DNA from: Crystallibacter degradans
GTDB lineage: Bacteria > Actinomycetota > Actinomycetes > Actinomycetales > Micrococcaceae
Assembly (NCBI RefSeq): GCF_012952295.1
Contig: NZ_JABBCH010000005.1
Location: 62,001-126,000, forward strand
Direction of reading: 5' to 3'
Length of the DNA stretch: 64,000 nt
A program made the position numbers and the translations under genes. Below the pieces are notes generated by a model. That model was not told where the DNA came from. It ran no database searches and saw only the letters and a program-made list of their open reading frames with translations. Below, piece by piece: positions 1 through 64,000 of the stretch (position 1 is the stretch's first letter; every line of letters starts with the position of its first letter).

Positions 1-50
1 GCGATGCCTTCATCGAAGCGGTCGATGGCATCCAGGAAGGTCAGGCGTAG
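1..50 (+). CDS. murD: UDP-N-acetylmuramoylalanine--D-glutamate ligase, 3' end only
   Basis: Only the last 15 codons and a TAG stop (48-50) are present, read in the frame starting at base 3. The tail reads DAFIEAVDGIQEGQA, which resembles the C-terminus of MurD, the cytoplasmic ligase that adds D-Glu to UDP-MurNAc-L-Ala. The identity rests mainly on position: murD precedes ftsW in the dcw cluster of actinobacteria, and ftsW follows 18 bases later. The rest of the gene lies outside the window, so nothing can be said about its active site. Confidence 0.6.
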   Translation, partial: DAFIEAVDGIQEGQA

Positions 51-68
51 AGCCCGTAAGGAGCAGTA

Positions 69-1424
69 ATGGTCAACACGCCCAACCGGGGAACTTCCCG
101 GAAACCGGCGTCGAAGGCGTCTGTCCGGTCGGCCGGTTCCGCTGCCGGGAAACTCCGGAGTCCGGAGGAAGGCCCCGAGGGCAGCAAAACCGGGCTGCGG
201 GTCAAAACCAAGGCACTGCTCGACAGGATTGAAGGAACCGGTCAGGAGCCGACGGGTTTCAGCTACTACCTCATCCTGGGTTCGGCTTTTGCCTTGACCG
301 CCATCGGCCTGCTGATGGTGCTTTCATCCTCCGCGGTGGAGTCAATTGCCGACGGCGAATCCCCGTTCGAATTGTTCGTCAAGCAGGGAATTTTCGCCGT
401 GATCGGCCTGGTGCTGATGCTGCTGCTGTCCAGGTTGAACGTGCCTACATTCAAGAAACTCGGCTGGCCTGCCCTGGCGCTGGCGCTGGCGCTGCTGGTA
501 CTGGTGTTCACGCCCCTGGGCATCGACGTCAATGGTAACCGGAACTGGATTCAGCTCGGACCTGGCGTCACGGCACAGCCATCGGAGGCCGCCAAACTCG
601 CACTGGGTCTTTGGATGGCCTGCGTACTGGTCCGCAAGGGCCCGTTGCTCGGCGAATGGAAGCATGCGGTGGTGCCCGTACTGCCGGTCGGAGGCCTTGT
701 GATTCTGCTGGTGCTTCTTGGTAACGACCTGGGCACGGCCATGATCATCATGCTCATTATTGCCGGTGCCCTTTACTTCGCCGGCGCCCGGATGAAACTC
801 TTCCTCGTGGCCGGCGGCGCTGCCGTGGTGGGCGTGCTGCTCCTGGCAATCACCAGTCCCAACCGCGTGGCGCGCATTACCATGTGGCTGGACCAGAGCT
901 GCGAGGTCACCACGGGTCTTAATATGCAGTCATGCAACGGGCTGTTCGCGCTGGCGTCGGGCGGCTGGTGGGGCGTGGGCCTCGGACAGAGCCGGCAGAA
1001 GTACAGCTGGATTCCCGAGGCGCACAACGACTACATTTTCGCCATCATCGGTGAGGAACTGGGCTTGCTGGGCACCCTCGTTGTGGTGGCCCTCTTCGGC
1101 ATTCTGTCGGTAGCGATCGTGCGCACCGTCATGCGCCATGACGATCCCTTCGTCCGCATTTTCGGCGGCTCCATCATGGTCTGGATCATCGGCCAGGCGT
1201 TCCTGAACATGGGCGTGGTGACAGGTCTGCTGCCCGTCGTCGGTGTTCCGCTGCCGTTCATTTCCTACGGTGGCTCGGCACTGACCATCACACTTGCCGC
1301 GGTCGGGGTACTGTTGTCTTTTGCCCGGCCTGATGCCCGGGCGGGCAGGAACCGTGCCAGGAAACGTGCCAGGAACGTGGCACAGCGGAAGGCCCCGGAG
1401 CCGGCCGGAAACATCAGCAAGTAA
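69..1424 (+). CDS. ftsW: SEDS-family septal peptidoglycan glycosyltransferase FtsW
   Basis: This 451-residue protein polymerises lipid II at the septum together with a class B penicillin-binding protein. Roughly 65 polar, basic residues precede about ten hydrophobic segments (from residue 66 on). SEDS hallmarks are visible: [19 protein letters not shown] in the second half and PFISYGGSA near residue 400. The C-terminal tail is strongly basic. The start at ATG 69 has a good AAGGAG site 6 bases upstream. The TAA stop overlaps the ATG of murG by one base, so the two are translationally coupled. RodA is the alternative in this family, but the position between murD and murG settles it as FtsW. Confidence 0.95.
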
Positions 1425-2560
1425 TGACCGAAGCAGAAGGTACCAGTACTTTTATGAAGACCCATGAACCGTCCGTGGTTCTCGCCGGCGGCGGCACCGC
1501 CGGGCACATCAGCCCTCTGCTGTCCATCGCGGGAGCCATCCGGGAGCTCGCGCCGGACGCCGGAATTCTGGCCGTCGGCACGGCTGCAGGCATGGAAACC
1601 AGGCTGGTTCCCGCTGCCGGCTACGAGCTGGCCACGATCGAGCGGGTTCCATTCCCCCGGCGCCCTTCGCTGGACCTGCTGAAGCTGCCGTTCCGGTTCG
1701 GCACGGCGGTGAAGCAGGCCCGCCGCATCATCGAACGCGCGGGAGCCGATGTTGTCGTCGGTGTTGGCGGGTACGTCAGTACGCCCATGTACATCGCAGC
1801 CAGGCTGGCCAAGGTGCCGCTGGTCATCCATGAGGCGAACGCCCGCCCGGGGCTGGCCAACCGGGTCGGGGCCCGGCTAACCGATGACGTGGCGGTGGCG
1901 TTCCGGAGTACCAAGCTGCCTGACGCCACTTGGGTTGGGATGCCCATGCGCCGGGAGATTTCAAGCCTGGACCGGTCGGCGGCGCGTGCTGCGGCGAGGG
2001 ACCGGCTGGGCCTGGAACAGGATAAGCCGACGCTGATCGTGACTGGCGGTTCCTCCGGCGCCGCCAGCATCAACCGCACTATCCGGGCGTCGTTGGAGAA
2101 GTTTGCTGCGGCGGGCATCCAGACCCTGCATATAACGGGCAAGGGGAAAGAGCTTCGCGAGCCCGACGGCAGCTTGGTCAGCGTCCCCGGTTATCACCAA
2201 GTCGAATTCGTGGACGGCATGGAAAACGTCTACGCCGCAGCGGACCTGCTGCTGGCCCGGGCCGGCGCAGCGACAGTCTGCGAAATCGCCGCCGTCGGCC
2301 TGCCGGCCGTTCTTGTCCCGCTGCCGCATGGCAACGGCGAGCAGGCACTGAACGCCGCGGACCTCGTCGGGGCCGGGGGAGCGGTGATGGTCAAGGACGC
2401 CGACTTCACGCCTGACTGGGCAACGGCAGAGCTGCCTGCGCTGCTGCAGGACCATAACAAGCTGCAGGCCATGGCAACGGCGGCTGCCGGGCTGGGCATC
2501 AGGGACGCAGATACACGCATGGCGGAAATGGTTTTCCGAGCCATAGGGAGGCAGCAGTGA
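1424..2560 (+). CDS. murG: UDP-GlcNAc:lipid I N-acetylglucosaminyltransferase MurG
   Basis: MurG transfers GlcNAc from UDP-GlcNAc to lipid I on the inner face of the membrane, giving lipid II. The protein has 378 residues. The N-terminal GT-B glycine-rich loop [11 protein letters not shown] is at about residues 22-32, a second loop [13 protein letters not shown] near 210, and the UDP-GlcNAc-binding segment [19 protein letters not shown] near 285. ATG 1424 overlaps the ftsW stop and is the natural coupled start. ATG 1454 (residue 11) is a possible alternative, since family members usually begin shortly before the glycine loop. The stop overlaps the GTG of murC. Confidence 0.95.
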
Positions 2561-3987
2561 AAGCGGTTGATTTCCATACAACCCGGGAGCTTCCCTTTGA
2601 GGATCTGGGCAGCGTCCACTTTGTCGGACTGGGCGGTGCGGGCATGTCCGCGATCGCCCGTATCCTGCTGGCCCGGGGCGTTAATGTCTCCGGTTCCGAC
2701 AGCCGCGACTCCAAGGTTCTGGGCCAGTTGAAGCAGCTGGGGGCGAAGGTCTACATCGGACACGACGCAGCCAATGTAGCGGACGCGGACACCCTGGTCG
2801 TCTCAACGGCCATCCGTCCCGATAACCCCGAGCTGCAGGCGGCGGTCTCCGCGGGGCTCAACATCATCCATCGTTCAGTCGCGTTGGCCGCTTCGATTGG
2901 GTCGCAGGAGCTGATCGCCATTGCCGGCACGCACGGCAAAACAACGACGACGGCGATGGTCACCGTCATGCTGCGGGCCGCGGGCAAAGATCCGTCGTTC
3001 GCCATCGGCGGGGACGTGGCCGCGCTCGGGGTCAATGCCGCCTACGGTGCCGGCGAACTGTTCGTGGCCGAGGCTGATGAATCGGATGGTTCTTTCCTGA
3101 ACTACCGCCCGAAAGTCATTGTGGTCACAAATGTGGAAGCCGACCATCTGGACCACTACGGTTCTGCCGAATCCGTATACGAATCCTTCGACAGGTTCGC
3201 TGCCCTCCTGCCGGAGGACGGAACACTTATTGTCTGCGTAGACGACCAGGGGGCGCGCGATCTGGCGGACAGGGTCCGGGAAGCCGGTGCCCGGCACCGG
3301 ATCCTCGGCTACGGGTATTCGCCTGACGCGGATGTGCGGATTGAAGAAAGCGGTTTTTCCGCCGGGACCAGCAGCAGTTGGATTGTCGTCGACGGGCAGC
3401 GGCACGAACTCCGGCTCCAGGTGCCCGGCGCACACAATATCCGCAATGCGACGGCCGCCTTCGCCGTCGGGCTTTGCATCGGGGTTGAACCGGTCGCGGC
3501 GGCGGACGGGCTGGCAGGCTTCACCGGAGCCGCACGCCGTTTCGAGGCGAAGGGCGAGGCAGACGGTGTCCGGGTATTTGACGACTATGCCCACCATCCG
3601 ACGGAAGTGCATGCGGCGTTATCGGCGGCGAAAAAGGTTGCCGGCGGCCATGGAGTCCATGTGCTTTTCCAACCGCACCTTTTCTCCCGGACGCGGGAAT
3701 TTGCCGCAGAGTTCGCGGAGGCCTTGTCGCTGGCGGACTCGGTGACTGTGCTCGATATTTATCCGGCACGTGAGGATCCCATTCCCGGCGTGACCAGTGA
3801 GCTGATTACGTCCCGGCTCCAGCGGCCCGGCGGGTATGAGCAAGACCCGGACCGGGCGCTGAGATCCGTGGTCGACCGGGCCCGGAAGGGCGACATCATC
3901 ATGACCGTGGGTGCCGGGGACATCACTCAATTCGGCCCACAGTTGGTCGACCGCCTCACACAGCGGACTGCGGACGGCGCGGCTTGA
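2557..3987 (+). CDS. murC: UDP-N-acetylmuramate--L-alanine ligase MurC
   Basis: MurC is the ATP-dependent cytoplasmic ligase that adds the first amino acid, L-Ala, to UDP-MurNAc. The 476-residue length is typical. The N-terminal Rossmann motif [15 protein letters not shown], the ATP P-loop [10 protein letters not shown] near residue 125, the Mg-site segment EADESDGSF and the C-domain signature DDYAHHPTE are all present. The GTG start at 2557 overlaps the murG stop (GTGA). The stop codon overlaps the ATG of ftsQ, which continues the coupled dcw operon. Confidence 0.95.
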
Positions 3988-5039
3988 TGGTTAGCAGGAA
4001 GCCGCGCAGACCCGTGACTCCTGCTGGTTCCCGGAAAGAGGCTCCGCTGTCCCCTCCGGTCGAGTCCGTCAGACGGGAGGACGAGGCGCTTCAACGCCCG
4101 GTTTCCGGTGCTGCCGAACGGCAGGCGGCTACCCAAATAGAGCGCGGAAACGTGCGGGTCAATTCGGGCAAAGTCGGTGTTCTGCCGGCGGAAACGGGCA
4201 CGAAGGCAGCCCCAGCGGCAAAACCGGCACTACCGAAGGGGCGCAAGAAGAGCCGTGCCACGTCCGGCGCGGCTGGATCCAAATCCCTTCCGGAACCGAA
4301 GGATGGGCCTGCTCGCAGTACAACAGTCGTAGCATTTCCGGAACCTCCTGGCAGGAAACTGCGCCGCCGGATCTGGATCGGTGCCGCAGCAGCAGTGGTA
4401 ATGGTGGTGGCCCTGATCCTGGTACTGGTGTTCTCGCCGGTCCTGGCGATCAAAACCATTACGGTCACCGGCACAGATCTGACGTCGGAGAAAACGGTTG
4501 ACGAGGCACTTGCGCCGCTGAAAGAGCAACCGTTGCCGCAGGTCGGCGACGACGACGTGCGGCCGCTGCTCGAGGGGCTGCCTGCCGTTTTGGACGTTAC
4601 TGTCGAAGCTCGGCCGCCGTCGGAACTTGCCGTGGAAATCACGGAACGAATTCCTGTAGCCGTCCTGGAAACGGGTAAGACGTTCGCTTTGATCGATGCA
4701 GAAGGCAAACGGATCGGCTCGGTGAAAGAGCGCAAGTCCGCCGAACTGCCCTTGATTGACGAAAGCGCTGCCAGCAAGGACCAGGAGATATTCAGGACCA
4801 TCACGGCTGTTCTCAGTGCGCTTCCGGCGGATGTATTGGCCCAGCTGGAACATGCTTCGGCCAAGTCAATCGACTCTGTTGAACTGCAGCTGACCAACGG
4901 ACAAAAGGTGTTATGGGGCAATGACAGCCAGCTTGAGTTGAAGGCCAAGGTTTTCGAAGCCCTACTCAACGCGCCCAAACCAGAGGTTGAGGTAGAGGTT
5001 TATGACGTTTCGACACCTACCATGCCCGTCACGCGTTGA
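3987..5039 (+). CDS. ftsQ: Cell division protein FtsQ (POTRA-domain)
   Basis: FtsQ is the bitopic divisome protein that bridges early and late division proteins. An unusually long polar and basic cytoplasmic N-terminus of about 125 residues, rich in Pro, Ala and Lys, precedes one membrane segment at about residues 128-149 (core AAAAVVMVVALILVLVF). An extracytoplasmic POTRA-like region follows (AIKTITVTGTDLT onward), then the FtsQ domain with RPPSELAVEITERIPVAV. ATG 3987 forms a TGATG overlap with the murC stop. A TTG one codon earlier is less likely. FtsQ sequences vary widely, so the call rests on topology, POTRA and position between murC and ftsZ. Confidence 0.9.
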   Translation: MVSRKPRRPVTPAGSRKEAPLSPPVESVRREDEALQRPVSGAAERQAATQIERGNVRVNSGKVGVLPAETGTKAAPAAKPALPKGRKKSRATSGAAGSKSLPEPKDGPARSTTVVAFPEPPGRKLRRRIWIGAAAAVVMVVALILVLVFSPVLAIKTITVTGTDLTSEKTVDEALAPLKEQPLPQVGDDDVRPLLEGLPAVLDVTVEARPPSELAVEITERIPVAVLETGKTFALIDAEGKRIGSVKERKSAELPLIDESAASKDQEIFRTITAVLSALPADVLAQLEHASAKSIDSVELQLTNGQKVLWGNDSQLELKAKVFEALLNAPKPEVEVEVYDVSTPTMPVTR

Positions 5040-5126
5040 GACAACGATCCAGACAGATAAGCGACACGCGGCAACGGTCGTTGCATGAGACCGGGGATGC
5101 GCCTAGCGTCTCGGAATAGAAGTTAC

Positions 5127-5163
5127 TTGACATAACTCTAACCCTCAAGTTGAGGGTTAAGGT
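5127..5163 (+). promoter_or_regulatory. ftsZ upstream palindrome behind a TTGACA hexamer
   Basis: A TTGACA hexamer (5127-5132) is followed by a perfect inverted repeat. The left arm TAACCCTCAA (5139-5148) and right arm TTGAGGGTTA (5150-5159) flank one central G. A TAAGGT (5158-5163) could serve as a -10 only at a long spacing. A dyad just downstream of a -35 resembles MerR-family operators. FtsR, a MerR-type activator of ftsZ described in Corynebacterium, is a candidate ligand by inference. The site lies 87-107 bases before the preferred ftsZ start. Confidence 0.6.
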
Positions 5164-5245
5164 TTCCAAGTGAACCATTGGGCCGGTGTCCGATCCGGCC
5201 TGGCGGAATTGATCAGTGCACAGATTCGAACAAGGGACACAGGAC

Positions 5246-6451
5246 GTGGCAGCACCGCAAAATTACTTGGCCGTCATTAAAGTCGTCGGCATCGGCGGCG
5301 GTGGAGTTAACGCCGTCAACCGAATGATCGAGGTAGGGCTCCGCGGCGTGGAGTTCATTGCCATCAATACTGATGCGCAGGCTCTGCTCATGAGCGATGC
5401 GGACGTCAAGCTTGACGTGGGGCGTGAACTTACGCGTGGACTGGGCGCAGGCGCTGATCCGGAAGTTGGGCGTAAGGCCGCCGAAGACCACGCTGAGGAA
5501 ATCGAAGAAGTGCTTCGCGGCGCCGACATGGTTTTCGTAACTGCCGGTGAGGGCGGTGGTACCGGTACCGGTGGCGCTCCGGTGGTGGCACGTATCGCGC
5601 GTTCTTTGGGCGCGCTGACCATCGGTGTCGTTACCCGTCCGTTCACATTCGAGGGCCGCCGGCGGTCGAACCAGGCCGAGAGCGGTATCGAGACGCTGCG
5701 TGATGAAGTGGACACGCTGATCGTGATTCCCAACGACAGGCTGCTGTCCATCAGTGACCGCAACGTGTCGATGCTCGACGCATTCCGCTCGGCCGACCAG
5801 GTCCTGCTTTCCGGCGTCCAAGGCATCACCGATCTGATCACGACACCGGGCCTGATCAACCTGGACTTCGCAGACGTGAAGTCCGTCATGCAGGGTGCGG
5901 GGTCGGCCCTGATGGGTATCGGTTCGGCCCGCGGTGAGGACCGTGCAGTCAAAGCCGCCGAACTGGCGATCGCGTCGCCGCTGCTGGAAGCATCCATCGA
6001 CGGCGCGCACGGCGTGCTGCTGTCCATCCAGGGCGGCTCGGACCTTGGCCTGTTCGAAATCAACGAGGCCGCCCGCCTCGTGCAGGAAGTGGCCCACCCG
6101 GAGGCGAACATCATCTTCGGTGCGGTCATCGACGATGCCCTCGGCGACGAGGCCCGCGTGACTGTGATCGCCGCGGGTTTTGACCAGGTGGATGTCACGT
6201 CCGCAGCGCAGCCTGCGCAGAAGCCCGCGAACGCCCCGGCAGCGCCGGCAGTCCCGCCGTCGCAGCCAGCAGAACACGCACAGGTCCCGGCAGCCGCACC
6301 TGCGGCTTCCAGCGGCAGCTGGGGGCAGATGCCGCAGCGTTACGACGTCCCGGCGGATGCAGGTTTCGACGTAGACCTGCCAGCCGTCGTCGAGCCGGAC
6401 CTGAGTGCCGGCCGGACTGATGACTTGGACGTTCCGGATTTCCTCAAATAG
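5246..6451 (+). CDS. ftsZ: Cell division GTPase FtsZ
   Basis: FtsZ is the tubulin-like GTPase that forms the Z-ring. The 401-residue product begins [19 protein letters not shown] and carries the GTP-binding signature [13 protein letters not shown] near residue 105. An Ala/Pro/Gln-rich disordered linker runs from about 315, and a conserved C-terminal tail ends [10 protein letters not shown], the peptide that binds SepF and FtsA-type partners. The GTG at 5246 is chosen because actinobacterial FtsZ starts at this [12 protein letters not shown] position. An upstream in-frame GTG at 5216 would add ten residues. The gene is separated from ftsQ by 206 bases holding its own promoter region. Confidence 0.96.
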
Positions 6452-6477
6452 AACCGACAACGCGACAACAGACAGGA

Positions 6478-7197
6478 TTGCCGGCAGTGTTTTGGTGGCG
6501 TGAACAGGTCAGCGACGGCTTGTGGATAGCGTTCACTGACAACGCTGCCGGCAATCTTGCTTTGCACGTGGGCGATTCACCGGCGGCAGTCCAGTCCAGA
6601 CGCAGCTCGATGGAGACTGAACTGGGTGTGGCACCTGGCTCGCTGCGCTTCATGAACCAGGTCCATTCCGCCAACGTGGGCGTGGCATCGACAGCACAGC
6701 CGGCGCCTCCGCCGGAGACAGAAATTGATGCCCTCGTATCACCCCAGGCGGACGTGCCGCTTGCGGTGATGGTGGCCGACTGCCTGCCGGTCGTCTTCGC
6801 TGGTTCCACTGCTGGCGGAGGGCAGGCGTCCGCTGTTGCGCATGCGGGCAGGCGGGGATTGCTGGATGGGGTTCTGGTGAACACCGTGTCGGCACTGCGG
6901 GCCGTAGGAGCGTCGGACATCCGGGCGTGGGTAGGGCCCTCGATCTGCGGACGGTGCTACGAGGTCCCCGAGAAAATGAGGACAGCATCCTGTGAGCAAC
7001 TGCCGCGGTTATACTCTGAAACCTCTTGGGGAACGCCGGCTTTGGATCTGCCGGCCGGTGCGGAAGCCCAACTGGAAACGCTGGGAGTGGAAACGCGGCG
7101 GCTGGGCGGATGCACTCTTGAGGATTCCCGACTGTTCTCGTACCGGCGCAATCCGCAGACAGGCCGCTTCGCCGGCCTCGTATGGAGGGAACAATGA
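6478..7197 (+). CDS. pgeF: Laccase-domain purine nucleoside phosphorylase (YlmD/YfiH, PgeF family)
   Basis: The 239-residue protein belongs to the multicopper-oxidase-like DUF152 family, now assigned as purine nucleoside phosphorylases/adenosine deaminases. Family metal-site segments are visible: NQVHSANV with His, MVADCLPVVF with Cys, AVAHAGRRGLLDGV with His, and WVGPSICGRCYEV. The start is uncertain. TTG 6478 and GTG 6487 are in frame and neither has a strong ribosome-binding site. The gene sits between ftsZ and yggS, the usual actinobacterial order, and its stop overlaps the ATG of the next gene (ATGA). Peptidoglycan-editing activity is reported for some homologues; which activity applies here cannot be read from sequence. 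Confidence 0.88.
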   Translation: MPAVFWWREQVSDGLWIAFTDNAAGNLALHVGDSPAAVQSRRSSMETELGVAPGSLRFMNQVHSANVGVASTAQPAPPPETEIDALVSPQADVPLAVMVADCLPVVFAGSTAGGGQASAVAHAGRRGLLDGVLVNTVSALRAVGASDIRAWVGPSICGRCYEVPEKMRTASCEQLPRLYSETSWGTPALDLPAGAEAQLETLGVETRRLGGCTLEDSRLFSYRRNPQTGRFAGLVWREQ

Positions 7198-7964
7198 CTG
7201 ATATGGACAGGACTGAGGAGCTTCGCCGGAACCTGGCGAAGGTGCGGACGAGGATTGAGGACGCTGCTGCCCAACGCACCGGTCCTGCTCCCGAATTGAT
7301 TGTGGTGACAAAATTCTTTCCCGCCGCCGACGTGGCCGCGCTAGCGGCACTCGGTGTTGCGGACGTGGGGGAGAACCGTGACCAGGAAGCTTCGCAAAAG
7401 GCTGCGGAACTGGCGGACACGGCGGCGGGCGAGTCCCTTCGCTGGCACTTCATCGGGCAGTTGCAGAAAAACAAGGCCAAGTCTGTAGTGCGGTACGCGC
7501 ACGCCGTACATTCGGTGGACCGTTCCTCGTTAATCGGCGCGCTGACGAAAGCGATGGCGGCTGAGCAGGAGCGCCGCAAGGGTGCTAATCAGCCTCCGCG
7601 GTCGGAACTGCTGTGCTTGATCCAGGTCGACCTGGATGAGCGCACCGAGGTTCCCGAAGCCGGCGAGGTGGCCGGTCCTCGGGGAGGCGCGAAACCCGAG
7701 CAGATCGAGGAACTCGCACGAGCCATTGATGCAGCAAGTGGGTTGCGGCTGGGCGGTTTGATGGCCGTCGCACCACTAGGAACGGATCCGGTTCCGGCCT
7801 TTGATCGGTTAATGGATTATTCGGCCAAGTTGTGCGGAATTTTTCCGGACGCGTCGATGGTCTCCGCTGGCATGAGCCAGGATCTGGAAGCGGCCATAGC
7901 GGCCGGTGCGACACACCTGCGTGTCGGCTCAGATGTCCTCGGACCGAGACCCCCTTTGAGGTAG
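7194..7964 (+). CDS. YggS-family pyridoxal 5'-phosphate homeostasis protein
   Basis: This is a 256-residue single-domain PLP-binding barrel protein related to alanine racemase, involved in vitamin B6 balance and not known to be an enzyme. The PLP lysine lies in LIVVTKFFPAADVAALA, followed by the GENRDQEA segment. RWHFIGQLQKNKAK and the C-terminal SAGMSQDLEAAIAAGATHLR-type phosphate-binding loop are typical of the family. ATG 7194 overlaps the pgeF stop and has GGAGG upstream; an in-frame ATG at 7182 lies within the preceding gene and is disfavoured. An insertion of about 20 residues near residue 155 (VAGPRGGAKPEQIEE) lengthens it compared with many homologues. Confidence 0.9.
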   Translation: MTDMDRTEELRRNLAKVRTRIEDAAAQRTGPAPELIVVTKFFPAADVAALAALGVADVGENRDQEASQKAAELADTAAGESLRWHFIGQLQKNKAKSVVRYAHAVHSVDRSSLIGALTKAMAAEQERRKGANQPPRSELLCLIQVDLDERTEVPEAGEVAGPRGGAKPEQIEELARAIDAASGLRLGGLMAVAPLGTDPVPAFDRLMDYSAKLCGIFPDASMVSAGMSQDLEAAIAAGATHLRVGSDVLGPRPPLR

Positions 7965-8008
7965 CGTTTTTGGCGAGAGCAGTGTTGAAGACACGATAGG
8001 AGCTAACC

Positions 8009-8542
8009 ATGGCCGGCGCTTTGCGCAAGACAATGATCTATCTTGGGCTCGCCGACGGTGACGAGCACTACGAGTCCGAAGAAAACGAGACGCTGAGCAG
8101 GGAACCCCAGAACCGGGACGAGGACCAGCGTGTGGAACAGAGCCGTGAGGAGCGTCGGGTGGAGAGCACGCCGACGCCCGTGAAGCCCGTGGCGGAGGAA
8201 TATCGTGCTCCCGTTACGCCGATCAAGCGTGCCCCGTCGTCCCGTGAGGAGTCATCTGTGCTGCGTCAGATCACCACAGTCCATCCCCGTTCCTACAATG
8301 ACGCGAAGATCATTGGTGAAAGCTTTCGCGATGGGATTCCCGTGATTATGAACGTAACCGACATGGGTGAGGCGGACGCCAAACGCCTGGTTGACTTCTC
8401 CGCCGGGCTGGTTTTTGGACTGCACGGCAGCATTGAACGGGTCACCAACAAGGTGTTCCTGCTCTCACCGTCGACGATGGAAGTGCTCGGCGAGGATAAG
8501 CAGGCCAGCGACCACCAAGCGACATTCTTCAACCAGAGCTAG
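8009..8542 (+). CDS. sepF: Cell division protein SepF
   Basis: SepF anchors FtsZ to the membrane in bacteria lacking FtsA. The 177-residue protein has an N-terminal amphipathic membrane-binding stretch ([15 protein letters not shown]). A charged variable linker of about 65 residues follows, then the globular dimerising SepF core from about residue 85, including [19 protein letters not shown] and [20 protein letters not shown]. The start at ATG 8009 has an AGGAG site 7 bases upstream. It lies 44 bases after the yggS gene. A hairpin follows directly after the stop. Confidence 0.95.
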
Positions 8543-8544
8543 CG

Positions 8545-8573
8545 GAGCATCCTGCCCATACGGCAGTATGCTC
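8545..8573 (+). terminator. Hairpin between sepF and yggT
   Basis: A 12-bp stem with one mismatch (8545-8556 with 8562-8573) and a 5-base loop lies 2 bases after the sepF stop. It is followed by ATTTAA rather than a clean T-run. It may be a weak terminator or attenuator that lowers yggT expression relative to sepF. Confidence 0.5.
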
Positions 8574-8613
8574 ATTTAACTGCTCGTCTACCGCTAGGAA
8601 TCGTGGAACCCGC

Positions 8614-8901
8614 GTGTCCATTATTTTCGCTCTGCTGTATTTAGTGCTCATGCTGTTCCAGCTGGCGCTGATTATCCGCATTGTTTTTGATGTTGTCCAG
8701 ACTTTTGCCCGGCAGTGGCGTCCGCGTGGCGTCGCTTTGGTGGCTGCATCGGCGATCTATGCTGTCACTGATCCGCCGTTAAGGGCACTGCGTCGGATGA
8801 TTCCGCCGCTGCGCATCGGCGGCTTCGCCTTGGACCTGGCATTCCTGGTCCTCTTCATTCTGACCAGCATTGCGTTGTTTATCGTTGCAGGCCTTGCCTA
8901 G
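8614..8901 (+). CDS. YggT family membrane protein
   Basis: The 95-residue protein has two strongly hydrophobic segments, at about residues 2-28 (IIFALLYLVLMLFQLALII) and 72-94 (LDLAFLVLFILTSIALFIV). Between them is the family motif around AVTDPPLRALRRMIPPLRIGG. YggT proteins follow sepF in actinobacteria and cyanobacteria and have been linked to osmotic stress, chloroplast/nucleoid organisation and division, but the molecular function is unknown. The GTG start at 8614 gives a normal family length. No strong ribosome-binding site is seen. Confidence 0.9.
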   Translation: MSIIFALLYLVLMLFQLALIIRIVFDVVQTFARQWRPRGVALVAASAIYAVTDPPLRALRRMIPPLRIGGFALDLAFLVLFILTSIALFIVAGLA

Positions 8902-8946
8902 GGACTGACCTGCTCCAGACGCGGTTAGTTTTCAAGATCGAAAAGA

Positions 8947-8952
8947 TATACT
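8947..8952 (+). promoter_or_regulatory. Possible -10 of the divIVA promoter
   Basis: TATACT lies in the 164-base gap before divIVA, in the most AT-rich stretch of the region. No good -35 is seen at 16-18 bases upstream, so this is only a candidate. Confidence 0.35.
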
Positions 8953-9065
8953 CTGATTCAGATATCCCTAGTGAATGTAAATCGTCATGGCGATTATTCG
9001 CTACCGTTGTCATGAGTGCATTGGCACGAATTCATGATCCACAAGAACCAGTATGAGGTGACCAC

Positions 9066-9758
9066 ATGGCTCTGACGCCCGAAGACGTTGTCAACAAGCG
9101 GTTCCAACCGACGAAGTTCCGTGAAGGATACGACCAGGACGAGGTCGATGACTTCCTTGATGAAATCGTCGTAGAACTGCGCAGGCTGAACCAGGAAAAC
9201 GACGAGCTCCGTAAGAAGCTCGGCGAAGCCACCTCGGGCCAGTCATCCGCTGGCAACGTCCCGGCCCCTGTTGCAGCCGCTCCGAAGGCCGAGCCGGCCA
9301 AGGAAGAGGCCCCGCAGCAGGAGGTCAAGGAAGAGCCTAAGCGCGAGAAGCCTGCGGCTGTTCCCGCTACCGCCGCCGCTCCGGTGGTCAGTGCTCCGGC
9401 TCCCGCCGCTCCAGCAGTCGGTGGCGGCCACACAGCCACTGCCGAGTCCGCTGCGGGTGTTCTGGCCATGGCGCAGAAGCTTCACGACGAATATGTCAAC
9501 GCCGGTGTCGAGCAGCGCGACAAGATCATTGCCGAAGCACAGATGGAAGCAAGCACGCTCGTCAACGATGCGCAGGAGAAGAGCCGCAAGACGCTGGGCT
9601 CCCTGGAGCAGCAGAAGGCTGTATTGGAGCGCAAGCTCGAGCAGCTGCGCGGCTTCGAACGGGACTACCGTTCACGTCTCAAGGCCTACATCGAAGGCCA
9701 GCTGCGCGATCTGGAAGCCCGTGGATCTTTCGCGACTCCGGACGTCAAGGAGAGTTAG
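9066..9758 (+). CDS. divIVA: DivIVA/Wag31 polar growth coiled-coil protein
   Basis: DivIVA marks curved membrane at the poles and septum and directs apical growth in actinobacteria. The 230-residue protein opens with the lipid-binding DivIVA domain (residues 1-60: ALTPEDVVNKRFQPTKF, EGYDQDEVDDFLDEIV). A Pro/Ala/Glu/Lys-rich linker follows (about 65-130), then a long coiled coil to about residue 215. The start at ATG 9066 follows GAGGTGACC. It closes the division cluster, with a strong hairpin terminator after it. DivIVA is essential in most actinobacteria studied. Confidence 0.95.
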   Translation: MALTPEDVVNKRFQPTKFREGYDQDEVDDFLDEIVVELRRLNQENDELRKKLGEATSGQSSAGNVPAPVAAAPKAEPAKEEAPQQEVKEEPKREKPAAVPATAAAPVVSAPAPAAPAVGGGHTATAESAAGVLAMAQKLHDEYVNAGVEQRDKIIAEAQMEASTLVNDAQEKSRKTLGSLEQQKAVLERKLEQLRGFERDYRSRLKAYIEGQLRDLEARGSFATPDVKES

Positions 9759-9803
9759 AGTCCTTAGCTTGACCCAGTTTTGAGCCCTTGTTCAAGGGTA
9801 AGG

Positions 9804-9838
9804 ATGGCCGGTGCCGGGAATTCCCTGACACCGGCCAT
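9804..9838 (+). terminator. Rho-independent terminator after divIVA
   Basis: A perfect 10-bp stem, ATGGCCGGTG (9804-9813) with CACCGGCCAT (9829-9838), encloses a loop that itself holds the palindrome GGGAATTCCC. It is followed by TTTCTCT. It ends the division cluster 46 bases after divIVA. Confidence 0.85.
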
Positions 9839-9890
9839 TTCTCTAGCCGGCTTCCGTGCCGCCATCCGCTATTGCCGTTAGAAAAGAATC

Positions 9891-10499
9891 ATGTCTGAAC
9901 CATCTTCCGCGGACCAGCCCGCGGACAGCAGCATTGAAAGCCAGCACACCGGTGTCCACGGTCGGCGCGCCTCTGGTTTTGTCCTGATCCTGGCGGGCTG
10001 CGCCGTATTTGCCTACCTCTTCGATCAGCTGACCAAATGGTGGGTCGTCAGCACCATGACGGAGGGCGATATCATTCCCGTGCTGCCCCCGCTGCTGCAC
10101 TGGCACTTCATCCGAAATTCCGGCGCGGCGTTTTCGATCGGCCAGGACTACACGTGGGTCTTTACGATAGTGATGGTCCTGGTGTCCGGTGCCATCATCT
10201 TCTATGCGCGCAAGGTCCGTTCGGCCTGGTGGTCCGTCGCCCTGGGCCTTCTGCTTGGCGGTGCGTTGGGGAACCTGACGGACAGGCTCTTCCGGGAGCC
10301 GTCTTTCGGTGTCGGCCATGTGGTGGATTTCATCGCGTTCCCCAATTTCGCCATCTTCAATATTGCGGACTCTGCTGTGGTCGGCGGCGTGATTCTCTGG
10401 TGCATTCTGACCTTCAGGGGCATTGGTATTGACGGAGAACGCATACCGTCCGGTAAACAACCGCCGAAAGACGGCAGCCCGGAGCAACGCGGTGCCTGA
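9891..10499 (+). CDS. lspA: Lipoprotein signal peptidase (signal peptidase II)
   Basis: LspA is a membrane aspartyl protease that cleaves prolipoprotein signal peptides after lipidation. The 202-residue protein has a polar N-terminal tail of about 25 residues and four membrane segments. The catalytic signatures [10 protein letters not shown] (about 80-89), GNLTDRLF with the first catalytic Asp (about 127), and [12 protein letters not shown] with the second (about 152) are intact. ATG 9891 is preceded by AGAAAAGA. The TGA stop lies inside the first codons of the pseudouridine synthase gene, so the two are coupled. Confidence 0.95.
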
Positions 10500-11427
10500 T
10501 CAGCTCCACCAGCTCTCGCTGGACTCGGAGACGGCGGGCAAACGTGCCGACGCTGCCATAGCGGGTCTGCTGGATATTTCGCGCTCGGCGGCTGCGGCGT
10601 TGTGCACCGCGGGCCATGTCACGCTTAACGGCAAGGTCGTGGGCAAATCAGACCGGCTGCCGGACGTTGGAGAACTTGAAATCCGCAGACCCGAAGAGCG
10701 GGATCCGTTGGAGATCGTCGTCGAAGAGGTGGAAGATTTGAAGGTTCTCGGTGACGATGATGACTTCGTCGTGATTGACAAGCCTGTGGGAGTGGCTGCC
10801 CACCCCTCGCCCGGCTGGGTCGGCCCCACCGTGGTGGGTGCATTGGCCGCACTGGGATACAGGATTTCCACGTCCGGGTCGGCGGAGCGCGCGGGCATTG
10901 TGCATCGGCTCGATGTCGGTACGTCTGGCGTCATGGTGGTGGCAAAGACGGAGCACGCGTACACGCTGCTGAAACGGGCCTTCAAGGAACGTACGGTCGA
11001 GAAGGTCTACCACGCACTGGTGCAGGGCCTGCCGGATCCGCTCGAAGGAACCATCGACGCTCCCATCGGCAGGCACCCGGGCTACGACTGGCGCTTTGCC
11101 GTCGTGGAGGACGGACGGAACTCGGTCACCCACTACAAGGTGATTGAAGCGTTCGGAAAGGCCTCGTTGGTCGAAGTTCACCTGGAAACGGGCCGGACGC
11201 ACCAAATCCGCGTTCATTTCGCCGCACTCCGGCACCCGTGCGCAGGCGACCTGACGTACGGGGCAGACCCGAAGCTCGCGGCCGAACTGGGCCTGACCAG
11301 ACAATGGCTCCACGCCAAAAAACTCGGTTTCGACCATCCGGTCACCGGCAAATGGGTGGAGTACGAAAGCGAATATCCCCAGGATCTGGCCTATGCACTG
11401 GAAGCACTGGCCGAACACCGGGTCTGA
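10492..11427 (+). CDS. RluA/RluD-family pseudouridine synthase
   Basis: The 311-residue protein has an N-terminal S4 RNA-binding domain (about residues 14-75) and a pseudouridine synthase domain with the catalytic-Asp motif [26 protein letters not shown], the conserved RNA-contact segment, follows. It isomerises uridine in 23S rRNA or another RNA; the exact target cannot be assigned from sequence. GTG 10492 overlaps the lspA stop and gives a start just before the S4 domain. An upstream in-frame ATG at 10423 would overlap lspA by 77 bases and is rejected. The lspA-rluD pair is conserved in actinobacteria. Confidence 0.92.
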
Positions 11428-11437
11428 TCTGTACGAC

Positions 11438-11468
11438 GGCGGGACCGCGGCATAAGACGCGGCCCGCC
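11438..11468. terminator. GC hairpin between rluD and dnaE
   Basis: An 11-bp stem with one bulged A (11438-11449 with 11458-11468) and an 8-base loop abuts the dnaE -10. On + it could end lspA-rluD transcripts, but no T-run follows. It overlaps where the dnaE -35 should be. Confidence 0.5.
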
Positions 11469-11474
11469 TAGAAT
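11469..11474 (+). promoter_or_regulatory. dnaE -10 element, leaderless arrangement
   Basis: TAGAAT ends 6 bases before GTG 11481 and no ribosome-binding site lies between. This is the spacing expected for a leaderless mRNA and favours GTG 11481 over 11478. Confidence 0.6.
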
Positions 11475-11480
11475 GAAGTG

Positions 11481-14400
11481 GTGGCAACTGTGACTAGCTC
11501 GATTTCCGGTACCGATTCGTTTGTACATCTCCACAACCACACCGAATACTCCATGCTGGACGGCGCAGCCCGCCTGACGGACCTCTTCGAACATGCCCAT
11601 GAACTCGGCATGGACTCGGTGGCCACCACGGACCACGGGTTCGTCTTCGGGGCCTTCGATTTCTGGAACAAGGCCAATAACGCCGGTATTAAGCCGATCG
11701 TCGGAGTGGAAGCCTATTTGACCCCCGGCACGGCTAGGTCGGACAAGACCCGTGTCCGCTGGGGCGACGGCGGACGCGGCGACGTCTCGGGCGCCGGTGC
11801 GTACACGCACATGACTATGTGGGCCGAGACGACCGAGGGCATGCACAATCTGTTCCGCATGTCGTCCCTGGCGTCACTGGAAGGTTACCTGTACAAGCCT
11901 CGCATGGACCGGGACCTGCTGCAGACTTACGGCAAGGGCCTGATCACCACCACGGGCTGCCCGTCGGGCGAGGTGCAGACGAAGCTGCGGCTGGGCCTCT
12001 ACAAGGAAGCGATGCAGGCCGCCTCGGATTTCCGGGACATCCTTGGGCCGGAGAACTTTTACTGCGAACTGATGGACCACGGCCTGGACATCGAGCGCAA
12101 TGTCCAGGCGGATCTGCTCAAGCTGGCCCGCGAGCTGCAGCTGCCATTGGTGGCAACCAACGATCTGCACTACACGCATGCCGAGGACGCGAAGTCCCAC
12201 GCGGCACTGCTGTGCGTCCAGTCCGGCTCGACGCTCGCCGATCCCAAGCGCTTCAAGTTCGACGCCGATGAGTTCTACCTGAAATCTCCGGCCGAGATGC
12301 GGGCCATTTTCCGCGACTACCCGGAGGCCTGTGACAACACCCTGCTGATCGCCGAACGGTGCAACGTCGAGTTCAACACCCAGGCCAACTACATGCCGCG
12401 GTTCCCCGTTCCGGAAGGCGAGAACGAGGAGTCCTGGTTCATCAAGGAGGTCGAGAAGGGCCTTCATTACCGCTACCCGGGGGGTATTCCCGACGACGTC
12501 CGCAAGCAGGCGGATTACGAAGTCGGTGTCATCCTCCAGATGGGCTTCCCCGGATACTTCCTGGTCGTGGCCGACTTCATCAACTGGGCCAAGAATAACG
12601 GTATCCGGGTCGGACCGGGCCGTGGTTCGGGTGCCGGTTCGATGGCGGCTTATGCCATGCGCATTACGGACCTGGATCCGCTCAAGCACGGTCTGATCTT
12701 CGAACGGTTCCTCAACCCGGACCGCGTGTCCATGCCTGACTTCGACGTCGATTTCGATGATCGGCGCCGCTCGGAAGTCATCAAGTACGTTACGGAGAAG
12801 TACGGGGACGAGCGGGTGGCCATGATTGTCACCTACGGCACCATCAAGGGCAAGCAAGCGCTGAAGGACTCCTCGCGCGTCATGGGTTATCCCTTCTCGA
12901 CGGGAGAGCGGCTGACCAAGGCGATGCCGCCGGACGTCATGGGCAAGGGCATTTCGCTGCAGGACGTGCACAATCCGGAGGCCAAACGCTATAGCGAGGC
13001 CGAAGAGCTGCGGGAACTGCTCAAGTCGGATCCGGATTCAGCCAAGGTCTTTGAAACGGCACTCGGACTCGAGGGCCTGAAGCGGCAGTGGGGTGTCCAC
13101 GCGGCCGGTGTGATCATGTCCTCGGATCCGCTGATCGACATCATTCCGATCATGCGCCGTGAACAGGACGGCCAGGTCATCACGCAGTTCGACTATCCGA
13201 CTTGTGAGGGCCTCGGCCTGATCAAGATGGACTTCCTCGGTCTGCGGAACCTGACGATAATCACGGATGCCCTGGAAAACATCCAGATGAACCGGGACTT
13301 CGAGTTGGTGCTCGAGGACCTGGCTCTGGATGATCCGGACTCGTACGCCCTGCTGGCCCGCGGCGACACTCTGGGTGTTTTCCAGCTCGACGGCGGTCCG
13401 ATGCGGTCCCTGCTGAAGCTGATGCGGCCGGATAACTTCGAAGACATTTCCGCGGTCCTTGCGCTGTACCGTCCCGGGCCGATGGGCGCTAACGCGCACA
13501 ATAACTACGCGCTGCGCAAGAACGGGCTGCAGGAGATCACTCCGATCCACCCGGAGCTTGAAGAGCCGCTGGCCGAAATCCTCGGCGGCACCTATGGCCT
13601 GATCGTCTACCAGGAACAGGTTATGGCGATCGCGCAGAAACTGGCCGGGTATTCGCTCGGCCAGGCAGATATTCTGCGCCGCGCCATGGGCAAGAAGAAG
13701 AAGTCGGAGCTGGACAAGCAGTACGCCGGCTTCGAAAAGGGCATGCAGGACAACGGTTATTCCGCCGCAGCCATCAAGACGCTGTGGGATATCCTGCTGC
13801 CGTTCTCTGACTACGCCTTCAACAAGGCACACTCGGCCGCGTACGGGGTCGTGTCCTATTGGACGGCGTACCTCAAGGCGCATTATCCGGGCGAATACAT
13901 GGCTGCGCTGCTGACCTCCGTCGGTGACGACAAGGACAAGCTGGCCATGTACCTGAACGAGTGCCGCCACATGGGCATTACGGTGCTTCCGCCGGACGTC
14001 AACGAATCCAGCCTGAACTTCACCCCGGTGGGCAAGGACATCCGGTTCGGTATGGGCGCCATCCGCAACGTCGGCGCCAACGTGGTCCATGCTATGGTCG
14101 CCGCCCGCGAGGAGAAGGGGAACTTCAGCTCGTTCAGCGATTTCCTGCAGAAGGTTCCCGCGGTTGTCTGCAACAAGCGGACCATCGAATCACTGATCAA
14201 GGCCGGCGCGTTCGACTCGCTCGGCGATCCGCGCCGTGCCCTGGCCATGATCCATGAAGAAGCGGTTGACTCCGTCATTGTGCTCAAGCGCAACGAGGCA
14301 GCCAACCAGTTCGACCTCTTCAGTGCCTTTGACGACGGCGGTGAAACCTCCGGTGGACTGGCCGTGGAAGTTCCGGATCTGCCGGAGTGGGACAAGAAGG

Positions 14401-15032
14401 ACAAACTGGCGTTCGAGCGCGACATGCTCGGCCTGTATGTCTCGGACCATCCGCTTCAGGGCTTGGAAGGTCTACTGAGCCAGCATGCTGACCTGACCAT
14501 AACCTCCGTCATCGGCGAAGACGGTCCGGCGGACGGCGCCATCGTCACGATTGCCGGAATGATTACCTCCTTGCAGCGCCGGATCGCCAAGAACAGCGGC
14601 AACGCGTATGCCCGTGCCGAGGTGGAAGACCTGGGCGGCTCCATGGAAGTGATGTTCTTCGGCCAGGTTTACGGACCGATTTCGACGATCCTGGCCGAAG
14701 ACCTGATCGTCGTGGTCCGAGGCCGGTTGCAGCGCCGTGATGACGGCGCGGTAACGCTGAATGCCCAGGAGCTGACGGTTCCTGACCTCAGCGATGGCCA
14801 TTCCGGGCCGGTGGTGATTTCCATGGCCAGCTTCAAGGCGACCGAGACCGTCGTGTCGTCCCTTGGCGACGTGCTGCGGACACACCCGGGAACTACCGAA
14901 GTCCAGGTGCGGCTGAACAGTTCACGGAAAGTCGAAGTGATGAAGCTTGGCGTCGATCTCCGGGTTAACCCCACGCCGTCGCTCTTTGGGGATCTTAAGG
15001 TGCTGCTGGGCCCAGCCTGCCTCGACGTCTAA
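11481..15032 (+). CDS. dnaE: DNA polymerase III alpha subunit, replicative
   Basis: This is the main replicative polymerase, 1183 residues from GTG 11481. The N-terminal PHP domain begins VHLHNHTEYSMLDGAARL; in actinobacterial DnaE1 this domain provides metal-dependent proofreading. The palm holds the catalytic aspartates in MPDFDVDFDDRRR and the upstream GPGRGSGAGSMAAYAM. The fingers, helix-hairpin-helix and OB-fold regions follow, with FLQKVPAVVCNKRTIESLI and VTIAGMITSLQRRI. GTG codons at 11478, 11481 and 11490 are all possible; 11481 is preferred from the -10 spacing. An error-prone DnaE2 is the alternative, but the length and full PHP domain favour DnaE1. Confidence 0.95.
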   Translation: MATVTSSISGTDSFVHLHNHTEYSMLDGAARLTDLFEHAHELGMDSVATTDHGFVFGAFDFWNKANNAGIKPIVGVEAYLTPGTARSDKTRVRWGDGGRGDVSGAGAYTHMTMWAETTEGMHNLFRMSSLASLEGYLYKPRMDRDLLQTYGKGLITTTGCPSGEVQTKLRLGLYKEAMQAASDFRDILGPENFYCELMDHGLDIERNVQADLLKLARELQLPLVATNDLHYTHAEDAKSHAALLCVQSGSTLADPKRFKFDADEFYLKSPAEMRAIFRDYPEACDNTLLIAERCNVEFNTQANYMPRFPVPEGENEESWFIKEVEKGLHYRYPGGIPDDVRKQADYEVGVILQMGFPGYFLVVADFINWAKNNGIRVGPGRGSGAGSMAAYAMRITDLDPLKHGLIFERFLNPDRVSMPDFDVDFDDRRRSEVIKYVTEKYGDERVAMIVTYGTIKGKQALKDSSRVMGYPFSTGERLTKAMPPDVMGKGISLQDVHNPEAKRYSEAEELRELLKSDPDSAKVFETALGLEGLKRQWGVHAAGVIMSSDPLIDIIPIMRREQDGQVITQFDYPTCEGLGLIKMDFLGLRNLTIITDALENIQMNRDFELVLEDLALDDPDSYALLARGDTLGVFQLDGGPMRSLLKLMRPDNFEDISAVLALYRPGPMGANAHNNYALRKNGLQEITPIHPELEEPLAEILGGTYGLIVYQEQVMAIAQKLAGYSLGQADILRRAMGKKKKSELDKQYAGFEKGMQDNGYSAAAIKTLWDILLPFSDYAFNKAHSAAYGVVSYWTAYLKAHYPGEYMAALLTSVGDDKDKLAMYLNECRHMGITVLPPDVNESSLNFTPVGKDIRFGMGAIRNVGANVVHAMVAAREEKGNFSSFSDFLQKVPAVVCNKRTIESLIKAGAFDSLGDPRRALAMIHEEAVDSVIVLKRNEAANQFDLFSAFDDGGETSGGLAVEVPDLPEWDKKDKLAFERDMLGLYVSDHPLQGLEGLLSQHADLTITSVIGEDGPADGAIVTIAGMITSLQRRIAKNSGNAYARAEVEDLGGSMEVMFFGQVYGPISTILAEDLIVVVRGRLQRRDDGAVTLNAQELTVPDLSDGHSGPVVISMASFKATETVVSSLGDVLRTHPGTTEVQVRLNSSRKVEVMKLGVDLRVNPTPSLFGDLKVLLGPACLDV

Positions 15033-15044
15033 CGCCTCCGGGAC

Positions 15045-15575
15045 TTAGATCTGGTATTCGAGGGGGCTCGGGCGAACGTAGGAGCCGCTGTGATACAGCA
15101 GCGGCGTCGCCTCGTCACCGAGCGAACCTTCCACTACCTCGACGATCACCACAGCGTTGTTTTCGAAGGACACGCGCATCTGGATCTTGCCGACCAGATA
15201 GGCATGTACATCCTTCAGAAGAGGCACCCCGTAGGGACCTGCTTCCCAATGGTCTCCGCTGAAGCGGTCCTTCGTGCGGGCGAAACGGTCGGCGAGCCCC
15301 CGGTTGTCCTGGCCGAGGATGTGGACGCCAATGTAGTTCGAGTTTGCGACGGCGGGCCAGGAAGAGCTGGAGCGGGCCATGTTGAAGGTGAAGCGCGGTG
15401 GCTCCGCCGACAGGGACGCCACCGAGGTAGCCGTGAAGCCAAAAGGCTTGCCCTCGTGTTCAACGGTGAGAATTGCCACTCCGGCAGCGTGCCGCCGAAA
15501 GACCTCCCGGAAGGTGGTTCCCAGCAGCTGCTCGGCAGGCGTGACAGATTGTGCTGCTACGGACTCGGCACTCAC
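15045..15575 (-). CDS. Flavin reductase family protein (FMN-binding split barrel)
   Basis: The 176-residue protein matches the flavin reductase-like family, the small NAD(P)H:flavin oxidoreductases that supply reduced FMN to two-component monooxygenases. Typical segments are FREVFRRHAAGVAILTV, GFTATSVASLSAEPPRFTF, NYIGVHILG and FAGDHW-like DRFSGDHWEAG. The GTG start at 15575 has GGAGAAAC upstream. No partner monooxygenase is nearby. It is divergent from hisD and convergent with dnaE, whose stop is 12 bases away. The substrate is unknown. Confidence 0.82.
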   Translation of the reverse strand: MSAESVAAQSVTPAEQLLGTTFREVFRRHAAGVAILTVEHEGKPFGFTATSVASLSAEPPRFTFNMARSSSSWPAVANSNYIGVHILGQDNRGLADRFARTKDRFSGDHWEAGPYGVPLLKDVHAYLVGKIQMRVSFENNAVVIVEVVEGSLGDEATPLLYHSGSYVRPSPLEYQI

Positions 15576-15743
15576 AACAATGTTTCTCCAGAACTACTCG
15601 GTGGGGACAGAAGACAGCCTGACCCATTCATGTTCAGCGTATTCCGGCATCTGGCGGCGCGGGGCATTGTGTTAAGTTGTGCTAAATTTCCCGCCTGCCC
15701 AGCCATCGCCGTCGTCAACGGGAAACGACGGGGCCGGGCTCAG

Positions 15744-15749
15744 TAGAAT
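15744..15749 (+). promoter_or_regulatory. hisD -10 element, leaderless arrangement
   Basis: TAGAAT ends 6 bases before the hisD GTG at 15756, with only GGAAAC between, as expected for a leaderless transcript. Confidence 0.6.
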
Positions 15750-15755
15750 GGAAAC

Positions 15756-17108
15756 GTGAATCCTGCTTCGAACCTCGAATCCTTTTCCCAGTTTCCCCTC
15801 CTGGACCTGCGCGGGCGCCATTTGGATACTGCCGAGCTGAAGGCCGCCATGCCCAGGGCAGAGACGACTTTTGACGTTGCCTCGCATGCGGTGGAGGAAA
15901 TTATCAACAAGGTGCGAAGCGACGGGTTCACCGCCCTGGCAGAACTGGCTTCGCGGTTTGACGGCGTACAGCAGCAGCACCCCCTCGTGCCGCAGGAAGA
16001 GCTGGTACGCGCGCTGGAGGCACTCGATCCGGCGGTCCGTGCCGCTCTGGAAGAGTCCATCGCAAGGGCGCGGGTCTTTGCCGACGCGCAGAAGCCGACC
16101 GATGCCACGGTGCAGATTGCCGCAGGCGCCACGGTCACGCACAAGTGGGTACCGGTTTCGCGGGTGGGCCTGTATGTTCCCGGCGGGCTGGCGGTCTATC
16201 CTTCGTCTGTGGTGATGAACGTCGTTCCGGCGATGGCCGCCGGCGTTGGATCGATCGCCTTGGCCTCGCCGCCGCAGAAAGACTTCGGAGGCCTGCCGCA
16301 CCCCACCATTCTGGCCGCGGCCCGTCTGCTCGGTATCGACGAGGTCTATGCCATCGGCGGCGCGCAGGCGGTGGCGGCGTTTGCCTATGGTGTTCCCGCC
16401 AACGACTTCGGCCCCGCGCTTGCCCCGGTCGATGTGGTCACAGGTCCCGGCAATGTTTTTGTTGCCACGGCCAAGCGCCTGGTCAAGAGCGTGGTGGGTA
16501 TTGACGCGGAGGCGGGTACGACCGAAATTGCGATCCTTGCCGACGACAGTGCAGAGCCGGCTTTCGTCGCGGCGGACCTGATCAGCCAAGCGGAGCATGA
16601 TCCCCATGCCGCATCCGTGCTGGTGACGCCTTCGGCGGAACTGGCGGAGGCTGTCCGTCGGGAACTTGCTGTCCGAATTGGCGGCACCAAGCACGCGGAC
16701 AGGGTTCGCGAGGCTCTTTCCGGACCGCAGTCCGGGGTAATTATGGTCGACGACGTCGAACACGGCATTGCGGTTTGTGACGCCTACGCGGCGGAGCACC
16801 TCGAGATCCACACCGAGAATGCTTCCGGTATTGCCGCGCGCATCCGCAACGCCGGCGCCGTGTTTGTCGGCAACTATTCACCGGTGAGCCTGGGGGATTA
16901 CTGTGCCGGCTCCAACCATGTCCTGCCGACCAGTGGAACCGCTACATTCGCGTCCGGCCTCAACGTCACCACGTTCCTGAAAGCAGTCCAGATTATCTAC
17001 TACGACGAGCGCGCGCTGCGCGAAGTGGGCGGGCACATCGTTTCGCTCGCAACGGCGGAAGACCTGCCTGCTCATGGAGATGCCGTCACGGTCCGGCTCC
17101 CCTCGTAA
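15756..17108 (+). CDS. hisD: Histidinol dehydrogenase
   Basis: HisD catalyses the last two steps of histidine synthesis, L-histidinol to L-histidine, with two NAD+ and one zinc ion. The 450 residues contain [19 protein letters not shown], the NAD-binding part [19 protein letters not shown], the catalytic Glu-His pair in [16 protein letters not shown], and the second His in [10 protein letters not shown]. The GTG start sits 7 bases after the -10. No other his gene follows; nrdR comes next, so hisD is either alone or the first gene of an operon interrupted here. Confidence 0.95.
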
Positions 17109-17136
17109 CCTTTACCGCCGGTGCGCCGCGGTGTAG

Positions 17137-17152
17137 ACACAAGATGTAGTAA
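17137..17152. promoter_or_regulatory. NrdR box 1
   Basis: ACACAAGATGTAGTAA resembles the NrdR box consensus ACAcwAtATaTwGTgt. It lies one helical face (31 bases) upstream of box 2, the usual paired arrangement. Confidence 0.65.
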
Positions 17153-17160
17153 CCACATGC

Positions 17161-17189
17161 TTGTAATTCGCAAGATGTAGTTTTATGAT
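17161..17189 (+). promoter_or_regulatory. nrdR promoter
   Basis: TTGTAA (17161-17166) and TATGAT (17184-17189) are separated by exactly 17 bases, a well-formed primary-sigma promoter. NrdR box 2 fills the spacer. Confidence 0.65.
17168..17183. promoter_or_regulatory. NrdR box 2
   Basis: TCGCAAGATGTAGTTT shares CAAGATGTAGT with box 1 and lies exactly between the -35 and -10 of the nrdR promoter, so binding should block RNA polymerase. Confidence 0.6.
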
Positions 17190-17225
17190 TGTCCAGTTGC
17201 TGTCTGGACGACGAAAGGATCCGGT

Positions 17226-17726
17226 ATGTACTGTCCGTTCTGCCGTAATCCTGATTCCAGAGTCGTGGATAGCCGCCTGACCGATGATGGCTCCGCGATC
17301 CGCAGGCGGCGGCTGTGTCCTGAGTGCGGCCGTCGCTTCACCACCCTCGAAACCACCAGTCTGAGCGTCCTGAAGCGTTCCGGGGTGGCGGAGCCGTTCT
17401 CCCGGGCGAAGGTCATCAACGGCGTCCGCAAGGCCTGCCAGGGCCGCCCCGTGACGGAGGACGACCTGGCCATGCTGGCGCAGGAGGTGGAGGAATCCAT
17501 CCGGTCCAGCGGGGCAGCGGAAATTGATGCCCACGAGGTCGGTCTTGCCATTCTGCGGCCGCTGAAGAATCTGGATGTGGTGGCCTACCTGAGATTCGCC
17601 AGTGTGTACCGGGCCTTCGATACCCTTGAGGATTTCGAGGCAGAGATAGACCGGCTGCGGCTTGAAGGGGAGGCCGCGAAGAAACAGGGCCCGTCAGGAA
17701 CCCAGCGGCCGTTGACCGCACAGTAA
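17226..17726 (+). CDS. nrdR: Transcriptional repressor NrdR of ribonucleotide reductase genes
   Basis: NrdR senses ATP/dATP and represses ribonucleotide reductase operons. The 166-residue protein has the N-terminal zinc ribbon (CPFC, residues 3-6; CPEC near 31-34; GRRFTTLET) followed by the ATP-cone domain ([24 protein letters not shown] onward). The characteristic [16 protein letters not shown] lies near the C-terminus. ATG 17226 has an AAAGGA site 8 bases upstream. The two NrdR boxes upstream point to autoregulation. No nrd genes are in this window. Confidence 0.96.
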
Positions 17727-17740
17727 CAACGCCACAGTTT

Positions 17741-17780
17741 CCGGTGGCGGCCACGGAGGGGGAGCCGAGGCTGCCACCGG
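17741..17780. terminator. Bidirectional hairpin between nrdR and ppgK
   Basis: A 12-bp stem with one G-T wobble (17741-17752 with 17769-17780) and a 16-base loop lies between the convergent nrdR and ppgK genes. The flanks are only weakly T-rich. Confidence 0.6.
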
Positions 17781-17784
17781 CTCC

Positions 17785-18597
17785 TTACTTGAAGTAGTTG
17801 AAACTGAGCGCTGCCTGCAGGGCTCCGCCCACTATGCCGGCGTTGTTCTTCAATTCGGCGGGAATGATCTTGGTCTTGAGGTCGAGCTTGGGCAGGAAGT
17901 CCTGGCTGCGCTTGGAAATGCCGCCGCCGACAATGAACAGTTCGGGCGAGAACAGGAACTCAACATGGGAGAAATAGCGTTGCAGACGCACCGCATAGGC
18001 GTCCCAGTCCAATCCATCGCGTTCGCGCGCGGTAGCTGATGCCTTGGACTCGGCATCGAAACCGTCGATCTCCAGATGCCCGAGTTCTGCATTGGGCACG
18101 AGTTTGCCATCGTGGATGAACGCCGAACCGATGCCGGTCCCCAGGGTAATGACCAGTACGGTCCCGTCAACGCCTTCACCCGCTCCGTAACGTGCTTCCG
18201 CCAGCCCGGCGGCGTCGGCATCGTTAATGACCTGGACTTCCCGCCCCAGCTTTCGCGTGAGCAGCGCATCGACGTCTGTGTCCACCCAGCTGGGATCCAC
18301 GTTCGCGGCGGATTTAGCAACCCCGTGGCGGATGATGGCGGGGAACGTGACGCCCACTGGGCTGCCCGCCGCCGGGGCTTCCTCCCGGGAGGAGAGTTCT
18401 TCCACGATCTTCGCCACGACGTCGGCCACTGCTTCAGGGGTGGAGGGACGGGGTGTGTCAATGCGGAAACGTTCGCCCAGCAATTTGCCCTTTTTCAGGT
18501 CGACGATGCCGCCTTTGATGCCGGTTCCGCCGATGTCAATGCCGATGACGGACCGGGCAGCCTTTTTGGCGACCTTCTCGTCGGCGCTGCTGGGCAT
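17785..18597 (-). CDS. ppgK: Polyphosphate glucokinase
   Basis: PpgK is an actinobacterial ROK-type kinase that phosphorylates glucose with polyphosphate or ATP. The 270-residue protein has the phosphate-1 motif [18 protein letters not shown] (about residues 17-34), the catalytic-Asp segment [20 protein letters not shown], and [14 protein letters not shown] for phosphate 2. The ATG at 18597 has GGAGA upstream. A -10 TAGGCT (18636-18641) with a CTGACT -35 (18659-18664, 17-base spacer) overlaps the 3' end of map, so ppgK has its own promoter with a leader of about 30 bases. Confidence 0.93.
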
Positions 18598-18635
18598 GGG
18601 ATCTCCGCACTGTCGTTCGAATACGTTTGTCCAAC

Positions 18636-18664
18636 AGCCTACTGGCGTCTTAGGGCAAAGTCAG
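18636..18664 (-). promoter_or_regulatory. ppgK promoter
   Basis: On the - strand CTGACT (18659-18664) and TAGGCT (18636-18641) are 17 bases apart, about 40 bases before the ppgK start. The -35 lies within the last codons of map. Confidence 0.55.
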
Positions 18665-19528
18665 GACTTCCGCTCCGGAGTCGGTGACCACGAGGGTGTG
18701 TTCGAACTGCGCGGTCCGCTTACGGTCCTTGGTCACGACGGTCCAGTCGTCGTTCCACATGTCCCACTCGATGGTTCCGAGCGTCAGCATGGGCTCGATG
18801 GTGAACACCATGCCTGGCTCCATGGCCGTGCTGTAGGCGGGGGCGGCGTCATAGTGCGGGATGATCAGGCCGGAGTGGAAGGCTTCGCCGACGCCGTGGC
18901 CGGTAAAGTCCCGGACCACGCCGTAGCCGAAGCGCTTGGCATAGGACTGGATGCTCCGGCCGATGACATTGATCTGCCGGCCCGGGGCAACCGCTTTGAT
19001 GGCGCGGTTCAGCGATTCCTGGGTCCGTTCAACCAGGAGCCGGGACTCCTCGTCAACGTCACCGACGAGGAAGGTGTAGTTGGTATCGCCGTGGACGCCG
19101 TTGATGTAAGCGGTGATGTCGATATTAATAATGTCCCCGTCCTGCAGCACGGTGGTATCCGGTATGCCGTGGCAGATGACTTCATTCAGGGAAGAACACA
19201 GGGACTTAGGGAACCCGCGGTAGCCAAGGCATGATGGGTAGGCCTTGTGGTCAAGCAGGAATTCGTGACCCACCTTGTCCAGCTCGTCGGTGGTGACGCC
19301 GGGACGAATATGCTTGCCCACTTCGACGATCGCCTGCGCGGCAATCTTGCTCGCCACCCGGATTCGCTCGATCGTCTCGGCGTCCTTGATTTCCGAGCCA
19401 GTGAACTTGGCCGGGGCGGGTTTCCAAACGTACTCGGGCCGGGGAATCGACGTCGGAACGGGCCGGACTGGACTGACGGTTCCCTGGACAAGGGTGCCCA
19501 GGGGTGCTGTTGCTACGTTGTGGGGCAT
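18650..19528 (-). CDS. map: Methionine aminopeptidase, type I
   Basis: Map removes the initiator Met from nascent proteins. The 292-residue protein carries an N-terminal extension of about 40 residues with a Pro-rich stretch, as in actinobacterial MetAP1c. The pita-bread fold follows, with metal ligands visible in [22 protein letters not shown] (Asp, Asp), [11 protein letters not shown] (His) and [10 protein letters not shown] (Glu). ATG 19528 is chosen because a -10 TAAGAT ends 7 bases upstream, a leaderless layout. The longer in-frame start at 19591 lies upstream of that promoter. Confidence 0.94.
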
Positions 19529-19535
19529 ACCATCG

Positions 19536-19541
19536 ATCTTA
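19536..19541 (-). promoter_or_regulatory. map -10 element, leaderless arrangement
   Basis: On the - strand TAAGAT (within TATAAGAT) ends 7 bases before the map ATG, with no ribosome-binding site in the gap. Confidence 0.6.
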
Positions 19542-19608
19542 TAACCCGGTCCGCTATCGGGCGCTAATCCGAACGGGCCGAGCAACCGCAACGCAAGGGA
19601 GTAGCCAA

Positions 19609-19773
19609 ATGCCGGAGTTCTGGTACAACGTCGTCACCCATGAAGTCGAAGTGGGGGCACAGTCCGACTGGACGCAGCTCATCGGTCCCTATGAAACCCG
19701 CGAGGAAGCGGAAAAGGCGCTCGAAAAAGTGCAGCGGCGCAACGAGGCCTGGGACGCTGACGACGACGAATAG
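19609..19773 (+). CDS. Small SPOR-like conserved actinobacterial protein
   Basis: This is a 54-residue acidic protein ([16 protein letters not shown]..., ending DADDDE). The pattern of a WYN strand, then [16 protein letters not shown], matches the small SPOR-domain-like proteins common in actinobacteria. In larger proteins SPOR domains bind denuded septal glycan, but this one has no signal peptide or membrane segment and its function is unknown. The start has an AAGGGAG site 8 bases upstream. In-frame extension to 19504 would run through the divergent map promoter and is rejected. Confidence 0.8.
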
Positions 19774-19808
19774 CGCCTTCCAGCGCGTGGAACCGCTGGT
19801 CCGCGCGG

Positions 19809-20690
19809 CTAGAAGGAGTGCTCCGGGCCGGGAAAGGAACCGTTGCGGACGTCGTCAGCGTAGGCCCTGACCGCATCCGAGAGCGTTGCCCGTATGTCGG
19901 CGTACTGCTTGACGAACTTCGCGAGTTTGCCGCCCCGCAGCCCGGCCATGTCCTGCCACACCAGCACCTGGCCCGTCGTGGAAGCGCCGGCGCCGATGCC
20001 GATGGTGGGAACGCGTAGCGCCTTGTCCACCTCCGCGGCCGCCAGGGCCGGGACCATTTCCATCAGTACCGCAAACGCGCCGGCGGCTTCGAGTGCCACG
20101 GCGTCGTCAACGACCCGCTGCGCGTCCTCGCCCCGGCCCTGCACCCGGTAGCCGCCCAGCGAATGTTCGCTTTGCGGGGTGAAGCCGACGTGGGCCATGA
20201 CGGGGATGCCGGCCTGGACCATGGCGCGGACATAGTCCGCGTAGAAGGCGCCGCCTTCCATCTTGACGGCGTGGGCGCCGGCTTCCTTCATGAACCGTAC
20301 GGAGGTTTCGATCGCCTGGGCAGGGGAGACCTCGTAGCTGCCGAACGGCAGGTCAACCACGACGAGCGCACGTCTGGCAGAACGGCTGACTGCGCGGCAG
20401 AGCGGGATCAGCTCATCGACGGTCACCGGCAGCGATGTTTCGTTGCCGTACACGTTGTTGGAGGCGGAGTCGCCGACAAGCAGGACTTCGATACCTGCTT
20501 CATCGAAAATTTCGGCGGTGTACTGTTCGTATGCGGTGAGCATGGCAAAGCGCTGGCCGTTGTCCTTGGCCTGCTGCAGGTGATGGGTGCGGACACGGGA
20601 CACCGGTTTGGAGCCGGACTGCCGATTGGCGCCGGCGGCACCAGCTCCGTACGGGGCAGGCTGTTCGGCACCAGAAGTCTGTGAGGTCAT
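19809..20690 (-). CDS. panB: 3-methyl-2-oxobutanoate hydroxymethyltransferase
   Basis: PanB makes ketopantoate from 2-oxoisovalerate and 5,10-methylene-THF, the first committed step to pantothenate and CoA. The 293-residue protein has about 30 disordered residues first. Family blocks follow: RFAMLTAYEQYTAEIFDEAG, LLVGDSASNNVYG with a metal-binding Asp, VVDLPFGSYEVSP, AVKMEGG, and VPTIGIGAGASTTGQVLVWQD. ATG 20690 follows a TAGGCT -10 by 6 bases (leaderless). No panC or panD is nearby. Confidence 0.95.
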   Translation of the reverse strand: MTSQTSGAEQPAPYGAGAAGANRQSGSKPVSRVRTHHLQQAKDNGQRFAMLTAYEQYTAEIFDEAGIEVLLVGDSASNNVYGNETSLPVTVDELIPLCRAVSRSARRALVVVDLPFGSYEVSPAQAIETSVRFMKEAGAHAVKMEGGAFYADYVRAMVQAGIPVMAHVGFTPQSEHSLGGYRVQGRGEDAQRVVDDAVALEAAGAFAVLMEMVPALAAAEVDKALRVPTIGIGAGASTTGQVLVWQDMAGLRGGKLAKFVKQYADIRATLSDAVRAYADDVRNGSFPGPEHSF

Positions 20691-20696
20691 GGGTAG

Positions 20697-20702
20697 AGCC
20701 TA
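20697..20702 (-). promoter_or_regulatory. panB -10 element, leaderless arrangement
   Basis: On the - strand TAGGCT ends 6 bases before the panB ATG (gap CTACCC). Confidence 0.6.
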
Positions 20703-20769
20703 ATGCCGTGGCCTTTGTTCACTCCAGCCGCACCCGTCACTGTTGCACTTCACAAGAGCCCGGGCGCAT

Positions 20770-20775
20770 TAGGCT
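20770..20775 (+). promoter_or_regulatory. glnA2 -10 element
   Basis: TAGGCT lies about 63 bases before the glnA2 start, giving a conventional leader that contains the GGAAGGA ribosome-binding site. A matching -35 is not clear. Confidence 0.45.
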
Positions 20776-20837
20776 AAGTACAGTAGTAAGCAGGCAGGCC
20801 GGAGGCTTTGCCGTGGCCAGGGCGCGGAAGGATATCC

Positions 20838-22178
20838 ATGGACCGTCAGCAGGAATTTGTCCTGAGAACCATCGAAGAGCGGGACGTGCGCTTCGTCCGT
20901 CTCTGGTTCACCGACGTCGTCGGTTCGCTTAAATCCGTTGCGCTGGCTCCTGCGGAAGTCGAGGGCGCCTTCGAGGAGGGACTTGGCTTCGACGGCTCGT
21001 CCATCGAGGGGCTGGCCCGGGTCTTCGAGTCCGACATGCTGGTCCAGCCGGACCCTTCGACTTTCCAGATCCTGCCCTGGCGCGGCGAGGAGGAACAGAC
21101 ATCGCGGATGTTCTGCGACGTTCTCACGCCCGACGGCGAACCGTCCGTCGCGGATCCTCGTAACGTGCTCAAGCGGGCCCTGCGCAAGGCCGGCGACATG
21201 GGCTTCACCTGCTACACCCATCCGGAAATCGAGTTCTACCTGCTCAAATCGCAGGAACTCGGCCCTGACGGTGTGCCGGTTCCGGTAGACCGCGCAGGAT
21301 ATTTCGACCATGTGCCCGGCGGCGTGGCCCAGGATTTCCGCCGCACCGCGGTGACCATGCTGGAGAACGTCGGCATCTCCGTGGAGTTCAGCCATCATGA
21401 AGACGGTCCCGGGCAGAACGAGATCGATCTTAGGTACGCGGATGCCCTGCAGACCGCCGACAACATCATGACGTTCCGGACCGTGGTCAAAGAAGTAGCG
21501 CTGATGGAAGGCATTTACGCAACATTCATGCCCAAGCCCTTCTCCGACCACCCCGGTTCGGGGATGCATACGCACTTTTCCCTCTTCGAAGGCGATTCCA
21601 ACGCCTTTTTCGAGGCCGGAGCCGAATACCAGCTCTCCAAGACCGGGCGCCAATTCATGGCGGGCATCCTGAAGCACGCACCCGAATTCACCGCGGTGAC
21701 GAACCAGTTCGTGAATTCCTACAAGCGACTCTGGGGCGGCGGCGAAGCTCCCAGTTACATCTCCTGGGGGCACAATAACCGCTCCGCACTGGTCCGCATC
21801 CCGTTGTACAAGCCGAACAAGGGCCAGTCCGCCCGGATGGAATACCGCGGGATCGATTCGGCGGCGAACCCCTACCTCGCCTACGCTGTGTTGCTGGGCG
21901 CCGGCTTGAAGGGCATCGAGGAAGGCTACGAGCTGCCGCCTGCCGCGGAGGAAGACATCTGGAGCCTCAGCTCCGCCGAACGCCGGGCGCTCGGCCACGA
22001 CCCGCTTCCCTCGAGCCTGCACGACGCCATCCGCGCGATGGAAGAGTCTGAGCTGGTCGCTGAAATCCTCGGTGAACAGGTCTATGAGATCTTCCTGCGC
22101 AACAAGCGTGCCGAATGGCATGACTACCGCATCCAGGTGACGCCGCACGAGCTCAAGCGGAACATCGACATCCTCTAA
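20838..22178 (+). CDS. glnA2: Glutamine synthetase type I, GlnA2 class
   Basis: This 446-residue GS-like enzyme resembles mycobacterial GlnA2. It has the N-terminal beta-grasp (RFVRLWFTDVVGSLKSVAL), the metal/ATP segments FDGSSIEGLARVFESDM and HPEIEFYLLK, and GSGMHTHFSLFEGD (active-site His). YRGIDSAANPYLAYAVLLGAG follows. The region matching the adenylylated Tyr loop of GlnA1 has Trp375 (EEDIWSL), so GlnE control of this enzyme is unlikely. Some GlnA2-like proteins act on other amine substrates, so true glutamine synthesis is not certain. ATG 20838 has GGAAGGA upstream; an in-frame ATG at 20808 lies before it. glnE follows 9 bases later. Confidence 0.93.
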   Translation: MDRQQEFVLRTIEERDVRFVRLWFTDVVGSLKSVALAPAEVEGAFEEGLGFDGSSIEGLARVFESDMLVQPDPSTFQILPWRGEEEQTSRMFCDVLTPDGEPSVADPRNVLKRALRKAGDMGFTCYTHPEIEFYLLKSQELGPDGVPVPVDRAGYFDHVPGGVAQDFRRTAVTMLENVGISVEFSHHEDGPGQNEIDLRYADALQTADNIMTFRTVVKEVALMEGIYATFMPKPFSDHPGSGMHTHFSLFEGDSNAFFEAGAEYQLSKTGRQFMAGILKHAPEFTAVTNQFVNSYKRLWGGGEAPSYISWGHNNRSALVRIPLYKPNKGQSARMEYRGIDSAANPYLAYAVLLGAGLKGIEEGYELPPAAEEDIWSLSSAERRALGHDPLPSSLHDAIRAMEESELVAEILGEQVYEIFLRNKRAEWHDYRIQVTPHELKRNIDIL

Positions 22179-22187
22179 GGTGAGGCC

Positions 22188-25100
22188 ATGAGTCTGAACC
22201 GGCGGCTGATCTCCAACGGCTTCAACGATTTGGAGAAGAGCACACGCTTTCTCGAATCGTCCGAACTCGATGGGGTGGACCAGCAACGGCTTTTTTCCGG
22301 GTTTGCTTACGCCGCCGATCCGGACCTGGCCCTCGTATCCTTGGTCCGGCTGCTGGAGCGGCATCCTCAGCTGGCCGAACTGGTCAACGCCGGGGAAGAC
22401 GAGAGCGAGGCGCTGTTCCGGCTGCTCGGCTCCTCGGAGGCATTGGCCGAATTTTTGCTGCGCCGGCCGGAGCATCTGGACGTTCTTTCGGCCAAGGTCA
22501 GCCCTGAACCGGGAGCGGTGCCGGCAGACAAGCTGCGCGCCTCACTGCTGAAGTCAGTCGGGGCCGATCCTTCCGCCGAGCAGCCGCTGGCCGCCCTGAG
22601 CGGCAAGGAGGCCTACAGCCTGCTGCGGTCCACCTACCGGCGGCACCTGGCCGAACTGGCCATCCGCGATCTCGGCGCGGCCTCTCCGGTGGACTATATG
22701 CCCTCCGTGGGACGCGAGCTGGCGGATCTCGCGGCGGCGGCGATTGAGGCCGGGCTGGCTGTCTCCCGCGCTGAACTGGCCGCGCGGTTCGACCCCGAGG
22801 AGATTGCGGTCGTGCGCCTGGCCGTGATCGGCATGGGCAAATGCGGCGCGCGCGAACTCAATTACATTTCCGACGTCGACGTGGTCTACGTGATCGAAGC
22901 CGATGGCATGGACGAGGCGCACGCCTCCACCATCGGCACGGCCTTGGCCGCCGGGATGAGCAGGGCCGTCTTTTCCGCCGGACCGGAGCCCGGCCTGTGG
23001 GAAGTGGACGCCAATCTCCGTCCTGAGGGCAAGGAAGGCCGGCTGGTCCGTACGCTCGAATCCCACCTGACTTACTACAAACGGTGGGCCCAGAGCTGGG
23101 AGTTCCAGGCGCTGCTGAAGGCGCGCGCCATCGCCGGGGACCCAGACCTGGGCCGGCGGTACGAGGAGGCCGTAGCACCGTTGATCTGGAACTCATCGGA
23201 ACGGGATGGCTTCGTCGAGTCCGTGCAGGCAATGCGCGGACGGGTGACGGAGAACATTCCGGTGCATGAGCGCGGCCGCCAGCTCAAACTCGGCCGCGGC
23301 GGGCTGCGTGACGTGGAATTTACCGTCCAGTTGCTCCAGCTCGTTCATGCCCGGGTGGACGAAACGCTCCGGGTCCGGGACACCACTACCGCCATCGCGG
23401 CCTTGAGCGCGGCTGGCTACATTGGCCGCTCCGATGCACGGGAGTTCGACGAAGCCTACCGCTATTTGCGGGTGCTGGAACACCGCATCCAGCTGGTCCA
23501 GCTGCGCCGGACGCATTTGATGCCCGAGGGCGACAATGCCTTGCGTGCGCTGGCCAAATCCTCGCTCGGCTCGCTGGAAACGCAGCGGCCCGGCCCCGAA
23601 GCCCTGCTCCAGAGGTGGCAGCGGACCAAGCGCCGGGTACGCGAACTTCACGAACGGATCTTCTACCGCCCGCTGCTGGTCTCCGCCGCCAACCTGAGCG
23701 CGGACGAAGTCCGGCTCACGCCCGAAGCTGCCCAGGCCCGGCTCGCCGCATTAGGGTACGTAGATCCCCGCGGAGCGATGCGCCACATCGAGGCATTGAC
23801 CGGCGGAATCAGCCGGCGGTCCCAGCTGCAGCGCCAGTTGCTTCCCGTCCTGCTGGAATGGATCGCCGACGGTGTCGACCCGGACTCCGGCCTGCTCGGA
23901 TTCCGGCGGCTCAGCGAGGCGCTGGGGGAGTCGCACTGGTATCTGGGCATGCTCCGTGACTCCAGTTCGGCAGCGGAGCGGCTTTGCCACATCCTTTCCA
24001 GCAGCCGCTTCATTACTGACCTGCTGGAAGTCTCGCCGGAGTCTGCGGCCTGGCTGGGCTCCGACAAGGACCTCGTTCCGTGGTCGTTCGACGCGCAGTG
24101 GTACGAGATCCGGCACAAGCTGGCCCGCCATCAGGACCCCAAGGCGGCTATGCGCCTGATCCGGCTGATCCGCCGTCGCGAAACGCTGCGGATAGCCATC
24201 GCGGACAGCTCAGGCCTGCTGGATCAGCGGCAGGTCGGCATTGCGCTCTCCGATACGGACCGGGCGGCCGTTCTCGGTGCCCTGCACGTTGCCGAGGCAG
24301 CTGTCTTCGCGGAGGAGGACCAGCTGACCAACCTCCTCGTCGTCGCCATGGGACGACAAGGCGGCAGGGAGATCGGTTACGGCTCGGACGCCGATGTCAT
24401 GTACGTGCACAAGCCGCTGCCCGGCGCTGACAACGATGCGGCCCAGCAGCAAGCTATGAAGATTGTTTCGCAGATTTCCGCCCTGCTCCAGCAGCCATGC
24501 AGCCCGCCTGTGCTCGCCGAGCGCACCCTGGAACTGGATGTGTCGCTGCGTCCGGAGGGGAAGAACGGCCCGATCGTGCGTTCGCTCGACTCGTACCGGG
24601 AGTACTACCAGCGGTGGTCCCTGATCTGGGAGGCGCAGGCCCTGTTGCGTGCCCGGCCCATCGCCGGCGACGACGACCTCGCGGCCGAGTACATCGCACT
24701 GATCGATCCCATCCGTTACCCGGCAGACGCCGGCCCGGACGACGTCCGCGAGATCCGACGGATAAAAGCCAGAGTGGAATCCGAGCGCCTGCCACGCGGC
24801 GCGGATCCATCCCGGCACCTCAAGCTGGGCCGCGGCGCGCTGAGCGATGTGGAGTGGCTGGTGCAACTGCTCCAGCTGGAACACGCGCACCGGATACCCG
24901 CACTACGGACAACCGGCACCATGGAGGCGCTGGAAGCGATCGGCGAGGCAGACCTGCTCCCGGCTGCCGATGTGCTCACGCTGCACCAGAGCTGGTCCCT
25001 GGCGAGCCGGATCCGTTCGGCAAACATGATCTGGAGTGGAAAGAACGCGGACCTGCTGCCCTTTTCGCGGCGGGATCTGGAAGCCGTTGCCCGCTGGTGC

Positions 25101-25205
25101 GGCTACAGCCCGGGACACGCCGGAGCCATCGAGGAAGACTATCTGCGGATTACCCGGCGCACCCGCGGCATCTTCGAACGCTACTTCTACGGCTATGGGA
25201 CCTAA
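22188..25205 (+). CDS. glnE: Bifunctional glutamine synthetase adenylyltransferase/adenylyl-removing enzyme
   Basis: GlnE adds AMP to, or removes it from, the regulatory Tyr of GlnA1. The 1005-residue protein shows the expected duplication. Each nucleotidyltransferase domain carries its catalytic motif: GMGKCGARELNYISDVDVVYV in the N-terminal (deadenylylation) half near residue 215, and AMGRQGGREIGYGSDADVMYV in the C-terminal (adenylylation) half near residue 720. Each is followed by a GlnD-UR-type helical domain with LKLGRGGLRDVEF or LKLGRGALSDVEW. The ATG follows GGTGAGG by 4 bases, 9 bases after glnA2, indicating one operon. Confidence 0.96.
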   Translation: MSLNRRLISNGFNDLEKSTRFLESSELDGVDQQRLFSGFAYAADPDLALVSLVRLLERHPQLAELVNAGEDESEALFRLLGSSEALAEFLLRRPEHLDVLSAKVSPEPGAVPADKLRASLLKSVGADPSAEQPLAALSGKEAYSLLRSTYRRHLAELAIRDLGAASPVDYMPSVGRELADLAAAAIEAGLAVSRAELAARFDPEEIAVVRLAVIGMGKCGARELNYISDVDVVYVIEADGMDEAHASTIGTALAAGMSRAVFSAGPEPGLWEVDANLRPEGKEGRLVRTLESHLTYYKRWAQSWEFQALLKARAIAGDPDLGRRYEEAVAPLIWNSSERDGFVESVQAMRGRVTENIPVHERGRQLKLGRGGLRDVEFTVQLLQLVHARVDETLRVRDTTTAIAALSAAGYIGRSDAREFDEAYRYLRVLEHRIQLVQLRRTHLMPEGDNALRALAKSSLGSLETQRPGPEALLQRWQRTKRRVRELHERIFYRPLLVSAANLSADEVRLTPEAAQARLAALGYVDPRGAMRHIEALTGGISRRSQLQRQLLPVLLEWIADGVDPDSGLLGFRRLSEALGESHWYLGMLRDSSSAAERLCHILSSSRFITDLLEVSPESAAWLGSDKDLVPWSFDAQWYEIRHKLARHQDPKAAMRLIRLIRRRETLRIAIADSSGLLDQRQVGIALSDTDRAAVLGALHVAEAAVFAEEDQLTNLLVVAMGRQGGREIGYGSDADVMYVHKPLPGADNDAAQQQAMKIVSQISALLQQPCSPPVLAERTLELDVSLRPEGKNGPIVRSLDSYREYYQRWSLIWEAQALLRARPIAGDDDLAAEYIALIDPIRYPADAGPDDVREIRRIKARVESERLPRGADPSRHLKLGRGALSDVEWLVQLLQLEHAHRIPALRTTGTMEALEAIGEADLLPAADVLTLHQSWSLASRIRSANMIWSGKNADLLPFSRRDLEAVARWCGYSPGHAGAIEEDYLRITRRTRGIFERYFYGYGT

Positions 25206-25231
25206 CTGGCAGAGTTTCCGGTGCGAGGGAC

Positions 25232-25237
25232 TAGGCT
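25232..25237 (+). promoter_or_regulatory. -10 element of the cupin gene
   Basis: TAGGCT lies 30 bases before the cupin ATG and leaves room for the AGGAG site, so this transcript has a short leader. Confidence 0.45.
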
Positions 25238-25267
25238 GGTGCACAACTGCGACTACAGGAGTATTCG

Positions 25268-25615
25268 ATGACCGAAATTGACGTCCTTGCCAAGGAACAC
25301 CTTGCCGCAGCGATGGAAGCAACGCACGGCCGCAGTGCCGCGATGGTGGCCCAGGACGGTCCTCTGCGCCAAACGGTGCTGGCCCTGCGGGCGGGAGCGG
25401 CCCTGGGCGAGCACAATGCGCCGCTGGCCGCCAGTATCTATGTCCTGGAGGGCTCGGTCACCGTAGTCTCGGCCGGCGGGCGGCTCGTCGTTAATGAGAA
25501 CCAGCTTGAAATCATCCCGCAGGAACGCCACTCGGTCGAAGCCAACGAGGACTCCGTCTTCCTGCTCACCGCTGTTACCGAAACCCACGTGGACTCCGGC
25601 TCGAACAAGGCTTAA
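25268..25615 (+). CDS. Small cupin-domain protein
   Basis: The 115-residue protein has a single cupin-like barrel: LRQTVLALRAGAALGEHNAPLAASIYVLEGSV, then a second half with ERHSVEANEDSVFLL. The first cupin motif lacks the full G(X)5HXH set: only one His (GEHN) is visible, with a second His in ERHSV, so the metal site may be degenerate. Function unknown; small cupins of this type are often annotated as LuxR-region or detoxification proteins without evidence. ATG 25268 has AGGAG 8 bases upstream. It is convergent with the DUF7455 gene. Confidence 0.75.
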   Translation: MTEIDVLAKEHLAAAMEATHGRSAAMVAQDGPLRQTVLALRAGAALGEHNAPLAASIYVLEGSVTVVSAGGRLVVNENQLEIIPQERHSVEANEDSVFLLTAVTETHVDSGSNKA

Positions 25616-25686
25616 CGACGACGGCGGCGCCCACCTTCCGATGGAACACCGCCGGGCGCAACTTGCCCGTGTGCAGCGGCGGCCTA

Positions 25687-25848
25687 CTACTTCGCCTCAA
25701 GTAGGTGCCGTTCGTCTTGAACGCTGATGGCGTAGGCAAAGAGCGCTTCTTGGTGTTCGCGGTAGTGGTGGGCACACCAGGAGAGCATGCCGCCGGTGTC
25801 GAGCATGACCTGGACGTAGGCGGGGGCACCGCATCGATCGCACAACAT
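25687..25848 (-). CDS. DUF7455-type small zinc-ribbon protein
   Basis: A 53-residue protein with CDRCGAPAYVQVMLDTGG followed by SWCAHHYREH, giving a Cys2...Cys-His-His pattern likely to bind zinc. The same architecture occurs again at 48930-49151 near the sigma factor gene. The function is not known. ATG 25848 is picked because a strong AGGAGGG site lies 6 bases upstream; an in-frame ATG at 25953 would add 35 residues of poorly structured sequence. The gene lies downstream of glnA1 on the same strand with 181 bases between. Confidence 0.8.
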   Translation of the reverse strand: MLCDRCGAPAYVQVMLDTGGMLSWCAHHYREHQEALFAYAISVQDERHLLEAK

Positions 25849-26029
25849 TTCGCCCTCCTGGGAGTGATGCAACTGGCGTGGATCTCCAGTGTGCCCCTCT
25901 GTGCTTGGGGTGGGCTTGGGATGAATGTTCGGTGAACAAAGCAGAGTCCGCACGCGCTGCCGCCACCGAAGTGTTGGCCGCTCGTGCGGACTCTCTGCAA
26001 ATTAACCGTGTTTCTGCCGCGAAACCTAG

Positions 26030-27454
26030 TTAGCAGCCGTAGTAGAGCTCGAACTCGTAGGGGTTTGGGCGCGCGGCGAGCGGGGCGATCTCGTACTCGC
26101 GCTTGTAGGCGATCCAGGTGTCGATCAGGTCCTGGGTGAACACACCGCCGGCCTGCAGGAACTCGTTGTCGGCTTCGAGGGCTTCGAGTGCTTCCTCCAA
26201 GGATCCCGGAGCCTTCTGGATGTCCTTGGCCTCTTCGGCAGGCAGCTCGTAGAGGTCCTTGTCGATCGGGTCGGCCGGCTCAATCCGGTTCCGGATACCG
26301 TCCAGGCCTGCCATCAGCTGCGCGGCGAAGGCCAGATACGGGTTGGAGCTGGGATCCGGGGCGCGGAATTCGAGACGCTTGGCCTTCGGGTTGGAACCGG
26401 TGATCGGGATGCGGATTCCGGCGGAGCGGTTGCCCTGCGAGTAGACCATGTTTACCGGCGCTTCGAAGCCCTTGACCAGGCGGCGGTAGGAGTTCACCGT
26501 CGGGTTGGTGAAGGCCAGCACGGCCGAAGCGTGCTTGAGCAGGCCGCCGATGTACCAGCGGGCGGTGTCGGACAGGCCGGCGTAGCCCTTTTCGTCGTAG
26601 AAGAGCGGCTCGGAGCCGTTCCAGAGCGACTGGTGGCAGTGCATGCCCGAGCCGTTGTCGCCGAACACGGGCTTCGGCATGAAGGTGGCGGACTTCCCCC
26701 AGGCGTCGGCGACGTTCTTGACGATGTACTTGAACTTCAGCAGATCATCGGCGGCATGGGTCAGCGTGGTGAACTTGTAGTTGATTTCCGCCTGGCCGGC
26801 AGCGCCGACCTCGTGGTGGGAGCGCTCAACTTCGATGCCTACCTCGTCCAGCTCGACGCAGATGGCGTCGCGCAGGTCCGCCTGCTTATCGGTCGGGGCG
26901 ACGGGGAAGTAGCCGCCCTTGACCGGGGTCTTGTAGCCCTGGTTGCCGCCATCTTCCTTGCGGCCGCTGTTCCAGTGGGCCTCGACGGAATCCACCTTGT
27001 AGAAGGAGTGCTCCGGGCTGGACTGGTAACGTACGTCGTCGAAAATGAAGAATTCGGCTTCGGACGCAAAGTAAGCGGTGTCCGCGATACCGGTCGACGC
27101 CAGGTATGCTTCGGCGCGCTCGGCAACGCCGCGGGGGTCGCGGTGGTACGGATCCCCGGTACGCGGGTTCACGATCGAGAAGTTCAGCGCAAGGGTCTTC
27201 TCCACGCGGAAAGGATCGATGAACGCGGTGGTGACGTCGGGGATGAGCTGCATGTCGGACTCGGCGATGCCCTGGAACCCCCGGATGGAGGAACCGTCGA
27301 ACAGCTGGCCGTTGACAAAGAATTCCGCGTCAACGGTCTTAGCCGGCACGTTGAAGTGCTGCTGGACGCCTGGCAGGTCTGTGAATCGGATGTCGACGAA
27401 CTTTACTTCTTCGTCGGCGATGTACTTGAGGACCTCGTCCGCATTCTTGAACAT
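26030..27454 (-). CDS. glnA1: Glutamine synthetase type I, main form
   Basis: This is the central ammonium-assimilating enzyme, ATP + Glu + NH3 to Gln, a cytoplasmic dodecamer. The 474-residue protein has [34 protein letters not shown], the ATP-site segment [24 protein letters not shown], and [10 protein letters not shown]. The adenylylation loop [10 protein letters not shown] places the target Tyr at residue 402. The start at ATG 27454 follows AAGGAG by 9 bases; an in-frame ATG seven codons earlier overlaps that site. A GlnR-like double box lies 86-123 bases upstream. It is divergent from the RDD gene. Confidence 0.96.
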
Positions 27455-27539
27455 CGGGTCATGCTCCTTACGCATTCATGGGGGTACCTGCCGGCTGCAA
27501 CACAGGCGCCAGCAACAGTTACTAATGTAGAAGCAGGGA

Positions 27540-27577
27540 ATTTCCCTTTGGTGTCGCGATTGTTTCCGGCAGGTTAC
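27540..27577 (-). promoter_or_regulatory. GlnR-like double binding site upstream of glnA1
   Basis: Read on the - strand, the site is GTAAC-N6-GAAAC (27577-27562), a perfect match to the actinobacterial GlnR box gTnAc-N6-GaAAc. After 6 bases comes GACAC-N6-GAAAT (27555-27540), a second box with one mismatch in each half. The 22-base repeat spacing fits two GlnR dimers on one helical face. GlnR itself is not in the window. Confidence 0.65.
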
Positions 27578-27685
27578 TTAATCGATGTGCCCCTAAGCCT
27601 AGCGCGGTGATAGCGTCCGCACCCAGACGACGTTACACAGGTCACTTCCGGCCGCCGTCACGACCAGGTCCCGCGCGGAGGTCGG

Positions 27686-27691
27686 TAGGCT
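27686..27691 (+). promoter_or_regulatory. -10 element of the RDD gene, leaderless arrangement
   Basis: TAGGCT ends 6 bases before GTG 27698. The gap AGAGGA is too close to the start to work as a ribosome-binding site. Confidence 0.55.
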
Positions 27692-27697
27692 AGAGGA

Positions 27698-28135
27698 GTG
27701 GTAAGCAGAAAAGACCTTGGTTCCTGGCTCGAAGGGCCGCCTCCCTCTAAAGAGCAACAGTGGCCCGGCCAGCGGTTGGGACTGCCCCAGAGCGGCCCTG
27801 GCTCGATCGCCCGCCTCGGCCGGCGTGTCATTGCCCTGATGATCGACTGGATCCTGTGCTATCTCATCGCCGCCTGGCTGTTCGACGGCAACGAGCTGAG
27901 CATTCTGCTGATCTTTGCCATTGAACAACTGCTGCTGGTCAGCACGCTCGGCTACAGCATTGGCCACCGCGCAGTTGGCATCCAGGTGCGCAAGCTGGAC
28001 GGGTCTGCCGCCGGACCGCTCGTGGCCGTTGTTCGTACCGTGCTGCTCTGTCTGGTTGTTCCCGCCGTAGTCTTCGATGCCGATCAGCGCGGCCTGCACG
28101 ACCGCGCGATGGGCACCGTCCTGGTCCGTATGTAG
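27698..28135 (+). CDS. RDD family membrane protein
   Basis: The 145-residue protein has the RDD signature in SIARLGRRVIALMIDWILCYLIAAW (Arg and Asp in the first membrane segment). A second segment is at about 68-90, and the C-terminal amphipathic segment ends DQRGLHDRAMGTVLVRM, the typical RDD tail. About 40 polar residues precede the first membrane helix. The function of RDD proteins is mostly unknown; some are proposed as transporters. Its place beside glnA1 and DUF4191 is conserved in actinobacteria including mycobacteria. Confidence 0.88.
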   Translation: MVSRKDLGSWLEGPPPSKEQQWPGQRLGLPQSGPGSIARLGRRVIALMIDWILCYLIAAWLFDGNELSILLIFAIEQLLLVSTLGYSIGHRAVGIQVRKLDGSAAGPLVAVVRTVLLCLVVPAVVFDADQRGLHDRAMGTVLVRM

Positions 28136-28151
28136 TCCAAAAACCTTGACA

Positions 28152-28198
28152 AACGACGGCGGCGCCCCACCTTGGAAAGGTGAGGCGCCGCCGTCGTT
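28152..28198. terminator. Strong bidirectional terminator between the RDD and DUF4191 genes
   Basis: A perfect 15-bp outer stem, AACGACGGCGGCGCC (28152-28166) with its complement (28184-28198), holds an inner 6-bp stem CACCTT/AAGGTG. The genes on either side converge on it. The AT-flanked ends suit termination in both directions. Confidence 0.88.
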
Positions 28199-28213
28199 AT
28201 TGGCTTGGAAGGG

Positions 28214-28972
28214 TCAGCGGCCGCGCATTGCCTTGCGGTCCGGACGGGCCTTGAACGGGTCAACGCCCTTCGGGATAGGAAGTTTGTTGCTGCCGAGGGC
28301 CTGCAGTCGCTTGTCCACGGCATGCACTTCCTGCTTGGTCAGTTCCTTCTTGAGCTTCTGGACCTTCTTGGCTACCTTGCTCAATTCAACCTGGCCCTCG
28401 CCGCGGCCGGTTTCGATGACGTGGACCTTCACGTTGGGCAGGATGCGGTTCAGCTTCCGGCGCTCGGAGTCCACCAGGGTCTTGACTCGGTTTGAAGGGC
28501 CTTCGGTCACGAGGATGACGCCGGGGCGGCCGATCGCACGGAAGACTGCATCCTGGGTCCGCGGGTTGACTGCCACCGGCTGTTCCTGCAGGATCCAGCC
28601 GCGGCGCAGCACGCTCAGGGCGGCACCGGAAGCACCCGGCTGGCCCTCGATCTGGGCGAAGGCGGCGCGTTCGGCACGGCGGGAGAGGATGAAGGTTGCC
28701 GCGAGCAGGCCCAGCGGGACGGAGATGATCAACAGGGTGACCCAGTTGTTGATCAGGAACCCGATGAGCAGACCAATGGCTACGATGCCCAGGAAGGCCA
28801 GCAGCATGAGCCAGACTACGTTGGGATCGTTGCGCCGGGTCATCTGGAAGACCTGGCCGATCTGCTTCAGGCGCCCGGGGCCCTTTTTCGCCTTGGCAGG
28901 CTTCTCGGCTTTGGGCTTGCGTGAGAAGAGACCACGCTTGGTATTTGCGTCGGAATCGGTGCTATTGGCCAT
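28214..28972 (-). CDS. DUF4191 family membrane protein
   Basis: The 252-residue protein has a basic N-terminus of about 45 residues and two adjacent membrane segments (about 51-73 and 76-98: VVWLMLLAFLGIVAIGLLIGF, then WVTLLIISVPLGLLAATFIL). A cytoplasmic domain with RRGWILQEQPVAVNPRTQDAVFRAIGRPGVILV and a basic coiled tail follows. It matches the actinobacterial DUF4191 family, function unknown, usually placed next to lipA. A TAGAAT ends 9 bases before the ATG at 28972, so it may have its own nearly leaderless promoter, although it lies 118 bases downstream of lipA on the same strand. Confidence 0.88.
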   Translation of the reverse strand: MANSTDSDANTKRGLFSRKPKAEKPAKAKKGPGRLKQIGQVFQMTRRNDPNVVWLMLLAFLGIVAIGLLIGFLINNWVTLLIISVPLGLLAATFILSRRAERAAFAQIEGQPGASGAALSVLRRGWILQEQPVAVNPRTQDAVFRAIGRPGVILVTEGPSNRVKTLVDSERRKLNRILPNVKVHVIETGRGEGQVELSKVAKKVQKLKKELTKQEVHAVDKRLQALGSNKLPIPKGVDPFKARPDRKAMRGR

Positions 28973-29090
28973 AATGACTCAATTCTATCGTGAAGCCGGC
29001 CGGAATTTTGGCCGTGGCGCGGGCACAGCGAGAGGGCCCGGCACTGCGGCGTCCGGACCCCCTCGGGTGAAAAGTTGCAGCCGGGCGGCG

Positions 29091-30104
29091 CTACCGGGAA
29101 ATAAGGCTGGCGGCTTCCTGCCGGGTGGCGCCGGAATCTTCGATGCCTTCGGCGATGTGGGCGAGTTCCGGGGGCAGTTCCCGTCCCTTCTTGCGCATCG
29201 CGGTGGCCCAGAGCCGGCCGGCCCGGTAGGACGAACGCACCAGCGGGCCGCTCATGACGCCGAGGAAGCCGAGTTCGAGGGCTTCTTCCTGCAGCTCCAC
29301 GAACTCCTGGGGCTTGACCCAGCGCTCCACCGGGTGGTGGCGTTCGGTGGGCCGCAGGTACTGGGTGATGGTGATCAGGTCGCAGCCGGCCTGGTGCAGA
29401 TCTCCCAGCGCTTCGGAGATTTCCTCGCGGGTTTCGCCCATGCCCAGGATCAGGTTGGACTTGGTGACCATGCCGTGCTGCTGGCCCTGGGTGATGACGT
29501 CCAGGGAGCGTTCATAGCGGAACGCCGGGCGGATGCGCTTGAAGATGCGCGGCACGGTCTCGACGTTGTGGGCGAACACCTCGGGTTTGGTCTCGCAGAT
29601 GGCGCTGATGTGCTCGGGCTTGCCGGAGAAGTCCGGGATCAGGATTTCGACGCCGGTGCCCGGGTTCAGCTCGTGGATCTTGCGGATGGTTTCCGCGTAG
29701 AGCCAGACGCCTTCGTCGGCCAGGTCGTCGCGGGCTACGCCGGTGACGGTGGCGTAGCGCAGGTTCATCTGCTGGACCGACTGGGCCACCTTGGTGGGCT
29801 CCAGGATGTCGATGGGGGAGGGCTTGCCCGTGTCGATCTGGCAGAAGTCGCAGCGGCGGGTGCATTCGGAACCGCCGATGAGGAAGGTGGCCTCGCGGTC
29901 TTCCCAGCACTCGAAGATGTTCGGGCAGCCGGCTTCCTCGCAGACCGTGTGCAGCCCTTCCTTCTTGACCAGGTTCTTCATGCTGACATATTCGGGGCCG
30001 ATGTTGACCTTGGCCTTGATCCAGTCCGGCTTGCGCTCGACCGGGGTGGCCGCGTTCCGGGCTTCGACGCGCAGCAGACGCCGTCCTTCGGGGGCGAGAG
30101 TCAC
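29091..30104 (-). CDS. lipA: Lipoyl synthase
   Basis: LipA is a radical-SAM enzyme that inserts two sulfur atoms into protein-bound octanoate to form lipoate. The 337-residue protein has the auxiliary cluster motif [12 protein letters not shown] (CX4CX5C) and the radical-SAM motif [10 protein letters not shown] (CX3CX2C). GTG 30104 overlaps the lipB stop (GTGA), so lipB and lipA are coupled. Its product would serve the two lipoyl domains of the E2 gene at 38-40 kb. Confidence 0.96.
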
Positions 30105-30814
30105 TTCAGGGCTCCTTCGGGCTGGCTGATGCCAGCTGTGTTGGCGGTGTTCTCGGGCAGTCCGGCCGGTTTGACCAGCGATGCCTCGTACTTGTTCAGT
30201 TCCTCTTCGACCCGGCCGGCAACATCGGCGGGGGAGATGTTGCGTCCCGCTTCCACACTCATGCTGGTGGTTCCGGCGTCGGTGATGCCACAGGCAATGA
30301 TCTGCGCATAAGGGGCCAAGTCATTATTGCAGTTCAGGGCGAAGCCGTGCATCGTCACACGGTGGTTGACGCGGATGCCGATGGCGGCGATCTTGCGGTC
30401 CTGTCGGTCGCCGTCACCCTTGATCCAGACACCGGAACGGCCTTCGATCCTGCATCCGTCGATGCCAAAGTCGGCGAGCACGTTGATCAGGACCTGCTCC
30501 AGAATGTCCACATAGTCGGCAACCTTGGTGGGGTCCGGCAAGGCGAGGATCGGATAACCGACCAGCTGCCCGGGGCCGTGCCAGGTCAGCTTGCCGCCGC
30601 GGTCCACATTGATGATGGGCGTGCCATCGAACGGCTTCTCATGTTCTTCGGTCCGCTTGCCGGCCGTGTAAACAGGGCTGTGTTCCAGCAGGAGGACTTG
30701 GCCCTCAGCGGTGCCGGCAACCACATCACTGTGGATTCGACGCTGCAGGTCCCACCCTTCCTGGTAGTCGACGAAGTCGGGGGCAAACCCTATTCGGGAA
30801 AACTCAAGGCTCAT
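30101..30814 (-). CDS. lipB: Lipoyl(octanoyl) transferase
   Basis: LipB moves octanoate from acyl-ACP to lipoyl domains by a Cys-Lys dyad. The 237-residue protein has [20 protein letters not shown] and the segment [20 protein letters not shown] with the catalytic Lys. The acyl-thioester Cys is in [17 protein letters not shown] 30814 is 6 bases after a TAGGCT -10, a leaderless layout. It is the first gene of lipB-lipA. Confidence 0.95.
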
Positions 30815-30820
30815 GGCGAC

Positions 30821-30826
30821 AGCCTA
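30821..30826 (-). promoter_or_regulatory. lipB -10 element, leaderless arrangement
   Basis: On the - strand TAGGCT ends 6 bases before the lipB ATG (gap GTCGCC). Confidence 0.6.
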
Positions 30827-30918
30827 CGCCTTGTGCCCGTGGTGGCTCCATTTGTGTGAAGGGCCCCTGGGTGTGGATAACTTCTGCAGCGGAACGGCGG
30901 CTGTAGTAAATCTGGACC

Positions 30919-32532
30919 ATGATGCTTCAGCACCCGGCACATGCCGGCGACAGCAGCCCCGCAGATGAGCCGGCCCGGCCGCAGGTACCCGGATTCCGGG
31001 TGCAACGCTGGCTCGGCAGCGGCTCTTCGGCCGCCGTGTGGTTGGTGGCGGAAGAATCCGGCGGTCACGAATACGCGCTGAAGGTCTTTAATCCCCACGG
31101 CGATGCCCGTCCGGAGGCGGATCGGGAGCGCCTGCTGACCGACGGACTGCGGCACGACCATCTGCTGCAGGTCTTCCGTAACGTGGAGACGGACGCCGGG
31201 CCGGGCTTGCTGCTCGAATACGCCGCGGGTGGATCGGTGTCGTCGGTCATTGCCGCCCGGGGCCCCTTGTCCGTGGCCGAAACAGTTACGGTGCTGACGC
31301 CGATCGCACAGGCCCTGGCGTTTCTGCATGCGGGCGGCCGGACCCATGGCGACGTTTCGCCCGGCAATGTCCTCTTTACCTCGATGGGCAAACCGCTGCT
31401 GGCGGACTTCGGCATCGGCCGGGCTCTGGGTAGCCGCCGGGCCGACGACGGCGGGACGCCGGGATTCCGTCCATCGTCGCCGAGGCGGGGGGATGCCGGG
31501 CAACGGCTGGAGCCGGAGGCGGACATCTACGCGCTGGCCGCGCTGGGCTGGTTTATGCTCACCGGACGGGTACCGGCAGCCACTGCCCAGCGCCCGCCAC
31601 TGAATGTCATGGTGCCGGAAGTGCCGCTGCCGTTGGTTGAGTTGCTGGAAGCGGCACTGGCGGATGCTGCCGCACAGCGGCCGGAGGCGGAAGAGTTCGC
31701 CCGCCGGGTTTACCGGACCGCGGACTCGGCGCCGGTGGACCTGTCCGCCGCCGTACACCCGTCGGTGGCCCCGCAGTTGCTGACCCGGCGGATTGCCCGG
31801 GACAGCAAGAAACGGAAAGCCTTCGGAGCCAAGCTGCGCAAGCCGCTGGCGGTAATAAAGCCGGGCAGCCTCCGGAAGCCGCAGGTAGTCCGGCGTGCCA
31901 CTGCCGTGTCGACCCGCGGGGGCAAAGCTCCCCTTGGCCGCGTCCTTGTAGCTGTTGCTTCCTTGGCGATTGCCCTGGCGCTGGCCGTTTTTTCGGGAAA
32001 CCTTCTCGTCGGGTCCGAGGCAACAGACATTCCCGGAGATCCGGCTGCGCAGGCCGCAGCAGCGTCGGCCCCGGGCGGGGCCACAGCCGACGCAACCGGG
32101 CCGCCGGCCGCTCGTCCGCTGCCCGAAGAGCTGGTGCAGGCAGCTACAGCGGATGATCCAGCCGTTGCCGTTGCTGCCTTGGCCTGGTTGCGCACGGAAG
32201 CACTGCGGAGCAGGGATGTGTCCCTTCTGGACGACGTCAACGTCGCCGGGTCCGCTCCCATGGCGGCGGACACGGAGATCATTTCCACGCTGGCCTCGCT
32301 GGAGCATTGGTTCAGCGGACTCGCAGCCAAAGCGGAGGACATCCGGACGGTGTCCGTTACCGGAACTTCAGCGGTGGTCGAAGCCACGATCAGCACCTCT
32401 GCTTTTGAGCAGCGCGACGCCGGCGGCGGCCTCGTCCGGTCCGTGACGGAGGCGAAGAGGCAGCCGCTGCTGCTGGTGCTGGAACGCCAGGACGGCAGGT
32501 GGCTGATTGATGAAGTCCGCGACGGCGACTGA
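30919..32532 (+). CDS. Receptor-type serine/threonine protein kinase with HGD catalytic loop
   Basis: The 537-residue protein has a cytoplasmic kinase domain (about 26-265), a basic juxtamembrane stretch, one membrane segment at about 342-360 and an extracytoplasmic C-terminal region of about 175 residues. The glycine loop LGSGSSAAVWLV, Lys55 (YALKVF), catalytic loop H143-G-D145-VSPGN and DFG 163-165 are present. The usual HRD is HGD, and the activation loop is short with no clear APE motif. The extracytoplasmic part has no PASTA repeats and no recognised ligand domain. Activity is likely but not assured. It lies between divergent lipB and convergent TIGR01777. Confidence 0.8.
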   Translation: MMLQHPAHAGDSSPADEPARPQVPGFRVQRWLGSGSSAAVWLVAEESGGHEYALKVFNPHGDARPEADRERLLTDGLRHDHLLQVFRNVETDAGPGLLLEYAAGGSVSSVIAARGPLSVAETVTVLTPIAQALAFLHAGGRTHGDVSPGNVLFTSMGKPLLADFGIGRALGSRRADDGGTPGFRPSSPRRGDAGQRLEPEADIYALAALGWFMLTGRVPAATAQRPPLNVMVPEVPLPLVELLEAALADAAAQRPEAEEFARRVYRTADSAPVDLSAAVHPSVAPQLLTRRIARDSKKRKAFGAKLRKPLAVIKPGSLRKPQVVRRATAVSTRGGKAPLGRVLVAVASLAIALALAVFSGNLLVGSEATDIPGDPAAQAAAASAPGGATADATGPPAARPLPEELVQAATADDPAVAVAALAWLRTEALRSRDVSLLDDVNVAGSAPMAADTEIISTLASLEHWFSGLAAKAEDIRTVSVTGTSAVVEATISTSAFEQRDAGGGLVRSVTEAKRQPLLLVLERQDGRWLIDEVRDGD

Positions 32533-32552
32533 CACGGCAGGGACCAGCCGAC

Positions 32553-33455
32553 TCAGCCGCGGCGGCCCAACTCGTCGTGGATCCAACGGACGGCGCCCCG
32601 CAGGTTTGCCTGGCCGAACTCAAACCCTGCGGCCTCAAGACGTTCCGGGAGCATGCGTTGGCTCGCCAGGATAATGTTCTCAGCCAGGCCGGGCAGAACC
32701 GTGGTCAACACCTTCTGCGGGACGCGGACCATCGAGGGACGGTGCAGTTCGGCCGCCAGGACGGACACCAACTGGTCCACCTGGGCCGGAGCCGGCGCGC
32801 ACACATTGACGGGGCCGGACAGCCCCGATTCGAGCAGGAAAGCCAGGGCGCGTACTTCATCGGCCAGCGTGATCCACGGCCACCATTGCCGTCCGGAACC
32901 GAGCGGGCCGCCCAGGCCCAATCTGAGCGGCAGGAGCAACCGTGGGAGGGCTCCACCGTGGGGTGTCAGCACCACGCCGGTACGGGTCACGATGGTGCGA
33001 CACGAGGCCTGCAGTGCTGCCTCTTCCCAACGCCGGCAAACATCCGCCATCACGGGCGAACTGCCAGCAGCGGATTCTTCCGTGAGGACCTCATCGCCGC
33101 GGTCCCCATAGATTCCGGAACCGGACTGGCTGATAAAGACCTTCGGTGGGTTCTCCAGTCGGTTGATGGCTCCGGCGAGGGTGCGGGTGCTGGCAATGCG
33201 GGAGGAATACAACTGCTCGCGGGATGACCTGGTCCAGGGCCGCGCCCGCAACGGTGAACCGGACAAGTTGACCACAGCATCGTGGCCGGCGACGACCCTC
33301 GGATCAAGACGGCCGGCGGCCGGATCCCATTCGAACTCGCCCTCACCGCGCGGCGGGCGACGGACCAGCCGGCCAACTCGGTGTCCGGAGGAAACCAGGT
33401 GCCCGGCCAGCGCCTTGCCGATCAGTCCGGACGCGCCGGAAATGAGGATCTTCAT
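32553..33455 (-). CDS. TIGR01777 family NAD(P)-binding epimerase-like protein
   Basis: The 300-residue protein is an extended short-chain dehydrogenase/reductase beginning KILISGASGLIGKALAGHLV, the Rossmann GxxGxxG motif. DAVVNLSGSPLRARPW and KVFISQSGSGIYGDRGDEVL follow. The C-terminal DUF1731-like part ends LRGAVRWIHDELGRRG. It matches the YfcH/TIGR01777 family, also found beside lipB and the E2 gene in mycobacteria; the substrate is unknown. ATG 33455 is preceded by GATGGGCAG with a weak ribosome-binding site. Confidence 0.88.
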   Translation of the reverse strand: MKILISGASGLIGKALAGHLVSSGHRVGRLVRRPPRGEGEFEWDPAAGRLDPRVVAGHDAVVNLSGSPLRARPWTRSSREQLYSSRIASTRTLAGAINRLENPPKVFISQSGSGIYGDRGDEVLTEESAAGSSPVMADVCRRWEEAALQASCRTIVTRTGVVLTPHGGALPRLLLPLRLGLGGPLGSGRQWWPWITLADEVRALAFLLESGLSGPVNVCAPAPAQVDQLVSVLAAELHRPSMVRVPQKVLTTVLPGLAENIILASQRMLPERLEAAGFEFGQANLRGAVRWIHDELGRRG

Positions 33456-33534
33456 CTGCCCATCACATCATCGAATAACCAGTTGGGGAACGGCCTGCGG
33501 CAAGTCACCGACCTGACTGCCGCAGCGGGATGGT

Positions 33535-33540
33535 TAAGAT
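33535..33540 (+). promoter_or_regulatory. Tricorn -10 element, leaderless arrangement
   Basis: TAAGAT ends 6 bases before the ATG at 33547. A CTGACT (33513-33518) lies 16 bases upstream as a possible -35. Confidence 0.6.
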
Positions 33541-33546
33541 CGAAGC

Positions 33547-36500
33547 ATGACTTCATCGAGTTACTTCCGCTATCCGCACGTCCACGCCGAGCTGGTCACC
33601 TTCGTGGCAGAGGACGATGTGTGGGTGGCACCGCTTCAGGGCGGCCGGGCCTGGCGGATCTCGTCGCTGGGGCTTCCTGCCCGGAACCCGCGTTTCTCGC
33701 CCGATGGCGGGCATATTGCGTGGAGCGTGGTGCAGGGCAGCGCGCCAGAGGCTGTCGTAGCTGCCGTGGACGGCGGCGGCTTCCGGCAGCTGACGTACTG
33801 GGGCCACGCCTCCACCCGGGTCAAGGGCTTTACCTCGGGCGGCGACGTCATCGTCACTAGTGCCCACCAGCGTGAAGAATCCCGCCATACCTGGGCGCAC
33901 GCGGTGCCGCTGGACGGCTCCGTCGCCGAGGTGCTGAAATTCGGTCCGGTCGATTCGATTGCTTTTGGACCCGTTGTCGGTGATGAGCGTCCCGTGGTGA
34001 TCGGCAGCGTGCTGTCCCGGGAGCCTGCCTGGTGGAAGCGCTACCGCGGCGGGACCGCCGGAAAACTCTGGATCGACCGGGACGGATCCGGCGAATTCCA
34101 GCGTCTGGCGGTGGAACTGGACGGCAGCCTGACGGACCCCATGTGGATCGGCGGCCGCATTGCCTTCCTCAGCGACCATGAAGGCTACGGCAACCTCTAC
34201 TCCGTCGCGCCGGATGGTTCCGGCCTCCGCCGGCATACCGATCACGAGGAGTTCTACGTCCGGCACGCCTCCACCGACGGACAACGGATTGTGTATGAAT
34301 CCGCCGGCGAACTCTGGCTGGTGGAGTCGCTCGGTGATGAACCCAAGAAGCTGGACATCAGCCTCGGTTCGGCATCGACCTCGCGCCGTCCGCGGCCGCT
34401 GGACGTTGCCCGGCACCTTGCCGCCGCCGTTCCCAACCAGGACGGTATGGCCTCGGTGGTGGAAAGCCATGGAACCATCCACTGGCTCACCCACCGCGAC
34501 GGACCCTCGCGCGTAGTCGAAGCTACCCCCGGCGTCCGCGCCAGGCTGGCCCGCCCGCTCGGTACGGACACGGTGATTTACGCCGCAGACCACGACGGCG
34601 TGGAGGCGCTCTGCCTCCGCCGCGTATTCGAGGATCTCCCGGTCGCCAATCCGGGGGAGTCCGCGCAGCCCAAAACGCCCGAACCGGAAGCGGACGCAGC
34701 CCTGCCCCGGCCGGTCTCCGCCTCAGACGTGGTGGCGAACCCCCAGCCAGCAGCGCCGTCGTCCATTTCTACGGATGAAACAGCGAACGACGGCGGAACG
34801 CCGCCGAAGCAGGCAGCCAGCCGCCTCAGCGGCACTCGGCGCATCGACTTTGCCGACCCCACACGCGTGAGCACCATTTCCGCAAGCCCCGATGGCAAGC
34901 TGGCGGCCGTGGCGACCGAATTCGGACAGCTCCTGGTGCTCGAGGCAGAGTCCGGCGAGCTGCGCGAAGTAGCTTCTACCGGCCATGGCGCGATCAATGA
35001 GGTGGTTTTTTCGCCCGATTCGCGGTGGCTCATGTGGACCGAACCGGTGTCGTCCGAGGGCAGCCGGACCAAACTCAGGCTGGCGGAGGTCACCGCCTCC
35101 GGTGGCGACGGCGTCCTGGACATCACCGACGGCCGCTTCCGGGACCACGGACCGGCCTTCAGCCCGGACGGCAAGTTTGCGGCGTTCCTCTCGGAGCGCA
35201 GCTTCGACCCGGTTTACGACACGCACAGCTTCGACTTGAGCTTTCCGCAGTCCACCAAACCCTTCCTGGTGGCGCTGGACTCCGTGACCCCCTCGCCGTT
35301 CGGCCCGGCGGTCCACGGCACTGTCCCCGAGCCTGCGCCGGAGGTCGGCGCAGAGCCTGACGGGCCGGCCGGAGTTCCGGCGGTTGTTGTCGACCCGCTG
35401 CAGCTGCCGGCGAGGATCATTCCCATCCCGGTGCCGCAAGGCCGCTACAGCAGCCTGGCCGCGGTTGACGGAGCACTGCTGTGGCTGGCCACGGACGCGG
35501 CGGGGGTCACAGGTGAAGGCCGGGCATCCACGGAAGATCCCGACCAGCCAAACAGGCTGGAGCGGTTCGACATCTCACGCCGGGAGGTGAGCGTTTTAGT
35601 ACCGGCGCTGGAATCCTACGCCGTGTCCGGGGACCGCAAGCACCTGGTGTACCTGAACAAAAAGCAGGTCCGGGCCGTGCCGGTAGCCGCCAAGGTCGAG
35701 GACGACGCGCCGGACAGCGTCGAGGTGGACCTGAGCCGCATCCGACTGCTGCTGGATCCGCTGAAGGTGTGGGGCCAGGCCTTCGACGAAGCCTGGCGGC
35801 TGCAGCGGGACTTCTTCTGGGCCGAGGACATGGCGGGCCTCGACTGGGACGGGGTCTACCAGCAGTACCGTCCGCTGGTGGAACGCCTCGGCTCGCACGA
35901 CGACCTGGTGGACCTGCTGTGGGAGCTCCACGGCGAACTGGGTACGTCGCACGCCTACGTCACTCCCGCACCCGTGACCGAGCCCGGGGCCGGCAAGCAA
36001 GGGCTCCTCGGCGCAGATATCGTCAGCACGGACGCCGGGTGGAGCGTACAGAACATTCTGGCAGGCGAGTCATCGGACCCGCTGGCACGTTCCCCGCTGA
36101 ATGCACCCGGTGCCGGGGTCAGGAACGGCGACATTATCGCCGCCGTGGACGGCATCCCGGTGGACCGGCGCAGCGGTCCGGGACCGCTGCTGGTGGGAGC
36201 CGCGGGCAAGACCGTGGAGCTGACCATCATCAACGGACCCGAGACGCAGGAACCTGGCAAACAACGCCGGATCGCCGTGGTGCCCGTAGCGGATGAAGAA
36301 CGGTTGCGGTACCAGAACTGGGTGGCCGGAAACCGGCGGACCGTGCGTGAGGCTTCCAGCGGGGGCTTCGGCTACCTGCACATCCCCGACATGGTGGCCC
36401 GCGGCTGGTCGCAGCTACACCGGGACCTGGATGTGGAGACCACCAGGGACGCGCTGATCATCGATGTGCGCAGCAACCGGGGCGGACATACCTCCCAGCT

Positions 36501-37005
36501 CGTGGCGGAGCTGATCGGACGCAAGGTCACCGCCTGGAACCTGGCCCGGGGTGAGCAGCCGGGAACGTATCCGGCCCACGCCCCGCGAGGCCCCGTCGTC
36601 GTACTCACGGATGAATATGCCGGTTCGGACGGGGACATCATTACGCAGGTCGCCAAGCTTCGGGGCATCGGCCCGGTGGTCGGCACACGGACGTGGGGCG
36701 GCGTAGTGGGAATCGACGGCCGGTTCTCGCTGGCCGATGGCACCGGCGTTACCCAGCCGCGGTATGCCTTCTGGTTCACGCAGGATGTGGGCTGGACCGT
36801 GGAGAATTACGGTGTGGAACCGGACATCGAGGTGCCGTATCCGCCGCACGCCTACGCCGCGAGGGAGGACCCGCAACTGGAGCACGGCGTGGGTATCCTC
36901 AAGGAGATGCTGAAAGAACTGTCGACCGACCGGCCGCCGGCACTGTCCGGGTACCGTTCGCTCCGGCCCGGCAAGCTGCCGCGGCGCCCGCAGGACGTCG
37001 GCTGA
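33547..37005 (+). CDS. Tricorn-type self-compartmentalising serine protease
   Basis: The 1152-residue protein has the full tricorn layout: beta-propeller repeats over about residues 1-680 (RISSLGLPARNPRFSPDGGHIAWSV and similar), a helical C1 domain, a PDZ domain (about 817-880) and the S41 protease core. The catalytic set aligns with archaeal tricorn: Ser801-His802 (GTSHAYV), nucleophile Ser1027 with Asp1028 (YAGSDGD), and Glu1086 (VENYGVEPD). Archaeal tricorn trims proteasome products to short peptides. A Pro-rich, low-complexity insert (about 370-430) and another near 590-620 interrupt the propellers. The protein is probably cytoplasmic, as no signal peptide is seen. Confidence 0.93.
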   Translation: MTSSSYFRYPHVHAELVTFVAEDDVWVAPLQGGRAWRISSLGLPARNPRFSPDGGHIAWSVVQGSAPEAVVAAVDGGGFRQLTYWGHASTRVKGFTSGGDVIVTSAHQREESRHTWAHAVPLDGSVAEVLKFGPVDSIAFGPVVGDERPVVIGSVLSREPAWWKRYRGGTAGKLWIDRDGSGEFQRLAVELDGSLTDPMWIGGRIAFLSDHEGYGNLYSVAPDGSGLRRHTDHEEFYVRHASTDGQRIVYESAGELWLVESLGDEPKKLDISLGSASTSRRPRPLDVARHLAAAVPNQDGMASVVESHGTIHWLTHRDGPSRVVEATPGVRARLARPLGTDTVIYAADHDGVEALCLRRVFEDLPVANPGESAQPKTPEPEADAALPRPVSASDVVANPQPAAPSSISTDETANDGGTPPKQAASRLSGTRRIDFADPTRVSTISASPDGKLAAVATEFGQLLVLEAESGELREVASTGHGAINEVVFSPDSRWLMWTEPVSSEGSRTKLRLAEVTASGGDGVLDITDGRFRDHGPAFSPDGKFAAFLSERSFDPVYDTHSFDLSFPQSTKPFLVALDSVTPSPFGPAVHGTVPEPAPEVGAEPDGPAGVPAVVVDPLQLPARIIPIPVPQGRYSSLAAVDGALLWLATDAAGVTGEGRASTEDPDQPNRLERFDISRREVSVLVPALESYAVSGDRKHLVYLNKKQVRAVPVAAKVEDDAPDSVEVDLSRIRLLLDPLKVWGQAFDEAWRLQRDFFWAEDMAGLDWDGVYQQYRPLVERLGSHDDLVDLLWELHGELGTSHAYVTPAPVTEPGAGKQGLLGADIVSTDAGWSVQNILAGESSDPLARSPLNAPGAGVRNGDIIAAVDGIPVDRRSGPGPLLVGAAGKTVELTIINGPETQEPGKQRRIAVVPVADEERLRYQNWVAGNRRTVREASSGGFGYLHIPDMVARGWSQLHRDLDVETTRDALIIDVRSNRGGHTSQLVAELIGRKVTAWNLARGEQPGTYPAHAPRGPVVVLTDEYAGSDGDIITQVAKLRGIGPVVGTRTWGGVVGIDGRFSLADGTGVTQPRYAFWFTQDVGWTVENYGVEPDIEVPYPPHAYAAREDPQLEHGVGILKEMLKELSTDRPPALSGYRSLRPGKLPRRPQDVG

Positions 37006-37021
37006 AAGCCGCTCTGAACAG

Positions 37022-37060
37022 TGAAGGACCCCGGTGCAGATTACGCACCGGGGTCCTTCA
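37022..37060. terminator. Terminator between the tricorn and osmC genes
   Basis: A perfect 16-bp stem (37022-37037 with 37045-37060, TGAAGGACCCCGGTGC arm) with a 7-base loop lies 16 bases after the tricorn stop. It also serves the convergent osmC gene. Confidence 0.88.
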
Positions 37061-37064
37061 GTTA

Positions 37065-37095
37065 ATGCGCTAAAGCAGTTGATGCGCTAAAGCAG
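37065..37095. repeat. 14-base direct repeat beside osmC 3' end
   Basis: ATGCGCTAAAGCAG occurs at 37065-37078 and again at 37082-37095, period 17, in the short gap between the terminator and the osmC stop. It looks like a small local duplication. Confidence 0.7.
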
Positions 37096-37099
37096 CAAG

Positions 37100-37531
37100 C
37101 TAGCTGGCCAGCGTTGCTTCGACGGTGATGCTGGGAACCGAAGCCAGCGCACCCGATACCGGGCAGGTGTCCTTGGCGCCGGTCGCCAGGCGCTGGAAAT
37201 CATCGTTGCTGATGCCCGGGACGGTTGCGTCCACGGTCAGGCGGATTTCGGTAATCCCGGTGCCCGGCACGAAATCCACTGCAGCCGAGGTCTTGATGCT
37301 CTCGGCGGTGGTGCCGTTTTCCTTGAGCATGTTGCTGAACTGCATCGAGTAGCAGGTGGCGTGGGCCGCGGCCAGGAGTTCCTCAGGGCTGGTCTTGCCT
37401 TCGGCCTTTTCCGCGCGGGCGTCCCACGTCACGTCGTAGGTGCCGAGGCCGGAGGTGTCCAGGGACGTCTGGCCGGATCCGGTGAAAAGGTCGCCCTTCC
37501 ATACGGTGTGGGCCGAGCGGGTTGTAGCCAT
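37100..37531 (-). CDS. osmC: OsmC-family peroxiredoxin/Ohr-like protein
   Basis: The 143-residue protein matches OsmC, thiol peroxidases that reduce organic hydroperoxides. Both redox cysteines are visible: HATCYSMQFS near residue 63 and KDTCPVSGAL near residue 125. The N-terminal ARSAHTVWKGDLFTGSG is typical of OsmC rather than Ohr. ATG 37531 has AAGGAG 6 bases upstream; the in-frame start at 37588 is rejected on that basis. A TAGGAT (37564-37569, - strand) is the likely -10. Confidence 0.9.
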   Translation of the reverse strand: MATTRSAHTVWKGDLFTGSGQTSLDTSGLGTYDVTWDARAEKAEGKTSPEELLAAAHATCYSMQFSNMLKENGTTAESIKTSAAVDFVPGTGITEIRLTVDATVPGISNDDFQRLATGAKDTCPVSGALASVPSITVEATLAS

Positions 37532-37696
37532 GTGCACTCCTTGGGTCGGAACTGATTCGGATGATCCTACTGGGCGGGCAGCGGCCACTGGCCGGTGCCG
37601 TCGTCTTCATCCTAGGGTGCGGCAGAATCGTTTGCCACCACATTGCGTCCGGGGTGGAACGCAGCGACGGACAACGGAAAAGTTACGGCCGGCATG

Positions 37697-37734
37697 CCAA
37701 CGGCCGGCATCCGCAGAGGGATGCTGGCCGTTGG
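37697..37734. terminator. Hairpin after the small membrane protein gene
   Basis: A 16-bp stem with one G-T wobble (37697-37712 with 37719-37734) and a 6-base loop lies 14 bases beyond the stop of the - strand gene at 37749. No T-run follows, so it may act as a weak terminator or as a transcript-stabilising hairpin. Confidence 0.65.
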
Positions 37735-37748
37735 ATAAAGCCCGTGGA

Positions 37749-38108
37749 TCAGTTCCAGAGGGTGGCGAGGGCTATGTTGAGCAGGGCCAGACCGCCTACT
37801 GCATGTGCCAGGCCGGTTGAGATGGGTTCATTGGCCTTGTACTTGCGGCGGCCGATGAAGGCCAGCACGCCGACAACGAGGGCGATGACGAGCTTGATGC
37901 CGAGCTTGACGTAGTTGGGGTCAGTGAAGTCATCGGGCATGGCCGGGATAAGTCCCATCATGATGACGCCGGTGATCAGTTGGAGCATGGCGCCGTCGAA
38001 CTGGCGCGGGTGGACGGTCGGCTTCTTCATGTTGCCGATCCAAATGCCCACGATCATGGCCGCACCTACGATGTGCAGAAAGACAAAAATGCTGTAAAGG
38101 ATCTCCAT
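37749..38108 (-). CDS. Small four-helix membrane protein of unknown function
   Basis: The 119-residue protein has four hydrophobic segments: about 2-24 (ILYSIFVFLHIVGAAMIVGIW), 42-56 (LITGVIMMGLIPAM), 66-85 (VKLGIKLVIALVVGVLAFIG) and 100-118. FLHIVGAAMIVG resembles the opening helix of small haem-protein-like integral membrane families, with a His in helix 1 and another in VHPRQFDG; this is only suggestive. Homologues are common in Micrococcales as uncharacterised proteins. ATG 38108 follows a TAAGCT -10 by 7 bases, so it is probably leaderless and transcribed alone. Confidence 0.75.
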   Translation of the reverse strand: MEILYSIFVFLHIVGAAMIVGIWIGNMKKPTVHPRQFDGAMLQLITGVIMMGLIPAMPDDFTDPNYVKLGIKLVIALVVGVLAFIGRRKYKANEPISTGLAHAVGGLALLNIALATLWN

Positions 38109-38115
38109 GGCATTT

Positions 38116-38121
38116 AGCTTA
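38116..38121 (-). promoter_or_regulatory. -10 element of the small membrane protein gene, leaderless
   Basis: On the - strand TAAGCT ends 7 bases before the ATG at 38108 (gap AAATGCC). Confidence 0.55.
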
Positions 38122-38220
38122 TCGGCTCTGAGCTGGGATTACGCCGCGCCACGGAGCAGCAGCAGCCAAACTTTCTACGAACTGTAGTAAGAACCCATCA
38201 GGACCATGGCCGTTAAGCCG

Positions 38221-38268
38221 ACGACGGCGGCGGGTGACGTTCGCTGGAACGCTACCCGCCGCCGTCGT
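38221..38268. terminator. Terminator downstream of sucB
   Basis: A perfect 15-bp stem, ACGACGGCGGCGGGT (38221-38235) with 38254-38268, and an 18-base loop that itself contains AACG/CGTT lies 13 bases after the sucB stop on the - strand. Its stem shares ACGACGGCGGCG with the terminator at 28152. Confidence 0.85.
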
Positions 38269-38281
38269 TGTCCAGATCCGG

Positions 38282-40054
38282 CTAGAGACCGAGGTCAGCT
38301 TCGAAGGCTCCCTCTTCCAGACGGGTGCGCAGCGTCTGCAGGAAGCGTCCTGCATCGGCGCCGTCGACCAGGCGGTGATCGTAGGTCAGCGACAGGTACA
38401 TCATGGAGCGGATGGCGATCGAGTCGTCGCCGTTCGCGTCGGAGACCACCACCGGGCGCTTGACGATCGCACCGGTGCCGAGGATTCCTACCTGCGGCTG
38501 GTTGATGATCGGGGTGTCGAACAGGGCACCCACGCTGCCGATGTTGGTGATGCTGAACGTGCCGCCGGACAGCTCGTCCGGGCCGATCTTGTTGGTCCGC
38601 GTGCGGTCCGCAACATCGGCAATCTTGCCGGCAAGACCGGCCAGGTTCAGGTTTCCGGCGTCGCTGATGACCGGCACGAGCAGGCCCTTGTCCGTGTCCA
38701 CTGCAATCGCCAGATGCTCGGCGTTGTGGTAGGTGATTTCCTGCTTCTCTTCGTCGTAAGAAGCGTTCAGCTTGGGGTGCTGCTTGAGCGCTTCCGCGAC
38801 TGCCTTGGCGATGAACGGCAGGAAGGTCAGCTTGGCGCCGTTCTGCTCCTGGAAGGAGTTCTTGGCCTTGGCACGAAGCTTGGCAACCTTGGTCATGTCC
38901 ACTTCGTGGACCTGCGTGAGCTGCGTGGAAACATCCAGCGACTCGCGCATGCGGCGGGCAATGACTTGGCGGATGCGCGGGGCCTTCTCCACCGTGCCGC
39001 GCTTGCCGGCACCGGCAGCACCCGGAGCGGACGCCGCGGCCTTGCCTGCCGACGGGGCGGCCTGGGCTTCAGGGGCCTTGGACGACTCGGCAGCGGAGAG
39101 CACGTCCTGCTTGCGGATACGCCCGCCGACACCCGTGCCCTTCACGGAGGACAGGTCGATGCTGTGCTGGTTGGCCAGCTTACGCACCAGCGGAGTCACG
39201 TACCCGGCGTCGGAACCGCCGGCAGCTTCGGCAGGCTCGGCCTGGGCGGGGGCTGCCGGTGCTTTCTCAGGAGCGGGGGGCGCTGCCTGCTTGGCGGGAG
39301 CTTCTTCCTTGGCCGGAGCGGGTTGTTCGACCGGCTCTTCGCGCTGCTGCGCAGGTGCGGCGGCAACGGGCTCGGCCTCTGCCGGAGCTGCCTGGGCGGG
39401 GGCGCCTGCGCCGGAGCCGATGACGGCCAGGACGGAGCCGACCTCGGCGGTCTCGTCCTCGTTCACCCGGATCTCCTGCAGCGTACCGGCTACCGGGGAG
39501 GGAATTTCGGTATCGACCTTGTCCGTGGAGACCTCAAGCAGCGGCTCGTCGACGGCTACCTCATCGCCGACCTGCTTCAGCCAACGGGTGACGGTGCCTT
39601 CGGTGACGCTTTCCCCCAGCGCGGGGAGCGTGACCTCGGTGCCCTCGCCCGAGCCGGACGCGCCCTTTGCGCCGGACTCGGCAGCCGGAGCAGCCTCCTG
39701 CTTCGGAGCCTCTTCGGCGGGAGCTTCCTGGGCCGGTGCCTCCTGAGCCGGAGCTTCCTGAGCCGGAGCTTCCTGAGCCGGAGCGGCCTCGGCCGGGGCA
39801 GCATCGCCGGAACCTGAACCGTCGCCGATGCGGACCAGCGCGGCGCCGACGTCCGCAGTTTCGTCTTCGGCGACGAGGATTTCCTCGATGACACCCGCAA
39901 CCGGGGACGGGATCTCGGTATCGACCTTGTCGGTGGAAACTTCGAGCAGGGGCTCGTCTACTTCTACCCGGTCACCGACCTGCTTCAGCCAGCGGGTAAC
40001 GGTACCTTCGGTGACACTTTCACCGAGGGCGGGCAAGTTCACGGTTTCAGACAT
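38282..40054 (-). CDS. sucB: Dihydrolipoyllysine acyltransferase E2 with two lipoyl domains
   Basis: The 590-residue E2 has two lipoyl domains, each with [14 protein letters not shown] (first lipoyl-Lys 43; second near 181). They are joined by long Ala/Pro/Glu/Gln-rich linkers. An E3/E1-binding domain ([20 protein letters not shown]) and the catalytic core follow, ending with [16 protein letters not shown], which carries the His-Asp catalytic motif. Automated names call this the succinyltransferase of 2-oxoglutarate dehydrogenase. In mycobacteria the orthologous DlaT serves pyruvate dehydrogenase, so the 2-oxoacid is uncertain. ATG 40054 follows AAGGAG; a TAAGCT -10 is at 40124-40129. lpd lies just upstream. 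Confidence 0.93.
39720..39784. repeat. 15-base tandem repeat in the sucB linker
   Basis: About four copies of a 15-base unit (GAGCCGGAGCTTCCT on +) encode the QEAPA pentapeptide repeat between the lipoyl domains. Copy number is likely to vary between strains. Confidence 0.8.
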
Positions 40055-40173
40055 TTCGTCCCCGTTCTCCTTAAATCTGTTTTCTCCGGTCCAGCTCTGG
40101 TCGGGCTGGGGAATCTGGTTTTGAGCTTAGTGCACCCCGCCTCAGGACGGAGCGCACTAAACCGGGGGTATGG

Positions 40174-41556
40174 CTAACCGTGAAGCGGCCGGCCGGCGAG
40201 GGCCATGGCGGCCTCGCCGAGGGCTTCGTTCTGGGTCGGGTGTGCGTGGATCAGGGCAGCGACGTCCTCGGGGTAGGCTTCCCAGCTCACGATCAGCTGC
40301 GCTTCACCGATCTGCTCGCCGATGCGGCCGCCGATCATGTGCATGCCGACGATGGGGCCATCCTTCTGGCGGACCATCTTGATGATGCCGCTGGTGCCGA
40401 GGATGGAGCTCTTGCCGTTGCCGGCCAGGTTGTACTCGGCGGTTTCGACGTTCTCCTTGCCGAACTTCTCTTCAGCCTGCGGCTGGTTGAGCCCAACGGA
40501 GGCGATCTCGGGCTCGCAGAAAGTGACCTTCGGGATATTGATGTCTTCAACGATGGCCGGGTTGTTGCCGGCGATTTCCTCGGCGACGAAGATGCCCTGC
40601 TGGAACCCGCGGTGGGCCAGCTGGACACCGGGAACGATGTCGCCGACGGCGTAGATGTTGCCGACGCCGGTGTGGCAGCGCTCATCGGTGATGACGAATC
40701 CGCGGTCCACGGTGAGGCCGGCTTCCTCGAAGCCCAGGCCCGACGTGGTCGCACCGCGGCCAACGGCCACGAGCAGCAGGTCGCCGTCGAAAGTCTTGCC
40801 GTCGGCGAGGGTGACGACAACGCCGTCGTCGTTCTGCTCTACCTTTTCGAAGAAGACGCCGGTGTTGGACTTGATGCCGCGCTTCTTGAAGGAACGCTCC
40901 AGGACCTTGATGATCGACGGGTCCTCGTTCGGAACCAGCGAGGGCAGCCCTTCGACGATGGTGACATCCACGCCGAACGACTTCCAGACGGAGGCAAATT
41001 CGACCCCGATGACGCCGCCGCCGAGGATGACTGCCTTCTTCGGCAGCTCCGTCATTTCCAGCGCTTCGTCGGAGGTGATGACCTTGCCGCCGATCTCAAG
41101 GCCGGGCAAGGTCTTCGAGTAGGAACCGGTGGCCAGAATGATGTTCTTGCCCGTGTAGGTGGTGCCGTTGACCTCGACGGTGTCTTTACCGGTGAGCTTG
41201 CCCTCACCCTCGATGACGGTGATGCCCTTCATCTTGATCAGACCGCTCAGACCCTTGAACTTGCCGGCGACGATGCCGTCCTTGTAGGCCTTTACAGCGT
41301 TCATGTCGATCGAATCCAAGGTCACGTTCACGCCGTACTTGGCGGAATCGCGCGCGTGGTCGGCCAACTCAGCGGAGTGCAGCAGCGCCTTCGTGGGAAT
41401 GCAGCCGTTGTGCAGACAGGTGCCACCCAGCTTGCCCTTTTCAACCAGGCCTACGGTGAAACCCAGCTGTACGGCACGCAAAGCGGCGGCATATCCACCG
41501 CTGCCGCCGCCGAGTACCAGGATGTCGAATTCTTGCGCAGTTGCCGAATCGGCCAC
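40174..41556 (-). CDS. lpdA: Dihydrolipoyl dehydrogenase (E3)
   Basis: E3 reoxidises the dihydrolipoyl groups of 2-oxoacid dehydrogenase complexes with FAD and NAD+. The 460-residue protein has the FAD motif DILVLGGGSGGYAAALRA, the redox disulfide GGTCLHNGCIPTKALLH, the NAD motif KAVILGGGVIGVEFASVW, and the C-terminal HAHPTQNEALGEA with the catalytic His-Glu. GTG 41556 is chosen because GAGGGAG lies 6 bases upstream; an in-frame ATG at 41595 would add 13 unconserved residues. It is 119 bases upstream of sucB on the same strand, so they may be co-transcribed, although sucB has its own candidate -10. Confidence 0.94.
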   Translation of the reverse strand: MADSATAQEFDILVLGGGSGGYAAALRAVQLGFTVGLVEKGKLGGTCLHNGCIPTKALLHSAELADHARDSAKYGVNVTLDSIDMNAVKAYKDGIVAGKFKGLSGLIKMKGITVIEGEGKLTGKDTVEVNGTTYTGKNIILATGSYSKTLPGLEIGGKVITSDEALEMTELPKKAVILGGGVIGVEFASVWKSFGVDVTIVEGLPSLVPNEDPSIIKVLERSFKKRGIKSNTGVFFEKVEQNDDGVVVTLADGKTFDGDLLLVAVGRGATTSGLGFEEAGLTVDRGFVITDERCHTGVGNIYAVGDIVPGVQLAHRGFQQGIFVAEEIAGNNPAIVEDINIPKVTFCEPEIASVGLNQPQAEEKFGKENVETAEYNLAGNGKSSILGTSGIIKMVRQKDGPIVGMHMIGGRIGEQIGEAQLIVSWEAYPEDVAALIHAHPTQNEALGEAAMALAGRPLHG

Positions 41557-41680
41557 GTGAACGCTCCCTCGGGGTGTCAGGACGTGCGTCCGCACGTCGA
41601 CTTTGATTGGGTGAAGTGAATTTCTAGGTGTTTTCTGATCACCTTAGCGTCACCCAGCTACCATCATCTACTTGGTGAAG

Positions 41681-41712
41681 GTGAATCCGGACCGCAATGT
41701 GCGCGGATTCAC
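41681..41712. terminator. Possible terminator after pepA
   Basis: A perfect 9-bp stem (GTGAATCCG arm, 41681-41689 with 41704-41712) and 14-base loop lies in the 212-base gap between pepA and lpdA on the - strand. It would separate the two transcripts. Confidence 0.5.
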
Positions 41713-41768
41713 TCCACCGTGTGATTGACGGCTAGATGCGGGGTGACGCCTGCAAAAGGTGACCCGCT

Positions 41769-43298
41769 TTAACGGGCTCTTGCCACCACGTCTTCCGCAT
41801 AAGCTACCAGCGTCCGGACGGCGACGCCGGTACCTTCCTTCGGCGTGTAGCCGTACGCCGCGCCCTCGTTGAATGCGGGGCCGGCAATGTCCAGGTGCGC
41901 CCACGGGATCTTTTCCCCATTGACTTCGCCGACGAATTCGCGCAGGAAGATGGCCGCCGTGAGCATGCCGCCGAACTTTTCGCCCATATTGGCCAGATCG
42001 GCCACCGGCGAATCCAGGCTGGAGCGCAATTCCTCGGGCAGGGGCATCGGCCAAAACAACTCGCCCGCCCGGTCCGCTGCAGCCTTGACTGCATCCCGCA
42101 CACCGTCCTCGCCCATCACGGCGGAAACCCGGCTGCCGAGCGCAACCATCTGGGCACCGGTCAGCGTGGCGACGTCGATCAGCGCATCCGGCGCCTCCTC
42201 GCTCGCCGCAGCGAGGCCGTCGGCCATCACGAGCCGCCCTTCGGCGTCGGTATTGAGGATTTCGACCGTCTTGCCGCCGTACACCGTCATGACGTCCGAT
42301 GGCCGCTGGGCGTGCCCCGACGGCATGTTCTCGGCCAGGCACAGCCAGGCGGTGACCTTGACCGGCAGGCCCAGTTCGGCAATGGCCAGCAAAGCATTAA
42401 GTACGACGGCGGCCCCCGCCATATCGCACTTCATCGTCACCATCCCGTTGGCCGGCTTAAGCGACAGACCGCCGGAGTCGAAGGTGATGCCTTTGCCGAC
42501 GAAGGCGAGTTTGATCTTCGCCCGGGCAGGGGAGTACTCCACCTTGACCATGCGCGGCGGACGGGCAGAGCCCTTGCCGACGCCCACGAGTCCGCCGAAG
42601 CCTTCGCTTTCCAGCTTTTTCTCATCCATCACGGTCACCTTTACCGGCAGATCCTTCGCCAGCGCCGTGGCGGCATCGGCGAACGTTTCCGGATAGAGGT
42701 GGCTCGGCGGCTGGTTGACCAGGGTGCGGGTGGCATTGACTGCACGGCCGATGATCTGCGCACGTTTGACGGCTGCAGTCACGGTCTTTTCGCCTGCCGC
42801 AGGGCTCAGCACGGTGACCGTCTCGATGTGTTCGGGCCGTTTCCCGGAGTGGGAGCCGCTGCGGTGTTCGTTGTATGAGTAGGCGCCCAGCGCCGCGCCT
42901 TCTGCCACGGCAGCCGCGGCGGCCGGTGTCTCGGCAGGCAGGGCCAGGGCCACACTGGAGATCCCGCCGAGCTGGCGCACCGCCGATCCGGCGGCCCGGC
43001 GAAGGGTTTCCTCGGACGGGGGGAGACCATCTTCCATCTTCCCCAGACCGGTCAAGACCAGGATTTCGGCATTGAGCTCCGGCAGGCCAGGCAGTCTGCG
43101 GACTTCATCGGTGGCGCCGGTGATGCCCAGTACCGCCAAGGAGTCGTTCAGTGCCTGGGCTGCTTTGCCATGGAGCGGACTGCCCACCAGGACTGGCCCG
43201 GATGAATCTTGGGCCACCCCCACCACCAGTGCATCGCACTGGATCTTTCGGACGTCCTTGGCCGTGGCATTGATCCTGGGCTCGGTGGTTCTGATCAC
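41769..43298 (-). CDS. pepA: Leucyl aminopeptidase, M17 family
   Basis: This is a cytoplasmic two-metal aminopeptidase of 509 residues. The N-terminal macro-like domain is followed by the catalytic domain with KLAFVGKGITFDSGGLSLKP (metal Lys and Asp), MKCDMAGAA (Asp) and the family signature NTDAEGRLVMADGL (Asp, Glu, catalytic Arg). In mycobacteria the same gene (pepB) lies next to dlaT, as here. The GTG start at 43298 has only a distant GAGG, so the start is less sure. It could act downstream of tricorn in peptide recycling, by inference. Confidence 0.95.
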   Translation of the reverse strand: MIRTTEPRINATAKDVRKIQCDALVVGVAQDSSGPVLVGSPLHGKAAQALNDSLAVLGITGATDEVRRLPGLPELNAEILVLTGLGKMEDGLPPSEETLRRAAGSAVRQLGGISSVALALPAETPAAAAAVAEGAALGAYSYNEHRSGSHSGKRPEHIETVTVLSPAAGEKTVTAAVKRAQIIGRAVNATRTLVNQPPSHLYPETFADAATALAKDLPVKVTVMDEKKLESEGFGGLVGVGKGSARPPRMVKVEYSPARAKIKLAFVGKGITFDSGGLSLKPANGMVTMKCDMAGAAVVLNALLAIAELGLPVKVTAWLCLAENMPSGHAQRPSDVMTVYGGKTVEILNTDAEGRLVMADGLAAASEEAPDALIDVATLTGAQMVALGSRVSAVMGEDGVRDAVKAAADRAGELFWPMPLPEELRSSLDSPVADLANMGEKFGGMLTAAIFLREFVGEVNGEKIPWAHLDIAGPAFNEGAAYGYTPKEGTGVAVRTLVAYAEDVVARAR

Positions 43299-43561
43299 GA
43301 AGTGCTGACCTCACTTGTCTTGAGTAGGAGTCCGGCGGGCCAACCCCGGCCGATGCGTCCATTCGTAGCGTTGTGTCTACAGTAGTCCGTAGAGGCTTTG
43401 ATGCGCCGGAACCTGACGGAACGGCGCTGATTCCGATGCGGGCAGCTCCGGTTCCGGCCGCTTCGGCAGAGCCACGGAATTATTTCGCCAGCGGCTGCGC
43501 TGATACAAAAGATAGTTGCGCCAGTGTGCGCCCAATCCGACCAATCAGAACGGAGGACAGG

Positions 43562-44509
43562 ATGCTCGATGCTAATTCATTGTTCAGCACAAATGCCGAA
43601 CTGATTGGTTCGCCGGAATTGCGTGGTCTCAACCTGGTCATGGGGTTTACCGGAATTGCCGAAGCCGGCCATGTGGTGTCCCAACTCGCGGAAGAACTGC
43701 TGGAGCAGTTGGATTCCGAACTCATTGCGTCCTTCGATGCGGACCAGCTCATCGACTACCGGAGCCAGCGGCCGCAGATTTCCTTTGTGGGCGACCATTT
43801 CACAGACTACGAGCGGCCGAAGATCGAGCTGTACCGGTTGCACGACGGGATGGGCCAGCCGTTTCTCCTCCTGACTGGTGCCGAGCCGGATTTGCAGTGG
43901 GAACGCTTCACGCGCGCCGTGATCGCCCTGGTGGAAAGGCTTGAAGTCCGGCTGGTGACGTGGGTGCAGGCGCTCCCCATGCCCGTGCCCCACACCCGTC
44001 CGCTCGGTGTGACGGTCCACGGAAACCGGCCGGAGCTCATTGACGGTATTACGGCTTGGAAGCCAACCGCCCAGCTGCAGGCAGCCATCGGTCCCCTGCT
44101 GGAGGTGCGCTTGATTGAAGCCGGGCACGATGTCACGGGTTATTCCGTCCACGTCCCGCACTACCTAGCCGAGGCGGAGTATCCGCAGGCTGCCGTGACG
44201 GCGATGGAGTATCTGGGCGCAGCTGCTTCGCTGGTCCTGCCCAGCGACCGGTTGCGCGAGACCGGCCGCGAGGTGGAGGCTCAAATAGCGCGGCAGGTTG
44301 ATGAATCTGTCGAAGTCCAGCACGTGGTTAGCAAACTGGAAAAGCGCTACGACAAGTACGCCGAACACGAGACGCGTCGCTCACTGCTGACCAAGGATAA
44401 TGACGAGCTTCCGGATGCCGAAGAGCTCGGTGCCGAAGTAGAAGCCTTCCTCGCCGGCCTTCCGGATACGCACCGCGGTCCTGAACCGGGCGCTGACTCC
44501 ACCGACTGA
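43562..44509 (+). CDS. PAC2-family protein (proteasome assembly chaperone-like)
   Basis: The 315-residue protein matches the PAC2 domain family: NLVMGFTGIAEAGHVVSQLAEELLEQL, YRSQRPQISFVGDHFTDY, and QPFLLLTGAEPDLQWERF. A C-terminal helical region ends EELGAEVEAFLAGLPDTHRG. PAC2 proteins resemble eukaryotic proteasome assembly chaperones and occur widely in actinobacteria that carry a 20S proteasome; their bacterial role is unproven. ATG 43562 has GGAGG 6 bases upstream. The in-frame extension to 43373 has no family similarity and is rejected. No proteasome genes are in this window. Confidence 0.85.
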   Translation: MLDANSLFSTNAELIGSPELRGLNLVMGFTGIAEAGHVVSQLAEELLEQLDSELIASFDADQLIDYRSQRPQISFVGDHFTDYERPKIELYRLHDGMGQPFLLLTGAEPDLQWERFTRAVIALVERLEVRLVTWVQALPMPVPHTRPLGVTVHGNRPELIDGITAWKPTAQLQAAIGPLLEVRLIEAGHDVTGYSVHVPHYLAEAEYPQAAVTAMEYLGAAASLVLPSDRLRETGREVEAQIARQVDESVEVQHVVSKLEKRYDKYAEHETRRSLLTKDNDELPDAEELGAEVEAFLAGLPDTHRGPEPGADSTD

Positions 44510-44560
44510 GGCGCGTTCGGTAATTAGTCTTCTGCCCGGAGCGCATCAATAATAAGAGGC

Positions 44561-45913
44561 ATGGATACGCGGCGCGCCTGGTGGATATGGGGAACAGGCG
44601 TCTTCGCCTACCTCGTCGCCATCACCCAGCGCACCTCCTTTGGGGTCGCTGGCTTGCACGCCACTGAACGCTTTGATGCCACCGCCGCGGCGCTGTCCAC
44701 GTTCACCGTGGTGCAGCTCCTGGTCTACGCAAGCCTGCAGATCCCCGTGGGTCTTATGGTGGACAGGTTCGGACCTCGGTTCATGATTACCGGAGGTGCA
44801 GTTCTGATGTGCGCTGGCCAGGTTCAGCTCGCATTTGCTTCCTCCGTTCCGGAAGGGCTGGCCGGCCGACTGCTGGTGGGCGCCGGTGACGCGATGACCT
44901 TTGTCTCGGTGCTGCGGCTGCTGCCGATCTGGTTCAGCGGAAAACGTATCCCTTTGCTTACCCAGCTCACCGGGCAGCTGGGGCAACTGGGCCAGCTGCT
45001 CAGCGTTATTCCATTCGTGGCCCTGCTGAATCTGCAAGGCTGGCAGACTGCGTTCCTCTCTGTGGCCGCTCTGTCGGTTTTATCCGTCGTCCTAGCGGCT
45101 ACTGTCATCCGCAATTTCCCCTCCGGGGTGGAGCAGGACCTGCCGCCCACACTTCGGCAGACCGGTGTCTCTCTGGCGCAGGCTTGGAAACAACCGGGGA
45201 CGCAGCTGGGGCTTTGGTCGCATTTCACGGTGCAGTTTGCCGGGAACGTATTTATCCTGACCTGGGGATTTCCATTCCTGGTTTCCGGTCAGGGACTGGA
45301 ACCGACTGCAGCTTCGGCCCTGATGACTGTCTTCGTGGCGGTGGCATTATGCAGTGGCCCGTTTTTCGGACGGTGGGTTGCCCGCCATCCGCTCCGCCGT
45401 TCCTCGCTCGTACTGCTGATCATTGCCGCGACGGCGGCCGCCTGGCTAGCCGTATTGCTGTATCCCGGGAGGGCGCCTTTCTGGCTGCTGGTCGTGCTGG
45501 TTCTCGTCCTGGCGGTAGGCGGCCCGGGGTCGATGATCGCCTTCGACTTCGCCCGGACGTTCAATCCGGTCAGCCGGGCCGGTACCGCAACCGGAATTGT
45601 CAACGTCGGCGGTTTTGTCTCCGCGCTGCTCGTGATGTTCTGCGTTGGAGTGGTGCTGGATGCGCTGTATGCCAGCGGTTACTCGCAGGGGGAGCTCTAC
45701 GCCCTGGACTCGTTCCGTATTGCCTTGAGCGTTCAGTTCCTGTTCCTGGCTGGCGGCACCGCTGCCATCCTGTCCATCCGCAGGAGGGTCAGAGCCAAAA
45801 TGTCTGCAGAGGGCCAGGATGTGCCGCCGCTGCGGGTAGCACTGGCCCGACAACGCCAGCTGCGCAAACAACGCCGGGACCGCCGCCGCGATGCCGGCGC
45901 CGGCCGGCGCTAA
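44561..45913 (+). CDS. Major facilitator superfamily transporter
   Basis: The 450-residue protein has about twelve membrane segments. MVDRFGPRFMITGGA is the loop 2-3 MFS signature (D-R-x-G-x-R type), and MIAFDFARTFNPVSRAGTATGIVNVGG resembles the equivalent part of the C-half. The C-terminal tail is very basic (RQLRKQRRDRRRDAGAGRR). It is likely a sugar-phosphate or organic-anion type MFS carrier, but the substrate cannot be read from sequence. ATG 44561 follows AGAGG closely, and an AATAAT ends 7 bases upstream, so a leaderless start is also possible. It follows the PAC2 gene by 51 bases. Confidence 0.85.
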   Translation: MDTRRAWWIWGTGVFAYLVAITQRTSFGVAGLHATERFDATAAALSTFTVVQLLVYASLQIPVGLMVDRFGPRFMITGGAVLMCAGQVQLAFASSVPEGLAGRLLVGAGDAMTFVSVLRLLPIWFSGKRIPLLTQLTGQLGQLGQLLSVIPFVALLNLQGWQTAFLSVAALSVLSVVLAATVIRNFPSGVEQDLPPTLRQTGVSLAQAWKQPGTQLGLWSHFTVQFAGNVFILTWGFPFLVSGQGLEPTAASALMTVFVAVALCSGPFFGRWVARHPLRRSSLVLLIIAATAAAWLAVLLYPGRAPFWLLVVLVLVLAVGGPGSMIAFDFARTFNPVSRAGTATGIVNVGGFVSALLVMFCVGVVLDALYASGYSQGELYALDSFRIALSVQFLFLAGGTAAILSIRRRVRAKMSAEGQDVPPLRVALARQRQLRKQRRDRRRDAGAGRR

Positions 45914-46068
45914 AGCACAGACGCACACCGGATGTGACCCAACGGCTCCTGTACGGCGTGCATCCGGTCCGCATGGCCCTTCCTCCACAAGCGGAGCACG
46001 ATGCCGGCTGCTCCACATCGCGCTGTGGATCTCTGGCTGACGGCATCGGGCCCGGCCAGATTGGGGGA

Positions 46069-47274
46069 ATGAACAAGCAAACAATTCATGTGTCCCGACC
46101 AGAAGACATCCTTGGCTACATACCCCACGCACTGGAGTTCCAACCACGGCAAAGCCTGGTGCTGCTGTCCCTGAACGGCAAACGGCTAGGGGCTACCCTT
46201 CGCTTGGATCTCCCGACGGACAGCGGCGAGGAGGAACTGGCGCGTTTTGCCGACGCTGCCAGCGCTTACCTGCGCAAGGACAGCCGGGCGGATAGCTCGA
46301 TGCTGGTGTTGTACACCGATGCCTTGGAAAGGTCGGTGCAGTTTCCCCCATATGAAATCCTTTTGGACTTGCTCCTGACTTCACTCGATGGTGCCGGCCT
46401 GCCCGTCCGGGACGGGTGGGTTGTGAGTCCGGAACATTTCCGCTGCCTCCACTGTAAGAGGCCAAGCTGCTGCCCGGCCGGCGGCCACCCGGTGGAGCGT
46501 ATCGCTGAAAGCACCATCAACGCGGAGATGATTTTCCGGGGGAGCAGCGTCGCCCCGTCCGTGAGCCAGGCCGTCGCTCTCCGCCGCTCGGGAGCGGTCG
46601 TCACGGAGTCTGCAACTGCAGTGTGCAACGAAAGCAGCGAAATCCTCCGGATGCTTGAGGGAAGCTGGAATTCACCTGAGGTGTTCCGGCGGACCCTGCT
46701 CTGCTGGGACGCAGCCATCCGCACCGGGCCCGGACCGGAGCGGATTCCCTTCCTGCTAGCGAGCCTGACTTCGTTTCATGTCCGCGACGCGGTGATCGTG
46801 CTGATCTGCCGCGGGCTGGACGCTGCTTACGGAGGCGCAGTGAGCTGCGGCGTGCTGACCGGTACCGAACCGCCCGGCATGGATGTGCCTCCGACGGGCC
46901 CGTTTCCTTGTGCGACGTGGAAACCGGGTAAGACTTTGGATGCATATCGGCGCATCTTCGATGCTGTGCTGCTCGGGAATTCCTCGCAGGCGCCGCAATG
47001 GACCAGGGTGGACAGGGCCGCGAATCTCCTGGTACGTCTTTATTGCGGGTCGGAGGGACCGTCCAAGGCCGCAGCCGGAACTCTGCTGGCCTGGATTGAA
47101 TGGGCTCGCGGCCGCGGATCCATGGCGCACGAGGCATTGGAAATGGTTCTGCAGGAGTTTCCGGACTACAGCCTTGCCCGGCTGCTCAATGACTTCGTCG
47201 AGACCGGCAACCTGCCTGTTTGGGCTATGGACCGCGATTCATCGTGGTCCGGGTCAGAGGAACGAGCGGCCTGA
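46069..47274 (+). CDS. DUF4192 domain protein
   Basis: A 401-residue protein matching actinobacterial DUF4192: HVSRPEDILGYIPHALEFQPRQSLVLLSL at the start, a Cys-rich turn FRCLHCKRPSCCPAGGHPVE near residue 125, and a C-terminal helical part with GTLLAWIEWARGRGSMA and FPDYSLARLLNDF. The function is unknown. The start at ATG 46069 is where family similarity begins; the open frame further upstream is a shadow of the MFS gene. GGGGGA touches the ATG, so there is no clear ribosome-binding site. It lies between the MFS and sigA genes on +. Confidence 0.82.
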   Translation: MNKQTIHVSRPEDILGYIPHALEFQPRQSLVLLSLNGKRLGATLRLDLPTDSGEEELARFADAASAYLRKDSRADSSMLVLYTDALERSVQFPPYEILLDLLLTSLDGAGLPVRDGWVVSPEHFRCLHCKRPSCCPAGGHPVERIAESTINAEMIFRGSSVAPSVSQAVALRRSGAVVTESATAVCNESSEILRMLEGSWNSPEVFRRTLLCWDAAIRTGPGPERIPFLLASLTSFHVRDAVIVLICRGLDAAYGGAVSCGVLTGTEPPGMDVPPTGPFPCATWKPGKTLDAYRRIFDAVLLGNSSQAPQWTRVDRAANLLVRLYCGSEGPSKAAAGTLLAWIEWARGRGSMAHEALEMVLQEFPDYSLARLLNDFVETGNLPVWAMDRDSSWSGSEERAA

Positions 47275-47591
47275 CCGAGGGCCGCGGCCCCGGTGAAAGC
47301 CAGTACAGCACCGCCCCCGACATCTCCTTGGGGTCGCGGCAAGACAGGGCGAGGAAGGCAAATGTTCGTTCACGAGCGGGGTGAAAACGTGAGACAATGG
47401 GAACCGAGACCCGGTCGGGTTCGTGTTGCAAGTGGGTATGCCCAGTATGGGAATACCTGCGGCGCAGAGCAGGTTATGTATCGCAGACCCTGCATCTGTG
47501 GCTTTTGCTTGAAATCAAACACGGACTTGACAGGGTCATAGTGGTGTTACCCACAGGTATCATCACAGACCGCCCGTATGAAAGGTTCTCT
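47275..47591 (+). other. 317-base regulatory region upstream of sigA
   Basis: There is no plausible gene here. It holds a SigR/SigH-like promoter (47449-47475), a TTGACA at 47527-47532 without a good -10 at normal distance, and a GAAAGG ribosome-binding site 7 bases before the sigA start. An open frame runs through it from 47397 but lacks family similarity before the GTG at 47592. Confidence 0.6.
47449..47475 (+). promoter_or_regulatory. SigR/SigH-type promoter upstream of sigA
   Basis: GGGAAT (47449-47454) is followed after exactly 18 bases by GTT (47473-47475). This matches the actinobacterial thiol-stress sigma consensus GGAAT-N18-GTT. Transcription would start near 47482, about 110 bases before the sigA GTG. 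Confidence 0.6.
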
Positions 47592-48830
47592 GTGTCACCT
47601 GAGAAGAAGACTGCTGCAGTTCCCGTGGAGGAGACTGCTACCGCCACGACGACTTCTGCCTCTCCCGCCGCGCCCAAGCGCCGCGGTCGCAAGCCAGGTG
47701 CAGCCGCTGCCAAGAAGGGCCCCGCAGCCAAGAAGACCGCAAAAGCCGCTGAGGACCAGACTGACGTAGACGTCGAGGATGAGGACGCCGAGCCGGACGC
47801 TGTTGACGAAGCCGACGAAGCTGACGAAACCGCAAAGCCTGCAGGGAAAGAAGGCGGCTTCGTCTACTCCGACGCGGACGATGATGATGCCCCCGCCCAG
47901 CAGGTAGTTTCGGCCGGAGCCACTGCGGATCCGGTTAAGGACTATCTGAAGCAGATCGGTAAAGTCGCGCTGCTGAACGCAGAGCAGGAAGTCGATCTCG
48001 CGCTGCGCATTGAGGCCGGTCTTTTCGCCGAAGAGAAGCTGGCCAAGGACGACGGCAGCATGGAAACCCGCCTGCGCCGTGACCTGGAGCAGATTGTCCA
48101 CGACGGCAAGCGAGCGAAGAACCACCTGCTCGAGGCCAACCTTCGTCTGGTCGTTTCGCTGGCCAAGCGTTATACGGGCCGCGGCATGCTTTTCCTGGAC
48201 CTGATCCAGGAAGGCAACCTGGGCCTGATCCGTGCTGTGGAGAAGTTCGACTACACCAAGGGCTTCAAGTTCTCGACCTACGCCACCTGGTGGATCCGTC
48301 AGGCTATTACCCGAGCCATGGCCGACCAGGCCCGTACCATCCGTATTCCCGTTCACATGGTCGAGGTCATCAACAAGCTTGCCCGTGTGCAGCGGCAGAT
48401 GTTGCAGGACTTGGGCCGCGAGCCTACGCCGGAAGAACTGGCGCTGGAGCTGGACATGACGCCTGAAAAGGTTGTTGAGGTCCAGAAGTACGGCCGCGAG
48501 CCGATTTCCCTTCACACGCCCCTGGGCGAGGACGGCGACTCCGAGTTCGGTGACCTGATCGAGGACTCCGAGGCCGTTGTCCCGGCGGACGCGGTCAGCT
48601 TCACTCTGCTGCAGGAGCAGCTGCACTCCGTCCTGGACACTCTGTCCGAGCGTGAGGCCGGTGTCGTTGCCATGCGTTTCGGCTTGACCGATGGCCAGCC
48701 TAAGACTTTAGACGAAATCGGCAAGGTCTACGGCGTGACGCGGGAACGGATCCGCCAGATCGAATCCAAGACGATGTCCAAGCTGCGCCACCCGTCGCGT
48801 TCCCAGGTGCTACGCGATTACCTGGACTGA
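47592..48830 (+). CDS. sigA: Primary RNA polymerase sigma factor (SigA/HrdB/RpoD)
   Basis: This is the housekeeping sigma factor, 412 residues. The first 110 residues are a Lys/Ala-rich then acidic low-complexity segment. Region 1.2 ([25 protein letters not shown]), region 2 with [18 protein letters not shown] and [12 protein letters not shown] (-10 recognition), region 3, and region 4 with the helix-turn-helix [20 protein letters not shown] follow. GTG 47592 ([10 protein letters not shown]) matches family starts and has GAAAGG upstream. Conservation of region 2.4 fits the TAnnnT -10 elements found throughout the window. Confidence 0.95.
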
Positions 48831-48841
48831 TCTTCACGGCC

Positions 48842-48889
48842 AATAACAATGGCGCCGTTCCCCGAAAGGAGGACGGCGCCGTTGTTATT
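48842..48889. terminator. Terminator after sigA
   Basis: A 17-bp stem with one wobble (48842-48858 with 48873-48889) and a 14-base loop, followed by a T, lies 11 bases after the sigA stop. The convergent DUF7455 gene ends 41 bases further on. Confidence 0.88.
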
Positions 48890-48929
48890 TATGCAGTTAT
48901 CGGCTGTGCGACAGACGAACTGCTGAAGC

Positions 48930-49151
48930 CTATTCCGCTGCCATGGCAGGCGTCTCGCGAAGCCGGCCGGTTTCGTCCTGCCATTCGGCAGCCTTCGAAC
49001 GCAACTGCGGTTCGTGCTGGCGGGCGTGGTGTCCGCAGAAAAGCAATTCTCCCCCGGAGGACTCCAACACAACTCGGACGTAGGCCTGGGCCCCGCAGCG
49101 ATCACAACGATCCATTGCGGTCAGTTCTCGGGTAGCTACTGCTGTTGTCAT
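48930..49151 (-). CDS. DUF7455-type small zinc-ribbon protein
   Basis: A 73-residue protein with DRCDRCGAQAYVRVVLESSGGE followed by LLFCGHHARQHEPQLR, the same Cys2...Cys-His-His layout as the 53-residue paralogue at 25687-25848. It probably binds zinc; the function is unknown. ATG 49151 has AAGGAGG immediately upstream at 3-9 bases; the in-frame ATG at 49301 has no such site and is rejected. In Arthrobacter-type genomes such a gene commonly sits next to the primary sigma gene, as here (from memory). Confidence 0.82.
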   Translation of the reverse strand: MTTAVATRELTAMDRCDRCGAQAYVRVVLESSGGELLFCGHHARQHEPQLRSKAAEWQDETGRLRETPAMAAE

Positions 49152-49418
49152 GACGACCTCCTTACAAATGTGTATGTCCATACAACCACTGCATCGGCTG
49201 TTTTCTTCGCACCTTTCGATCACTTTCGCTGACCGCGTATCACATGTACGTAACGGGCAGGATCTGCTGTGATCCCCGACGCGCTGGCCGAAGAGGTGCA
49301 CATCCGTGCTGCTAAAGGGGACTAGCCTAGTAACGGTCCTTCATTTTGCAAGCGGCCGCCCGGGGAACCCCGGGATGTTTGAGTTCACTTTTCGTATGGC
49401 CAAGGAGTTCCTAGTTCA

Positions 49419-51530
49419 GTGGCGCCACCGAGTTCCGATTACACAGCCCGCCATCTTTCCGTCCTCGAGGGACTGGAAGCTGTCCGCAAGCGCCCAGGCA
49501 TGTACATCGGGTCCACGGATTCGCGAGGGCTCATGCACTGCCTCTGGGAAATCATTGACAACTCAGTGGATGAGGCCTTGGCCGGGTTCGGCCAGAGCAT
49601 CACTGTCATCTTGCATCCGGACGGGTCAGTGGAAATCCACGATGACGGCCGCGGCGTTCCTGTTGACGTTGAACCGCGAACCGGCCTGACCGGCGTCGAA
49701 GTAGTTTTCACCAAACTGCACGCCGGCGGAAAGTTCGGCGGAGGTTCCTACACAGCATCCGGCGGTCTGCATGGGGTCGGCGCCAGTGTGGTCAACGCCC
49801 TCTCAGCACGCTTGGATGTCCAGGTGGACCGCGGCGGCAAGACGTACCAGATGTCCTTCCGCCGGGGTGAGCCCGGGCATTTCGCCGACACGGGCAAGCA
49901 CCCCAGCCCCGATTCGAAGTTCGAGCCTTTTCTGCAGAGCTCCACGCTCGAAGTGGTGGGCAAAGCCAAGCGGGGCGTCACTGGTACACGGATCCGTTAC
50001 TGGGCGGACCGTCAGATATTCACAGCTGATGCCAAGTTCTCCTATGAGGAGCTGCAGGCCCGTGTGCGGCAGACGTCCTTCCTGGTTCCCGGACTTCGCG
50101 TCACGCTGCGCGACGAACGCCAACTGCCCGGTACGCCGGGAGAAAACGGGCCGATCGAAGAGGTCTTCCAGCACGACGGCGGGATCGCCGAGTTCGTCGA
50201 TTATCTCTCCAACGACAGCGCGGTCACCGATGTTTGGCGTGTCCACGGCTCCGGCAAATTCAAGGAAAACGTGCCGGTGCTGGACGAAAAGGGCCACAGC
50301 CGGATGGCGGAGGTTGAACGGGACTGCGAGGTGGACATCGCCCTTCGCTGGGGCATTGGCTATGACACAAGCGTCCGCAGCTTCGTCAACATCATCGCCA
50401 CGCCGAAGGGCGGCACGCACCAGACCGGTTTCGAACAGGCCCTGCTGAAAACCTTCCGCAAGGTTATTGAAGCCAATTCGCGCAAGCTCAAGGCCGGCAA
50501 TGACAAGATCGAAAAGGATGACGTCTTCGCAGGCCTGACTGCCGTGCTGACCGTTCGGCTGGCCGAACCGCAGTTCGAGGGGCAGACCAAGGAAATCCTC
50601 GGTACCTCAGCTGTCCGCAATATCGTCTCGCGCGTGGTGGAAAAGGAAATCCAGGCGAAGCTCACCTCCACGGCGAGGGGAGACAAGGCCCAGTCTGCGC
50701 TGTTGCTGGAAAAGGTTGTCAGCGAGATGAAGTCGCGCATCTCCGCGCGCGTGCACAAGGAAACGCAGCGGCGCAAGAACGCCTTGGAAACGTCCTCGAT
50801 GCCAGCGAAACTGTTGGATTGCCGTACGGATGATGTGGCACGCTCCGAGCTCTTCATTGTCGAAGGTGACAGCGCACTGGGGACCGCGCGGCTGGCCCGT
50901 TCCTCGGACCATCAAGCGCTGCTGCCGATCCGCGGCAAGATCCTTAACGTCCAGAAAGCCTCGGTGGGTGACATGCTTGCCAACGCCGAGTGCGCCGCGT
51001 TGATCCAGGTGGTGGGCGCCGGTTCGGGCCGCAGTTTCCAGCTTGACGCCGCCCGTTACGGCAAGGTCATTCTGATGACCGACGCCGATGTCGACGGCGC
51101 GCATATCCGTACGCTGCTGCTGACGCTTTTCTTCCGCTACATGCGCCCGCTGGTTGAAGACGGCCGGGTCTACGCCGCGGTGCCACCGTTGCACCGGGTG
51201 GAAGTAATCAATCACGGGTCGAAGGCCAACGAGCTCGTCTATACCTACTCGGAGAATGAACTATTGCGCCTGCTGGCGGAACTGGAGAAGAGCGGCCGGA
51301 ATTACAAGGAGCCAATCCAGCGGTACAAGGGCCTGGGCGAAATGGACGCCGACCAGTTGGCCGAAACAACCATGGACCCGCGGCACCGGACCTTGCGGCG
51401 TGTCGGCATCGAGCATGCCGAGGCCGCCGAGCGCGCTTTTGACCTGCTGATGGGTTCGGACGTGGCGCCGCGCAAGGAGTTCATTGTTGCCGGTGCAGCC
51501 ATGCTGGACCGCGAGCGGATCGACGCCTAA
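49419..51530 (+). CDS. parE: Type IIA topoisomerase B subunit, probably topoisomerase IV ParE
   Basis: The 703-residue protein has the GHKL ATPase (RKRPGMYIG, EIIDNSVDEAL, DDGRGVPVDV, GGLHGVGASVVNALS), the transducer domain, and the TOPRIM domain (FIVEGDSALGTA and MTDADVDGAHIRTLL). The C-terminal signature is YKGLGEMDADQL. ParE rather than GyrB is favoured because a parC-like gene lies at the right end of the window, far from any dnaA-recF context. The GTG start at 49419 has AAGGAG 11 bases upstream. It decatenates chromosomes with ParC. Confidence 0.9.
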   Translation: MAPPSSDYTARHLSVLEGLEAVRKRPGMYIGSTDSRGLMHCLWEIIDNSVDEALAGFGQSITVILHPDGSVEIHDDGRGVPVDVEPRTGLTGVEVVFTKLHAGGKFGGGSYTASGGLHGVGASVVNALSARLDVQVDRGGKTYQMSFRRGEPGHFADTGKHPSPDSKFEPFLQSSTLEVVGKAKRGVTGTRIRYWADRQIFTADAKFSYEELQARVRQTSFLVPGLRVTLRDERQLPGTPGENGPIEEVFQHDGGIAEFVDYLSNDSAVTDVWRVHGSGKFKENVPVLDEKGHSRMAEVERDCEVDIALRWGIGYDTSVRSFVNIIATPKGGTHQTGFEQALLKTFRKVIEANSRKLKAGNDKIEKDDVFAGLTAVLTVRLAEPQFEGQTKEILGTSAVRNIVSRVVEKEIQAKLTSTARGDKAQSALLLEKVVSEMKSRISARVHKETQRRKNALETSSMPAKLLDCRTDDVARSELFIVEGDSALGTARLARSSDHQALLPIRGKILNVQKASVGDMLANAECAALIQVVGAGSGRSFQLDAARYGKVILMTDADVDGAHIRTLLLTLFFRYMRPLVEDGRVYAAVPPLHRVEVINHGSKANELVYTYSENELLRLLAELEKSGRNYKEPIQRYKGLGEMDADQLAETTMDPRHRTLRRVGIEHAEAAERAFDLLMGSDVAPRKEFIVAGAAMLDRERIDA

Positions 51531-51597
51531 CGACGGTCAGGCCTGCAAACGGGGAAGCCGCCTGCGGGCAACCTGGAGTGGAGCGACCGTTCTGCTG

Positions 51598-52551
51598 CTA
51601 CCCGGCCAGCCCCGGGGCCAGGAGCAGGACGGTCGGCACGGCCAGCAGCAAGGCCGAGCAGCCCAGCACCATTGCTTGCGCTGGCTTGCCCAGGGGCGGC
51701 GACGGCGACAGCAGCCGGTGCAACCGGTGGGCAGTGCTCAGGGCCTCAGACTCTTCCGGGGTCAGCAACTCTTTGGCCGGAGCGCCGACGCCGGACGGCC
51801 TTTCGCCGCTAGCCACCACGGCCACGGCGCGGATCAAGGTTTCCCTGTTCGCGGTTCTGAGTGCCCCGTCATCCGCGAGCATCTCGATCAGTTCGTTGAC
51901 GGCCTGCTGCGCGAGCTGCGATGTCGGCAGCCAGGGAAGCGCGGAGCGCCAGGCGGCAAAGGCCCACAGCAGGAGGTCGTGGCGCTGGTTCAGATGGGCG
52001 CGCTCATGGTTCAGAACCGCCTCGAGCTCTTCGGGCCGGAGCAGCTCCAACAGACCTTCCGAGAGCACTGTAACGGAGCCAGCTCCACCGGGGAGGCAAT
52101 ACGCAACAGGTGCGGGATGGCTGATCACCAGGGTCTTGGGAGAGTTTTTGACCGGAGAACTGAGCAGGTTCAGCAGGTCACGGTGCTTGTTGCGTTGCTT
52201 GCGGATCCGGTAATAAGTCAGCAGCAGCGTAAAGACCAGATGTACGCCCAGCAGCAGGGCAGCGCTGAGCGCGAAGACATGGATCAGGTCCAGGCCCGGT
52301 GCCGGCGCGTAACTAACCAGCAGCCCTGCCAGCCCTTGAAGCCCGGCCAGGAGGTTCTCGCCCAGCGGTTCCAGCCCCCATGTCAGCATGGCGCCGATCA
52401 TAGAGAGCCCGCCGGCCAGCGCGATGGCTTGCCACAGCACCAAGGCCGTGACGGGTGCTCGTGCGGTCCACTTTGCCCGGGCGAGCAAAACCGGCACCGG
52501 CCACGCCAAAATGACCGCCATGGCGGCCAGGAGGTACGAGGCCCAGAACAC
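51598..52551 (-). CDS. M56-family (BlaR1/MecR1-like) membrane metalloprotease
   Basis: The 317-residue protein has membrane segments at about 2-24, 34-58, 68-80 and 90-113, and the zinc motif HERAH at 182-186 within AVLNHERAHLNQRHD. A further hydrophobic segment lies at the C-terminus (MVLGCSALLLAVPTVLLLAPG). Unlike staphylococcal BlaR1/MecR1 it has no extracellular penicillin-binding sensor domain, so the signal is probably not a beta-lactam. It lies 6 bases after the blaI-like gene and is presumably the protease that inactivates it. It is convergent with parE. Confidence 0.85.
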   Translation of the reverse strand: MFWASYLLAAMAVILAWPVPVLLARAKWTARAPVTALVLWQAIALAGGLSMIGAMLTWGLEPLGENLLAGLQGLAGLLVSYAPAPGLDLIHVFALSAALLLGVHLVFTLLLTYYRIRKQRNKHRDLLNLLSSPVKNSPKTLVISHPAPVAYCLPGGAGSVTVLSEGLLELLRPEELEAVLNHERAHLNQRHDLLLWAFAAWRSALPWLPTSQLAQQAVNELIEMLADDGALRTANRETLIRAVAVVASGERPSGVGAPAKELLTPEESEALSTAHRLHRLLSPSPPLGKPAQAMVLGCSALLLAVPTVLLLAPGLAG

Positions 52552-52557
52552 TAAGGG

Positions 52558-52944
52558 CTACGCAGTCAGCAGCTTACGCAGGGTTTCGGCTTCCTGTTCG
52601 GAAACGCTGCCGATGAATTTAGCGAGAACGGCCTCGCGGTCCGGCGCCGATCCAAGCACCTCGTTCATCAACTCCACCGTGTGTTCCTCACGGCTGGTCA
52701 CTGCACGATAGCGGTGCGGACGGATGTCCCGTTCGCGCTGTACCAGGCCCTTCTTCTCCAATCGGGACAACACTGTGAGCACAGTCGTTACTGCCAGTTC
52801 CTTGCCATCCGGGCTTGAATCCGTTTTCCGTGCCAGACGGTCGCGCAGGGCGTTTGCGGTAAAAGCGATCTCCGCTGGATCTTCCGAGTCGGCCTGCCAC
52901 AGCAGGTCCATAACCGCGCGTTCCAGCTCCCCAAGAGTTGCCAT
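52558..52944 (-). CDS. BlaI/MecI/CopY-family transcriptional repressor
   Basis: The 128-residue winged-helix protein has GELERAVMDLLWQ at the N-terminus, the wing and recognition region LAVTTVLTVLSRLEKKGLVQRERD, and a C-terminal dimerisation part ending EAETLRKLLTA. It pairs with the adjacent M56 protease as in BlaI-BlaR systems. Two identical dyads TTCTAC-N5-GTAGAA lie between its start and the divergent cydA, so it probably represses cydABDC and/or itself. A clear ribosome-binding site is not seen; GGGAAATAG precedes the ATG. Confidence 0.88.
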   Translation of the reverse strand: MATLGELERAVMDLLWQADSEDPAEIAFTANALRDRLARKTDSSPDGKELAVTTVLTVLSRLEKKGLVQRERDIRPHRYRAVTSREEHTVELMNEVLGSAPDREAVLAKFIGSVSEQEAETLRKLLTA

Positions 52945-53041
52945 CTATTTCCCTCGTCCTACCAAACTAGCTGCTCGACCCGGCGGCTCAGGCTGCCGGG
53001 ATGTGGTCTCACTCTCTAATTTACCGCGTTTGCAGAAATTG

Positions 53042-53058
53042 TTCTACACTACGTAGAA
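53042..53058. promoter_or_regulatory. Putative BlaI operator 1
   Basis: TTCTAC-N5-GTAGAA with perfect 6-base arms, 97 bases before the cydA start and 98 bases before the blaI-like start, measured from each near edge to the start codon. Confidence 0.68.
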
Positions 53059-53066
53059 ACTTGTAC

Positions 53067-53083
53067 TTCTACGGCTTGTAGAA
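53067..53083. promoter_or_regulatory. Putative BlaI operator 2
   Basis: A second TTCTAC-N5-GTAGAA with identical arms, centred 25 bases from operator 1 and 55 bases before the cydA start. Confidence 0.68.
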
Positions 53084-53138
53084 ATGTGTCCCGCCGACGC
53101 TTTAGCCTGTGCCGGCTCGTCCCGAAGGGGTATTTATC

Positions 53139-54725
53139 GTGGAAGCCCTGGAAATCGCCCGCTGGCAATTCGGCGTCACCACCGTCTACCACTTCCTGAT
53201 GGTGCCGTTGACCATCGGCCTCGGCCTGACGGTGGCCGTAATGCAGACAGCTTGGTACCGGACTGGCAAGGACCAGTACCTGCGGATGACCAAGTTCTGG
53301 GGCAAACTTTTCCTGATCAACTTTATTATGGGCGTGGCCACCGGCCTGGTGCAGGAATTCCAGTTCGGGATGGCGTGGAGTGAATACAGCCGCTTTGTCG
53401 GAGATGTCTTCGGTGCGCCGCTGGCGCTGGAATCGCTGCTGGCCTTCTTCGTCGAGTCGATCTTCCTCGGCCTGTGGATCTTCGGCTGGGGCCGGCTCCC
53501 TAAGGCCATTCACCTGCTGAGCATCTGGGCTGCATCGCTGGCAACCATGGGCTCGGCCTACTTCATCCTCGCGGCCAACTCCTGGATGCAGCACCCGGTC
53601 GGCGTCGAAATGATCGACGGCCGTCCTGTCATGGTCGATATCTGGGCCGTCCTCACCAACAACACGCTGCTTGTGGCCTACCCGCACACCCTTTTCGGAG
53701 CGTTCTCCGTGGCCGGCGGCTTCCTGCTCGGCATCAGTTGGTACCACCTGTGGAAGCGCCGCCGTGACGGGATCGACACCGTGGGCCCCGACGGCAAGGT
53801 TATTGTTGGCTCCAGGCCTGCCATCGGCCGCGACGCCGCGGACCATAGAGTCTGGCTGCGCTCCCTGCGGATCGGCGCCGTCGTCGCTATGGTTTCGTTC
53901 GGCGGGGTCGCCCTGACCGGTGATCTGCAGTCCAAGCTCATGTTTGAACAGCAGCCAATGAAGATGGCTGCGGCCGAGGCGGCGTGCCATGACGGGACAG
54001 GATTTTCGATCCTCTCCGTCGGTGATCTGGGTTCCAATGACTGTGATGATCTGGTTGCGGTTGTCGAACTGCCGGGGTTGCTGTCCTTCCTGGCCAACGG
54101 CGATTTCACCACCGAAATCCGCGGAATCAATTCGCTCCTGCCTGAGTACCAGGAGAAATTCGGCACCCATTTGCCGGACAACCCGATCTACGGCGAGCGC
54201 GCCGGAACTGAAATCGACTATGTCCCTGTCATGGAGGTTACCTACTGGGGTTTCCGAATGATGATTACCTTCGGCATGCTGGCCGCTGGCGCCGCCCTGG
54301 TTGCGCTGTGGATTGTACGCAACGGGACCGTGCCACAGTCCAAGTGGCTGATGCGCCTGGCTGTGTTCGGGATTCTGGCCCCGTTCGGCGCCAACTCAGC
54401 CGGCTGGATCTTCACCGAAATGGGCCGCCAGCCCTTCGTCGTCGCGCCCAACCCTGATCCGAACGGGATCGACAATGTCTTCATGTTCACAGCTGCCGCG
54501 GTCTCGCCGGGCGTCTCACTGGCCGAGCTTGTCTTTTCGCTGGCGGCCTTCGCCCTGGTGTACGGCGTGCTGCTGGTGGTGGAAGTGAAACTGCTCTTCG
54601 CCTACTGCCGCGGCGGGGTGCCATCTGCCATGCCCGAACTGCTGCACGAGGACAAAGATGACGACGGTGACGAGGGCCCCGGCAAGCGGAAGGACGACGA
54701 CGATGTGCTTGCCTTTGCTTACTGA
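53139..54725 (+). CDS. cydA: Cytochrome bd ubiquinol/menaquinol oxidase subunit I
   Basis: CydA is the haem- and quinol-bearing subunit of the high-affinity terminal oxidase. The 528-residue protein begins EALEIARWQFGVTTVYHFL, with the distal haem-ligand His in the first membrane segment. LVQEFQFGMAWSEYSRFVGDV, SWMQHPVGVE and EQQPMKMAAAEA follow. The quinol (Q) loop is of the short type. GTG 53139 matches family starts and has GAAGGGG upstream; the in-frame GTG at 53109 would add ten residues. The acidic tail (KDDDGDEGPGKRKDDDD) is unusual. It starts the cydA-cydB-cydDC operon. Confidence 0.95.
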   Translation: MEALEIARWQFGVTTVYHFLMVPLTIGLGLTVAVMQTAWYRTGKDQYLRMTKFWGKLFLINFIMGVATGLVQEFQFGMAWSEYSRFVGDVFGAPLALESLLAFFVESIFLGLWIFGWGRLPKAIHLLSIWAASLATMGSAYFILAANSWMQHPVGVEMIDGRPVMVDIWAVLTNNTLLVAYPHTLFGAFSVAGGFLLGISWYHLWKRRRDGIDTVGPDGKVIVGSRPAIGRDAADHRVWLRSLRIGAVVAMVSFGGVALTGDLQSKLMFEQQPMKMAAAEAACHDGTGFSILSVGDLGSNDCDDLVAVVELPGLLSFLANGDFTTEIRGINSLLPEYQEKFGTHLPDNPIYGERAGTEIDYVPVMEVTYWGFRMMITFGMLAAGAALVALWIVRNGTVPQSKWLMRLAVFGILAPFGANSAGWIFTEMGRQPFVVAPNPDPNGIDNVFMFTAAAVSPGVSLAELVFSLAAFALVYGVLLVVEVKLLFAYCRGGVPSAMPELLHEDKDDDGDEGPGKRKDDDDVLAFAY

Positions 54726-54772
54726 GGACAACCGCGCGGCCGTATCCGATCCGGACAGTCTGGAGAACTGAA

Positions 54773-55792
54773 ATGGAAACCCTGCCTACTCTTTGGTTCA
54801 TCATCATTGCCTTCTTCTGGACCGGCTACCTGTTCCTGGAGGGCTTTGATCTGGGCGTCGGCATGCTCATGCGCGGTTTTGCCCGCAACAACACCGAGCG
54901 CCGAGTGCTGCTGAATACCGTAGGACCGGTCTGGGACGGCAACGAGGTCTGGCTGGTCACGGCCGGTGCCGCCACCTTCGCCGCTTTCCCGCACTGGTAC
55001 GCTTCCCTGTTCTCTGCCCTGTATCTGCCGCTGGTCTTCGTGCTGCTCGCCTTGATCTTCCGCGCGGTTGCCTTCGAGTACCGCGGCAAGATGGACTCCG
55101 ACCGCTGGCGCAACGCCTGGGACTGGGCCATTGTCCTTGGCTCCCTCGTGGCCGCCTTCGGCGTCGGAGCCATGCTGGCGCTGACCACCACGGGGCTGCC
55201 CTTGAACGAAAACGGGGACCGGGTGGGCGGCCCCTTTGCCTGGTTCAACGGCTATGCGGTCCTCGGCGGTCTGGCAGTTGTCTTCTTCTGCATTGTGCAC
55301 GCGGCAGCGTTCCTGGCGCTGAAGACCGACGGCGACATCCGGACCCGTGCCCGCAAGCTGTTGCTTCGCTGGCTGCCTGTCGCCCTGCTGCCGCTGGCGC
55401 TGTGGGCCGTCGCGGTAGTGGTGGCCGGCGGCAAATCCGTCACCTATGTGACGCTGCTGCTGGCCGTCCTCGGCGCCGCGTTCGCGTGGATGATGGCCCG
55501 GCGGGAACGGGACGGCTGGAGTTTCGGGGGCCTGGGTGTCTTCCTGCTGGCGGGCACCGCGACCATTTTCACCGCGGTGTTCCCGAACGTGCTGCCGTCC
55601 ACCATCGACTCCGCCTACAACCTGACCGTCACTTCCGCGTCCTCGTCGGAATACACTCTGGGCGTGATGAGCGTTATTGCCGCCTTCGGGATTCCGGCAG
55701 TACTGGTGTACCAGGGCTACACCTACTGGGTGTTCCGCAAGCGCGTCAGTGCCTCGTCGATTCCGGCTGCCCACGCCGTCGTCCCGCAGTGA
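54773..55792 (+). CDS. cydB: Cytochrome bd oxidase subunit II
   Basis: CydB pairs with CydA in the membrane oxidase. The 339-residue protein has eight or nine hydrophobic segments. The family signatures FLEGFDLGVGML, GPVWDGNEVWLVTAGAATFAAFP and RAVAFEYRGK near the N-terminus are intact. ATG 54773 has GGAGAACTGAA upstream, 47 bases after cydA. Its stop overlaps the GTG of cydDC (GTGA), showing translational coupling. Confidence 0.95.
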   Translation: METLPTLWFIIIAFFWTGYLFLEGFDLGVGMLMRGFARNNTERRVLLNTVGPVWDGNEVWLVTAGAATFAAFPHWYASLFSALYLPLVFVLLALIFRAVAFEYRGKMDSDRWRNAWDWAIVLGSLVAAFGVGAMLALTTTGLPLNENGDRVGGPFAWFNGYAVLGGLAVVFFCIVHAAAFLALKTDGDIRTRARKLLLRWLPVALLPLALWAVAVVVAGGKSVTYVTLLLAVLGAAFAWMMARRERDGWSFGGLGVFLLAGTATIFTAVFPNVLPSTIDSAYNLTVTSASSSEYTLGVMSVIAAFGIPAVLVYQGYTYWVFRKRVSASSIPAAHAVVPQ

Positions 55793-58700
55793 AGCCCCTG
55801 CTTCCCGTCAGCGCCACGAGCAGGCGGGCGCTCTATCTGCTGGGCCTGCTGGCCGCGTGCAAGGCGCTTGGTCTCATTTTGCTGGCCGACGCCGTCGCCA
55901 GCGGAATTGCCGGACTGGCCGCCGGCGCCCTCGACGCGCAGCACGTTATGGTGCTGGGAGCGGCCGGCGCTGTGGTGCGTTCGCTGTCCGTATGGGCTCA
56001 GGAAACGGTGGCCCAACGCGCCGCCGCCGGCGTCAAGCAGGAGCTGCGCGCGGACCTGACCCGGCGGATTATCGACGACGGCGGGGCAAACGCCGCGGCC
56101 GGCGCTGGGAACAGTACTGAAGCCCGCGCGGCAGACAGCAGCGCGGGCGTTGGCGCAGGGAGCGGCGCCCTGACCGTCCTGGTGACGCGCGGTCTGGATT
56201 CGCTGGATAACTACTACAGCAAGTACCTTCCCGCCTTGGTTACCTGCGCCGTCGTGCCTTTGCTGGTTGGTCTGCGCATTCTTGGTGCGGACTGGATCAG
56301 TGCGCTGGTTGTGGTGCTGACCATCCCGCTGGTGCCGGTCTTCATGATTCTGATCGGCCAGCACACCGAGGACAAGGCCCAGGAAGCCGCCGCGGCGTTG
56401 GACCGGCTCTCGGACCACCTGCTGGAACTGGCCCGCGGGCTGCCGGTACTCGTTGGACTCGGCCGTGCCGCTGCCCAGACGCGGGCGCTGGGCGACGTTG
56501 CCGCCGAGTACCGCAGCCGCACCCTGGCCACCCTGCGCGTCGCGTTCCTGTCTTCGCTGGCGCTGGAACTGATTGCCACCATTTCGGTGGCCGTCGTCGC
56601 GGTGTTCATCGGCGTGCGGCTGGTGCACGGCGAGATGCCGCTCGAAGCCGGCCTGCTCGCCCTGATTCTGGCTCCCGAGTGCTACCAGCCGCTGCGCGAT
56701 CTGGGCAGTGCGCACCATTCCAGCGAGGATGGACTCGAAGCGCTCAAACGCAGCAACGCGGTGCTCGGCTCGCCGGCAGGCCGGCCACTGGTGCGCGCTG
56801 ATGCGCAAGCGGGTTCGGGGGACATTGCCGTGTCGAACTTGAGCATCCGCTATCCGGGGCGTGCGGAAGCTGTGGTCGATGGGCTGGACTTCAACGTTGC
56901 TGCCGGCGGAATCGCGGCCCTGGCCGGCCCCAGCGGCTGCGGCAAAACCTCTGTCCTGGAGGTGCTGGCCGGTGTACGGCGGGACGGGGCGGGTGCGGCG
57001 GTTGCCGGCTCCGTGGCAGGAGTCGGCGCGGACCAGATTGCCTGGATTCCGCAGCACCCGGTGCCGGCGGAGCTGACTGTGGCGGACGAGATCGCACTGT
57101 ATGCCGGCCTGCCGGCTTCTCCCGCGGGGCGACAGGCTGCCGAGCGTGCGCTGTCACAGGTCAACGGGACCGCTTTGATCGACGCGGCCACCGGTGACCT
57201 CAGCCCGGGCGAACTGCGGCGGGTCGCCGTGGCCCGCGCCCTGGCCCGGGTGGACAACGTGCCCGGAGTGCGGTTGCTGCTGGCAGACGAACCGACCGCC
57301 CACGTCGATGCGACCAGTGCCCGCGCCATCGAAGACGCCCTGAAGCGGCTGCGCGGACGCATCACCATAGTCCTGGTGGCACACGATCCCGCCACCGCAG
57401 GACTTGCGGACCAGTTGATTGAGATCGGTGCCGGCGCCAGTCATGCCTGGGGAGCCACACATCCGGCTCCGGCAGCCGGACCGGAAGCCGAAGCAACTGT
57501 CGCCGTCCGGGGCGCCGTCGATGAGGGCGAACCTGCACAGCGGCCGTCCCTGTGGCGGAACCTGGCAATGCTGCGCCCCTGGAGCAGGCCGTTTGTTGCC
57601 GCGCTGCTCTTGGGGCTGGGCGCTACGCTGTTCGCGGTCTCGCTGAGCGGCCTGTCCGGCTGGCTCATCGTCTACGCCAGCGAGCAGCCGCCGATCCTGT
57701 ATCTGATGACCTCCATAGTCGGGGTGCGGTTCTTCGGCCTGGGCCGTTCCGTGCTGCGCTATCACGAGCGCCTGCGCCTGCATGATGCCGTCTTCCAAAG
57801 TACGGACCGGCTACGGACCCGCCTGTGGAACGGGCTGCTGCAGCGTCCGGCCGGCTGGCGGAAACTTGCCCGGGGCGGGGGAGCTCTGGAACGGCTGATC
57901 GGCGACGTCGATGAATTGCGCGACGTCGCCCCGCGCGCAGTGTTCGCGCCGTTGGTGGGAGTCTTGACCGCCGTGGCGTCGTGCGTGGCTACCGCGCTGC
58001 TGCTGCCGTCCGGCCTGGTGTGGCAGATACTGCTCGCCGCCGTCGGGATTCTCGTGGCGCCCACCCTGACCCGCCTGGCCGACCGTTCTGCGCAGGCCGC
58101 GACGGTAGGCCTCAAGGGGGAGTCGCTGAACGCTTTTGCACGCCTGCTTGGTGCGGCCGCGGATCTGCGGGCCAATGCCGCGGAGGCATCGCTGCTGAAG
58201 CGGACCCAGGACCTGGATTCCAGAACGACGGCGGCGCTGCAGCATAGCGCGTGGGCGCAGGGACTCGGCCAGTGCCTGACGGTCCTGGCTTGTTCGCTCA
58301 CCGCCCTGGTGATGGTTACCCAGTCTGCTGGAGCAGTGCCCGGAGCCGCCGCCGTCGTGATTTTGATGCAGTTGGCGCTGGTCGAGCCCTACGCGGCAGT
58401 CAATACCGCCGTCCAGCAATGGGGCGCCTGGCGCGGGCTGGGGGAGCGGGTGCTGCCGGAACTGGGTACCGAGGACCTACCTTCCAACAGCATCGAGGAT
58501 TCCCAGGTGCGCGGGGAGTTCGCCTCGCTAAGCCTTGAGCAGGTTTCGTATTCCTATCCCGGGCAGTCCCGTCCCGTCTTCAGCGGACTGGACCTCGAGC
58601 TGCGGCCGGGGCAGTGGCTGGCGGTGACCGGCCCGTCCGGCAGCGGGAAGTCGACCCTGCTGGGCGTGCTGCTCGGGTTCCTTCAGCCGGAGCAGGGCCG

Positions 58701-59193
58701 GTATCTGGTGAACGGCCAGCCGGTGGAGTCCGTTACACCGGGCGCCGGCAGAGGCATTGCCTGGACGCCGCAGGAAGCCCACTTGTTCAACTCGACCTTG
58801 CGCGCGAACCTGATGCTGGCGCGCAGCAAAGCCGATCCTCCATCGGAAGCCGAGCTGCTCAAGGCGATTGACGACGTCGGCCTTGGTAGCTTCGTTGCAG
58901 GCCTGCCGGACGGACTTGATACCCGTATTGGGCCGAACGGGCATTTCCTCTCCGGTGGGCAGCGCCAACGCGTCGCGGTGGCCCGTGCGCTGCTGACCCA
59001 CGCGGAGGTGCTGCTGCTGGACGAGCCGACGGCGCATCTGGACCGTGAATCTGCGGTAGCGCTGCTGGCCGACCTCCGCGCGGCGCTTGCGGGCAAGGCG
59101 GTAGTCATGGTCACCCACCGGCCTTCCGAGGCGGAGTTGTGCGAGCTGCGGCTGGAACTGGGTTCCCCGGCGCCGCTGCCTGCTTTAGCCTAA
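55789..59193 (+). CDS. cydDC: Fused CydD-CydC thiol-reductant ABC exporter
   Basis: CydDC exports glutathione- or cysteine-like thiols needed to assemble cytochrome bd. Normally two genes, here it is one 1134-residue protein. The N-half has a membrane domain, Walker A GPSGCGKT (380-387), signature DLSPGELRRVAVARAL and Walker B LLLADEPTAHVD. The C-half repeats this with Walker A GPSGSGKST (948-956), LSGGQRQRVAVARAL and LLLDEPTAHLD. The first-half signature LSPGE departs from LSGGQ. An Ala/Gly-rich insert (about 95-125) lies between early membrane helices. GTG 55789 overlaps the cydB stop; the upstream open frame is a cydB shadow. Confidence 0.93.
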   Translation: MKPLLPVSATSRRALYLLGLLAACKALGLILLADAVASGIAGLAAGALDAQHVMVLGAAGAVVRSLSVWAQETVAQRAAAGVKQELRADLTRRIIDDGGANAAAGAGNSTEARAADSSAGVGAGSGALTVLVTRGLDSLDNYYSKYLPALVTCAVVPLLVGLRILGADWISALVVVLTIPLVPVFMILIGQHTEDKAQEAAAALDRLSDHLLELARGLPVLVGLGRAAAQTRALGDVAAEYRSRTLATLRVAFLSSLALELIATISVAVVAVFIGVRLVHGEMPLEAGLLALILAPECYQPLRDLGSAHHSSEDGLEALKRSNAVLGSPAGRPLVRADAQAGSGDIAVSNLSIRYPGRAEAVVDGLDFNVAAGGIAALAGPSGCGKTSVLEVLAGVRRDGAGAAVAGSVAGVGADQIAWIPQHPVPAELTVADEIALYAGLPASPAGRQAAERALSQVNGTALIDAATGDLSPGELRRVAVARALARVDNVPGVRLLLADEPTAHVDATSARAIEDALKRLRGRITIVLVAHDPATAGLADQLIEIGAGASHAWGATHPAPAAGPEAEATVAVRGAVDEGEPAQRPSLWRNLAMLRPWSRPFVAALLLGLGATLFAVSLSGLSGWLIVYASEQPPILYLMTSIVGVRFFGLGRSVLRYHERLRLHDAVFQSTDRLRTRLWNGLLQRPAGWRKLARGGGALERLIGDVDELRDVAPRAVFAPLVGVLTAVASCVATALLLPSGLVWQILLAAVGILVAPTLTRLADRSAQAATVGLKGESLNAFARLLGAAADLRANAAEASLLKRTQDLDSRTTAALQHSAWAQGLGQCLTVLACSLTALVMVTQSAGAVPGAAAVVILMQLALVEPYAAVNTAVQQWGAWRGLGERVLPELGTEDLPSNSIEDSQVRGEFASLSLEQVSYSYPGQSRPVFSGLDLELRPGQWLAVTGPSGSGKSTLLGVLLGFLQPEQGRYLVNGQPVESVTPGAGRGIAWTPQEAHLFNSTLRANLMLARSKADPPSEAELLKAIDDVGLGSFVAGLPDGLDTRIGPNGHFLSGGQRQRVAVARALLTHAEVLLLDEPTAHLDRESAVALLADLRAALAGKAVVMVTHRPSEAELCELRLELGSPAPLPALA
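59186..59191 (+). promoter_or_regulatory. Possible -10 of the GNAT gene, leaderless
   Basis: TAGCCT within the last codons of cydDC ends 6 bases before ATG 59198. The GNAT gene could also be read from the cyd transcript. Confidence 0.4.
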
Positions 59194-59197
59194 AGGC

Positions 59198-60184
59198 ATG
59201 AGCAGCTCGGCGCTTCCTGACTACCTCGACGCACGCCTGGACTGGCGACCCATGACACCTGCCGACATCGACAACTGGCACGCCTTGATCCGGCGCATGG
59301 CCGAAGTGGACAAACCGGTATGGGTGGAAGCGCGCGCGGACCTAGAAGAGGCCTTTGAATCGGCGGCGAACGATCCGGCCGTGACCACCCTGATCGGGAC
59401 TGATGCCGACGGGACTGCCCGCGCCGTGGGCGCGGTCAAGGCCAACACCGGTTCGGCCACCGCACACACGTGGGGCGGTGTGGACCCGCAGTGGCGACAG
59501 CGCGGGATCGGGCGGGCGGTCTACCGATGGCAGGAAGAATGCCAGCGCCGTCGGTTCCTGGCTGCCGGCATAAGCGGCGGAGTCCTGCGCACGTATACGG
59601 AGGAGCGGGATTTGGCGCACAACGCGCTGATGGGGACCGTTGGCGCGAAGGTTGTCCGCTATTTCACGGAGATGACCCGTTCGCTTGCTGATCCGATACC
59701 GGAGCTGGCGCTGCCGGATGGATTTGTGTTCGCTACGCTCAATCCTGACCAGAGCGAAGCGGTACGACTCGCTCACAATGAGGCCTTTGCCGACCATTGG
59801 GGCAGCGAGCCAAAGGACGAGCAGAAATGGAAGTTTGTGGTGAGCCACCCGCAGCTCAAGCCTGAGTGGAGCATGTCCATCATCGAGACTGCTACCGGGG
59901 AAACTGTGGCGTACCAGTTAGCCAGTTTTGATCCGGACTACCGCCTCCAAGCCGGGCATGACGAAGGGTTCACTGACCTGCTCGGTGTTCGGCGGGCCTG
60001 GCGCGGCCGGAAATTTGCGCCTGCCCTGCTGGCTGAGGCCATGCGTCGATTCAAGGCCGGGGGCATGGAGAACGCCGGGCTGGGCGTAGACACCGAAAAT
60101 CCGAGCGGCGCCCTGGGCCTTTACAGCCGGATGGGCTACTCGCCAACCAAGAGGGATCTGGCGTACGAGAAGCAGCTCACCTGA
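59198..60184 (+). CDS. Double-GNAT acetyltransferase
   Basis: The 328-residue protein contains two GCN5-type acetyltransferase folds. The first (about 15-165) has the acetyl-CoA loop QWRQRGIGRAVYRW. The second (about 170-325) has VRRAWRGRKFAPALLAEAMRRF and the closing NPSGALGLYSRMGYSPTKRD. The second motif RGRKFA departs a little from R/QxxGxG/A. Substrate unknown; two-domain actinobacterial GNATs include MshD, but no mycothiol context is seen here. It starts 4 bases after cydDC. Confidence 0.85.
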   Translation: MSSSALPDYLDARLDWRPMTPADIDNWHALIRRMAEVDKPVWVEARADLEEAFESAANDPAVTTLIGTDADGTARAVGAVKANTGSATAHTWGGVDPQWRQRGIGRAVYRWQEECQRRRFLAAGISGGVLRTYTEERDLAHNALMGTVGAKVVRYFTEMTRSLADPIPELALPDGFVFATLNPDQSEAVRLAHNEAFADHWGSEPKDEQKWKFVVSHPQLKPEWSMSIIETATGETVAYQLASFDPDYRLQAGHDEGFTDLLGVRRAWRGRKFAPALLAEAMRRFKAGGMENAGLGVDTENPSGALGLYSRMGYSPTKRDLAYEKQLT

Positions 60185-60251
60185 CATGGTGGAACTGGAT
60201 TCATGTGAGTTGCCTTGGTATAAGTTGCCTGATGGAAGCGTCGGCCCTGAG

Positions 60252-60770
60252 TCAGCCGTTGACGTCGTTCAAGTGGTGGAGCACATCATGGAGGAAGTAT
60301 GCTCCCAGGCTGGTTACGGTGAATACGGAGCCGTTACTGCGCAGGCCCTGGCGCTCCCACTGATCGACTGCGACGGCGGCGAAGGCTGCTGCAACGGACC
60401 GCGCGGCGCCTTCAAGCTCTTGTGAGACCTCACGCGGATCCTGCCGGGCATAGTCGTTCTCAACCGCGGCAGCATCCTGGTCCCAATCAGCGAAGCTTGG
60501 ATTGTCGCGCGACAGCATTAGGGCTAAGCGATCTTCGAAGACCCTGCAGACATCGCGGACATGGGCTCCGTACTCCAAACCCGACCACACCGACTCGTCG
60601 CCGCGCTCAGCAACCTGCGGACGCGCAAGCACAGATTGCCAACGCGGGATGCTTTCCCGGACAGCAGGACCTACCCGATCCGGAGTGACGCCCGCGGGGT
60701 CAAAACCACAGTCCGGGCATGGCTGCTCGGTAACCCAGGTCCAGTCTTTTGTGTCAGGAATGATCGCCAT
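60252..60770 (-). CDS. DinB-like metal-dependent helical bundle protein
   Basis: The 172-residue protein matches actinobacterial DinB_2-type proteins: CPDCGFDPAGVTPD near the N-terminus, WSGLEYGAHVRDVCRVFEDR with a His, and the C-terminal SLGAYFLHDVLHHLNDV with the His pair typical of the DinB/MPI metal site. Members include thiol-dependent transferases using mycothiol or bacillithiol, but the role here is unknown. ATG 60770 follows TAGACT by 6 bases (leaderless). Confidence 0.8.
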   Translation of the reverse strand: MAIIPDTKDWTWVTEQPCPDCGFDPAGVTPDRVGPAVRESIPRWQSVLARPQVAERGDESVWSGLEYGAHVRDVCRVFEDRLALMLSRDNPSFADWDQDAAAVENDYARQDPREVSQELEGAARSVAAAFAAVAVDQWERQGLRSNGSVFTVTSLGAYFLHDVLHHLNDVNG

Positions 60771-60776
60771 GCGGCC

Positions 60777-60782
60777 AGTCTA
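60777..60782 (-). promoter_or_regulatory. DinB-like gene -10 element, leaderless arrangement
   Basis: On the - strand TAGACT ends 6 bases before the ATG at 60770 (gap GGCCGC). Confidence 0.55.
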
Positions 60783-60970
60783 TCCAGCAGGCACTGGTGC
60801 GGTGCCTGCCGGCGCAGACGAGGTGGCGATGACCTGTGCCAGGCACTACTTCTGGATCGCAGTGAAATCGAGTTGGCCCGGGGGAGTCGGACGTGCTCGG
60901 TCTGATGGACGCTCCGGGCATGGCGGGCTAGGTGGGTGCCAGCATCCTTTGAACAGGTCCTGAATAAGTA

Positions 60971-60999
60971 TTGTGTGCTCCATCACCCCGCGCTAGAAT
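60971..60999 (+). promoter_or_regulatory. Promoter of the DUF222-HNH gene, leaderless
   Basis: TTGTGT (60971-60976), a 17-base spacer and TAGAAT (60994-60999), ending 7 bases before ATG 61007. This is the best-formed leaderless promoter in the window. Confidence 0.68.
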
Positions 61000-61006
61000 C
61001 GAAAGT

Positions 61007-62848
61007 ATGTTCGAGTCAATCGTTCCAGCGGAGATGGATCCGGTGAAGCCGGTTCCCGGTGATCCGGGTGCTGTACTGGTCCGGGCCGCGATTCTGGAAC
61101 TGGCGAACATGGACCAGGACGTCTCCGAGGGGGTGCGGATTGACCGGATCACCGCCATGGAGGAACTTAAAGCCGCCGCGGCTGCCGCGCAGGCCCGGGA
61201 GACGGAGGCGTTTGTTGCGTCCCGCCGGGAAACCCGCGCTGCCGCGGGGGTCGCGGCGGAGAAGCGGGGCCGGGGGCTGGCGAAGGAGATCGGCCTGGCG
61301 CGGAAGGACTCGCCCAACCGGGGCGGTAAGCACCTGGGGATGGCCACCGCGTTGATCAGGGAGATGCCGCACTCGTATGCGGCGCTGGCGGAGGGCCGGC
61401 TGAACGAGTGGCGGGCGACCATCCTGGTCGGCGAAACCGCCTGCCTGAGCGTGGAAGACCGCCGCCGCGTGGACCGGGAGCTGTGTTCTGATCCGAAAAC
61501 GCTGCGCGGCTGCGGGGACAAACAGATCGGGGCCATGGCGAAGCAGGCCGCACTGCGGCTGGACCCACTGTCGGTGGTCCGCCGGGCCGCGAAAGCCGAA
61601 ACCGAACGCCATGTCTCCTGCCGTCCCGCGCCGGACACCATGGCCCAGGTGTCCTGCCTGCTGCCGGTGGTACAGGGCGTGGCCGTCCACGCGGCCCTGG
61701 CCAAGGAAGCCGACCGGCTGAAGGCGCAGGGCGATGAACGAGGCCGGGGCCAGCTCATGGCCGACATCCTCGTCGAACGCGTCACCGGCCAGCCCGCGGA
61801 GAACCCCGCAAAAATCGAGGTGCAGCTGGTCATGACCGACCGCACCCTGTTCCAAGGCGACTCCGAACCGGCCCACCTGACCGGCTACGGCATCGTCCCC
61901 GCCCAATGGGCCCGCGACCTCCTCCGCACCGACAACACCGACCACGACAACGCGAACGGCGGCAAGGACGCCTCCGCCGACAGTAAGCCGATGAAGGGCG
62001 CCGCTGGGAACGGCGGCACAGATCACCCAGCGGTCGGCAATCCGATAAACGGCGCCGACGAAGACAAGATCGTTACCCGCGCAGCGGATGCCGGCAACGG
62101 AGACGGCGCTGCCGGTTCCGGCCCGCCAGACACAGCCGAAACGGTACCGGCCAACGATGCAGGTGCCGACACCGCAGACACCGGAACCACCGAAGCAACC
62201 GGTACCGCAACCCGGCCGGCAGCCGGGCCGCCGGGTTCGGTGCGAAGAGCGCCCGGCGATGGGGCCGATGAGTCCGAGGTGGAAGTGTGGGTGCGCCGGC
62301 TGTATACGGCGCCGGGCACGGGACAGTTGCTGGGCATGGATTCGCGGGCGCGGTTGATGCCGGCCGGGATGCAACGCATGATCCAGGCCAGGGACCAGCT
62401 CTGCCGCACGCCGTGGTGCGACGCACCGATCCGCCACCACGACCACGTCGTGCCCTGGCGTGACGCCGGGCAGACCAGCGAGATCAACGGGCAAGGGCTA
62501 TGTGAAGCGTGTAACCTGGCGAAGGAAACCGACGGCTGGCACGCCCAAAGGGTCCCCGGTCCACGGCACACCGTGGAAACAACCACCCCGAGCGGACACA
62601 CCTACGTGTCAACCGCACCAGCACTGCCGGGCACACCACTGGAGACCAATGCCGGCGAGAAGCGGAAGCCGACGCTGAATCCACAGTTGGAAGGGCTGCC
62701 GCCTGAAGTGGAATCGATGCCTGTTCCCCAGGAAGACGCACTTCTGGAGGCAGTGGAAGAGCTAGCCGCCGAGGAACCGCACCCAACGCCCTTACGATAT
62801 CCCGCTATCACCGGACGGACTGATTTCATCTATTACCGCGCGGCGTGA
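61007..62848 (+). CDS. DUF222 and HNH endonuclease domain protein
   Basis: The 613-residue protein has an N-terminal DUF222 region (about 20-300), a low-complexity linker rich in Asp, Ala, Gly and Thr (about 305-420), and a C-terminal HNH domain. The HNH domain has CRTPWCDAPI, H478-D479-H480 (RHHDHVVPW), and NGQGLCEACNLAKE, keeping both zinc Cys pairs and the catalytic His. This family, related to the mycobacterial 13E12 repeat proteins, is multicopy in actinobacteria and its role is unproven; a mobile or competence/defence role is speculative. ATG 61007 is set by the promoter. Ends 23 bases from parC. Confidence 0.85.
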   Translation: MFESIVPAEMDPVKPVPGDPGAVLVRAAILELANMDQDVSEGVRIDRITAMEELKAAAAAAQARETEAFVASRRETRAAAGVAAEKRGRGLAKEIGLARKDSPNRGGKHLGMATALIREMPHSYAALAEGRLNEWRATILVGETACLSVEDRRRVDRELCSDPKTLRGCGDKQIGAMAKQAALRLDPLSVVRRAAKAETERHVSCRPAPDTMAQVSCLLPVVQGVAVHAALAKEADRLKAQGDERGRGQLMADILVERVTGQPAENPAKIEVQLVMTDRTLFQGDSEPAHLTGYGIVPAQWARDLLRTDNTDHDNANGGKDASADSKPMKGAAGNGGTDHPAVGNPINGADEDKIVTRAADAGNGDGAAGSGPPDTAETVPANDAGADTADTGTTEATGTATRPAAGPPGSVRRAPGDGADESEVEVWVRRLYTAPGTGQLLGMDSRARLMPAGMQRMIQARDQLCRTPWCDAPIRHHDHVVPWRDAGQTSEINGQGLCEACNLAKETDGWHAQRVPGPRHTVETTTPSGHTYVSTAPALPGTPLETNAGEKRKPTLNPQLEGLPPEVESMPVPQEDALLEAVEELAAEEPHPTPLRYPAITGRTDFIYYRAA

Positions 62849-62871
62849 CCGGCAGAGGGACGAAGGGCGCG

Positions 62872-64000
62872 TCAGGACAGGCTCGGACCGACTGCGTCCA
62901 CCGTCTGCGACAACGGAATGCCAGAGCCGTCCCGACGCCCATGTTCAGTGGGCAGTGAACGAGTTACGCCGCTTGTCGCGGAGGCCTTAGCCGGACCATG
63001 GCCTGCCCAGCCCAGGCTGAGCTGGTCTTCGCCCTTAAGGAAGCGATGCGCTCTCACCCCGGCCGTGGCCCTGCCCTTGGCTGGGAACTCCTCGAGTGCG
63101 GTGACCTTCACAGATCCCGGGGACGTGCCGGGCAATGCTTGGGCCGTTGTAGCAATAGTGACGACGACGGCGGCGGCATCGTCAGGATCCACAGCGCCGA
63201 AGAACACCACGTCGTCGTCTTCAGTCAGCTTGATGCCTGCCATGCCTCCGGCCGTCCGGCCTTGAGGTCGGACTGTGGCTGCCGCGAAGCGCAAGAATCT
63301 GGCCTGCCTGGTCATGAAGACCAGATCATCGCCCTCGGCAGCTGCCGTTACACCCACGATGTAGTCCTTGGGCTTGAGCGAAATGATGTCCCAGTCCTCA
63401 CGATTGAGCGGATAGTCCGGGCTGACTCGTTTGACGATTCCCCGGGCCGTACCAATGGCGAGAACGGCGTTCAGCGGCGCCAAGGCCACCAGGGTTTCCC
63501 CCTTGGCCAGCGTGATGAATTCCCGAGCAGGGACACCGCCGGTCAGATTCGGAACTCCCGCAGACGGAGCGAGGGCCGGCATGTCCACCACCTGCAGCCG
63601 GAGCATACGTCCCAGGGACGTAACGGCGGCGATCTCGGCCCGCGCCGAGGTTTTGACCACTGAGGTGAAGACATCGTGCTTGACGCGTTGGCCGCCGTCG
63701 AGCAACTCATCCTGATTGGCTGTCCGCGCCAATTGCCCTGAGGCCGAGAGGATCACCCAGCAGGGATCGTCGGCGATCTCCAGCTGGACGGGCGCTTTGG
63801 CTCCATTCTTGCTCGCAGGTGCCGCGGTGGCACCGGTAAGCGCTCCTGTGGCTTCCGATTCGAGCAAGACCGTCCGCCGGGGAGTGGCGTATTTGGCTGC
63901 GACTTCGCCGAGTTCATCCGAAACCAGCTGGCGCAGTTTGGGCTCGGAGTTCAGGATTTCTTCCAGCGCCGCAATGTCCTGGCGCAGCTGCTCCTGTTCC
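62872..64000 (-). CDS. parC: Topoisomerase IV subunit A (ParC), C-terminal part
   Basis: This is the 3' part of a type IIA topoisomerase A subunit; the N-terminus with the catalytic Tyr lies beyond the right edge. The visible 375 residues begin with the coiled-coil segment EQEQLRQDIAALEEILNSEP, then ATPRRTVLLESE. The C-terminal beta-pinwheel follows, with blades such as GRMLRLQVVDMPAL, GIVKRVSPDYPL, and RFLRFAAATVRPQGRTAGGM. The GyrA-box QRRGG(K/R)G is absent, which favours ParC over GyrA, as does the parE gene 11 kb away pointing toward it. Confidence 0.88.
   Translation of the reverse strand, partial: EQEQLRQDIAALEEILNSEPKLRQLVSDELGEVAAKYATPRRTVLLESEATGALTGATAAPASKNGAKAPVQLEIADDPCWVILSASGQLARTANQDELLDGGQRVKHDVFTSVVKTSARAEIAAVTSLGRMLRLQVVDMPALAPSAGVPNLTGGVPAREFITLAKGETLVALAPLNAVLAIGTARGIVKRVSPDYPLNREDWDIISLKPKDYIVGVTAAAEGDDLVFMTRQARFLRFAAATVRPQGRTAGGMAGIKLTEDDDVVFFGAVDPDDAAAVVVTIATTAQALPGTSPGSVKVTALEEFPAKGRATAGVRAHRFLKGEDQLSLGWAGHGPAKASATSGVTRSLPTEHGRRDGSGIPLSQTVDAVGPSLS

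Follow-up and report, generated by a model that had tools for sequence, protein, structure and literature searches.

Gene content of the cyd locus

The stretch of DNA analysed here, called the window, spans 64,000 nucleotides. Within it, genes for a BlaI-type repressor and a membrane metalloprotease face the cytochrome bd genes across an intergenic region that holds two inverted repeats (dyads). The features of this region are as follows.

51598-52551, minus strand: BlaR1-type (M56/M48) membrane metalloprotease, sensorless, 317 aa, with HERAH at residues 182-186, E223, and ADD at 226-228
52558-52944, minus strand: BlaI-type repressor, 128 aa (Pfam Penicillinase_R, 71.4 bits against a cut-off of 22.6)
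53042-53058, no strand: dyad 1, TTCTAC-N5-GTAGAA, TTCTACACTACGTAGAA, perfect arms; proposed BlaI operator
53067-53083, no strand: dyad 2, TTCTAC-N5-GTAGAA, TTCTACGGCTTGTAGAA, perfect arms; proposed BlaI operator
53139-54725, plus strand: cydA, cytochrome bd subunit I (Cyt_bd_oxida_I, 493.5 bits for the longer ORF)
54773-55792, plus strand: cydB, cytochrome bd subunit II (Cyt_bd_oxida_II, 343.6 bits)
55792-59193, plus strand: cydDC, a single ORF of 1133 aa (TIGR02857 CydD, 699.7 bits; TIGR02868 CydC, 561 bits)

The gene order is the one given by the original prediction, with the repressor and protease genes on the minus strand divergent from cydA-cydB-cydDC on the plus strand. For cydA, the GTG at 53139 is preferred as the start over the ORF from 53109, and relatives align from 53139. 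CydD and CydC are fused in one continuous reading frame.

The best PDB match of the window BlaI in a phmmer search is the solved structure 2g9w (E 3.7e-15), which we take to be Rv1846c. CopY/TcrY copper repressors are a related repressor family, and the window protein scores only 26 bits against the CopY_TcrY model TIGR02698, far under its cut-off of 121.95. A second BlaI-M56/M48 pair is present elsewhere in the same genome (L001, C41:12649-15984), and its BlaI is 40% identical to the window BlaI. This second BlaI was tried as the dyad binder and rejected: the 3336 bases of its locus contain no TTCTAC dyad at up to two mismatches, which speaks against it without being decisive.

The protease matches Peptidase_M48 above the Pfam cut-off (41 bits) and Peptidase_M56 below it (26.8 bits against 31), with no other Pfam family at E <= 0.001. 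Its predicted fold combines the transmembrane and zinc-protease parts of BlaR1; the HExxH motif and the downstream glutamate are both found, and H182, E183, H186 and E223 are invariant among 29 aligned proteases. Two comparisons separate it from the Ste24/HtpX proteins of peptidase family M48: in the rows compared, its first membrane helices align with those of BlaR1 instead of ZMPSTE24, and the HtpX equivalog models give about 25 bits against cut-offs above 270. A PDB search by sequence alone returned nothing under E 0.03. The expectation that the protease lacks a penicillin-sensor domain was borne out, as the Pfam search at E <= 0.001 detected no such domain and the protein ends at residue 317, directly after its last helix (289-315).

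Both perfect dyads that had been predicted, 25 bases apart, are present. Their starts lie 25 bases from each other, their 5-base spacers differ, and 55 bases separate dyad 2 from the cydA start. In an alignment of the blaI-cydA intergenic region from eight members of the genus, including this one, all 12 arm positions of each dyad are invariant, and the mean column identity is 65%. A search of the intergenic region of this genome revealed no sigma-70-like promoter between blaI and cydA, and any overlap of the dyads with a promoter is thus hypothetical. With up to two mismatches, the window contains four matches to the TTCTAC dyad against 0.40 expected, and none of 100 shuffles reached four; the other two are a one-mismatch dyad at 38173-38189, which was absent from the original prediction, and a two-mismatch match at 22221-22237. 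Across the whole genome, six perfect dyads were counted against none for the reversed pattern. The window shuffles, the reversed-pattern counts and the co-occurrence with BlaI described below rule out a chance origin of the dyads.

Distribution of the dyads and of BlaI

To place the locus in its family, 149 genomes were sampled: BlaI is matched at 70 bits or more in 127, weakly in four and not at all in 18. Matches along the full cydA length occur in 135 of them, a total that takes in 133 genomes and also G042 and G066, in which cydA is more divergent and was matched in two pieces. The two genes are divergent in 114 of the 120 genomes that carry both, with a median gap of 209 nt. The six exceptions (G004, G035, G042, G066, G109 and G145) are cases of relocation: all seven cydA copies, G145 having two, keep at least two perfect dyads, and the blaI of G004, G035, G109 and G145 keeps one. 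At least one perfect dyad occurs in 126 of the 127 BlaI-positive genomes (683 dyads against 59 for the reversed control; G090 is the one without), and in two of the 18 genomes lacking a BlaI match (two dyads against three in the control). Fisher's test on this co-occurrence gives p = 3e-18, a value that overstates independence because the BlaI losses fall in three genera, so that the co-losses represent few independent events. The four genomes with weak BlaI matches belong to one genus (g11) and have one perfect dyad each, upstream of cydA; in the one examined closely (L311), the BlaI gene is separate from cydA and has an M48-type protease gene as its neighbour.

It is conceivable that the dyads belong to another regulator sharing the intergenic region, such as an NO- or redox-responsive factor. 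For example, hmp adjoins an Rrf2-family gene (92.3 bits; read as NsrR-like) with a dyad between the two, and the tie between dyad and BlaI in this organism is drawn from sequence comparison. Several patterns make this alternative very improbable. None of the 11 BlaI-less family genomes with cydA has a dyad, at up to two mismatches, in the 300 nt upstream of that gene; cydA keeps its dyads after relocation away from blaI; and between 3 and 15 dyads persist in the seven genomes where BlaI is found and cydA is not matched (G012 15, G025 5, G053 5, G057 5, G089 9, G107 9 and G138 3). A wider scan of contigs, taking one genome per species, points in the same direction. The tandem-dyad pattern was found at a minimum of 120 loci and, among the matches listed, cydA lies downstream at 105 of 120, its start 17-151 nt (median 40) from the nearest dyad, with a BlaI gene also present at 95 of these 105. 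Four of the ten cydA loci where BlaI was not seen (L235, L259, L271 and L289) end near the dyads. Also among the matches listed, the dyads of 11 of the 15 loci without cydA adjoin a Penicillinase_R gene above the Pfam cut-off (L176, L181, L183, L189, L194, L225, L234, L267, L269, L275 and L276), several of them in other phyla. The remaining four comprise a cytochrome b gene (L254), a BlaI-M56 pair with a heavy-metal ATPase (L248), dyads preceding a murD-like gene (L287), and what looks like a chance match (L199).

Synteny, joint loss, the persistence of the dyads at relocated cydA genes and their conservation at orthologues thus give strong support to a link between BlaI and cydA through these sites. 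Conservation of the dyads in related cyd promoters had been set beforehand as one of the tests of this link, and the dyads are conserved. From co-occurrence and conservation, we infer that the TTCTAC dyads are the operator of the window BlaI and that, very probably, BlaI acts at them.

The tandem loci are also uniform in geometry, with start-to-start spacings mostly of 24 (50 pairs) or 25 bases (39 pairs) among the matches listed. The 80 named rows among these matches include Arthrobacter, Pseudarthrobacter, Sinomonas, Cryobacterium, Leifsonia and Agromyces, as well as Geodermatophilus, Blastococcus and Pseudonocardia, a few Clostridia, a planctomycete and a verrucomicrobial bin. At five lower-GC loci (L181, L225, L267, L275 and L276), the tandem dyads stand directly before the Penicillinase_R gene, which in four of the five is followed by a long BlaR-like ORF; those of the lower-GC loci that carry titles are Clostridia and Oscillospiraceae. 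A separate observation concerns genus g12, where G012, with BlaI but without a cydA match, exceeds all other genomes of the 149 in its number of dyads; ctaB, SURF1 and sdhC are among its dyad genes, and its relatives G042 and G066 have 13 dyads each.

Outside the family, a scan of 296 genomes across the class found the TTCTAC dyad in 41, of which three belong to the family of this genome, nine to family f4, 25 to family f24 and four lie elsewhere. As a guess, f4, f24 and a further family, f10, may be Microbacteriaceae-like, Frankia-like and mycobacteria-like, respectively. In f24 the dyad precedes cydA (L330, confirmed by Pfam), CopC (L334) and hemE (L343); a link between an f24 dyad and a dehydrogenase E1 gene was discarded, since that gene begins more than 550 nt from the dyad. 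In f4 the dyad likewise precedes cydA and, at one locus (L328), a cydD-like gene standing on its own, whose incomplete protein scores 379.9 bits with TIGR02857 (cut-off 435). A variant dyad, TAC[TG]AC-N5-GT[AC]GTA, was found upstream of blaI, cydA and atpI, each in three of three f10 genomes, 28-44 nt before cydA and 223-237 nt before atpI, the latter within the end of the preceding gene. In one of these genomes, BlaI (L364) matches 2g9w at E 6e-67, and AtpI (L415) falls just short of its Pfam cut-off, with 25.0 bits where 25.1 are required. The argument from f10 is one of position and not of number, because the variant totals in the three genomes (5, 7 and 5) are near those of the reversed control (6, 5 and 2). 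Two variant dyads also lie between blaI and cydA in G188 (family f26). The resemblance to mycobacterial BlaI sites that the original prediction saw in the CTAC/GTAG half-sites fits these results, given that genomes with a 2g9w-like BlaI carry TAC[TG]AC dyads in three cases out of three, where the present system has TTCTAC.

A candidate regulon beyond cydA

The original prediction named cydA as the target, which is real but understated, since cydA is one target of a larger candidate regulon. Elsewhere in this genome, perfect dyads lie upstream of hmp (72 nt), which encodes flavohemoglobin, of hemQ (46 nt), which functions in heme synthesis, and of two further genes, the product of one being pyridoxamine-oxidase-like (11 nt) and that of the other having a VTT domain (38 nt). 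One-mismatch dyads lie upstream of ctaE (121 nt), resA (32 nt; resA-ccdA serve cytochrome c maturation), an atpI-like gene (57 nt) and sucC (85 nt, counted to the start of its longest ORF). For the atpI-like protein there is no Pfam match, and the next gene encodes ATP synthase subunit A (119.8 bits). Thus, sites upstream of both cyd and atp genes, the arrangement expected of a mycobacterial-type system, are present as sequence, the second with one mismatch. The one-mismatch dyad of the window belongs to the following pair of features.

37749-38108, minus strand: 119-aa membrane protein, dyad 64 nt upstream; proposed regulon member
38173-38189, no strand: dyad TTCTACGAACTGTAGTA, one mismatch; proposed BlaI operator, kept at the orthologue in three of three congeners (L390, L395 and L396)

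The 119-aa protein gene follows a gene for a sucB-like 2-oxoacid dehydrogenase acyltransferase (38282-40054, minus strand), and the protein itself matches Pfam DUF2231 at 17 bits, under the cut-off. In L400, a variant dyad lies 29 nt upstream of the gene for a distant homologue, which is 33% identical (E 1e-11 when the two sequences alone are compared). The kept dyad and this homologue suggest a respiratory role for the small membrane protein.

Orthologous conservation was used to separate credible sites from background. In all three congeners compared (G007, G085 and G136), cydA, hemQ, hmp, the VTT-domain gene, atpI, ctaE, resA and the 119-aa protein gene retain the dyad; sucC and a MurJ-adjacent protein gene do so in two of three, and the pyridoxamine-oxidase-like gene in one of three. 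A listed target is found at 32 of the 35 congener sites examined (of 49 sites) and none at the other three. Weak sites are much less informative: sites with at most one mismatch are barely enriched in the three congeners (17, 17 and 15 against 17, 13 and 13 for the reversed control), and sites with at most two mismatches number 93 in this genome against 190 for the control. Because these counts barely exceed or fall below the controls, one-mismatch sites of this genome without orthologous support (L069, L073/L075 and L076) were set aside, and only perfect sites and orthologously kept one-mismatch sites are considered credible.

Across 135 dyad loci (168 instances, some loci overlapping), hemQ is a dyad neighbour in at least 19 genomes, the MurJ-adjacent protein gene in at least 13 and hmp in at least 10, and the further neighbours among the matches listed include cytochrome c maturation genes, CopC, hemA, ctaC, ctaB, SURF1 and sdhC. 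The designation MurJ-adjacent reflects our reading of the gene next to this small membrane protein as MurJ-like. Several perfect dyads adjoin genes without a known respiratory role. Because the dyad precedes hmp, hemQ, ctaE-qcr, cytochrome c maturation genes, the atp operon and others in addition to cydA, the set looks like a respiratory regulon, and the BlaI family appears, from these sequence comparisons, to control respiration genes in Arthrobacter and several other actinobacterial groups.

The composition of this set also bears on the signal. One alternative is that the signal is specifically copper or heme status, with the copper-free bd oxidase and the heme and copper supply turned on when the heme-copper oxidase cannot be assembled. 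The dyad is found at CopC genes (L061 with its cluster, and L334) and, in at least one genome each, at ctaC, ctaB, SURF1, hemA, hemE and hemQ; a heavy-metal ATPase accompanies BlaI-M56 at L248; and the copper repressor CopY is a relative of BlaI, notwithstanding the low CopY_TcrY score of the window protein. In passages of one paper, a copper-starved sigC mutant of Mycobacterium tuberculosis raises cydABDC and rv1303-rv1305, and blaI is named in the same paragraph on raised regulators (PMC7924339). On the other side, hmp, sucC, sdhC and atpI fall outside the supply of copper and heme. This alternative, which is a form of the broader respiratory explanation with a narrower signal, is regarded as rather doubtful.

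Proposed mechanism and nature of the signal

Taken as a whole, the explanation that we hold with good confidence is that BlaI governs a respiratory regulon which the protease releases when aerobic energy conversion is impaired. Under this model, the dyads would be the operators of the neighbouring BlaI. BlaI dimers on the tandem pair upstream of cydA would hold down the bd oxidase and, through the other dyads, BlaI would act on hmp, hemQ, ctaE-qcrCAB, resA-ccdA, the atp operon and sucC. Impaired aerobic energy conversion would be the trigger upon which the sensorless protease, consisting of the transmembrane and zinc-protease part of BlaR1, inactivates BlaI, and the regulon would then be released. 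Inactivation of BlaI by this protease is probable in view of the predicted fold and active-site residues. The most conjectural element is the signal itself, for which the composition of the regulon and the missing sensor domain incline us moderately towards respiratory, heme or copper status and away from beta-lactams.

The system can be compared with the BlaI-BlaR pair of M. tuberculosis (Rv1846c-Rv1845c), which has a repressor of the same family, a sensorless BlaR, and cyd and atp promoters among its targets. The two differ in that the blaI-M56 genes are here divergent from cydA, whereas blaI and cydA are presumably apart in M. tuberculosis, and in that tandem TTCTAC dyads and a larger number of respiratory genes with a dyad are found here, whereas blaC is a target there. 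Passages of a 2017 eLife paper state that M. tuberculosis BlaI binds the cytochrome bd and ATP synthase promoters (PMC5473688, citing Sala 2009), and that the mycobacterial BlaR is without a sensor domain (PMC5473688); binding of BlaI to Rv1303 by EMSA is given in part of another report (PMC12565901). As BlaI binding to M. tuberculosis cyd promoters is described in those passages (PMC5473688), the BlaI-cyd wiring is of an already known kind. A regulon outside mycobacteria was not reported among the matches listed from the open-access literature, in which the Sala 2009 targets are represented through citing papers. The searches made found no printed account of the Micrococcaceae-type linkage to cydA, of the tandem arrangement of the operator, or of the breadth and distribution of the respiratory regulon.

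The mycobacterial data also raise the possibility that BlaI and its protease answer cell-wall damage or beta-lactams, as in Staphylococcus, with the respiratory genes forming part of a wall-stress programme. In the portions of PMC5473688 that concern M. tuberculosis, blaC is likewise under BlaI control, and blaR-blaI and cydAB respond to amoxicillin plus clavulanate by induction. Such a programme would also accommodate the dyad at the MurJ-adjacent gene, present in at least 13 genomes, and the tandem dyads before the murD-like gene at L287. These observations have to be set against the protease itself, which differs from Staphylococcus aureus BlaR1 in having no C-terminal penicillin-binding sensor, and against the dyad genes, which are largely respiratory, many of the identified targets being respiratory or heme genes. 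Furthermore, a search with PF13354 located two beta-lactamase-like places in this genome, one of them under the cut-off, and neither has a dyad at up to two mismatches in the stretches covered. A wall-stress signal is therefore considered unlikely. The sections of the eLife paper that deal with the beta-lactam response of M. tuberculosis describe it as still unexplained for a system without a sensor domain, and a redox link through WhiB4 is proposed there (PMC5473688).

It may even be, although we would put this at somewhat less than an even chance, that aerobic energy control is ancestral for actinobacterial BlaI-M56 systems and that mycobacterial beta-lactamase control is a later addition. 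On this reading, the sensorless protease would itself sense the state of the respiratory membrane, through electron flow or through the heme or copper available to the oxidases, and a single repressor would coordinate the genes for the bd oxidase, for bc1-aa3 and cytochrome c, and for heme and ATP synthase. The results on the regulon also give grounds for annotating BlaI proteins of this type as respiratory regulators instead of penicillin-resistance regulators. In this soil genus, the repressor, the protease and the main target stand side by side, the operator is easily recognised and candidate targets can be listed, and for these reasons the question of the signal is directly testable.

A further observation on the protease is that residue 152 is a cysteine, located in AYCLPG ahead of the HExxH motif and invariant in the 29 aligned proteases; a redox or metal contact at this position is possible.
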